A DNA stretch of 37,601 nucleotides from Candidatus Omnitrophota bacterium. GTDB lineage: Bacteria; Omnitrophota; Omnitrophia; Omnitrophales; Aquincolibacteriaceae. Where the stretch lies: NCBI GenBank assembly GCA_903819565.1, contig CAIJDY010000137.1:1-37601 (forward strand), written 5' to 3'. The position numbers were made by a program, and so were the translations under genes. Below are positions 1 through 37,601 of the stretch, one piece after another (position 1 is the stretch's first letter; every line of letters starts with the position of its first letter). The notes beneath the pieces were generated by a model. That model searched no databases. It saw only the letters and a list, made by a program, of their open reading frames with translations, and was not told where the DNA came from.

Positions 1-62
1 AAGAAAGAACCTTCGGAGGCAGTTCCATGCCAAGCACGCTCCGGTGCTGTAGAGAGTGCAGG

Positions 63-120
63 AGTTCGTCACAGGATCATCCCCGATGATCAGGGGCGGA
101 GCCTTTTCTGTTGACGAACT
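63..120. other. Large imperfect stem-loop at left edge
   Basis: The arm AGTTCGTCACAG (63-74) pairs with CTGTTGACGAACT (108-120) apart from one bulged base. The loop carries an inner hairpin, GATCATC/GATGATC. A smaller hairpin, AGCAC/GTGCT, lies just upstream near base 36. On the plus strand the big stem is followed by TTTTA, so it could be a terminator for something ending left of the window, or the 3' end of a structured RNA. I recognise no gene in bases 1-276. One frame is open from base 1 for about 37 codons, but its product looks like nothing known. Confidence 0.3.
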
Positions 121-174
121 TTTAGATAGACGGGGTTGGATTGGGCCCTCGAACAATAATAAGGCGTACAAATA

Positions 175-211
175 AAAAGGGACAGGCAGTTGCTTAATGC
201 CTGTCCCTTTT
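175..211. terminator. Intrinsic terminator, 14-bp perfect stem, possibly bidirectional
   Basis: AAAAGGGACAGGCA (175-188) and TGCCTGTCCCTTTT (198-211) form a perfect 14-bp stem around a 9-base loop. Read on the minus strand it is followed by a T-rich tail (TTTTTATTTG), and it lies about 65 bases past the stop of the small secreted protein, so it most likely ends that transcript. The GGGACAGGC core also resembles REP-type palindromes that are scattered in many genomes next to REP-associated transposases; no transposase is visible here. Confidence 0.75.
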
Positions 212-276
212 CAAAGTATTTCAACCCCATGTCCACCTCGAAGGTGGACGCGGGTCAGGTTCCTCGACTGCTGCGC

Positions 277-600
277 TTATTTCTTTTCGTTCGTTTCCTT
301 CTTCTCGAGTCCTGTCGCGGCGTCTTTGCCGAGCTTCGCGGTGGGCTTCACGATCTCGCCCGTTTGTTCCACGACCGTCTTACTGATGTCCACGACAGCG
401 GTCCCGGTATTGAGGACCGTGTTACCGATCGCCTTGCCTGTCGCCACGGTTCCTTTTCCGATGCCTTCACCCGCCTTCTTGGAAGCATCAACGATCTTCT
501 CGCCGGCTTCTTTCGCGGTCTGCTGTTCCGCCATCACGGCGCCACAGGAAAAACTAAAGATCAAGGCCACTGCCAACAACATGCTCAAAAACTTAACCAT
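277..600 (-). CDS. Small secreted amphipathic Lys/Ala/Gly-rich protein, hypothetical
   Basis: The protein has 107 residues if it starts at the ATG at 600. The ORF track starts two codons earlier at a GTG, but the strong GGAGGAA ribosome site sits 6 bases before the ATG and would nearly touch the GTG. Residues 1-23 form a classical signal peptide (MVKFLSMLLAVALIFSF...) with a likely signal peptidase I site at VMA|EQ; the Cys is not in a proper lipobox. The mature part has no hydrophobic segment and repeats a loose pattern of Lys, Ala, Gly, Thr and Val that would give an amphipathic helix or disordered chain. I do not recognise a family. It probably works in the periplasm or at the envelope. 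It stands alone between its own candidate promoter and a strong terminator. Confidence 0.8.
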   Translation of the reverse strand: MVKFLSMLLAVALIFSFSCGAVMAEQQTAKEAGEKIVDASKKAGEGIGKGTVATGKAIGNTVLNTGTAVVDISKTVVEQTGEIVKPTAKLGKDAATGLEKKETNEKK

Positions 601-710
601 TTGCACTTCCTCCTTGGGTTTTTACTTTTCGAGGGATACGGCTGGGCAGGACGGGAAAAAGTCCTGTTGTTGAAGCCCGCTACCGCTCATCCATTCGTTA
701 CTTGCCGGAT

Positions 711-739
711 ATGATAACCGCAAAGGGACAATATGGAAA
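711..739 (-). promoter_or_regulatory. Candidate sigma-70 promoter for the small secreted protein
   Basis: On the minus strand TTTCCA (734-739) is separated by 17 bases from TATCAT (711-716). This puts a start site near 704 and gives a leader of about 100 bases before the ATG at 600. The fit is moderate (4/6 and 5/6), so this is only a candidate. Confidence 0.35.
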
Positions 740-809
740 GGAAAGAACAAGGGGGCCGCTGAGGGCGTCCCTAGACCTCCAGTCAACCCAAAGGCTGGAC
801 CGGGGCCTG

Positions 810-1589
810 CTACTTCTTTTCTTTTGCCTCAATCTCACATTTGCGGATCGCGGCAATGATCGCATCGTCATTTTCAGGCCGGCCGATGTATTGATCCGCT
901 CCGTCCGCGAGGCACTTTTCCCGATAGTCCATGCCTGAATAGGTGTAACCAATGACCGGAACCTTCGGGGATGGCGTTCCCGCGTCAGCCTTAGGAGCAA
1001 GCTTTTCCTTAATGGTCCGAATGAAACGGGGGCTCGCCTTTTCCGCCATCGCGTATTCCACGACCACGAAATCGGGCCGGTTCCCCGCGGCTAGTTCCCG
1101 CTCAAAGGCCGCTAGGTCAACGGTAAAGGCCACGCGGTACCGTTCCCTGCGGAGAGCTTCGGCGACCTTGGAAACGCGGGAAAGCCCTTCGCTGTCCACG
1201 AGGAAAACCGTTTTTTCCTTCTTCTTGCTAAAGATCGTTTCAACCTCTTTTAATAGTCTCGAGATCATGAAGGGCTTCGTAAGAAATCCCTCCGCCTCCA
1301 GCTCCCTGAAAAGGGGTTCCAGCTCCCCACGCGCCGTAATGACCAGAACGGGAAGTTTGGCCCGGCCGTGGGCGGTGGAGATTTCGCGGTAAAACTGCAG
1401 TCCGTCCATGTGGGGCATGTTCACGTCCATGATCACGAGGTCGGGACGCAAGTTACCGACGATCTTGAGACCCGCTTCACCGTCGCAGGCGGTCAATACG
1501 TGATAGCCCGCCTCCCCGAGGAACTGCCTCAGAATCTCCACGTACTCGGGCTCATCATCCATGACCAGGATGGTTTTTGTTTCTTTCAT
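810..1589 (-). CDS. Tandem-receiver response regulator (second receiver degenerate)
   Basis: The 259-residue protein has two CheY-like domains and no output domain. Receiver 1 (about 5-120) has the full phosphorylation set: acidic pair D11/D12, acceptor D55 in IMDVNMP, T85 and K105 in LTKPF. Receiver 2 (about 126-252) keeps the fold pattern, but the acceptor position is Glu178 (DFVVVEYAM) and the conserved Lys is Arg237, so it probably cannot be phosphorylated and may mimic the phosphorylated state. The gene is transcribed divergently from the receiver/GGDEF-EAL/kinase cluster, and the membrane kinase of that cluster is a plausible phosphodonor (inference). A strong AAGGAGG lies about 13 bases before the ATG, rather far. 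The partner and output are unknown. Confidence 0.9.
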   Translation of the reverse strand: MKETKTILVMDDEPEYVEILRQFLGEAGYHVLTACDGEAGLKIVGNLRPDLVIMDVNMPHMDGLQFYREISTAHGRAKLPVLVITARGELEPLFRELEAEGFLTKPFMISRLLKEVETIFSKKKEKTVFLVDSEGLSRVSKVAEALRRERYRVAFTVDLAAFERELAAGNRPDFVVVEYAMAEKASPRFIRTIKEKLAPKADAGTPSPKVPVIGYTYSGMDYREKCLADGADQYIGRPENDDAIIAAIRKCEIEAKEKK

Positions 1590-1805
1590 CGCTATTGGGA
1601 CCCCTCCTTATTAAGAATAGTGAGGAATTGCTCCTTTTCCTATCGGCAAAAACAACATTTAGTTAAGGATGGGGGACCTGTTTCCAGTAATGTAAGCTAA
1701 GTATCGGACAACAGATCCCGAAGCTATAAAAGATCGCAACTCTATTAGTTTAAATGACTTGTAACTTTACGTCCCCAATAAATTCCAAGACAAGGGCTTT
1801 GCCGT

Positions 1806-1834
1806 TTGCTTTTTTGCAAATGCGGGGGTATACT
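1806..1834 (+). promoter_or_regulatory. Candidate sigma-70 promoter of the signalling cluster
   Basis: TTGCTT (1806-1811), a 17-base spacer and TATACT (1829-1834) form a good housekeeping-type promoter pointing toward the receiver gene at 1937. The start site would be near 1841, with a leader of about 95 bases. Confidence 0.5.
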
Positions 1835-1839
1835 TTTTT

Positions 1840-1863
1840 AGGAACTTCAAAAAGTCCTTTTTT
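1840..1863 (+). terminator. Short hairpin with T-tract in the leader
   Basis: AGGAACTT pairs with AAGTCCT (one bulge) around CAAA and is followed by six Ts. It has the shape of an intrinsic terminator but sits almost at the predicted start site, where it could hardly terminate. It may serve transcripts from further upstream, or be chance. Confidence 0.25.
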
Positions 1864-1936
1864 CGTCGATGGCGGTGTTGTCTTCAACGCTCTTCTGGAT
1901 CGCAGAAGAGCCGGTTTTGAAAAGAAAGACGGAAAT

Positions 1937-2398
1937 ATGACGACCAGCGCAGCAAATGACGTCCCTTACGATGTGGGTCAGAAGGACCTTACCGCCACAC
2001 ACCACTCTCCGGCCCGAAAAAAAAGGGTCCTAATCATCGAGGATGAAGATAGTGCCAGCAAATTCCTCACGCTCCGCTTGACGAAGTTGGGCTTCGACGT
2101 TTCCGCCGCTGCCGACGGAATGACCGGTCTCCAGGAAGTTATGGCCACCCTCCCGGACCTTGTGATCCTGGACCTCATGCTTCCAAAATTGCCCGGAGAA
2201 GAGATCTGCAAGGCGATCCGCGAAAGTTTTGACGACCAGGTCGCAAAAATTCCTGTCATCATGCTTACAGGCAAAGATTCCGTGGTCGACAAAGTCCTCG
2301 GAAAAGTTATCGGCGCCGACGCCTATCTTACAAAACCTTATGACTTCAGCGATCTTCTGGTCGCGATTAGACGTATTATTCCGGAGGTTCCATCATAA
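1937..2398 (+). CDS. Single-domain response regulator (CheY/Spo0F-like)
   Basis: From the ATG at 1937 the protein has 153 residues: a loose N-terminal tail of about 28 residues, then one receiver domain (about 29-148). The acidic pair E35/D36, phospho-acceptor D79 (VILDLMLP), T111 and K133 (LTKPY) are all present, so it should accept phosphate. There is no output domain; it probably passes a signal by protein contact or phosphorelay. I prefer ATG 1937 over the track start at 1754 because a promoter lies between them and receiver homology begins only after residue 28. It is followed after 44 bases by the receiver-GGDEF-EAL gene and then the histidine kinase, suggesting one operon and one pathway. 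Confidence 0.9.
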   Translation: MTTSAANDVPYDVGQKDLTATHHSPARKKRVLIIEDEDSASKFLTLRLTKLGFDVSAAADGMTGLQEVMATLPDLVILDLMLPKLPGEEICKAIRESFDDQVAKIPVIMLTGKDSVVDKVLGKVIGADAYLTKPYDFSDLLVAIRRIIPEVPS

Positions 2399-2442
2399 TG
2401 TAACCGGGAAGAACTCCCGGAACTAACAAGGGACGTGGGCTC

Positions 2443-4125
2443 GTGGAAGATGAAAAGTTCCGACAACCCAGGCTAAAGATCCTGCTCGTCGAGGATGATG
2501 CGGAATTCGCCGCAGTCCTGAGAATACGCTTGGGGAAGGAAACGAATCCCCCGCTTGGAATCACCTGCGCTCCCGACCTTCAACAAGCTCTCGAACTCCT
2601 TAACTCACAACGGTTTGACCTGATCCTCCTGGACCTCATGCTCCCCGATTCGAGCGGGATCCAGACCTTCCTGAAGATCCACGCGCAGGTCCGGCACATC
2701 CCTGTAGTGATCCTCACCGGACTGGACAGCGACAACCTCGCCATTGACGCCGTCCGAAAAGGGGCCGAGGACTATCTCGTCAAAGCGGATATCAACACAC
2801 GTCTTCTGCTCCGGATCGTGCACCACGCTATCGACCGCCACCGCATTAAGGAAAAACTCGCGTCGGTCACGGGTCGTCTCCGGGAAACGAACCTGCTCCT
2901 TGAGAAAATGTCGCTCTTGGACCCTCTGACGGAACTCTATAACCGCCAGGGATTCCAGCAGGTCCTGTGCCGGGAGCTCCAGCTTGCTTCGCGCGGAGAC
3001 GGCCAACTCATGGCGGTCGTGATGGACATCGATGACTTCAAGAAGATCAATGATTCCATGGGCCATCCGGTCGGCGACATCCTTTTAAAGGAAGTGGCCA
3101 AAAAGATCCGGGATTCCCTGCGGGTAACGGACTATGTTGCGCGGATCGGGGGGGATGAGTTTGTCCTCCTCCTGCCCAAAACCACTCTGGGAGAGGCCGT
3201 CCAGCTCGCCGAACGTCTGCGGATCGCCGTTTCAAACACGACGATCACCCTTTCAGAGAAAGAAATGATCCGGATCACCGCCAGCCTAGGCCTCATCCCG
3301 GTCCCGGCGAAAACCTCTTCGGTCGACGAACTATTGGCCGTGGCGGATCCGCTTTTAAGACGCAGCAAGGAGAAGGGCAAGAACCGCGTCTCCTTTGAAG
3401 ACCCCGAGGGCCGTGCCCGTCTTCTATCCACCTCGCATGTAACGGACCTGCTCCGGAACGGGAATAATTTTTTCGCGCTCAAGCAGCCCATTTTCCAGCT
3501 TGCGGAACGGAGCGTCATCGGTTATGAGTTCCTTTCCCGTCTCAACCAGGAAACTTTCTATACGCCGGACGAATTTTTCCGGATCGCGCTGGAAAACAAC
3601 ATGCTGACGCTTGTCGACCATCACTGTTTCCGCTCCTGCGCCTCCAAGGCCGGTGAGCTTGCACCCGAAATGCGCCGCCACATCAACCTGTTCCCCGCCA
3701 CCATCATCGATCTTCCGGCCGAAGAGCTGGTCGACAAGCTCGCGGCGAACTGCCCCGCGAGCAATTATTGTTTTGAAATCAGCGAGCAGCAGATCCTGGG
3801 AGACTCTTCCTCGATGATCGGCCCTGTGCAAGCCTTCAAGAATTACGGGATCACGATCGCGGTCGACGATGTCGGTTTCGGCAATACTTGCCTGGAAAGC
3901 CTTATCCTGCTGGAGCCGGACGTCATCAAAATGGATAAGAAATACGTCCGCGGCATCGCGCAAAGCTCGCAAGTAGAACGCTCTTTCCGCCGCGTCCTCA
4001 AGATCGCGGAAGACCTGAACGCGGAGGTCATCGCCGAAGGCATCGAGTCGGAGGAGGATCTCGTCCGCCTGAGGGACCTTGGCGTAAAATACGGCCAGGG
4101 ATTCCACCTGGGGATGCCGGCCTAA
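2443..4125 (+). CDS. Receiver-GGDEF-EAL protein, cyclic di-GMP turnover
   Basis: This 560-residue response regulator should make and/or break cyclic di-GMP under phosphorelay control. The receiver (about 11-128) has acceptor D64 and K114. The diguanylate cyclase domain (about 155-320) has an intact GGDEF (236-240) and the RxxD inhibitory site (RVTD, 227-230) five residues before it. The C-terminal EAL domain (about 340-558) keeps the expected metal and catalytic residues: E362 in YEFL instead of EAL, N415, E445/E448, D475-D476, K496, E532 and Q552. The loop-6 motif is DDVGFG instead of DDFGTG, so phosphodiesterase activity may be weak. It starts at a GTG, with GGGACG about 10 bases upstream as a weak ribosome site. 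The histidine kinase gene follows after 4 bases and is the likely partner. Confidence 0.93.
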   Translation: MEDEKFRQPRLKILLVEDDAEFAAVLRIRLGKETNPPLGITCAPDLQQALELLNSQRFDLILLDLMLPDSSGIQTFLKIHAQVRHIPVVILTGLDSDNLAIDAVRKGAEDYLVKADINTRLLLRIVHHAIDRHRIKEKLASVTGRLRETNLLLEKMSLLDPLTELYNRQGFQQVLCRELQLASRGDGQLMAVVMDIDDFKKINDSMGHPVGDILLKEVAKKIRDSLRVTDYVARIGGDEFVLLLPKTTLGEAVQLAERLRIAVSNTTITLSEKEMIRITASLGLIPVPAKTSSVDELLAVADPLLRRSKEKGKNRVSFEDPEGRARLLSTSHVTDLLRNGNNFFALKQPIFQLAERSVIGYEFLSRLNQETFYTPDEFFRIALENNMLTLVDHHCFRSCASKAGELAPEMRRHINLFPATIIDLPAEELVDKLAANCPASNYCFEISEQQILGDSSSMIGPVQAFKNYGITIAVDDVGFGNTCLESLILLEPDVIKMDKKYVRGIAQSSQVERSFRRVLKIAEDLNAEVIAEGIESEEDLVRLRDLGVKYGQGFHLGMPA

Positions 4126-4129
4126 GCGC

Positions 4130-6412
4130 ATGGAAAAACCTTTCGAAGAAGTTTCCGGAAGGAAAAAGCGGCCGGACCCCGTCATCTTCATCACGAACCT
4201 CCGGCTGGCGCTGACACTCGCGTTCCTGGGGCTCTTCACCCTGGCGAACTTCCTGCTCCAAAATCACCAGGTCAACCTCACCAAAAAAAACATCGCAACG
4301 ATCGCTTTCTTTGAGAACCAGCACCGGCTGACCCAGCAAATCATGTTTTTCACGTCCCTTTACGCCCAGTCCATCGCCGTCCAGGAAAGAAAGGCCTTGC
4401 GGGAAAGCATTCATGACGACTTGTCGGGGCTTCTCGTTTTTGACGAAACAAGCGGCGGCGAAAACCTCTCATCCTCCAAACTTTCCGCGCCGATCGCCTC
4501 GAGGGTCCAGCGTCTTTATCTTAACGCTCAGGCCCCTCTGAACAAGACCGTCCAGGAATATATCGCGTCCATCAAGTCCTTCATGATGAGCGAACCGATC
4601 CGCGTAAGCTCCGAAAATCCGCAGCTCAAAGACCTGCAAAAGCAAAGCGCCCGGCTGATCACGATCTTTCAGGAGGCGGTCCGGGCCTATCAGGAGAAAA
4701 ACCAGAACCGTGTCGATTCGCTCCAGAGGCTTGGCATGGCGCTTTTCGCGATGACTCTTTTCTGCCTCGTCCTGATCGGCCTTTTTATTTTTCTGCCAGC
4801 GTCCCGGAAGATCGCGACCTCCCTGGGACAGCTCAAGACAACGAACGAGGAACTGGAGAAGATCGTCACCGAAAGAACGGACGCCCTCAGGCAAAACGCC
4901 CTGCAGCTTGCAGACTCCAACGAAAAACTCCGCCAGCAGATCGAGGAACGCCTCCGGGCCGAGCAGGAAGTCCGTAAAACCAACACCTTTTTGGACTCCA
5001 TCATCGAAAATATCCCCAACATGATCTTTATCAAGGACGCGGAGGAGCTTCGTTTCGTCCTTTTTAACCGCGCGGGAGAAGAACTTCTCGGCCGGAATCG
5101 GGATGAGATGCTCGGAAAGAACGACTATGATTTCTTCCCGCGGGAGGAGGCTGATTTTTTCACCGAGAAGGACCGGGACACCCTCCGGAAAAACGAGCTT
5201 CTGAACATTCCCGAGGAACCCATTCACACCCGCAAGCGCGGCATGCGCTTTCTTCATACCAAAAAGATCCCGGTCATGGGCCCCGACGGGGCGCCTTCTT
5301 ACCTGCTCGGGATCTCGGAAGACATTACGGAACAGCTTTTCGCAGAACAAAAGATGCGGGAACTTTCCATGGCGATGGAAAACGCCCTGGACGGCGTCGC
5401 GCGTCTCGACCTGAACATGAAATTCCTGAGCGTGAACAAGGCTTACGCCGTCATGCTGGGCTACTCCCAGGATGAGCTCGTGGGTCTTAATTCCATCGCC
5501 ACGGTCTGCCCCGAAGATCACGACAAGATCCGCGACGCGCTGAATGAGGTAGACCTGAAGGGAAAAGCCGAGACAGAAGTCAAGGCCATCAAAAAGGACG
5601 GCTCGATCTTTCACCAGTACGCAGTCTTTGTCCGGGTCCTGGATAAGGACAGAGAACCCGAAGGTCTTTATTTCTTTACGCGGGACGTCTCCGAGCAGAA
5701 ATATAAAGAATCGCTCGAGATCAAGGCCGACCTCATTCAGATGGTATCGCACGAACTGCGCACGCCGATCCATTCCGTGAGAGAGGGGATCAATATCGTG
5801 CTGGAAGGCCTCACCGGGGAACTGAACGAGGAACAAAAGGAGGTGCTGAACATCTCCAAACGCTGCGTCGACCGGCTGGTCCGCCTGATCAACGACGTGC
5901 TGACCTTTCATAAGTTCGAAGCCGGCGTCGTCGTTTTCAACTTTCAAAAAAACGACCTCAACAAACTGCTCCAGGAAACGGCAGAAGCGATGCGACCCCT
6001 AATCAAGACCAAGGAGCTGTCCCTTGAACTGGAGCTCCGGAAGGATCTGCCGGAAATTGAAATGGACCGGGACAAGATCGCCCAGGTCCTCACGAATTTC
6101 CTTCAAAATGCCGTCAAATTCACGGACCGCGGAGGGATCACCCTCGTTTCATCTCTTTGCGGCGAGGGCGTCAGGGTCTCGGTCAAAGATACCGGCGTCG
6201 GAGTGCAACAGGCCGACCAGCCAAAGCTTTTCAGGAAGTTCGGACAGCTCGAGTCGGCGAAACTGATCGCGCCGGGAGGGACCGGCCTGGGTCTCGCGAT
6301 CTCCAAAAAGATCATCGACCAACACCATGGCACAATCGCGTTGGAATCCGTTTACAAGAAAGGCAGCGTCTTCTCGTTCACGCTACCTCTAACACAGGCC
6401 CGCCCGTCCTAA
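4130..6412 (+). CDS. Membrane sensor histidine kinase with two PAS domains
   Basis: The protein has 760 residues. Transmembrane helices at about 20-43 and 201-223 flank a mostly helical periplasmic sensor region that resembles the PilJ-type ligand region (QHRLTQQIMFF...). A coiled coil (about 232-285) links to two PAS domains (about 283-402 and 408-525). The HisKA domain has phospho-acceptor H541 in VSHELRTP. The ATPase domain shows the N box (NFLQNAVKF, N660), G1 (DTGVG) and G2 (GTGLGLAISKKI). No receiver domain is attached, so it should phosphorylate separate receivers, most simply the two encoded directly upstream. The gap to the upstream gene is only 4 bases. The signal sensed is unknown. 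Confidence 0.93.
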   Translation: MEKPFEEVSGRKKRPDPVIFITNLRLALTLAFLGLFTLANFLLQNHQVNLTKKNIATIAFFENQHRLTQQIMFFTSLYAQSIAVQERKALRESIHDDLSGLLVFDETSGGENLSSSKLSAPIASRVQRLYLNAQAPLNKTVQEYIASIKSFMMSEPIRVSSENPQLKDLQKQSARLITIFQEAVRAYQEKNQNRVDSLQRLGMALFAMTLFCLVLIGLFIFLPASRKIATSLGQLKTTNEELEKIVTERTDALRQNALQLADSNEKLRQQIEERLRAEQEVRKTNTFLDSIIENIPNMIFIKDAEELRFVLFNRAGEELLGRNRDEMLGKNDYDFFPREEADFFTEKDRDTLRKNELLNIPEEPIHTRKRGMRFLHTKKIPVMGPDGAPSYLLGISEDITEQLFAEQKMRELSMAMENALDGVARLDLNMKFLSVNKAYAVMLGYSQDELVGLNSIATVCPEDHDKIRDALNEVDLKGKAETEVKAIKKDGSIFHQYAVFVRVLDKDREPEGLYFFTRDVSEQKYKESLEIKADLIQMVSHELRTPIHSVREGINIVLEGLTGELNEEQKEVLNISKRCVDRLVRLINDVLTFHKFEAGVVVFNFQKNDLNKLLQETAEAMRPLIKTKELSLELELRKDLPEIEMDRDKIAQVLTNFLQNAVKFTDRGGITLVSSLCGEGVRVSVKDTGVGVQQADQPKLFRKFGQLESAKLIAPGGTGLGLAISKKIIDQHHGTIALESVYKKGSVFSFTLPLTQARPS

Positions 6413-6435
6413 GAGCCCCTAATATAACGAGCTTC

Positions 6436-6650
6436 TGTCATCCCCACGCCACCGCATTTTGCGGGGTCCCGCCCGAAGGCGGAAAAAGCGAAGATCCGGA
6501 AAATGGATTCCAGCACTGAACGACCGATTAAATTTATCGAAAATTTAGTGCGGCACTTGCTTTCAATATGGAAGCCAGTGTCGATAAAAACATTTCCGCC
6601 AGACGGCGTCGGCGGATCCGTCCAGCGCCTTGTGGCGGACGGGAATGACA
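6436..6650. repeat. MITE-like, hairpin-rich element with terminal inverted repeats
   Basis: This roughly 215-base stretch begins with TGTCATCCCC (6436-6445) and ends with GGGAATGACA (6641-6650), inverted repeats matching at 9 of 10 positions. Inside are perfect small hairpins: CCGCA/TGCGG (6452-6464), CCGCC/GGCGG (6469-6482), and a pair near 6598-6620. The GTCATTCCC-type ends and the ATGGATTCCAG motif resemble dispersed non-coding repeats common in GC-rich genomes. No target duplication is evident, and no real ORF lies inside. Together with its flanks it fills the 310-base gap 6413-6722 between two convergent genes, where it could also act as a two-way terminator. Confidence 0.5.
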
Positions 6651-6722
6651 TTTTGTTGGAAATTCCAATTTCCTAAGAAAAAATCCCGGGGATTAAAAAA
6701 GGAGAGTTTTGTTGCGTCCGAA

Positions 6723-8363
6723 TCAATCCGCGTGACGGATCCCCTGGACGCCGGCGGCATTCAGGCGGACCGTCACCGGAGGATTTTCTTTTTGCGAGGA
6801 GGAACGCAGGGCCCGGATCGAAAGTTGTATCACGGAATTCTCCGACAGCCACTTGGGCTGGAGCTTTACCTCGGACCCGGCTGTTTCCAGATCTGCGATC
6901 TTTTTGTTCCCCGCGCTCACTTCCACGCGGTAAACGGTCCCTTCCCGGGGAACAAATCCGTAAACGACCGCCAGATCCTTGAAAGACAGGACCCCTCCCA
7001 AAAAAGCGAATTGGTCCAGCGGACTGACCCTGGAAAACCAGTACTTCGCGATCATGTCCCGGCGTTCGCTCAAGGTCTTCACGATATAGTCTTCATCGTC
7101 GGGGCGGCTGTATTTCCCGGCCTTGACCATAGCACGGATATCCTCGTCCGAAAAACTCATCATGATCTTGGCGGCCCAAAAACCGTCCGCCCGCGTGATC
7201 ACCCGGAAAGCTTCGTAAGGGAGCAGATCTTTGAACTTCGCGGGATCAAAAAGGTCGTTACTGAAATAGCCGACCGCGGGCGAATATATTTTTTCTCCCG
7301 CGAGGCGCCATTTTTTCTGCCAGGGCTTCTCCCAAAAACCGAGGCCCAGGATCGCCTTGATGCTCTCTCCGTAATCCACCATATGTTCATACCCGAACAT
7401 CGGCTCTTTCGGCCCGTCCGTCGCCGCTCCGAGGGAATTCGTGAAGTCCGTCAGGTAATGTTTGAGAACGGTCCGGCCGTTCTCGGTCACCGCCATATCC
7501 AGCGTATTGCTTTCGAGCATTTCGTGATGGTTCAGCCACGCCGCAAAAACTCCCAGCGCACGGATCTCCCGAAGATCGCGATGGTTCACGATGTCCTGGG
7601 GATTGTTTTTCCCGCGGCCTAAAAAGCTGAATTTTCCCGCCTCCGTCCCTGCCGGGACCTTGGTGGCGGACGCCCGGTAAACCCCGTTCGGCAGCGGCAC
7701 GAACAACAGGTACTCCTGCAGGATCTTTTGGGTCAATTTTTTAACGAAGCCCGTGTTGTCGATCGTAATGGCGTCCGGGGCGGCCATAAGTTGGTCCGCG
7801 GCGAACGACAGGATCGTCGCCTGCGGGACGTTGTATCCGAGCGCGTAGTAAAAGCGGTTACCGATCACTTCCGCCGCAGTATTGAGTTCCGACGCTCCCT
7901 GCGCGTCAAACCGGAGGATGTATTTGTCTTTCTTGACGTCTTCCACGAGGAACCCGTAATGCGCGCCCTGCTGCTCCGCTCCCTGCACACTCAGCGGCTT
8001 GCTGAGGTCCGGTCCGTCGGCAACAAAGGCGCCTTTTTCAAGATCGGCCGCGGAAAGTTTTTGCCGGGCGTGACGGTTCGTGAAAAAAGGAGAATCCGGA
8101 ACTTCATCAAAAATGTTGGTGCTGGCGGACGGGATGGTTTTGCCGGTGATCTTGCGGCCCCACCGCCCCAGATCGAGCTGGTTCATGGCTTCGCCGTAGG
8201 CCGACTGATCGAACGCGTCCTTATAAAGCGTGACCTCGCCTTCACCCATTCTTTCCGTTTCCCCCGCGAAAGATACCACGCCGGCGGCGGCTAGCCCGAT
8301 CACAAGACCGAGGACGGCTCGAAGCGTTAAACTGCTTATTTTTTTCATGGTTTCTCTCGTCAT
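6723..8363 (-). CDS. Secreted protein of unknown function with kinase-like motifs
   Basis: The 546-residue protein has a signal peptide (about residues 7-33). The true start may be the ATG five codons later (8348), giving MKKISSL.... I do not know a named family. The middle shows a pattern resembling small-molecule or spore-coat type kinase folds: YILRFDAQG followed by AAEVIGNRFYYALGYNVP, then NHHEMLESNTLDM (catalytic-loop-like) and YLTDFTNSLG (where DFG would stand). The catalytic Asp of the loop is not obvious and DFG is DFT, so activity is doubtful. It lies 12 bases after the outer-membrane barrel gene. From memory, similar proteins occur beside such barrels, so a joint envelope role is likely. 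The kinase-like reading is my inference. Confidence 0.75.
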   Translation of the reverse strand: MTRETMKKISSLTLRAVLGLVIGLAAAGVVSFAGETERMGEGEVTLYKDAFDQSAYGEAMNQLDLGRWGRKITGKTIPSASTNIFDEVPDSPFFTNRHARQKLSAADLEKGAFVADGPDLSKPLSVQGAEQQGAHYGFLVEDVKKDKYILRFDAQGASELNTAAEVIGNRFYYALGYNVPQATILSFAADQLMAAPDAITIDNTGFVKKLTQKILQEYLLFVPLPNGVYRASATKVPAGTEAGKFSFLGRGKNNPQDIVNHRDLREIRALGVFAAWLNHHEMLESNTLDMAVTENGRTVLKHYLTDFTNSLGAATDGPKEPMFGYEHMVDYGESIKAILGLGFWEKPWQKKWRLAGEKIYSPAVGYFSNDLFDPAKFKDLLPYEAFRVITRADGFWAAKIMMSFSDEDIRAMVKAGKYSRPDDEDYIVKTLSERRDMIAKYWFSRVSPLDQFAFLGGVLSFKDLAVVYGFVPREGTVYRVEVSAGNKKIADLETAGSEVKLQPKWLSENSVIQLSIRALRSSSQKENPPVTVRLNAAGVQGIRHAD

Positions 8364-8375
8364 CGCGTTGGTACC

Positions 8376-9785
8376 TTAAAAAGCCAGTTTATTCTCGAGA
8401 TAAAATTGCGTTCCCTCGTTCCCGTGAGCCACGTTAAAGCTGAGCAGAACGAGTTGCGAGTGGCTTAAGTGCAACCCTGCCCCGTAGGACTCCCGGAAAC
8501 CGTTGAGACGAAATGTGGCAAAATCCTTGGAAACCTGTCCTTCATCCAGAAAAACGACCGTTTTCAGTTTAAATTCTTTGTACTGCCATACCGTGTAGCG
8601 GTATTCAAGGTTCAGGAGGAGCGCACTCTCGCCAAAAAAACGGTTGTAAACGAAGGCCCGCGACGTCTGGCTCTGACGCGGGAACATCCCGGAACCGCCC
8701 AGCTTCGTCATTTCATAGAAGGGAACGTTCCCGCCGTTCACCCGTTGATTAAACTCCCCGAAAAGACGCGCCGCAAGGATTCTCCGGGGAGAAGCCAGCT
8801 GAAAATATTTCGCCGCGTCAAGCTGGTACGTGAAGTACCGGGCCGGAGAACTTTCGACGCCCTCCGTGTACTTAAAAAGAAGTTTCTGATAGCTGCCTTT
8901 GGTCGCGTCTTCCTTGCTGTCCCGGGTGTCGCGGTCCAAACGGATGGAAAAGTCCAGGAAATCATCGCCGTGGAGGCCCGGAATATTCTCGCCGGCGAAG
9001 ATCTGGGTGATATCTCCCTTCCCTTCATGGGCGCGGTTCTTGATGTTCACATGGCTATAATCCACTTGGGAAGTCAGGTCCAGCGAAGATGAGAATTCAT
9101 AACCGGCTTTCGCACCCACTGTCGTTTTTTCCTCGATAAACGAAGTGCTGTCGCCGCGGCTGGAGTCCGTGCCGAGGCCGTAGAACGTTTCATTCCGACG
9201 GTTCTCATACTCAATAATGCTGGAGGTGTGGAACCCCGTTTCGCCGATCCTCTGGGCCCCGAGTTCGCCGCCGGCCTGGAAATAATTAGTCGGCCCGTGG
9301 TTGATCCAGCCCTTCGCGATGAAATCGGGATAGTTTTCCTTCTGCCGTATGATCCTGACAAGGTCGAATTCGGCGCCGTAGGAAGGGATGCCCGAAAAGC
9401 CCAGAGAATCCAGCCGCGGCTTCACGCCGTAGTCCATGATCCGGTCATAGATCCAAACGGTCTTCTTATCAAGCCGGTAATTTTCCGTCATGACGAGCGA
9501 TTGGTCGATGGGCCATTTCGCAAGCTTAAAGGGCCACTCGATCGCGCGGGACAGGGCGTCCTTTAAAGGGGTTTTGGCCAAGGGCTTCTCGTAAAGGGGC
9601 GCGTAATAATCCGTTTTCTGGTCTTCCGCGCGGCCAGGCGCGGCAAGGGCCAAAAGACAGAGACAAAAAAACAATAAAAATTTTTTCGGTTTCAATTTTT
9701 TCTCGTAAAAAGTTCTAAGTTCGACGCTGAAGCGATCCAGCTCTTCGGGCGGCAGTATTTTGCACTCTTTCGGCAAGATTTTCAA
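8376..9785 (-). CDS. Outer-membrane beta-barrel protein, Omp85/surface-antigen (D15) type
   Basis: The protein has a signal peptide ending at APGRA|EDQ, then alternating hydrophobic/polar strands with many aromatics, ending in a terminal Phe (ENKLAF), the usual barrel-assembly signature. The final part (about 300-469) resembles the BamA/TamA C-terminal barrel: RLDRDTRDS, GGSGMFPRQSQTSRAF, LNLEYRY, FLDEGQVS and YGAGLHL. No POTRA repeats are seen, so it is shorter than true BamA. The track start at 10115 is wrong because its first part lies over yraN. I place the start at the TTG at 9785: it overlaps the yraN stop as TTGA and has AAAGAGGA 6 bases upstream. A second TTG at 9695 would give a shorter signal peptide. 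The partner is the secreted protein encoded next. Confidence 0.8.
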   Translation of the reverse strand: MKILPKECKILPPEELDRFSVELRTFYEKKLKPKKFLLFFCLCLLALAAPGRAEDQKTDYYAPLYEKPLAKTPLKDALSRAIEWPFKLAKWPIDQSLVMTENYRLDKKTVWIYDRIMDYGVKPRLDSLGFSGIPSYGAEFDLVRIIRQKENYPDFIAKGWINHGPTNYFQAGGELGAQRIGETGFHTSSIIEYENRRNETFYGLGTDSSRGDSTSFIEEKTTVGAKAGYEFSSSLDLTSQVDYSHVNIKNRAHEGKGDITQIFAGENIPGLHGDDFLDFSIRLDRDTRDSKEDATKGSYQKLLFKYTEGVESSPARYFTYQLDAAKYFQLASPRRILAARLFGEFNQRVNGGNVPFYEMTKLGGSGMFPRQSQTSRAFVYNRFFGESALLLNLEYRYTVWQYKEFKLKTVVFLDEGQVSKDFATFRLNGFRESYGAGLHLSHSQLVLLSFNVAHGNEGTQFYLENKLAF

Positions 9786-10180
9786 CAGGCATCCTCTTTT
9801 TCTCCGAAGGCATCCGCGAGAAGCCGGACATCGGGCGCCTGTCCTTCCCTCCAGACCACCGCGACCACATCGAACGAGACCGGAACGTCCGGCATCTTTT
9901 TTTCCTTCAGGTACCATGAGGCCAGTTTGAGGAGTTTTTCCCGCTTCCGCGCGTCCACCGCCTCCTGGGGCGTTCCGAACTGCGCGCCGGTGCGGGTCTT
10001 GATCTCGATGAAAGCGAGCCTTCCCTTTCTTTTCGCAACCGCGTCGATCTCCCCCAGCGCGCATTTGTAATTTTTTTCGAGGATCGTGTACCCGTTCTTC
10101 TTCAGGAATTCGCACGCCACGATCTCCCCACGGTCACCCAGGGAAAGACGGAAAGGTTTGGGGTTAGGAGTAAGTCTCAC
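9782..10180 (-). CDS. yraN: YraN-type (UPF0102) endonuclease-like protein
   Basis: The 132-residue protein from the GTG at 10180 matches the YraN/UPF0102 family in length and motifs: [17 protein letters not shown], then GEIDAVAK and FIEIKTR, the acidic/Lys positions of a PD-(D/E)xK nuclease fold. Family members are linked to recombination or DNA processing, but the reaction is poorly defined. The start overlaps the rnhB stop as GTGA, and an rnhB-yraN pair is a common arrangement. The track start at 10255 lies inside rnhB and is less likely. Confidence 0.9.
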
Positions 10181-10833
10181 GCGCTTATTCCCAGGGCGGC
10201 CTCGCGGACGGGCGCAAAACTCTGGCGATGCACCGGCGACGGTCCGGCCTCGCAAAGGGCCTTGAGATGCGCGGCGGTTCCGTACCCTTTGTGGTCGGCG
10301 AACGCGTACGCGGGATAGAGCTCATGAAGCTTGCGCATCCAGTGGTCCCGGAAGACCTTCGCCACGATGGATGCCGCGGCAATGCTAAGAGATTTCTGAT
10401 CGCCCTGAATAACGCTCTTTTGTTCAAGGGGAAGGTCCAGACGCATGTTCCCGTCGGTCAGGAGCAGCACCGGGGTATGGGGAAGGTTCAGCACAGCTTT
10501 TTTCATCGCGAGCCGCGTCGCCTCGTAGATATTGATCTCGTCGATCTGCTTCTCGTCCACAACGCCAATCCCGACCAGGCAGGAACGCGCGATCACGCCG
10601 TAGAGTTTTTCTCTCCGGGAAGCGCTGAGCTTCTTGGAATCATTAACACCCAAAAGAGCCTCCGGCTGGAAAACGATCGCGGCGGCGGCGACGACCGGGC
10701 CGGCCAAAGGACCGCGGCCGGCTTCATCCACGCCAGCCATCCAGCCCTTCAAATCTCCGGCTTGGGTCCGGTCAAACGCATGAAGGTCCTGAAGGAGCTG
10801 CACCTTTCGGGTTTCTCGAACGGAAACATCCAC
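10177..10833 (-). CDS. rnhB: Ribonuclease HII
   Basis: This enzyme cuts RNA in RNA/DNA hybrids and removes single ribonucleotides from DNA. The 218-residue length is normal. Motifs are clear: [18 protein letters not shown] near residue 35 (first catalytic Asp-Glu), NDSKKLS, TDGN (third acidic residue), and [17 protein letters not shown] with the last Asp. It lies 21 bases after rplS and overlaps yraN by 4 bases, in the common order rplS-rnhB-yraN. Confidence 0.97.
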
Positions 10834-10854
10834 GGGCCCACTCCGGAACGCTGT

Positions 10855-11163
10855 TTAACGGTGCTTCAGATAATAGAGCTTCGCCCGACGCGATCTGCCT
10901 TTGTGGCTGACGACAACCTTTTCCACGATCGGCGAGTAAACAGGGAAAGCCTTCTCGACCTTGTCCCCGTAGCTTTCCTTGAGGACCGTGAAGCTGGCGT
11001 TAATGCCGCGCCCTTTTTTGGCAATGCAGACCCCTTCAAAGAGCTGGGTACGCGTCTTGTCCCCTTCTTTCACGCGGACGTGCACTTTCAGGGTGTCCCC
11101 CACGCGGAACTCCGTGATCTTCTTGGTTCCGATTTCTTTTTCGACAATATCCATTTTATTCAT
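10855..11163 (-). CDS. rplS: 50S ribosomal protein L19
   Basis: The 102-residue protein from the ATG at 11163 (MNKMDIVEKEI) matches L19 from end to end: FRVGDTLKVHVRVKEGDKTR, FEGVCIAKKGRGINASFTVLK, and the C-terminal RRAKLYYLK. A GGGAGAA ribosome site precedes this ATG. The longer track ORF reaches back into trmD in another frame and is not real. It belongs to the rpsP-trmD-rplS ribosomal operon. Confidence 0.97.
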   Translation of the reverse strand: MNKMDIVEKEIGTKKITEFRVGDTLKVHVRVKEGDKTRTQLFEGVCIAKKGRGINASFTVLKESYGDKVEKAFPVYSPIVEKVVVSHKGRSRRAKLYYLKHR

Positions 11164-11183
11164 GTTGTTCTCCCGTTTACGTT

Positions 11184-11936
11184 TTAACCAATCCGCGACT
11201 TCCTCGATAATTTCAACAGGTCCGGCCGTTTCTGACGCGTCACCTGCTCGGCGGCCGCTTCGCGCCAAGCCTTCACTTTTTTATGATCCCCCGAGACCAG
11301 GATCTCCGGGACCGTCCAGCCCCGGAACTCCCGGGGCCTGGTGTATTGCGGGTATTCCAAAATTCCGGATTCAAAACTTTCGTGTTCGACCGAAGCGGCG
11401 TTCCCCAGCACGCCGGGGAGAAGCCTCGCAACAGCTTCGATTAGACACAGGGCCGGCGCTTCGCCGCCCATCGTGATAAAATCCCCCACCGAGATCTCCT
11501 GGTCGACCAGACGGTCTTTCACCCGCTGGTCCACGCCTTCATAATGCCCGGCGATCAGCACCAAATGCTGCTTCTTGGCGAGATGCCGCGCCAGCTTCTG
11601 GCTCATGGGTTCGCCCTGGGGATCTAGGAGCACCACCCAGGCTCCCTTGCCGATCGCTTCCACGCATTCAAAGATCGGTTCGGGCTTCATCACCATTCCC
11701 GCCCCGCCGCCGAACGGTTTATCGTCCGCCGTTTTATGACGGTCGTGCGTCCAGTCGCGCAGGTCATGGACCCGGATCTTCACGAGTCCTTTATCCTGGG
11801 CCTTTTTCAACAACGATTCGTTGAGCGGACTTTTAAAAAAATCCCTAAAGAGCGTTACGACATCGATCGTGGGCCCCGTTAAAGGCACAGACCTCTCTTC
11901 CTTGGGCGCTCGGGGACATCTTGAAGCCTTTTTCAT
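11184..11936 (-). CDS. trmD: tRNA (guanine-N1)-methyltransferase TrmD
   Basis: The enzyme methylates G37 of tRNAs, preventing frameshifts. It is a SPOUT enzyme that works as a dimer. The trefoil-knot region is plain: KPFGGGAGMVMKPEP, LIAGHYEGVDQRV and VGDFITMGGEAPAL; then GNAASVEHESFESGILEYPQYTRP. At 250 residues it is normal apart from about 20 extra N-terminal residues before TIDVVTLF. The ATG at 11936 has AAAGGTGAG upstream; a GTG a little further in is an alternative. The usual upstream neighbour rimM is missing; rpsP is 79 bases away. Confidence 0.97.
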   Translation of the reverse strand: MKKASRCPRAPKEERSVPLTGPTIDVVTLFRDFFKSPLNESLLKKAQDKGLVKIRVHDLRDWTHDRHKTADDKPFGGGAGMVMKPEPIFECVEAIGKGAWVVLLDPQGEPMSQKLARHLAKKQHLVLIAGHYEGVDQRVKDRLVDQEISVGDFITMGGEAPALCLIEAVARLLPGVLGNAASVEHESFESGILEYPQYTRPREFRGWTVPEILVSGDHKKVKAWREAAAEQVTRQKRPDLLKLSRKSRIG

Positions 11937-12015
11937 CCGTTCTCACCTTTATTACGCGGCGCGGGCACAGCGCTGACGCCTGCCCAGGCCCGACGGGATG
12001 AGCTGCCTCTTTTGA

Positions 12016-12273
12016 TCAAGCGCTCTTTTTATTTTTTCTTTTTTGGCGACGCAAGAGGCTCTTCAAGGCCACGCTCATCTGCGCCCCCTGCTTCACCCAA
12101 TAATCGAGACGGTCCTGCTTGACGACGAAAATATCTTCTTTGGGAAGAGCGTCATAATAGCCGACTTCCTCGATAAAACGCCCGTCACGCGGCATTTTCG
12201 CGTCGCTGACCACGATGCGCCACTGCGGACGGTTCTTGCTTCCAAACCGCTTCATTCGGATTCTGACTGCCAC
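12016..12273 (-). CDS. rpsP: 30S ribosomal protein S16
   Basis: The 85-residue protein (MAVRIRMKRFGSKNRPQWRIVVSD...) is typical S16, with DGRFIEEVGYYD and the basic tail. It starts at a GTG with AAGGAGG 4 bases upstream. It is the first gene of the rpsP-trmD-rplS group; the 230 bases before it should hold the promoter, although I could not settle on one. Confidence 0.97.
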   Translation of the reverse strand: MAVRIRMKRFGSKNRPQWRIVVSDAKMPRDGRFIEEVGYYDALPKEDIFVVKQDRLDYWVKQGAQMSVALKSLLRRQKRKNKKSA

Positions 12274-12468
12274 ATTGCCTCCTTAAATGAGCGCATAACT
12301 TACGGAGGGCGATCCCGACATAAGCTCTTTGCGCGAATTGACCCCGCACCCGGCGGTCACCCCAAAACATCGGCCGCCCGAATGTGCGTTGTTTTTGTTC
12401 TTATTTCCCCGCATCCCTAAAAAATCCTTCCCGTGTGCGGGGTAAACTCAGATCCACGACTTCCGTCC

Positions 12469-12483
12469 CCTGCCTACCGCAGG
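12469..12483. other. Hairpin in the murA-rpsP gap
   Basis: CCTGC and GCAGG form a perfect 5-bp stem around 5 bases, within a larger imperfect stem, about 25 bases past the murA stop. No T-run follows on the minus strand, so it is at best a weak or Rho-dependent terminator. The remainder of the gap to rpsP shows nothing clear. Confidence 0.3.
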
Positions 12484-12505
12484 CGAGCGTAAGTGGTTTC
12501 TTCGT

Positions 12506-13771
12506 TTATTCTTTCTCCCTGCGGATCGAAGCCCCAAGGGACGTGAGTTTTTGTTCGAGGTGCTCATAACCCCGGTCCAGATGATAGACGCGCTGAACTT
12601 CCGTGGCCCCTTCGGCCACAAGCCCCGCGAGCACCAACGCCGCGCTGGCCCTGAGATCGGACGCCATGACCGGCGCTCCGCTCAACTTTTTCACTCCGTG
12701 CACGATCGCGCTCGGCCCTTCCAGATAGACTTTCGCGCCCATACGTCCGAGTTCCGGCACGTGCATAAAACGGTTCGGGTAGATCTTTTCCGTGATCACA
12801 CTGATGCCCGGCGTGACCGCCATCAATGCCATGGCCTGCGCCTGCAGGTCCGTCGGAAAAGCCGGGTACGGAAGCGTCGTGATGTCCATCGGCTTCAGCC
12901 GTCCCGTTTTTCTCACGCGCACGGCGTTCTTGAATTTGTCGACCCTCACGCCCGCCTGCCGCAATTTATCGATGACCGCGTTCAGATGCGTCGGCTCCAT
13001 CTTGCGGATCAGGAGGTCCCCGCCGGTGATCGCCGCAGCGAACATGAATGTCCCCGCCTCGATACGGTCCGGAATCACGCGATAATCGGTCCCGTGGAGT
13101 TTGCGCACGCCTTCGATCTCAAGACGCGGCGAACCTTCTCCCAGGATCTTCGCTCCCATTTTTTTAAGGAAGAGCGCCAGGTCCACGACCTCCGGCTCAC
13201 AGGCCGCGTTCTCGATCACGGTTTTGCCCGCAGCAAGCACCGCCGCCATCATGACATTGCCTGTCGCCAAAACAGATGACCCGTAAGCGCCGCCTAAATA
13301 GATCTCGGCGCCACGCAGTTTTTTGTTGGCCGTGGCCCGCACGTACCCGTGCTGGATGTCGATGGTCGCATTCAGCGCCTCCAAACCCTTCAAATGAAGA
13401 TCGATCGGCCGCGGCCCGATGGCGCACCCGCCGGGGAGCGAAACCTCCACTTCTCCCAACCGTGCCAAAAGCGGCCCCATCACGCAAACTGACGCGCGCA
13501 TGGTCTTGACCAGCTTGTAAGGCGCGAGCGGTTTCAGGTTCTTGCCCGGCTTGACCTTGAGGCAGCCGTTCTCCAGGATCGCTTTTGCACCCAGCGACCG
13601 CAGCAGCTTCACCATGGTGTGCACGTCCCAAAGCGATGGAACATTTTCAATGACCGATTCTTCTTCCGTCAAAAGCGCTGCCGCCATGATCGGCAAAACG
13701 GCGTTCTTCGAACCCGAAACGTCGATTTCGCCCTTAAGGCGCATCCCGCCCTGGATGATGATCTTGTCCAT
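12506..13771 (-). CDS. murA: UDP-N-acetylglucosamine 1-carboxyvinyltransferase MurA
   Basis: This cytoplasmic enzyme carries out the first committed step of peptidoglycan synthesis, moving enolpyruvyl from PEP to UDP-GlcNAc. The 421-residue protein has K22-N23 in SGSKNAVLP, and C116 in PGGCAIGPRPIDLH, the Cys that fosfomycin attacks in sensitive enzymes, so it is expected to be the sensitive form. The catalytic Asp lies in AFPTDLQAQ. The start lies 4 bases after the prmC stop, so it ends the coaE-rho-rpmE-prfA-prmC-murA run. The prmC-murA neighbourhood is seen in several phyla. Confidence 0.97.
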   Translation of the reverse strand: MDKIIIQGGMRLKGEIDVSGSKNAVLPIMAAALLTEEESVIENVPSLWDVHTMVKLLRSLGAKAILENGCLKVKPGKNLKPLAPYKLVKTMRASVCVMGPLLARLGEVEVSLPGGCAIGPRPIDLHLKGLEALNATIDIQHGYVRATANKKLRGAEIYLGGAYGSSVLATGNVMMAAVLAAGKTVIENAACEPEVVDLALFLKKMGAKILGEGSPRLEIEGVRKLHGTDYRVIPDRIEAGTFMFAAAITGGDLLIRKMEPTHLNAVIDKLRQAGVRVDKFKNAVRVRKTGRLKPMDITTLPYPAFPTDLQAQAMALMAVTPGISVITEKIYPNRFMHVPELGRMGAKVYLEGPSAIVHGVKKLSGAPVMASDLRASAALVLAGLVAEGATEVQRVYHLDRGYEHLEQKLTSLGASIRREKE

Positions 13772-13775
13772 AGAA

Positions 13776-14669
13776 TTAGATTAAAATTTCGCCCCTCTTG
13801 GCGGTCACGACCCGTTCTATTCCGGAATAATCCCCAAAGCGCTGGATATTATCATAACCCGCGTCTTGAAGCCACTTTGAAACGGTCCCGGATTGCCCCT
13901 GCCCCACTTCCAAAGCGAGCGTTCCGCCGTGTAAAAGGCGCTCTTTCGCTCCGGCAATAATACGCCTGTAAAAATCCAAGCCGTCTTCCCCGCCATCCAA
14001 GGCTTTCCGCGGCTCCGCTCTAAGCTCCTCCTGAACGGTCCTCCAGTCCGCCGCCGCAAGGTACGGCGGATTTGAAACGATCACGTCCCATTTTTTCGCC
14101 TCTTCGCAGGGAAAATTGAAAATATCGCCCAGAACGAGAGTCGCGCGATCCATCAATCCGTATTTTTCAACATTCACCCGGGCTACTTCGAGTGCCGCAG
14201 AGGAAACGTCAAGAAGGGTGCCTCTGGCGTTCGGACATGTCCGGAGAAGTGCGACAGCGATGGCCCCCGAGCCCGTCCCGATATCTAAAAATGAAAAATT
14301 TTCTCCCGTCTTTGCGCCGAGCGCCTTAAGGGCCTGCTCAACCAGGATCTCCGTCTCGGGACGCGGGATAAGGCAATGTTCGTTCACGAACAGCGTCTCC
14401 TGCCAGAAATGAGCCTCCTGCAAAAGATAAGCGAGCGGGATGCGGCGTTCCCTTCTTTCCAAGATGTCAAAGAACCGATCCCGAATCTCTGGAGCGGTCA
14501 GTTCCGGCGCGTTGAGATGAAGGTCGAGACGCCTACATCCCGAGAGCTTCATAAAAATGCGTTCGCATTCTTCGCGGCCTTCCTCGATCCCCGCGCGAAG
14601 CAGCCGCTCGCGCCCGTATTCGAGCCATTCCAAAACTGTTTCTCCCGCGACTTCCTGAACGGGGTTCAT
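13776..14669 (-). CDS. prmC: Release factor glutamine methyltransferase PrmC (HemK)
   Basis: The enzyme N5-methylates the Gln of the GGQ motif in peptide release factors, using S-adenosylmethionine. The 297-residue protein has a helical N-terminal domain and a Rossmann domain with LDIGTGSGAIAVAL (SAM binding) and the substrate-binding NPPY motif (VSNPPYLA). PLAYLLQEAHFW and LIPRPETEILVE are family marks. The start overlaps the prfA stop by 4 bases (ATGA), so the enzyme is coupled to its own substrate. Confidence 0.97.
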   Translation of the reverse strand: MNPVQEVAGETVLEWLEYGRERLLRAGIEEGREECERIFMKLSGCRRLDLHLNAPELTAPEIRDRFFDILERRERRIPLAYLLQEAHFWQETLFVNEHCLIPRPETEILVEQALKALGAKTGENFSFLDIGTGSGAIAVALLRTCPNARGTLLDVSSAALEVARVNVEKYGLMDRATLVLGDIFNFPCEEAKKWDVIVSNPPYLAAADWRTVQEELRAEPRKALDGGEDGLDFYRRIIAGAKERLLHGGTLALEVGQGQSGTVSKWLQDAGYDNIQRFGDYSGIERVVTAKRGEILI

Positions 14670-15742
14670 AACGCTGTCAGTCTCCGGACCTTTTCGTCTT
14701 CCGCCAGTGCCGCGACGACCGGGTCCAAGTTTCCGTCCAGGATCTGGCTCAGGCTGTGCAGCGTCAAACCGATGCGGTGATCGGTCAACCGGTTGTCCGG
14801 ATAATTATAGGTCCGGATCTTGCCCGACCGGTCTCCCGACCCGACCTGCTCCTTGCGATTCTTGGCGGTCGCGGCTTCCTGCTGCTCGCGTCGGAAATCA
14901 AAAATGCGCGCCCGCAAAATGCGCATCGCCTTTAATTTATTCTTAAGCTGTGACCGTTCATCCTGACAGGCCACCACAAATCCGGTCGGCATATGCGTGA
15001 TGCGCACCGCGGATTCCGTCTTGTTCACATGCTGCCCGCCCGCTCCGGAGGCGCGGTAAACGTCGATCCTCAAGTCGGACGGCACGATCTCGATGTCCTC
15101 TTCCGCGGCTTCGGGAAGGACCGCTACGGTCACCGCGGACGTGTGAATGCGCCCGCTCGCTTCCGTTCTCGGGACACGCTGCACGCGGTGAATGCCGCTT
15201 TCGTATTTGAACCAGTTGTAGGCGTATTGACCGCTGACGCCGAAAATGATCTCTTTGAAACCGCCGATCCCCGTGGGGCTCATGTCCATCACTTCCACCC
15301 GGAGGCCGTGCTTGGAGGCGTGCATGTTGTACATGCGGAAAAGGTCCGCGGCGAAAAGGGCCGCTTCCTCCCCTCCGGTACCCGCGCGGATCTCCACGAT
15401 CACGTCCCGCGAGGCGTTCGGCTCCATGTCCCGCAGGAAAAGGTCCTCGAGCTTGGCTTCTCTTTTGGCCTGTTCGCCTTCGAGCTCCTTGAGCTCGTCT
15501 TCGATCAGCCCCTTCATGGCCTCGTCATCCTGGCTTCCGGACAGGCTATGCCTCAAAGACTCGATCTCTTTCTCGGTCCTTTTGTACTGAAGAAAGCCTT
15601 CGACGATCGGGCGAAGCTGGGCCGTCTCCTTGCCTAGTTTTTGGAACACGTTCCTGTCCCGGACCGCCTGAGGGTCTGCGAGCAGGGTTTCCAGTTCCCG
15701 AAACCGCGCTTCGGTTTTTTCAAGCCGTTCGCGGATCCTCAT
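14666..15742 (-). CDS. prfA: Peptide chain release factor 1
   Basis: This factor ends translation at UAA and UAG. The 358-residue protein has GAGGQHVNK (GGQ at 235-237) for peptide release and PRT at 191-193 in the position of the RF1 PxT stop-recognition tripeptide, which separates it from RF2. The start overlaps the rpmE stop by 4 bases and prmC follows in overlap. Confidence 0.97.
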
Positions 15743-16062
15743 TTGCCCTGGGCTTTAACCTTTTCTTTCAAAGCCTGCAGTTTTTCCCTGCGGGTGTCCT
15801 CCGCGAACTTCAGTTTGACCGGGGCCTTGGCCGTGACTTTGTGCGCCTTCTGGTTGACGGCCACTTTCCCGTCGAACTTTTTCTTGAAACGGTCGATGCG
15901 TCCGGCCGTGTCCATGAGCTTCTGCTTGCCCGTGAAGAACGGATGGCAGGAGGAGCAAAGGTCCACCTGGATCCGCGGCAAAACGCTCTTGGTCTCGATG
16001 ATGTTCCCGCAGGCGCACTGAATGGTTGAAGGTCCGTAGTTGGGATGTATTTCTTTTTTCAT
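15739..16062 (-). CDS. rpmE: 50S ribosomal protein L31 with C-terminal extension
   Basis: Residues 1 to about 70 are a zinc-type L31: [11 protein letters not shown], then CACG (C17, C19) and CSSCHPF (C37, C40), and [21 protein letters not shown]. The protein is 107 residues long, whereas L31 is usually about 65-80. The extra 35-40 residues are rich in Lys, Ala and Glu. It starts 1 base after the rho stop and overlaps prfA by 4 bases. Confidence 0.95.
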
Positions 16063-16063
16063 G

Positions 16064-17476
16064 TTATTTCTCCGCTTTGTTCATGTTGAGTAAAAACTCA
16101 GCATTACTTTTCGTTTTTCTGAGACGGTCCACCAACAGCTCCATCGCCTCAGAGGGGTTCAGTTCGTTCAATACTTTCCGAAGGATCCACACACGGCTGA
16201 GTTCTTCAGGCGGCATCAGGAGGTCTTCCTTACGCGTGTTGGACTTCTTGACGTCAATCGCCGGGTAGATCCTGCGCTGGAAGAGGTTGCGGTCGAGCTG
16301 GAGCTCCATATTGCCCGTTCCCTTGAACTCTTCAAAGATGACCTCGTCCATGCGCGAGCCGGTATCGACGAGCGCTGTGGCGATGATCGTGATGCTCCCG
16401 CCTTCCTCCACGTTACGGGCCGACCCGAAGAAACGTTTCGGCTTGTGCAGGGCGTTGGAATCCACGCCGCCCGAGAGGATCTTCCCGGAATGCGGGGCTA
16501 CGGTATTATAAGCGCGCGCCAGACGCGTGATGCTGTCGAGCAGGATCACCACGTCGCGCTTGTGCTCCACGAGCCTCTTCGCTTTTTCGAGCACGATCTC
16601 GGCTACCTGAACGTGACGATCCGCGGGTTCGTCAAAAGTGGAGGCGATGACCTCTCCCTTCACCGAACGCTGCATGTCCGTCACTTCTTCCGGACGTTCG
16701 TCGATCAGCAGCACGATCAGGTAAGCGTCCGGATGGTTCGTCGTGATGCTGTTGGCGATCTTCTGGAGCAGGATCGTTTTGCCGCTGTACGGCTGCGCGA
16801 CGATCATGCCGCGTTGGCCGAACCCGATCGGCGCCAGGAGGTCCATGACCCGCATGGAAGTCTCTTCCTGCGTCGTCTCGAGCACGATGCGCTTGTTCGG
16901 ATAAAGAGGCGTCAGGTTGTCGAACGCGATCTTGTCCTTTGCGCTGTCCGGGTCCTCAAAGTTGATGAGCTCGACCTTGAGCAGGGCGAAATACCGCTCG
17001 CCTTCCTTCGGAGGCCGGATCAACCCGCTCACCACATCGCCGGTCCGGAGATTAAAACGCCGGATCTGGCTCGGGCTGACGTAGATGTCGTCCGGAGACG
17101 GCAGGTAGTTGTAGTTGGGAGAACGCAGAAAACCGAATCCGTCCTCGAGGATCTCCAGCACGCCTTCCCCGAACATGAGGCCGGATTGCTGGGCCTGGCC
17201 CTGCAGGACTTTGAAGATAAGGTCTTGCCGCTTGAGGCCCGCGACGTTCTCGATCTTGAATTTGTGGGCCATCTTCTGAAGCTCGCTGATCTTCATTTTC
17301 TTCAGGCTGACCACGTCGAGCGGTTTTTCGCCGGACTTCTGCTGCTCGAGCGCTTTCTCAAGCGCTTCGCCGTTGGCAGCCGCGTCTTCTTGCATCATCC
17401 GGGGCGGCCGCTTGTTCTGGCCGTCTTCGGTGCGACGGTGGTGCATCGGGGTTCTTTCTCGGATCTCTCTTGTCAT
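16064..17476 (-). CDS. rho: Transcription termination factor Rho
   Basis: Rho is the hexameric RNA-dependent ATPase that ends transcription. I start it at the ATG at 17476 (470 residues): it overlaps the coaE stop as ATGA, with AAAGGAG upstream, while the track start at 17518 lies within coaE. After a charged tail (1-45) come the Rho N-terminal helical domain ([19 protein letters not shown]), the RNA-binding OB fold ([22 protein letters not shown]), and the ATPase with P-loop AQPYSGKT (about 227-234), [24 protein letters not shown] and [14 protein letters not shown]. The P-loop departs from the common APPKAGKT: the first Lys is Tyr. Confidence 0.96.
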
Positions 17477-18180
17477 TTTTTTGTTGCTCCTTTTGAGAGG
17501 GATTCGAACTTGTGCCACAGCAGTTCGGCATCCCTTCGGGTTTGATAAATGGATTTCGAATTATCTAAAACAAAATCCGCCTTTTGGGCCTTGAGGGCCT
17601 CGGGCATTTGGGCTCTTTCCCGCGCCCGGATCTCCTCGGTGGTAAAACGCTTTCGGTTGAGTCTTTTCTCCTTCACGCTGAAATTACATTGCACGACCAG
17701 GACCTTGTCGCAGAGGGTTTGGAAACCGGCCTCAAAAAGAAGCGGGATCTCCACGAGGATGATGTTCCGGTCGCTCGACTCGATCTTGTCCTTTAATTTC
17801 TCATAAACGTAAGGATGGATCAGGGCCTCCAGTTGTTTCCGCTTTTGCGGGTCGGTGAAAACGTCTTCCGCGATCTTGTCGCGGTTCAGTTTCTTGCCGT
17901 TCTTCTCACAGGCATCGCTGAAAAGCTCCACAACCTGATCAAAAACCGGGCTTCCCTTTTTAAGGGCATCATGGGAGATCTTGTCTGCGTCCAAAACTTC
18001 GGCGCCAAATTTCCTGAAGAACTGCGCCACCGAGCTTTTTCCCGTACCGAACCCTCCGGTCAAACCCACGACCAACCTGGGAAATGCCGCTTTTTTCGAT
18101 CCTTCGCCCTGAGCGCACTCCCGTATCTTGCGTGATGAGAACGAAACGGTCTGCTGAGATGGCTTCAGTTCTTGAACCAT
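17473..18180 (-). CDS. coaE: Dephospho-CoA kinase
   Basis: This is the last step of coenzyme A synthesis. The P-loop [12 protein letters not shown] starts near residue 39, followed by [13 protein letters not shown] and the LIHPYV and [11 protein letters not shown] motifs of the family. About 35 residues precede the usual beginning; the ATG at 18180 lies within the polA 3' end (16-base overlap) and has GGGGGAGA before it. A TTG or GTG at LVVGLTGG would give a normal-length protein but has no ribosome site. The polA-coaE-rho order is also known from other phyla. Confidence 0.95.
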
Positions 18181-20873
18181 GTCTCCCCCACAGAAATACC
18201 GACCTTGAGCGGCACTTTCAACTTGTACGCGCCTTCCATTTCTTCTTTCACGAGAGCCGCCAAAGCCTTCGTCTCGCCTTCCGGCGCATCAAAAACCAAT
18301 TCATCGTGCACTTGCATGATCATGAGGCTTTCGCTTTTTTCTTTTTCCAGCCGCGCCTGGATCGCGATCATGGCGACCTTGATAAGGTCCGCCGCCGACC
18401 CCTGGAGCGGCGCGTTGATCGCGGCCCTTTCGGCGTACTGGCGCAATTGCGCGTTCGACGCGCGGATATTCGGAAAATAGGCCCTCCGGCCGAGCAGCGT
18501 GGTCAGAAAACCGTCCTTCTTTGCCTGTTCTTTCTGCGATTCGAGGAATTCTTTGATCTTGGCATACCGGTCAAAGTAATCCCGGATAAACCGGTCCGCT
18601 TCCTGGATCGGAATGTTCAGGTCCTGCGCAAGACCGTAACTGGTCTTTCCGTAAACGATGCTAAAGTTGATGGTCTTCGCGGCGTTGCGCATCTCGCGCG
18701 TCACCTCCGGCTCTTTGACGCCGTAAAGCAGCGTGGCCGTGAAGGCATGAATGTCCCGGTCCTCTTCAAACGCCTTGAGCAGGCTGGGATCCCGCGAAAA
18801 ATGCGCCAGGATCCGCAATTCGATCTGCGAGTAATCCTCCGACAGGATCTTCCCTTTTCCGCGGGACCGTTCCCGGGGAATAAAGGCCTTGCGGATCAGA
18901 TGCCCGGCCTCGGTCCTGACCGGAATATTCTGAAGGTTCGGTTCCGAGCTTGAAAGCCGCCCCGTGTCCGTCGTCGTTTGATTATAAGAAGTGTGCACGC
19001 ACCCGGTTCCGGGATTCACCATCTCCGGCAGCGCGTCCAGATAAGTGGATTTCAGTTTGGTCCGTTCCCGGTATTCCAGGATCTTCCGCGGCAAGGGGTA
19101 TGAAAGCGCGAGCTTTTCAAGAACGCTCGCGTCCGTAGAATAACCGGTCTTGGTTTTCTTGTGTGCCGGCAGTTTCAGCTGCACAAACAGCACCTCGGCA
19201 AGCTGCTTGGGCGAATCAAGATTAAATTCTTTCCCGACTTCTTCATAAATGCTCTTCTCCAAAGCAGCGATCTCTTCCGTGGCTTTTTCCGAAAGCTTCC
19301 GGAGAAAAGGCAGGTCCAGCGTCACGCCGTTCATTTCCATTTTTCCGAGAACTTCCGCAAGCGGCATCTCGATCTTTTTAAAAAGCCCCTGAAGGTCCAG
19401 TGCTTCAAGCTTGTCTCTCAGGGTCGGGACGAGGCGGAAAACGCAGTCCGCGTCCTCGCAAGCGTATTCCGTGATGGCTTCCAGCGGCACCTCCGCCATA
19501 CTGATCTGCTGCGCGCCTTTTCCGATCAGCCTTTCCGTCGGGATCTTTTTCACGTTCAGGTATTCCAGAGAAATGTCGTCCAGGTTGTGATTCCGCTTCA
19601 AAGGATCGATCAGATAGCTCGCGATCATCGTGTCGAACGAAACCCCTGCCAAATGAACGCCTGCCCGCGCCATGACGATCTGGTCGTATTTGATGTTTTG
19701 CCCGTATTTCTGGACCGCGGTGTTTTCAAGGACCGGCTTCAATGCCCTGGTCGCTTCCTCGACCGGCAGCCTTCCTTCGCGGGATTCCCCGCAAGCAACG
19801 GGTACGTAATAAGCCGTGAGGGGTTCCCAGGCAAAGCTCATTCCGACCAATTCCGCGACCATCGGGTCGGTGGATGTCGTTTCGGTATCAAAGCTGAACG
19901 CCTCCGTTTTGCCAAGTGCCTCCGCGAGCGCCTTGAGTTCCTTGCCCGTCCGGATCATTTTGTATTGGCGGTTTACTTCTTCGCTGCCACCCTGCGCCGT
20001 GCTCTTGAGAAGACCGCGGAATTCGTAACGCTTAAAAAATTCTGCCAGGGCCGCCTGGTCGGGCTCGCCCACGCGGATCGCGTCCCAATCGACGGTCAGC
20101 GGCACAGCCGTATCGATCGTCGCAAGCATCCGGGACATTTTGAGGTCTTCGAGGTTCTCCCGGATCTTCTGCCTCTGCTTTTCGGAAGGAAGCCTCTCGA
20201 GATTCCCCAAAAGCTCCTCGACGGAACCGAATTCCTTGACCAGCTTAATGGCGGTTTTTTCACCGATCCCCGGCACGCCCGGAATGTTGTCCGAGGCGTC
20301 GCCCATCAATGCGAGAATATCCACGACTTTTTCGGGCCCGAGACCGTCAAAACGCTCCCGGACTTTCGCTGCGTCATAGACCGGCTCCTCTTTATGCGGC
20401 TGAAAAACCTTGATCTTGTCGTCCACCAGCTGAAAAGCGTCCTTGTCTCCCGTAACAATGAAAACCCGGTGACCTTCCTTTTTCCCGAGGAGGGCCAGCG
20501 TTCCGATCACGTCGTCCGCTTCGTATCCTGCCTTTTCAAAGAGAGCCATATTGGAGAGCCGGCAGAACTCCTTGATCGGCTCGATCTGGCTCACAAGCTC
20601 TTCGGGCATAGGCTTCCGGTGCGCCTTGTATTCCTGGTAGCGCTCGTGGCGGAACGTGGGCTCCTTGCGGTCAAAGCACACGGCCAGGTGTCCTGGTTTC
20701 TGGTCTTCGACGAGCTTCCGGAGCATGGTCACGAATCCATAAACGGCATTGGTCGGTTCCCCTTTGGAATTGGTCAAGGCGGGGATTGCGTAGAAAGCCC
20801 GGTAGCAGAAGGAGTTACCGTCTATCAAGAACAGCGTCTCCCCCTGAACAAGTTGCGGGGTCGCGTTTTTCAT
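18165..20873 (-). CDS. polA: DNA polymerase I
   Basis: The 902-residue enzyme has all three activities. The 5' nuclease domain (about 12-290) shows LFLIDGNSFCYRAFYA, ADDVIGTLA and GDASDNIPGVPGIGEKTA. The 3'-5' exonuclease is intact: DTE at 329-331, GQNIKYD, and YACEDAD. The polymerase part has DYSQIELRILAHFS (motif A), INFSIVYGKTSYGL (motif B) and MQVHDELVFD (motif C). No good ribosome site is seen just before the ATG, but the N-terminus is at the family position. A strong promoter lies upstream at 21018-21046. Confidence 0.97.
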   Translation of the reverse strand: MKNATPQLVQGETLFLIDGNSFCYRAFYAIPALTNSKGEPTNAVYGFVTMLRKLVEDQKPGHLAVCFDRKEPTFRHERYQEYKAHRKPMPEELVSQIEPIKEFCRLSNMALFEKAGYEADDVIGTLALLGKKEGHRVFIVTGDKDAFQLVDDKIKVFQPHKEEPVYDAAKVRERFDGLGPEKVVDILALMGDASDNIPGVPGIGEKTAIKLVKEFGSVEELLGNLERLPSEKQRQKIRENLEDLKMSRMLATIDTAVPLTVDWDAIRVGEPDQAALAEFFKRYEFRGLLKSTAQGGSEEVNRQYKMIRTGKELKALAEALGKTEAFSFDTETTSTDPMVAELVGMSFAWEPLTAYYVPVACGESREGRLPVEEATRALKPVLENTAVQKYGQNIKYDQIVMARAGVHLAGVSFDTMIASYLIDPLKRNHNLDDISLEYLNVKKIPTERLIGKGAQQISMAEVPLEAITEYACEDADCVFRLVPTLRDKLEALDLQGLFKKIEMPLAEVLGKMEMNGVTLDLPFLRKLSEKATEEIAALEKSIYEEVGKEFNLDSPKQLAEVLFVQLKLPAHKKTKTGYSTDASVLEKLALSYPLPRKILEYRERTKLKSTYLDALPEMVNPGTGCVHTSYNQTTTDTGRLSSSEPNLQNIPVRTEAGHLIRKAFIPRERSRGKGKILSEDYSQIELRILAHFSRDPSLLKAFEEDRDIHAFTATLLYGVKEPEVTREMRNAAKTINFSIVYGKTSYGLAQDLNIPIQEADRFIRDYFDRYAKIKEFLESQKEQAKKDGFLTTLLGRRAYFPNIRASNAQLRQYAERAAINAPLQGSAADLIKVAMIAIQARLEKEKSESLMIMQVHDELVFDAPEGETKALAALVKEEMEGAYKLKVPLKVGISVGETWFKN

Positions 20874-21017
20874 TATGAGATTGAGTTAATGATCTTCCTT
20901 TTGGTTACTCGAGAATTACACGGAAAGAGATAAGTGCGGTCAACTTTCAATATGGAATTGGAGTTCGGTCTCTCTCAAGCGGAGCTTAATCAGCCTTCCC
21001 TGCTCAAAGGCGGGCAT

Positions 21018-21046
21018 AGCATAGCCAACCCCCCTGAAGAGGTCAA
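21018..21046 (-). promoter_or_regulatory. Sigma-70-type promoter upstream of polA
   Basis: On the minus strand TTGACC (21041-21046), a 17-base spacer and TATGCT (21018-21023) fit the housekeeping consensus at 5/6 and 4/6. The start site would be near 21011, giving polA a leader of about 135 bases. The 218-base gap between pilT and polA holds no gene. This promoter would drive polA through murA. Confidence 0.55.
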
Positions 21047-21091
21047 GTTTTTATTTCCGGTTTTTGTTGCCGCCCGTATTTACGGCCTCGC

Positions 21092-22174
21092 CTACTTTTT
21101 GTCTTTTCCGGCCGGCTGGATCCTCGAAAGCGCAAGCGCAAGCTCTTTGGGTTCGACCGCCATCTCGAGCGCGGCGTCGAGGCTGATGATCCCTTGGGTA
21201 TAGAGTTGTTTTAAATAGTCATCAAGCATGATCATGCCGTAGCGGGAGCCCGTCTGGATCTCCGAGAGGATCTGGTAGGTCTTGCCCTCGCGGATCAGGT
21301 TCCTGATGGCCGGAGTCGCGAACATAATCTCGAAGCCCGCCACGCGGCCTTTGCCGTCTATGCGCGGGAGCAGCACCTGGGAGATCACCGCCACGAGCGT
21401 CGAGGCCAACTGCACGCGGATCTGGGCCTGCTGGTGCGACGGGAAAACGTCGATGATACGGTCCACGGTCCGCGCCGCGCCGGTCGTGTGGAGAGTCGAG
21501 AACACCAAATGTCCCGTTTCTGCGGCGCGAATGGCGGATTCCATAGTCATCAAGTCGCGCATTTCGCCGATGAGGATCACGTCCGGGTCCTGGCGCAACG
21601 ACTTTACGATGGCCTCGGAGAACGTCGGAACGTCGTCCCCTACCTCACGTTGCGTCACGACGCACTCCTTGTGGGTGTGGACAAATTCGATCGGATCTTC
21701 GGCGGTAATGATATGCCGCGGAAAGTTCTCGTTAATATAGTTAAGCATGGTCGCCAACGTCGTGGTCTTTCCGGATCCCGTAGGGCCCGTCACGAGCACC
21801 AGACCGCGCGGGAGATTGAGGACCTCGATCAGCTGATTGGGCAGGCCGATATCCTTGAAATTATAGAACTTGGACGGCAGGAGACGCAGCACGATGGCGT
21901 AATGGCCCTGCGCTTTAAAGCAGGAGACGCGGAAACGCGCTTTGTCCTTGAAGGAAAACCCGAAATCAATGCCGCCGACCTCTTCGATCTTTTTACGCTG
22001 GGCTTCCGTGGTGATCTGCTTGGCGAAACCTTCCGTGTCCTGAGGCGTAAGGGATTGGGTTCCGATCGACACGAGATCGCCGACCAACCGGTAGGTCACC
22101 GGCCGCCCCGGGGTGATGTGGATATCCGAAGCCTCTCTCGAGACCGCCTCCATCAAGACCTCTTCTATGCCCAC
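21092..22174 (-). CDS. pilT: Type IV pilus twitching/retraction ATPase PilT
   Basis: PilT is the hexameric ATPase that powers pilus retraction for twitching motility and DNA uptake. The 360-residue protein has Walker A GPTGSGKTTT (130-139), the Asp box ITAEDPIE, Walker B DVILIGEMRD, the His box GHLVFSTLHT and the PilT mark AIRNLIREGK. It starts at a GTG with AAGGAG just upstream. No other pilus genes are in the window. A perfect TATAAT lies between it and the Rnf-like operon. Confidence 0.95.
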   Translation of the reverse strand: MGIEEVLMEAVSREASDIHITPGRPVTYRLVGDLVSIGTQSLTPQDTEGFAKQITTEAQRKKIEEVGGIDFGFSFKDKARFRVSCFKAQGHYAIVLRLLPSKFYNFKDIGLPNQLIEVLNLPRGLVLVTGPTGSGKTTTLATMLNYINENFPRHIITAEDPIEFVHTHKECVVTQREVGDDVPTFSEAIVKSLRQDPDVILIGEMRDLMTMESAIRAAETGHLVFSTLHTTGAARTVDRIIDVFPSHQQAQIRVQLASTLVAVISQVLLPRIDGKGRVAGFEIMFATPAIRNLIREGKTYQILSEIQTGSRYGMIMLDDYLKQLYTQGIISLDAALEMAVEPKELALALSRIQPAGKDKK

Positions 22175-22218
22175 GGGACTCCTTCCTCTAAAGGGGAAAA
22201 TTTCGGACGACTTCTCCT

Positions 22219-22224
22219 ATTATA
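22219..22224 (-). promoter_or_regulatory. Perfect -10 box upstream of pilT
   Basis: TATAAT on the minus strand, 45 bases before the pilT start codon and just after the RnfA-like stop, predicts a start site near 22212. No convincing -35 box is at the right distance (AGGTTT or neighbours), so the promoter may need an activator or an alternative contact. Confidence 0.4.
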
Positions 22225-22246
22225 TTCGACCAGCGGGGGAAAAACC

Positions 22247-22756
22247 TTAGAAAACGTACCGGCCGAGGCCCCACAGGGCAAGGGAAACGAATGCCGCCAA
22301 AAGACAAAAAACGGGCCACCCCTTCACCGGCTCCGGGACGCTTGAAAAAAGAAGCTTGTACCTCAGCCCGAGAAAACCGGTCTGAAATAGCGCGACCCCC
22401 ACGCTCGCAACCCACACCCATGAGAGGTTATAAAAAAAGTCCTCGCGAACAGAAAGAGGCGTGGACGCCAGGGCGATCACGAAAAAAAAGAAAAAATCGG
22501 ATTTTTTCTGGTAACGCGTCAAAAGATAGGCCGTCGCTCCCGTAAGCAGGACCGCGTATTCCCGGACAAAACCCCGGCAGCCGGCAAAACTTGCGGTCAC
22601 CGTGAAAAGAGCCGCGATCAGCCCGAGAGTCAGGAAAAGATCCGTCGCCTCCCGCCAGATCCAAAAAAAGGACGGCACAGGCCTTTGGGAAAAAGCCTGC
22701 CGCGACCCTCGGATCGCGAACAAAAAACCGGCAACGATGATCAGGCTGTAGGACAT
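22247..22756 (-). CDS. Divergent RnfA/NqrE-like membrane protein without cluster cysteines
   Basis: This 169-residue integral membrane protein has about six hydrophobic segments. Size, position and the C-terminal part match RnfA: FFYNLSWVWVASVGVALFQTGFLGLRYKL parallels the helix ending in the family's LFAGIRERL, and SVPEPVKGWPVFCLLAAFVSLALWGL parallels IPKAFRGLPIALI..GLMSLAFMGF. The two places where RnfA has its conserved cysteines (LGICP and NCAVLG) read as GSRQAF and ASTPLS here, so the intramembrane iron-sulfur cluster cannot form in the usual way. The assignment rests on these alignments and on the operon; it is the last gene, 4 bases after the RnfE-like gene. Confidence 0.7.
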   Translation of the reverse strand: MSYSLIIVAGFLFAIRGSRQAFSQRPVPSFFWIWREATDLFLTLGLIAALFTVTASFAGCRGFVREYAVLLTGATAYLLTRYQKKSDFFFFFVIALASTPLSVREDFFYNLSWVWVASVGVALFQTGFLGLRYKLLFSSVPEPVKGWPVFCLLAAFVSLALWGLGRYVF

Positions 22757-22760
22757 ACGG

Positions 22761-23282
22761 CTACCTTCGAAAGGGCTGGTTTTTCCAAAAGGACGCCAGA
22801 ACGGCGATCAGCAGGAAAAGAACAGCCGGTTGTTGAAATGAAATGCCCCGCCCCCCAAACTCCAAGCCTTTTTGAGCTCCCGTGACGATAAGGACGAAGA
22901 GGATGAACCCGAAGCCCGCGACGGCCCTCTCCCAAAAGTACCTTAAGACCTCCTTTGAAAAAACGCGGGCCCGGCTCGCCCTTTTTTCTTTTTCCATAAA
23001 AGAGAGCGGCGTCAGAAAAAAAACGCTCAACAGCCACAGCGGTTCCAGCTCCGCAAGGGTCCAGACGATTTGCCCCCAGACGAGCAGCCAAAGAAAAAAA
23101 GCCTCCTTCAGGAACCTTTCGGGAAAAAACCTGCGCGTGAACCAGAAAAACAGAAGGGAGATCCAGGAGACGGCCGTGATCAACAGCGCCGTCTGGCAAG
23201 CTCTCGGGGGATCGAACGCATAGGCCATGAGAGGAAGATAAGCCAGGACGCTTCTTGAAAAAAGGCTTTCCGGCAGCTTCAT
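22761..23282 (-). CDS. Divergent RnfE/NqrD-like membrane protein without cluster cysteines
   Basis: This 173-residue membrane protein has five to six hydrophobic segments. The start (LFSRSVLAYLPLMAYAFDPPRACQTALLI) parallels the RnfE opening NPVLVQLLGLCPLLAVT..., and WERAVAGFGFILFVLIVTGAQKGLEFG parallels the family's GLGMGLGFTLALTLLGAIREILG. Both cysteine sites are changed: LCP is YLP, and NCAILG is LTPLSF; the only Cys (C29) is elsewhere. It overlaps the 48-residue gene by 4 bases and is 4 bases from the RnfA-like gene. Homology is distant and should be confirmed by profile search. Confidence 0.7.
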   Translation of the reverse strand: MKLPESLFSRSVLAYLPLMAYAFDPPRACQTALLITAVSWISLLFFWFTRRFFPERFLKEAFFLWLLVWGQIVWTLAELEPLWLLSVFFLTPLSFMEKEKRASRARVFSKEVLRYFWERAVAGFGFILFVLIVTGAQKGLEFGGRGISFQQPAVLFLLIAVLASFWKNQPFRR

Positions 23283-23425
23283 ACCTTGACGCCCTCCTCG
23301 AAAATTATCCGGGGCCGTTCACGGCCGAACTTTTTGACGCCGTAGAGCACCGCCATCAGCGCGCACACACAAAAGCCGAGGAACAGGTACCTTAAAATTC
23401 TCACTGCGATCTTTTTGACACTCAT
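23279..23425 (-). CDS. 48-residue single-helix membrane protein in the RnfG position
   Basis: This gene is too short for the ORF track. It reads MSVKKIAVRILRYLFLGFCV... and ends RPRIIFEEGVKV: a positively charged N-terminus, one transmembrane helix (about 11-31) and a short tail. It overlaps the rnfD stop by 4 bases (ATGA) and the next gene's start by 4 bases (ATGA), which strongly supports translation. In Rnf operons this place belongs to RnfG, which has one N-terminal helix plus a large FMN-binding domain; here only the helix is left. It could be a remnant of RnfG or an unrelated small subunit. Confidence 0.7.
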   Translation of the reverse strand: MSVKKIAVRILRYLFLGFCVCALMAVLYGVKKFGRERPRIIFEEGVKV

Positions 23426-24276
23426 GATTGACCGCCTGCGTTCACAAGCCCTTCCGCCGCAGAGGGCCGGGGCCTCAACCAGACATCCAGCCAGGGAGTC
23501 AGCAAATTCATGAGAAGGATCGAAAAACCCGCAGCTGCCATCGAAAATCCACGGGGACTCAGTAGCGCACTCAGCAAGGCGGCTCCCGCCACAAACAGGC
23601 GCGTCCCCCTGCGCGTCAACGGCATAGCGACCGGATCCGCCAAAAGGAAAAAAGCCGTCAAAAGAACGCCGCTAAAAAAATTCCCGGGATCGTTCCCCCA
23701 CCGGCCGAGGGCGAAGGTGCAAAAAGAGCAGAGCGTTATATAAAGGAAAGGGGTCTCCCAATAGCCCTGTTTCTGTCTCACGAGGATCAGACCGCCGATC
23801 CCGACCGCCGTCAGGACCCAAAAGCTGCCATGAAGGACCAGGGGTTCCGCCGTCATGCCCGGAAAACTTGCATGAAGAAAAACGCGCGCGAACAACACGG
23901 GATGGAAAAGATATTCTCCCATCCCTCCAAAAAACTCTTTCGCGATGAATACGGCCAAAAAATTCGCTAAAAGGATCGCCTCCGAAGGGCATCCGGGCGG
24001 CATGAGAATCGCCATTAAAACCGCGATCAGGATCGCTTCCCCGTGATGAAGCTTGTCCTTTTTGCCGAAGAGTTTCGCGCCGAGGAGCTCGAAAGCAACG
24101 GCGCTGATCAAGCTTAGAAGAAGCACGTGCAGAAATTCCGTTTTCCCGAAAAAACCGGCCGCAAAAATCACCGGCATTAACGCGGCCAGCTGACCCCAGC
24201 ACCTCTTGGCGACAGTATCCGCGCTGTGGATATAAGGCGCCGGCGTCGCGGAAAACGTCTTCCCGTTCTCAGCCAT
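23422..24276 (-). CDS. RnfD/NqrB-like membrane subunit, FMN-attachment loop missing
   Basis: RnfD is a membrane subunit of the Rnf ferredoxin:NAD ion pump. The 284-residue protein aligns well at the start (PYIHSADTVAKRCWGQLAALMP), in HHGEAILIAVLMAILMPPG, KEFFGGMGEYLFHPVLFARVFLHASFP, and at the end (LLADPVAMPLTRRG, FSILLMNLLTPWLD). The loop after SFP, where RnfD carries the S-G-A-T motif whose Thr holds covalent FMN, is absent: the chain goes from SFPGMTAEPLVLHGS straight into the next helix, making the protein shorter than the usual 310-350. Residues such as ADP in LLADP remain. It overlaps rnfC by 8 bases and the small gene by 4. Confidence 0.85.
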   Translation of the reverse strand: MAENGKTFSATPAPYIHSADTVAKRCWGQLAALMPVIFAAGFFGKTEFLHVLLLSLISAVAFELLGAKLFGKKDKLHHGEAILIAVLMAILMPPGCPSEAILLANFLAVFIAKEFFGGMGEYLFHPVLFARVFLHASFPGMTAEPLVLHGSFWVLTAVGIGGLILVRQKQGYWETPFLYITLCSFCTFALGRWGNDPGNFFSGVLLTAFFLLADPVAMPLTRRGTRLFVAGAALLSALLSPRGFSMAAAGFSILLMNLLTPWLDVWLRPRPSAAEGLVNAGGQS

Positions 24277-25576
24277 GGTGCGCCCCCGCCGGTTTTGTGC
24301 CGGAGATCCCGAGCTTTTTCTTTGCTGTCCGTATCTTTTCTAGCATTGGCCTTTGGGACGGACAGACATAACCGCAATTGCCGCATTCGATGCAGGCCGC
24401 GGCCCCGAAGATCCCGGCAGTCTCGAGTTCCTGATGGTCCGCCGCGAGCGTGATCATGACCGGCGAGATCCCAGCCGGACATTTATTCACGCAAAGGTTA
24501 CAGCGGATACAGGGTTCTTCCGGCCCTTTTTTCGTGATCTCTTTGGGAAGCGCCAGAACGGCGGCCGTACCTGCCGTGACCGGAACGTTCAGGTCCGCTT
24601 GGGCGATACCGGCCATGGGTCCGTTCATGACGACCCTCTCCGGTTCGCGCATCACCCCTTTGCAGGCGTGGATCGCGTCCTGGAACGAAATCCCCAGCGG
24701 CAGCCAAAGACTTCGCGGCTCCACCACACATTCTCCTCCCACGGTCACGAGCCTTTCATAAAAAGGTTTTTGATGCGCCACGGCTTCATAGGCCGCAAAG
24801 GCTGTCGAGGCCGGAAAGACCACGGCCTTCTCTTTTTCTCCGGGAAACCAGTTCTGAAGCAGCAACCTCTCGGTCCCCTGAGGATAAAGAGAGGGAACCG
24901 CCCGGGCCTCCGCATGGGTCCATTTCAAAAAAAAGATCTTACTTTTGAGGAGTTCCCCGATCTCGAAATTGCAGGTTTCGAACGCGAGCAGGATCTTCTC
25001 CGCGCCCAGCGCTTTTCGAAGTAGCTCGGCGCCTTTCAGGACCTCGACGGGATGCGACAACAAAAGCGTCTGCTCGCAGGTGACATAGGGTTCGGGTTCG
25101 CAGCAATTCACAACCAAGGTAGAGGCCGCCGCGTGTCTTTTGATCTTGGAGTGGACGGGTTCGGCGGAAAGGTCCGTGGTGACAAGTCCCGCACACTGGA
25201 AAGCCGCTTCAAGTTCTCCGGCAGGGATCTGTTCCCATCCTTTACGGATCTCCCAAACCCCGGGGGCCAGTTTAGGTTCCGTGCTTTTCTGAATGACCAC
25301 CCTCACGCTCATGCCGCCCATCGCATCCGGCGCCGCGGCGATCTCCGTGACGGTTCCCGAAATGCTCGCGTGAACCGTCGCTTCTTCGGGATTTTCCGGC
25401 TCGCCGATCCTTTGCCCGATCCGGACCTGCTCCCCGACCCGGACGCAGGGCCGTGATCCTTGACGCAGAGGAACGCAGATCTTTTCCGGAGGATGGAGCC
25501 GCTTAAGGTTCCAGTTCAGCAGGCTCGCGTCTTTTTTTCTTTCGAGGCGGATGCCGACGGGCTTGGGTGCTGCCAA
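24269..25576 (-). CDS. RnfC-like iron-sulfur subunit with altered flavin/NADH motif
   Basis: The 435-residue protein has the RnfC layout: an N-terminal lipoyl-like region (RLHPPEKICVPLRQG, GEQVRIGQRIGEP, VHASISGTVTEI), a central domain resembling the NADH-binding subunit of complex I, and two [4Fe-4S] motifs, C356/359/362-C366P and C395/398/401-C405P, both intact. The glycine-rich GxGGAxFPT segment that binds FMN/NADH is replaced by LVTTDLSAEPVHSK (131-144), and NGAECEPY by NCCEPEPY. It begins at a TTG with AAAGGAA upstream, 47 bases after bioD. It is the first gene of the Rnf-like operon and may be read from the bio promoter. Confidence 0.85.
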   Translation of the reverse strand: MAAPKPVGIRLERKKDASLLNWNLKRLHPPEKICVPLRQGSRPCVRVGEQVRIGQRIGEPENPEEATVHASISGTVTEIAAAPDAMGGMSVRVVIQKSTEPKLAPGVWEIRKGWEQIPAGELEAAFQCAGLVTTDLSAEPVHSKIKRHAAASTLVVNCCEPEPYVTCEQTLLLSHPVEVLKGAELLRKALGAEKILLAFETCNFEIGELLKSKIFFLKWTHAEARAVPSLYPQGTERLLLQNWFPGEKEKAVVFPASTAFAAYEAVAHQKPFYERLVTVGGECVVEPRSLWLPLGISFQDAIHACKGVMREPERVVMNGPMAGIAQADLNVPVTAGTAAVLALPKEITKKGPEEPCIRCNLCVNKCPAGISPVMITLAADHQELETAGIFGAAACIECGNCGYVCPSQRPMLEKIRTAKKKLGISGTKPAGAHHG

Positions 25577-25623
25577 GATGGGTTCCTTTCAGAATGCCGG
25601 AGACCTGGAAAACCGGGGCCGCT

Positions 25624-26385
<762 letters not shown>

Positions 26386-27741
26386 TTATACGCCCTCCGG
26401 GGTCGCCTCTTCGATCGATTCATAAGTGATATCCAGCAAACGCTCGAGCTCCTTCGCGCTCATCCCAAGCGGCGGCATCAGCACGATCACGGATCCCAGC
26501 GGCCTCAGGATCGCGCCTTTTTTCCTGGCCTGCTCGATCACGCGAACGCCGATCTTTTCCTTGGACCCGAACGGTTCTTTGGTTTCCCGGTCGCGGACCA
26601 GCTCGATCCCGATCATGGTCCCGACCTGCCGGATGTCGCCGACGCATTTCAGTCTGTAGAAATCCCGCAACCTCTCGCGCAAAAACCGGATCTTCGGCTG
26701 CAGCCTCTTGAGAACCTTTTTTGTCCTGAAAAGCTTCAGGTTCGCGACCGCCACCGCGCATGCCAGCGGATTCGCAGTATACGTGTGCCCGTGAAAGAAC
26801 GTCCTGAACTCTTCGTGTTTCCCGAGAAACGCGTCGTAAATTTCTTCCGTAGTCAACGTTACGGCCAGCGGCAAATAGCCGCCGGTGATGCCCTTGGCGA
26901 CCGCCATCAGGTCCGGTGTCACCCGTTCGTGTTCCGCGGCGAACATTTTTCCGGTGCGGCCGAACCCGGTCGCGACTTCATCGAAGATCAGGAGCACATT
27001 ATACTTTTTCGTTAATTGCCGCGCACGGGAAATATAGCCCCCCGGCTGACCAATCATTCCCGCCGCGCCCTGCATGAGCGGTTCCATCACGAGCGCAGCG
27101 ATCTCCTCATGGTGTTTTCTGAAAATATCTTCCATCGCCCTCAGGGATTCTTCCTTCACGCGCTCCGGATCGGAGCCGGTCGGCCACCGGTACACGTACG
27201 GCGACGGCACCGCGAAGGTCTCGAAAAGCAGGGGCCGGTAGGCTTGGTGAAAAAGATCGATGCCGCCGACGCTCACGGAGCCGATCGTGTCCCCGTGATA
27301 CGCGTTCGTCAGGCGGGCGAACTTTTTTTTTCGCGGTTTTCCGCGCTGCTGCCAGTACTGATAAGCCATCTTGATCGCGATCTCCACGGCCTCGGACCCC
27401 GAATCGGAATAAAAAACGCGCGTGAGCCCCCGGGGCGCGATGGCGACAAGTCGTTCCGCAAGTTCGATCCCCGCGGGATGCGTGAGGCCGAGGAACGTGC
27501 TGTGCGCGATTTTCCCGAGCTGCTCTTTGACGGCCGTATCCAGCTCCTTCACCCGGTGGCCGTGGACGTTACACCAGAGCGACGAAACGCCATCGAGGTA
27601 CCTTTTCCCCTTAGCGTCGATGAGATAGCAGCCGTCGCCTCTTTCGATGACCGGCACTTCGTCCGTCTGCCAGTCCCGCATCTGCGTAAAGGGGTGCCAG
27701 AGGTATTTCCTGTCTTTCGCGACCAGTTTCTTGGGGTCCAT
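26386..27741 (-). CDS. bioA: Adenosylmethionine-8-amino-7-oxononanoate aminotransferase
   Basis: This PLP enzyme turns KAPA into 7,8-diaminopelargonate. The 451-residue protein has WHPFTQMRDW at the start, DSGSEAVEIAIKMA, YHGDT, LLIFDEVATGFGRTGKMFA (PLP Asp) and VAKGITGGYLPLA with the Schiff-base Lys, followed by FFHGHTYTANPLACAVA, typical BioA. The amino donor (SAM, or Lys as in some relatives) cannot be told by eye. It begins 3 bases after the bioF stop. Confidence 0.96.
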   Translation of the reverse strand: MDPKKLVAKDRKYLWHPFTQMRDWQTDEVPVIERGDGCYLIDAKGKRYLDGVSSLWCNVHGHRVKELDTAVKEQLGKIAHSTFLGLTHPAGIELAERLVAIAPRGLTRVFYSDSGSEAVEIAIKMAYQYWQQRGKPRKKKFARLTNAYHGDTIGSVSVGGIDLFHQAYRPLLFETFAVPSPYVYRWPTGSDPERVKEESLRAMEDIFRKHHEEIAALVMEPLMQGAAGMIGQPGGYISRARQLTKKYNVLLIFDEVATGFGRTGKMFAAEHERVTPDLMAVAKGITGGYLPLAVTLTTEEIYDAFLGKHEEFRTFFHGHTYTANPLACAVAVANLKLFRTKKVLKRLQPKIRFLRERLRDFYRLKCVGDIRQVGTMIGIELVRDRETKEPFGSKEKIGVRVIEQARKKGAILRPLGSVIVLMPPLGMSAKELERLLDITYESIEEATPEGV

Positions 27742-27744
27742 CGA

Positions 27745-28908
27745 TCAAAGCCCGGTTTTTTTGAAACGGTTAAAAGTCTCGATAAGTTTTTTGATATCCT
27801 CTGCCGTGTGCGCAGCGCTAACGGTAATACGGAGCCGGGCTTTTCCTTTCGGGACCGTGGGATACCGCACGGCGGGTATAAAGATCCCTCCGGATAAAAG
27901 CGCCTCAAACGCGTCCAAGGCTTTCTTTTCATCTCCCAGGATCACCGGCAGGATGGCCGATGCGGCCGACGCCGGGGAAAACCCCGCGGCCTTCAATCCC
28001 TTCTCGACCGTCCGAATATTTTCCCAGAGCTTTTCGCGCAGCGAGGGCTCTTCTTCAATAACGCAAAAAGCTTCCCGGGCGGCTTCGCAAAGCATGGGAG
28101 GAAGCGCCGTCGCGAAAATAAAAGGACGTGCAAAATTAACCAAAGTATCGATTAAAACTTTGTCCGCGGCCACAAAACCGCCGAGCCCGCCGACGGCCTT
28201 GGAAAGCGTCCCCATGATAACATCCACGCCCTCCGCGATCCCTTCAGGCTCGGTGGCCCCGCGACCGCTTTCGCCGACAACGCCCGTGCCGTGCGCGTCG
28301 TCAACGACCAGAAGCGCGCCGTATTTTTCTTTCAGACGAATGAGCTCTCCGAGGTCCGCAAGATCGCCGTCCATGCTGAAAACGGATTCCGTCACGAGGA
28401 TCTTCCGCCGGGCGGTTTTGCTCTTTTTGAGAAGCGCTTCGCATTGCTTGTAATTTTTATGAGGAAACACCCGCAGCGCCGCGCCCGAAAGCCTGGCCCC
28501 GTCCACAAGCGACGCGTGGCACAGTTTGTCCATGATAATGACGTCCCCGGTACCCGCGAAAGCGGTCAGGATCCCAAGGTTGGCGAGAAATCCGGTCGCG
28601 AAAACGACCGCCGCTTCTTTTCTTTTGAATCGCGCGATCTTTTCCTCGAGCTTCCGGTGGGCTTCGGACGTTCCGGAAATAAGCCGCGCCGCCCCAGCGC
28701 CGACGCCGTAGGTTTCAAGCGCTTTGCGGGCCGCATGCACCACGCGGGGATAACGGCTCAGCCCCAGATAATCGTTGCTGCAAAAAAGCAGCAACTCACG
28801 GCCTTCGAACCGCGCGCGGGTGCCTTCGTGATGCTCAAGAACGCGGAGCTTCCGGTAAAGGTTTTTTTCGGAGAGTTGTTTGAGTTCCGTCTGAAAGGAT
28901 TGTCTCAT
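27745..28908 (-). CDS. bioF: 8-amino-7-oxononanoate synthase
   Basis: This PLP enzyme joins pimeloyl thioester and L-alanine to give KAPA. I start it at the ATG at 28908 (387 residues; MRQSFQTELKQL), which overlaps the fabF-like stop as ATGA; the track start reaches into that gene. Motifs: CSNDYLGLS, GVGAGAARLISGT, DKLCHASLVDGA, VFSMDGDLADL, VVDDAHGTGV and GTLSKAVGGLGGF with the PLP Lys. A KBL-type relative (glycine C-acetyltransferase) is possible by sequence alone, but the bio neighbours settle it. Confidence 0.95.
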   Translation of the reverse strand: MRQSFQTELKQLSEKNLYRKLRVLEHHEGTRARFEGRELLLFCSNDYLGLSRYPRVVHAARKALETYGVGAGAARLISGTSEAHRKLEEKIARFKRKEAAVVFATGFLANLGILTAFAGTGDVIIMDKLCHASLVDGARLSGAALRVFPHKNYKQCEALLKKSKTARRKILVTESVFSMDGDLADLGELIRLKEKYGALLVVDDAHGTGVVGESGRGATEPEGIAEGVDVIMGTLSKAVGGLGGFVAADKVLIDTLVNFARPFIFATALPPMLCEAAREAFCVIEEEPSLREKLWENIRTVEKGLKAAGFSPASAASAILPVILGDEKKALDAFEALLSGGIFIPAVRYPTVPKGKARLRITVSAAHTAEDIKKLIETFNRFKKTGL

Positions 28909-30110
28909 AGTTTCCGGAGCGCGATCGTGGCGACCTGTCCGCCGAAGCCCATCGAGATCTTGATCGCTGTGGCGATCTTGTGCGGGCGCATTTTCAAAGG
29001 AACGTAATCCAGGTCGCATTGCGGGTCCTTTGTTTCCAGACCGGCGGTCGGGGGAATAAAACCTTCCTGCATCCCGAGGAGTGTCGCCATGATCTCGACG
29101 GCGCCCGTCGCCCCGAGCATGTGGCCTGTCATGCCTTTGGTCGAACTCATCGGGATCTTATAAGCCTGATCGCCGAACGCTTCTTTGAGCTCTAGTGTCT
29201 CATAAAGGTCGCCGTGTTTTGTTCCGGTCCCGTGAAGATTGACGTAATCGATCTCCCGCGGGACGATCCCCGTCTTTTTCAGAAGGACTTTCAGCGTGTG
29301 GGATAAGGCATGCTCCTTGGGATCGAATAGAATGGGGTCTTTGCTGTCCTGGCCGTGCGCCGCTTCGAGGATCTCACCGTAGATCCTGACGCCGCGCTTT
29401 TTCGCGCTTTCCAGCGTTTCCAGGAACATGACCCCCGCGCCTTCACCGACCAGGAAGCCGTCCCGGTTCCTGTCGAACGGGCGGAGATCTTTCCGCGCGA
29501 GAGCCTTCATGTTCCGGTAGCCGCCGAGCATCAGCGGCGTGATTGAGGCGTCCGTCGCACCCGCCAGGCAGTATTCCGCCTGGCCTTCCGCGACCATACG
29601 AAAGCCGGCGATCGTCGCAACCGTTCCGGTCGCGCACGCGGCCACGTAGCACTTCGCCGGCCCCTGGATCTTCATGCGCCGTGCGATCCACTGGTCCGCG
29701 AAATTCGGGACCGCACTTGTGTACATCCTTGCTCCGAGGATCGCGCTCGGCGCCCTCTGAAGACGTTCGCTCAAACGGTCGACCGTGCAGACGCCTCCTT
29801 TGCTGGAGCTTACGGAAAGGGAAATACTGAAGGGGTCCGCGGCCTTGATATCGAATTGCGCGTCCGCGACCGCCTGCTCCGCGGCGGCGACCGCGAACTG
29901 GATAAAGGGGTCGAGAAGATGGGTTCCGTATTTTTTCGGGTTAAAATCTTTCAGCCGGAAAAGCGGCGGGAACGAGTGTCCCCCGACCTCCGAAGACTCC
30001 GCCTTCTCTTTGCCGCAGACGCCTTTTCGGAGGCTTTCCAGGAACGCCGCGACCGTATTCCCGATCGGGGAAAGAACGCCCATTCCCGTGACCACAACAC
30101 GCCGGCTCAT
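28905..30110 (-). CDS. FabF-like beta-ketoacyl-ACP synthase in the biotin operon
   Basis: The ATG at 30110 (MSRRVVVTGMGVLSPIG) gives 401 residues, typical of KAS II; the track start 15 codons earlier is a GTG with no ribosome site. The Cys-His-His triad is present: AACATGT (Cys), NLHGTGTKHGD (His) and TKGMTGHMLGATGAVE (His). The enzyme should condense malonyl-ACP with an acyl-ACP. Its N-terminal half is somewhat diverged (SVSSSKGG instead of the usual SGIGG), which may mark a special acyl group. Lying between fabG-like and bioF, it probably serves pimeloyl-ACP formation rather than bulk fatty acid synthesis (inference). Confidence 0.9.
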   Translation of the reverse strand: MSRRVVVTGMGVLSPIGNTVAAFLESLRKGVCGKEKAESSEVGGHSFPPLFRLKDFNPKKYGTHLLDPFIQFAVAAAEQAVADAQFDIKAADPFSISLSVSSSKGGVCTVDRLSERLQRAPSAILGARMYTSAVPNFADQWIARRMKIQGPAKCYVAACATGTVATIAGFRMVAEGQAEYCLAGATDASITPLMLGGYRNMKALARKDLRPFDRNRDGFLVGEGAGVMFLETLESAKKRGVRIYGEILEAAHGQDSKDPILFDPKEHALSHTLKVLLKKTGIVPREIDYVNLHGTGTKHGDLYETLELKEAFGDQAYKIPMSSTKGMTGHMLGATGAVEIMATLLGMQEGFIPPTAGLETKDPQCDLDYVPLKMRPHKIATAIKISMGFGGQVATIALRKL

Positions 30111-30191
30111 TGCCTTGAGGTTCCTTTTGGGTGATTTCCGGGCGTTACGCGCCACAATGCCTACCGCCGATCGCCCGGGAATTCATTAGAG

Positions 30192-30210
30192 CCCTGGCAA
30201 AGATCCAGGG
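30192..30210. other. Hairpin between fabG-like and fabF-like genes
   Basis: CCCTGG and CCAGGG form a perfect 6-bp stem around 7 bases in the 134-base gap, the longest gap inside the bio gene run. There is no T-run on the minus strand, so it may be a processing or attenuation site rather than a terminator. Confidence 0.3.
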
Positions 30211-30244
30211 ACTTTTGCGCGTTCGCTCAGGCGGAAATTCTATC

Positions 30245-30973
30245 CTATAACGGGCGGGATTCAAAATGAAAGACTTGGCCCGTCACCTGCCGCATCAGAT
30301 CAGAGGAAAGATAGACCATGAAGTCCGCGACCTCTTCGGGGTCCGAAAAGGTTTTGAGAGGGCTGTCCTGGATATTTTTTTTAAGGACATTTTCCGGCAA
30401 TTTCGCGGTCATGGCGGCTTTCATGAAGCCCGGGTTGATAGCGTTGACAAGGACTTTCTTGCGCCCCAACTCTTTCGCGAGCGATTTTGTCATGGCGATC
30501 AGCCCGCCTTTGGACGCAGCGTAATTTGCGGCGCCGTAAAGGCCGCTCAGGCCCGCGCGGCTTACCAGCATAAAAACCTTGCTGGGTTGCTTCTTGAACA
30601 GAAGCGGCAAAAGCCGCTTGGTCATATAGAAGGGAGCCTTCAGGTTGACACCCACCACGCGGTCCCAATCCTCTTCGGGCATTTTTTCGATGAGCGAGTC
30701 GGCAGTCGCCGCGGCGTTGTGGATCAGCACGTCTAGCTGTTCAGCCTCCTTTTGAAAAGAAACCGCAAAAGCCTCCATGGCCGGGACGCTGGTCAGGTCC
30801 AGCACATAGCCGCGCGCGCCGGATTTTCCCAGTATCTGGGCGATCTCCCCGGACCGGAAATAGGTGAAGAAAACGCGGGCGCCATGGCAAAGGGCCTTGC
30901 GCACAAAGGCCTGTCCCAGTTGGCTGGTGCCGCCGGTGATGAGGATGGTCTTTTCTTTAAGCAGCGGTTCCAA
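30245..30973 (-). CDS. FabG-like short-chain dehydrogenase/reductase in the biotin operon
   Basis: This 242-residue SDR protein has the NAD(P) motif ITGGTSQLGQAF, HNAAA, a catalytic Ser in MLVSRAG and YAASK (Tyr and Lys), and INPGF. It looks like a 3-oxoacyl-ACP reductase, though TGGTSQLG departs from TGxxxGIG. The start codon is a TTG 3 bases after the bioB stop. With the fabF-like gene next to it, it could reduce the 3-keto intermediates on the way to pimeloyl-ACP. Other SDR substrates cannot be excluded. Confidence 0.88.
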   Translation of the reverse strand: MEPLLKEKTILITGGTSQLGQAFVRKALCHGARVFFTYFRSGEIAQILGKSGARGYVLDLTSVPAMEAFAVSFQKEAEQLDVLIHNAAATADSLIEKMPEEDWDRVVGVNLKAPFYMTKRLLPLLFKKQPSKVFMLVSRAGLSGLYGAANYAASKGGLIAMTKSLAKELGRKKVLVNAINPGFMKAAMTAKLPENVLKKNIQDSPLKTFSDPEEVADFMVYLSSDLMRQVTGQVFHFESRPL

Positions 30974-30976
30974 AGG

Positions 30977-32008
30977 TCAGGAGGGGGTTCGTATCGCAGT
31001 GCGTTCCATGCAACAGGTTTTTTCCACGTTATGAGCGGCAAAGCCCGCGTGTTCGAGCATGGCGCGGTCTTCCGCCAGGGGACTTCCGCCGGTCGTGAGG
31101 TACCCGCCGACCACAAGACCGTTGGCGCCGCCGCGCAGGGATTTCTCCTGGAAATAGACCCCGAGATTTAGTTCCCGGCCGCCCGCGAGCTTGATGTTGG
31201 CTTGTGGATGGATAAAACGGAAGATCGCGACGGTTTTCACGATCTCAAAAGGGTCGATGGGCGCCTGGTCCTGAAGCGGCGTGCCCGGCCGCGGGTTCAG
31301 AATGTTGATCGGAAGGCAGTGGAGCGCATAATCCTTCAGTTCGAAAGCGAATTTGACCCGGTCTTCTCGCGTCTCCCCCATCCCGAAAATGCCGCCGGAG
31401 CAGATCTCCACGCCGTTCTCTTTCAGAAAATTCAGTGTTTCCTTCCGCTCATCGTAAGAATGCGTCGTCACGATCCGCGGATAGAACTCCCGCGAGCACT
31501 GCAGGTTATGGTTAAAGCGGCGCATCCCGGCTTCCTTGAGTTTGCGGATCTGTTCCGCGGTCAAATTCCCCAGCGATCCGTCCAAGCGAAGGTTTGTTGC
31601 GGCGCTCAGCCGCCGGAAGGTTTCAAGGATCTGTTCAAACTCCGCGTCGTTCAGGGTTTCGCCGCTCGTAACAACACAAAAGCTCTGGATGTGATCCGCC
31701 TCGCACTGTTTGGCCGCCCGCAACACTTCCCCAGGGCTCAGGAGCGGATATCTTTTGACTCCGGTGTTGAAGCGGGAAGACTGCGAGCAAAAACCGCAAT
31801 CTTCGGAACACAGATAGCTTTTCGCGTTGATCAGGGAACAAAGGTCGGGCTGGGAAGGACGGAAGCGTTTGGTTATTTCATGAGCGGCATTTAAAAGGAG
31901 GTCTCCCGTCGCAGCGTCTTCAATAGCGACAAGCCGGGTCGCTTCGCCGAAAGAGATCGTCCCGCCCGCAAGGGCCCTTTCCTGAAGCTCACGGATGAAC
32001 GCTTTCAT
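30977..32008 (-). CDS. bioB: Biotin synthase, variant cysteine pattern
   Basis: This radical SAM enzyme puts sulfur into dethiobiotin. The ATG at 32008 gives 343 residues. The radical-SAM motif is C67-SED-C71-GF-C74. Compared with the E. coli pattern, C111 (SFCVVTSG) and C203 (EICSGGIFGMGE) are kept and the Arg of GGREL is present, but the place of the third cluster Cys (EACMTLG in E. coli) is Asp143 (LRLDGSLG). Two other cysteines appear: C57 (DLCSLINAKS) and C171 (NHNLQCSREF). This fits the second class of BioB from obligate anaerobes, reported to use a different auxiliary cluster. The CC pair near the end is unexplained. It lies 26 bases after the ROK gene. Confidence 0.95.
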   Translation of the reverse strand: MKAFIRELQERALAGGTISFGEATRLVAIEDAATGDLLLNAAHEITKRFRPSQPDLCSLINAKSYLCSEDCGFCSQSSRFNTGVKRYPLLSPGEVLRAAKQCEADHIQSFCVVTSGETLNDAEFEQILETFRRLSAATNLRLDGSLGNLTAEQIRKLKEAGMRRFNHNLQCSREFYPRIVTTHSYDERKETLNFLKENGVEICSGGIFGMGETREDRVKFAFELKDYALHCLPINILNPRPGTPLQDQAPIDPFEIVKTVAIFRFIHPQANIKLAGGRELNLGVYFQEKSLRGGANGLVVGGYLTTGGSPLAEDRAMLEHAGFAAHNVEKTCCMERTAIRTPS

Positions 32009-32034
32009 GTGCGGTGCTGCGCCGGAATCAAAAC

Positions 32035-33252
32035 CTAGGCCTGCGCGAAGATCTCGCGCGCGACGATGCCGACCACGCCCAAGGCAACGGCGTTCTCGCC
32101 GAAAGCGGACGGAATAATCTTTACTTGCGAGGAGGCTTCTTCCGCCGCCCATTCCTTCACCGTGCTCTTGATCGCGTCAAGAAGCGTTGCGCCGCAATCC
32201 TCGATGCCGCCGCCGATCACCACCACTTCGGGATTAAAGAGGTTCACGATGAACGCGATCTTTTTCCCGAGGTCCTGGCCGGCCTGCTCGACCACCTTCA
32301 GCGTCACCGGATCTTTTTCGCGGACGGCGCGGACAATATCCTTGAACGTCAGCTTGGAAAGATCCCCGCCGACGTACTCTTTTAGCGCGGAGGGCTCCCC
32401 TTTTTCGATCCGCTCCCGCGCGTGACGCAGCATGCCGATGTCCATCTCCCACCGGCCGAGCTGTGTCGCCATTCTCATAAAGGTCTCTTTATTCGAGTGC
32501 GGGCTGGTAATGCCGAGCTCGCCCGCGGCGCCGTTCGCTCCACGATAGATCTCTTCGTTCACGAGGATACCGCACCCGACCCCGGAGAACATGTACACCA
32601 TGTGGCGCACATCCCGGTCCAGTCCGAGCCATTTCTCCCCGAGCACGGCAGCGTTCGCGTCATTTTCGACGATCGTCGGGATATTCAGCCGTTTTTCAAA
32701 CGTATCCTTGATTGAGGAGCAAACCGAAACGTCCTTGTCCCCGAGGCTTTGCGGCCAGCGAATGGTCCGGCCGCGCTCATCAATGATGCCCGGCACGCCG
32801 ACGCCGACGCCGATAATCTTGCTTTTATCGATCTCGGCCTTTTCGATGATCTCTGCCGCAAGATCCACCATGAGGTGAATGACTTTTTCGGAATTTTCGG
32901 GAAGTCTTTCCCTTTTCACTTCCGTGATCACGTTGATCTCGAGGTCCACCAGCACGCCAACCATGCTCATCATGTTCAAGCCCACGCCGACGATGTAACC
33001 GGCTTTCGGGTTCAATTCCACGAGCACGGGCTTGCGGCCGCCGGTCGATTCGTCCAGCTCGCCCTCGATCACGAGTCCTTTCTTGATGTAGTGGCTGACG
33101 TAGTTGGAGACCGTCACGATGTTAAGCTCGGTGAGCTTGGAAATGTCCGTCCTCGAGATCGGTCCGTTTTTGCGGACAACTTCGAGAATGGAAAGATTTT
33201 TTCTTTCCTTGTCCGTTAAAATGCGGTCCTTGAGCATTTGTTTGATCACCAT
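32035..33252 (-). CDS. ROK-family transcriptional regulator
   Basis: The 405-residue protein has an N-terminal winged-helix domain (about 16-75: ISRTDISKLTELNIVTVSNYVSHYIKKGLV) followed by GGRKPVLVELNP and a ROK actin-like domain (IGVGVGVPGIID, VENDANAAVLGE, GANGAAGELG, VVVIGGGIE). The ROK zinc motif (GH...CxCGxxGCxE) is missing: GELGITSPHSNKETFMR takes its place, so sugar binding of the usual kind is uncertain. ROK regulators normally sense sugars or sugar phosphates. Here the gene lies 26 bases before bioB and looks like the first gene of the biotin operon, which suggests autoregulation and control of biotin genes; the beta-glucan genes upstream are the other candidate target. Confidence 0.92.
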   Translation of the reverse strand: MVIKQMLKDRILTDKERKNLSILEVVRKNGPISRTDISKLTELNIVTVSNYVSHYIKKGLVIEGELDESTGGRKPVLVELNPKAGYIVGVGLNMMSMVGVLVDLEINVITEVKRERLPENSEKVIHLMVDLAAEIIEKAEIDKSKIIGVGVGVPGIIDERGRTIRWPQSLGDKDVSVCSSIKDTFEKRLNIPTIVENDANAAVLGEKWLGLDRDVRHMVYMFSGVGCGILVNEEIYRGANGAAGELGITSPHSNKETFMRMATQLGRWEMDIGMLRHARERIEKGEPSALKEYVGGDLSKLTFKDIVRAVREKDPVTLKVVEQAGQDLGKKIAFIVNLFNPEVVVIGGGIEDCGATLLDAIKSTVKEWAAEEASSQVKIIPSAFGENAVALGVVGIVAREIFAQA

Positions 33253-33346
33253 ACGAGCAGTTCTCCTTTCAAAAGTCTTTTTCTATAAAGTGTTTGTCTA
33301 GCGCTATATAAGTGCAACTTTGTGCGCTCATTTTAACTCTTCAATA

Positions 33347-33361
33347 TGCTTTTTCAAAGCA
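33347..33361. promoter_or_regulatory. Palindrome upstream of the ROK gene, possible operator
   Basis: TGCTTT-TTC-AAAGCA is a perfect inverted repeat in the 164-base gap between the GH144-type gene and the ROK gene. A second palindrome, TAGCGCTA, lies about 50 bases closer to the ROK start. AT-rich palindromes are usual ROK targets; a weak terminator for the upstream gene is the alternative. No clear promoter could be fixed in this gap. Confidence 0.35.
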
Positions 33362-33416
33362 TTAGTTTTGCGACATTCTCGGGCGAAGACCGGGGATGGC
33401 TTCTATGAAGAAATTC

Positions 33417-35522
33417 TTATTCCTTGAAGAAATCCTCTTCCCGAAGCAGGTCCACCGCCTTTTTCGCGATGGGATCTCTGTGAAAAAGATCCTGGATGAT
33501 CCCCTTTTTCAAATAGTTCGTTATCGCCACAAAGATCATCCCTTGGTCCAGGGCCAGATACTGGCTGTTTACTTTATTGCCAGGGAAAGTAATGGTGTCG
33601 TAAAAACCATATTCCCCGTAAGTTTTGAATGTCAGCCACTTCCGGATATTTTCAACGGCGTCTTTCGGCAGTGTTTCAAGAGCCAAAAATCCGGGGTAGG
33701 GCGTGATCACGCCTTTGTCCGCATAACCTTTCACGCCCAGTTTTTTACAACCGTATTCGCCGTACGCCCATTGTCTCCCGCTGGCAACCGCCGCCGGCGA
33801 AATCCCCCACAAAGGATACTTTTTCTCCTTCAATGCGTAGTCCCTGTGCAGTTCTGTCGCGATCTTGTCATTGGGACCCAAAGCCTTTTTGCTGTAATTT
33901 TTCTCATCGATCACCAGCGTCGGCATCAGAAATTCAAAGAGGGACCCCCCCCAACTCGGAACGAATTTCTTTCCGCCTCCCTGGTAATAACCCTGAAAAT
34001 AATTCACGCGGTCACGATCCACCCACTTCCCCTGGGGTTTCTGACTTTGCCATTCCCAGGCTTCCGGAGCGGTGCGGTAAAGGTACCACCAATGCTCCCG
34101 CGGCAGGTCCCCCTTCCCGATGGCGAAGAAGCTCATAGCGCGGGCTTCGGTCGCGAGCATTCCGTAGTGGTAGGGCGTTGCGGCCTGGCGCGCCACGTCA
34201 TAGCCGATCACCAGGTGGTTATTTTCCGGATCCAAAAATTCCTGAAAATGCATTTCGTCGATAATGGCCGTGGCGGCTTGCGCGATCTCCCCGGGAAAGG
34301 CCTGGCGAACCACCACCAGCGAGATCGCAAGCCAGGCGTTGTCGATGCTGGAGACGAACTCCCGTGAGACATTAAGCCGGACGGTTTCATAGAAATTGTA
34401 GAAGAAGCCTTTCCATTTTTTAAGGCCTTGTACCGTCCGCAGGATCGCCTGGACGCGCTCGGCCCCTTCTTTTTTCGTAATGATCTCGAGCTCCGTAGCC
34501 CCCACGATCACCAGAAGGTCCATGGCGATGTTCGTGGGGGAGGTGTACATCGCGGCCATCGGAAAATCTCCGGTCTTTAAGTGGTCCGACACAAGGTGGT
34601 TCTCGCGGCTGGCGCCATTTTCGAAGTACCGGAAAGTGTCCTTGGCGATCTCGAGGAGAAGTTTTTTATCGTCTTTGAGCTTCAAAAGTTCCTGCCGCCG
34701 CGCTTCGTCAAAAACGGACTTGGGAAACCCTTTAAGGTTATCGATCGTGCTCTCGAAACCAACCTCGGAATTTCCAAAAAAGGCGATCTCATCGATGCTG
34801 ACCTTCCCGCGGGTCCGGCTTTTTTGCGCAGCCACGCCCACAGTGATCCTTCCCAGCTGGTTAAGATCGATCCCGGAAAAAACGGTCAGCGGCAAGACCG
34901 CCTCATTCCACTGCTTGGTTTCCATACAAGCATCCGTGATATCGCGGATCACGGTTTTTCCCGCCCAGTCCGTCAACGAAACGCTGATCCTGCCCTCAAA
35001 GGGATTTTCCGGCGACGCTTCGACTTTGCATTTCAGCGCCAAAAAATACGCCTGGCTCATGTCCAGCCTCTCGAGCGAGCTTGAAACAGCGAGACGTTCC
35101 CCGCGGCTGAGGTCCATCTTGATATCCAACGAGCCCCCCGGATAAACGTCCCTGGCGTCCTGTTTGCTGCGCTCGATCCGGACCTTTTTTCCTTTCAAAT
35201 CGCCGACGGTCCAGGTCCCGCCTAGCCGGTTCTTGAGATCGCCCGAGGCGAAATCATCGACAACCTTGAACCGCGTGGAATTCATAAGAGGTTTACTGGG
35301 AGGCACCGAGCTGTAAACGTGCATGCTGTCCAGCTTTTCGTCCTCGGGCACAGGGCCGAGCTGCTGGACATAGATTTCTTTGGCGGGGGTCGGTTCCGCG
35401 GGCTTGGAGGTGTTTGCGTCCGCGGGATGTCCCGAAAAAAGAAGCACGGCCAGCGCTAAAAACAAAAAAGCGTTCCGCAATGCCTTCTGGCGTCCTGCGG
35501 AACGCTTTCTCGTCTGCGTCAT
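33417..35522 (-). CDS. Secreted glycoamylase-domain (GH144-type) protein
   Basis: The 701-residue protein begins with a signal peptide (about 15-37, AFLFLALAVLLFSGHPADA). A beta-sandwich-like part follows (about 80-255; FKVVDDFASGD, YFLALKCKVE, VSIDEIAFFG). Residues 280-690 resemble the glycoamylase domain of GH144 beta-1,2-glucanases and of the NdvB middle region: GFFYNFYETV, FVSSIDNAWLAISLVVV, TPYHYGMLATEARAMSFFAIGKG, WGGSLFEFLMPTL, WGISPA, GYADKGVITPYPGFLAL. It should act outside the cytoplasm on glucans, probably beta-1,2-linked (inference). It starts 10 bases after the GH94 gene. Confidence 0.8.
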   Translation of the reverse strand: MTQTRKRSAGRQKALRNAFLFLALAVLLFSGHPADANTSKPAEPTPAKEIYVQQLGPVPEDEKLDSMHVYSSVPPSKPLMNSTRFKVVDDFASGDLKNRLGGTWTVGDLKGKKVRIERSKQDARDVYPGGSLDIKMDLSRGERLAVSSSLERLDMSQAYFLALKCKVEASPENPFEGRISVSLTDWAGKTVIRDITDACMETKQWNEAVLPLTVFSGIDLNQLGRITVGVAAQKSRTRGKVSIDEIAFFGNSEVGFESTIDNLKGFPKSVFDEARRQELLKLKDDKKLLLEIAKDTFRYFENGASRENHLVSDHLKTGDFPMAAMYTSPTNIAMDLLVIVGATELEIITKKEGAERVQAILRTVQGLKKWKGFFYNFYETVRLNVSREFVSSIDNAWLAISLVVVRQAFPGEIAQAATAIIDEMHFQEFLDPENNHLVIGYDVARQAATPYHYGMLATEARAMSFFAIGKGDLPREHWWYLYRTAPEAWEWQSQKPQGKWVDRDRVNYFQGYYQGGGKKFVPSWGGSLFEFLMPTLVIDEKNYSKKALGPNDKIATELHRDYALKEKKYPLWGISPAAVASGRQWAYGEYGCKKLGVKGYADKGVITPYPGFLALETLPKDAVENIRKWLTFKTYGEYGFYDTITFPGNKVNSQYLALDQGMIFVAITNYLKKGIIQDLFHRDPIAKKAVDLLREEDFFKE

Positions 35523-35532
35523 GGCCGGCCGT

Positions 35533-37601
35533 CTAACCGAGCGTGGCTTCGACGCGGTGGGTTTTGCCGTCGCGAAAATCCGGGACGAGATTGGTTTTTT
35601 GTTTTTTTCCGTCTACCAGCAGTTCCTTGACCCCCTGGCCGGTCTGGTCCGGATTTTTCACTTCGATCAGGTACGAGGTTCCGCGGAAAAGGCGTTTCAT
35701 TTTAAAGCCGGGCCATTTTTTCGGGATCACCGGGTCGATCCAAAGACCCTCGGCCGAAGGACGAACGCCCAGGACCCAGTTCATCGCCACAACGGCATAC
35801 CACGCCGCGGAACCCGTGTACCAGGTCCATCCGCCGCGTCCATTGTTCGGTGAATCCGGTCCGTCGACGTTCCCCGGCGTCACGTAAGGTTCGCAATAAT
35901 AAATATCGGGCTCGAGACCGCGCAGCGCCGGATTGAAGCTTTTGTAGACCTGATAGGCCAGATCCCCGTTGCGCATCATGGCTTCCGCCTGGACTGCCCA
36001 GGTCCCGGCGTGCGAGTAGAGTCCTCCGTTTTCACGGACCGACGGCGCGTAGCGGGTGATGTAACCGATCGTCGCGTCTGTTTTATTGTATCCCGGCGTG
36101 AGGAGAAGCGGGCCGTATTTTTTGTAGAGCCACTTCGCGGCCGCGTCCATGGCGATCTTCGCACGTTTTTCGTCCGCGACGCCCGTAATCACCGCCCACG
36201 TCTGGAAGTTCAGGAAGATCTTTCCGGTATCGCATTTCTTGCTGCCGAGCGGCCGCCCGTCATCGCGGGTCGCCCCAAGGTACCATTCCCCGTCCCAGCC
36301 GTGCCGGTTGAGCGCGTCCTTCAGGGACTGGGCGCGGTTAAGATATTCCGCGGCCTTCGTTTTGTCGCCGCGTTTTTCCATGATCGGGGCGATCCGGTTC
36401 AGGATCCCGTAGAGAAAATGTCCCAGCCAGATCGATTCTCCCTTCCATTTAATGCCGACATGGCTCAGCCCGTCGTTCCAGTCGCATTCCCCGATGAGCG
36501 GCAGGCCGCGCGGAGAAAAACGGGTAAAGACCTTGTCGATCGCGCGAAGCATGTGATCGTAAAGCGTTCCGGACGTGACCTCTTTCGTTTTCGGGTCCGG
36601 CAGGAACTTCGCGTCGGTATCGAGGATCGATTCGTCGGCGGTTTCATCCAGGTAATTCAGCGTGATGAAATCGAGCCACAAAAGATCGTCCGAACAATGC
36701 GTGATGGCGCCCATGTTCGTTCCGTGGTGCCACCAGTGATAAACGGTCCCGTCCGGGAACTGCTGTTCGGCGTGCATGAGGATCTGTTTTTTCGCGAGTT
36801 CCGGCCGCGTCGCGAAAAAGATCTGACAATCCTGCAGCTGGTCGCGGAATCCGTAACCGCCGCTGGATTGATAATAAGCGCATTTGGCCCAAAGCCTCCC
36901 GGAGATCGCCTGGTACTTCATCCAGGTGTTCGTCATGAAGTTCATCGACTCGTCCGGCGTCTCGATCTCGCTCGCGTGCACGAAAGAATCCCACAGCGCT
37001 TTAACCCGGTTGAGCTCCACGTCCGCGGCCCTGGGATTCGAATATTTTCCAATGATCCTGTCGCTTTCTTCCGTGTTGCGCGTCGAACCGAGCATGAAGA
37101 TCACGGTCTTGCTTTCTTTCGGCCCGAAGTCCACGTCCACCTGAAGGCTGGCGGAGGCGTCGCCCCACTTCCCCTCGGAATTGCGGCAGCTGCCTTCCAC
37201 GACCGCCGCCGGCGCGTGCGTTTCTCCGTAGCGTCCCAAAAAGGACTCTTTGTCCCCGTCATAGGCCACGGGCTTCGGGCTCGAGGCGTGAAATCCCTGC
37301 AGCGGCCGCTCCGTCATGCCGGTGGAGATAAATCCGGGGACGAGCGGTGCCCGCTTGAGCCCGTGCAGGCAGCCGTTCTTGCGGTCAAAGTGTGTTTCGA
37401 TAAAAGTTTTATGGAATTCGCGATGCGTGTCCAACCAGTTCCCGAGGCACCAGTCGAAATACGAAAAGAGACTGATGCGGCGCTTCTTTTGGGTTTCGTT
37501 CGTCAGAACCACTTTCCAGATCTCGACCGGATCTTCCACGTCCACAAAAACCGTTTTTTAAAGCCGGATCCCGTTCAGTTTGCTCGTCAGGATCGAATAT
37601 C
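35533..37601 (-). pseudogene. GH94-type glycoside phosphorylase, interrupted by an in-frame TAA and cut by the window edge
   Basis: The long ORF (35533-37545, 670 residues from a GTG) matches the GH94/COG3459 family of cellobiose/cyclic beta-1,2-glucan phosphorylase domains: VEIWKVVLTNE, FSYFDWCLGNWLDTHREF, YYQSSGGYGFRDQLQDC, and GECDWNDGLSHVG with the catalytic Asp. The N-terminal sandwich begins mid-domain. The same frame continues past a TAA (37558-37560) and still reads like the family (YSILTSKLNGIRL-stop-KTVFVDVEDPVEIW). So a full gene probably extends beyond the window, broken by one nonsense codon or a sequence error; restart at the GTG is possible. No signal peptide can be judged. It pairs with the GH144-type gene downstream. 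Confidence 0.7.

Follow-up and report, generated by a model that had tools for sequence, protein, structure and literature searches.

The prevailing view is that usable ATP is scarce outside the bacterial cytoplasm, and dedicated periplasmic kinases have therefore hardly been considered. The ATP/ADP carriers known as NTT-HEAT proteins are widespread in bacteria according to Major et al. (2017; PMC5381601), who give the functions of these fusions as unknown, and the accessible part of their survey names no exported kinase partner for them. Likewise, the accessible part of Seymour et al. (2023; PMC10066038) mentions no exported kinase partner for the ATP/ADP translocases of Omnitrophota. At the outer membrane, proteins of the Omp85 superfamily generally serve in assembly or translocation, as described in the available part of Heinz and Lithgow (2014; PMC4104836). 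In open-access papers we found nothing relevant on a periplasmic kinase of bacteria that is accompanied by a nucleotide carrier. Here we describe a barrel-kinase gene pair which is found in relatives together with such a carrier. Every part of this combination has a known fold and the novelty lies in the system, which is undescribed as far as the open-access literature shows.

The window analysed in this study, a stretch of 37,601 nucleotides from a Candidatus Omnitrophota bacterium, comes from a genome of 2.1 Mb that is 84% complete. On its minus strand, to which all coordinates given here refer, the genes trmD, rplS, rnhB and yraN are followed by a gene for an outer-membrane barrel protein (BAR) and then by a gene for a kinase-like protein (KIN), both of which were found in the ORF listing. 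The upstream neighbours rnhB (ribonuclease HII, 10177..10833; Pfam: PF01351, E = 1.5e-36) and yraN (UPF0102, 9782..10180; Pfam: PF02021, E = 5e-27) lie outside the module proposed below. The stop of BAR is at 8376 and 12 bases separate it from the ATG of KIN (6723..8363), a protein of 546 amino acids. An earlier note on this DNA had correctly recognised the barrel reading frame and had started it at 9785, which is probably too early. In relatives the gene starts where the window has TTG 9695, immediately ahead of the signal peptide LKPKKFLLFFCLCLLALAAPGRA, so the start of BAR is most likely this TTG, giving a protein of 439 amino acids (8376..9695). Some long ORFs at first resembled barrel-kinase fusions, which were ruled out because the barrel is a separate ORF. 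A plasmid search gave no match.

The BAR protein matches the Omp85 family (Pfam: PF01103) with an E-value of 8e-20 and a score of 72 bits, where the cut-off is 24, and the POTRA models of Pfam have no match in it, which bears out the earlier description of a barrel without POTRA domains. Its signal peptide (9627..9695) has the same start in relatives, and our sequence heuristic detected a signal peptide in 23 of 25 members of the BAR family. The AlphaFold2 (AF2) model (pLDDT 79) contains about 16 strands, preceded by about 90 mostly helical residues, and Foldseek matched it to the BamA and TamA barrels with E-values of about 1e-12. Around R346 (8655..8663) there is a candidate for the Omp85 L6 motif, which has the form (V/I)RG(F/Y). 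The family consensus is LRGF and the window has SRAF, with the arginine invariant in our alignment A2.

KIN starts with a predicted Sec-type signal peptide at about residues 1-33 (MTRETMKKISSLTLRAVLGLVIGLAAAGVVSFA; 8265..8363). The signal-peptide heuristic was positive in 23 of 27 members of the KIN family; as controls, it found no positives in trmD, rnhB, yraN, prmC and prfA and misjudged 6 of 10 aroA proteins as positive. The most conserved N-terminal segment is N-x2-DEVPDS-x4-NR (residues 83-97; 8073..8117), in which N83, D86, E87, V88, D90, N96 and R97 are invariant in alignment A1, including the degenerate members. It is followed by the kinase-like domain (residues 124-445; 7029..7994) with N-lobe strands, an alpha-C helix, a catalytic loop, a DFG-like loop and a helical C-lobe. 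In the AF2 model (pLDDT 86.4, pTM 0.86) these elements are arranged in the order of a kinase: position 151 is in the third strand, then come alpha-C with E165 and a helix, followed by the catalytic loop (residues 278-286), a hairpin, D306 and further helices. An Ig/FN3-like domain comes after them. This C-terminal beta-sandwich (residues 449-545; 6729..7019) was matched by Foldseek to the FN3 domains of CD45 and cytokine receptors.

The best kinase matches of KIN in Foldseek are HipT (E = 7e-4), CtkA (probability 1.0) and Fam20C; RIO2 and PI4K2A rank lower. No TM-score exceeds about 0.5 by target, and with such low values the relation of KIN to known kinases is remote. The fold search had been proposed as a check on the idea of a kinase-like fold outside the cytoplasm, and its result agrees with that idea. 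Moreover, the motifs on which the idea was built, LRFD...AAEVIGNRFYYALGY, SNTLDM and TDFTNSLG, are all present in the 546 amino acid ORF. Neither Pfam nor NCBIfam has a family for the window KIN. We set aside two matches as due to chance, NIPSNAP (E = 0.13) and LBA1460 in the PDB (E = 0.006). A profile search of the PDB sequences found no kinase, and the kinase identity therefore rests on the fold, the motifs and weak matches to HipA. When 53 intact relatives were scanned singly, 29 of them touched HipA_2 (Pfam: PF20613) and 11 HipA_C (Pfam: PF07804), with 6e-5 as the best value. Those inspected in detail cover the N-lobe and score below the Pfam gathering cut-off. Almost no HipA_2 relatives were found in nearby genomes.

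Among the window's own genome and its nearest relatives, 46 of 58 genomes encode KIN. A wider draw of genomes contained it in 53 of the 285 from Omnitrophota and in 27 of the 149 from Acidobacteriota. BAR is positioned directly upstream in all 77 copies for which this could be determined (46 in Omnitrophota and 31 in Acidobacteriota) outside one distant Omnitrophota family, f43. The adjacent pair thus recurs in two phyla, where the earlier note had named co-occurrence elsewhere as a test. The six genomes of f43 all encode KIN without BAR, their KIN has a lipobox instead of the signal peptide, and they keep an NTT-KIN arrangement. Therefore, BAR is not essential to every version of the module.

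By clustering the neighbouring genes we identified two recurrent partners of the pair in relatives. The first one is an ATP/ADP carrier of the TLC/NTT type (Pfam: PF03219), detected above the cut-off with E-values down to 2e-28 and related to ADP,ATP carriers of known structure, for example that of the chloroplast (9j3j, E = 2e-23). HEAT repeats are common in these carriers and lacking in some copies. Their charged positions are largely kept and may correspond to essential residues of the plant carrier AtNTT1. The second partner is a PTP/DSP phosphatase with an intact HCx5R site, in which an N-terminal export signal was recognised by eye in all copies except that of genome G095, and which also matches models of PTP-like phytases. 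The operon order PTP-BAR-KIN-NTT is found in nine Omnitrophota, and the phosphatase lies beside the pair in the Acidobacteriota genomes G153 and G074. In Omnitrophota, 37 of the 40 genomes with an NTT also have KIN (Fisher's test, 3e-30, uncorrected for relatedness), and the two genes are at most 6 kb apart in 35 of these 37. In Acidobacteriota the NTT is present in 24 of 27 genomes with KIN versus 20 of 122 others, but just 10 of 26 genomes have it close to KIN. Both partner genes are absent from the window. The NTT was found neither in the window's genome nor in its genus by Pfam, which a module-specific profile confirmed.

Using the residue numbering of the window KIN, the family pattern consists of K151 as the beta-3 lysine, E165, D281, N286 and D306, with an N-x-D-x4-N motif followed by DF. 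Position 151 (7911..7913) is R in the window and K in most relatives, and the catalytic Asp position 281 (7521..7523, in HHEMLESN) is E in the window and D in most relatives. The metal-binding N286 (7506..7508) and the DFG-like metal-binding D306 (7446..7448, in YLTDF) are kept. The full set of K151, D281, N286 and D306 was found in 58 of the 85 KIN copies examined. The window copy lacks it by R151 and E281, both of which are common to its genus. The motifs had been called degenerate, which fits the window KIN and fails for the family, because most relatives keep the catalytic residues. Further degenerate forms are those of the sister clade g8 (E151, with D or S at 286) and of the genomes G018 (N281, G306), G017 (R151, T286, S306) and G035 (R281). 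A search with Pfam and with a profile derived from the NTTs of this operon found no NTT in any of these or in the window's genus. Second KIN copies distant from an NTT are degenerate too (G031, G013, G039, G058 and G162).

The loss of these residues does not mark a decaying gene. Within the two degenerate genera the dN/dS is 0.08-0.17 for KIN and 0.08-0.12 for BAR, and the window KIN is under purifying selection. Considering R151 and E281, the lack of an NTT in the genome and the selection that nevertheless acts on the gene, we read the window KIN as a pseudokinase. Since it is conserved together with BAR despite the residue loss, it is most likely a non-catalytic partner associated with the barrel.

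An intact D-N-D copy of KIN is present in 34 of 35 Omnitrophota genomes with an NTT and a degenerate KIN in 11 of 15 without. On a tree of 85 KIN copies, from which the catalytic columns were left out, the distribution of states requires no fewer than nine changes. A Pagel-type likelihood test of a nearby NTT against intact residues gave LR 17.8 (p = 0.0013), and p = 0.009 for an NTT anywhere in the genome. A strict test of independent pairs can draw on some three informative pairs, almost all of which point the expected way (p about 0.25). There are exceptions as well. Intact KINs without a detected NTT occur in G014 and G082 and in two incomplete genomes, G003 and G010. Beside an NTT, G406 carries N286Q, and in some Acidobacteriota with an NTT beside KIN the beta-3 lysine is replaced by E, Q or S. 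Given the support from the Pagel-type tests and the few informative pairs, the link between residues and carrier is consistent and supported, not proven.

That relatives have the pair next to genes for an ATP carrier and an exported phosphatase suggests extracytoplasmic phosphorylation with its own ATP supply. On balance, we lean towards the reading that the pair is the core left over from a module for envelope phosphorylation, made up of kinase, phosphatase, ATP carrier and barrel, and that the window form is derived and catalytically dead. In relatives this proposed module combines a kinase of the HipA/CtkA/Fam20C type, exported by Sec or as a lipoprotein and encoded directly after a POTRA-less Omp85 outer-membrane barrel, with an inner-membrane NTT/TLC ATP/ADP carrier and often with an exported PTP/DSP phosphatase. 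In the model that we infer, which extends to the activity of KIN, the direction of NTT transport, the substrate and a physical contact between KIN and BAR, the NTT would swap cytoplasmic ATP for periplasmic ADP, KIN would spend the periplasmic ATP on phosphorylating an envelope target at or through BAR, and the phosphatase would reverse this phosphorylation. In the window's lineage the carrier is gone and the beta-3 lysine and the catalytic Asp have been lost, and the barrel-associated role would have been retained. The more general claim, that bacteria possess a dedicated extracytoplasmic phosphorylation system that comprises an ATP exporter of its own in the inner membrane, a kinase and a phosphatase that are both exported, and a barrel in the outer membrane, is put forward tentatively, as a serious possibility that stops short of being probable.

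The carrier could also import ATP from a host or prey. Under such energy parasitism, barrel, KIN and phosphatase would be surface or periplasmic accessories of symbiosis, and lineages leaving that lifestyle would have lost the NTT while the kinase decayed. The available part of Seymour et al. (2023; PMC10066038) lists the ATP/ADP translocase as a symbiosis factor in two Omnitrophota classes. The functionally characterised NTTs in the accessible part of the 2017 survey all come from parasites or from organelles such as plastids (PMC5381601), and the sequence cannot reveal the direction of transport. However, the barrel-kinase pair is also found with an NTT in Acidobacteriota genomes of 2.5-8 Mb, and neither the exported kinase and phosphatase as operon partners of the carrier nor the kinase residues that track it are explained by energy parasitism, which we therefore consider unlikely.

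The tight coupling of the two genes leads to another alternative, in which KIN is an accessory or a substrate of BAR in outer-membrane assembly or secretion (BAM-like or two-partner) and nucleotide use is secondary or ancestral. That BAR always lies directly upstream of KIN outside f43, that the pair stays under purifying selection even where catalytic residues are lost, and that assembly or translocation is what Omp85 proteins generally do (available part of PMC4104836) are all in line with this. However, the NTT and the phosphatase have no place in it, the f43 genomes retain NTT and KIN without a barrel, and BAR has no POTRA domains, so that we regard a role in assembly or secretion as improbable.

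It is quite doubtful that the kinase-like fold performs a different chemistry, such as AMP transfer as in SelO, or the phosphorylation of glycans or lipids rather than proteins. The conserved K-D-N-D residues are an ordinary phosphotransfer set and AMP transfer has no direct evidence, whereas a different chemistry would be in keeping with the matches of the phosphatase to PTP-like phytases and with the variable beta-3 lysine in Acidobacteriota. Kinases of the Fam20B/POMK type phosphorylate sugars. Finally, the idea that unrelated genes are held together by chromosomal position in a housekeeping neighbourhood is already refuted, because the pair, which follows trmD-rplS-rnhB-yraN in much of the window's own family, is retained elsewhere in second copies, in other Omnitrophota families and in Acidobacteriota. 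The attachment to a DNA/RNA maintenance operon seen in the earlier note is incidental, since these genes precede the pair in some relatives only and are missing upstream of it in the second copies and in Acidobacteriota.

If the envelope phosphorylation module exists as proposed, free-living bacteria would have at least some ATP/ADP translocases that export ATP to feed envelope enzymes and are not tools of energy parasitism. This bears on the role of the NTT-HEAT carriers in free-living bacteria, as surveyed in the accessible part of PMC5381601. It also bears on whether the ATP/ADP translocases of Omnitrophota signal a symbiotic lifestyle, for which the operon offers another reading than the one in the available part of PMC10066038. 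As exported kinase, ATP/ADP carrier and exported phosphatase occur in one operon, the idea is testable in a cultured relative. The window itself can be viewed as a natural loss experiment, in which the carrier and the kinase residues are gone and the pair is still conserved.

Among known systems, the HipA, HipT and CtkA kinases resemble KIN most closely, being its best fold matches, sharing the N-x-D-x4-N and DF motifs, and giving weak Pfam matches over the N-lobe in many intact relatives, although the matches examined lie below the Pfam gathering scores. Unlike these cytoplasmic kinases, KIN is exported by a signal peptide or lipobox, adds the N-terminal DEVPDS-x4-NR segment and a C-terminal Ig-like domain, and has BAR, NTT and PTP instead of a HipB-like partner among its recurrent neighbours. 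BAR differs from BamA, TamA and TpsB, which have POTRA domains. It can be placed among the 'noNterm' Omp85 proteins of Heinz and Lithgow (2014), which are barrels without POTRA or other known N-terminal domains, but it possesses a short conserved helical segment at the N-terminus and is tied to a kinase-like partner, a link not described for that group in the available part of the paper (PMC4104836). Several of the operon NTTs combine a TLC domain with C-terminal HEAT repeats, as do the NTT-HEAT transporters that Major et al. (2017) describe in free-living bacteria, whereas others have no HEAT repeats. Fam20C, which is among the Foldseek matches of KIN, and other kinases of the secretory pathway are likewise extracytosolic and need ATP that is moved by an exchanger, the ER protein SLC35B1/AXER, according to the accessible parts of PMC7948968 and PMC6113206. 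The bacterial carrier, however, belongs to NTT/TLC and not to SLC35, and the partner is an outer-membrane barrel. Compared without any sequence relation, the Fam20C-SLC35B1 system would be a counterpart of the KIN module in logic, not in descent.

In acidobacterial subclades of the exported kinase-like family (KIN), represented by the loci L058, L059, L060, L061, L062 and L121, the position of the beta-3 lysine is occupied by E, Q or S, and D281, N286 and D306 (numbering of the window copy) are retained. Four of these loci have a gene for the TLC/NTT ATP/ADP carrier (NTT) nearby. The degenerate acidobacterial copies at L040 (250-1500, minus strand), L056 (2734-4164, plus strand) and L069 (4-1500, minus strand), in which catalytic residues are lost, are extended at the C terminus by about 400-500 residues, and this extension has no Pfam match.

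A small DUF5329 protein is a recurrent neighbour of the module and is found at L096 (12455-13045), L097 (7049-7564), L098 (9484-10293), where it is lipoprotein-like, and L003 (3832-4569). The NTTs of G012, G021 and G006, three relatives from the window's family, seem to lack the HEAT part, because their open frames encode just 423-442 aa.

In the window, KIN is followed by a terminator-like hairpin (6595-6616, minus strand) before the convergent histidine kinase gene, in a scan that gave fewer terminator-like sites than shuffled sequence. Elsewhere, two ORFs of about 170 aa each (22250-23282, minus strand) adjoin a T2SSE ATPase gene; they have no Pfam match and the stretch that holds them has an AT skew of 0.30.

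In the distant Omnitrophota family f43 (L105, L106, L107, L108, L203 and L204), the NTT gene is directly followed by a lipoprotein-type KIN and the POTRA-less Omp85 barrel is absent. This barrel-less arrangement may be an earlier version of the module, or an alternative one.
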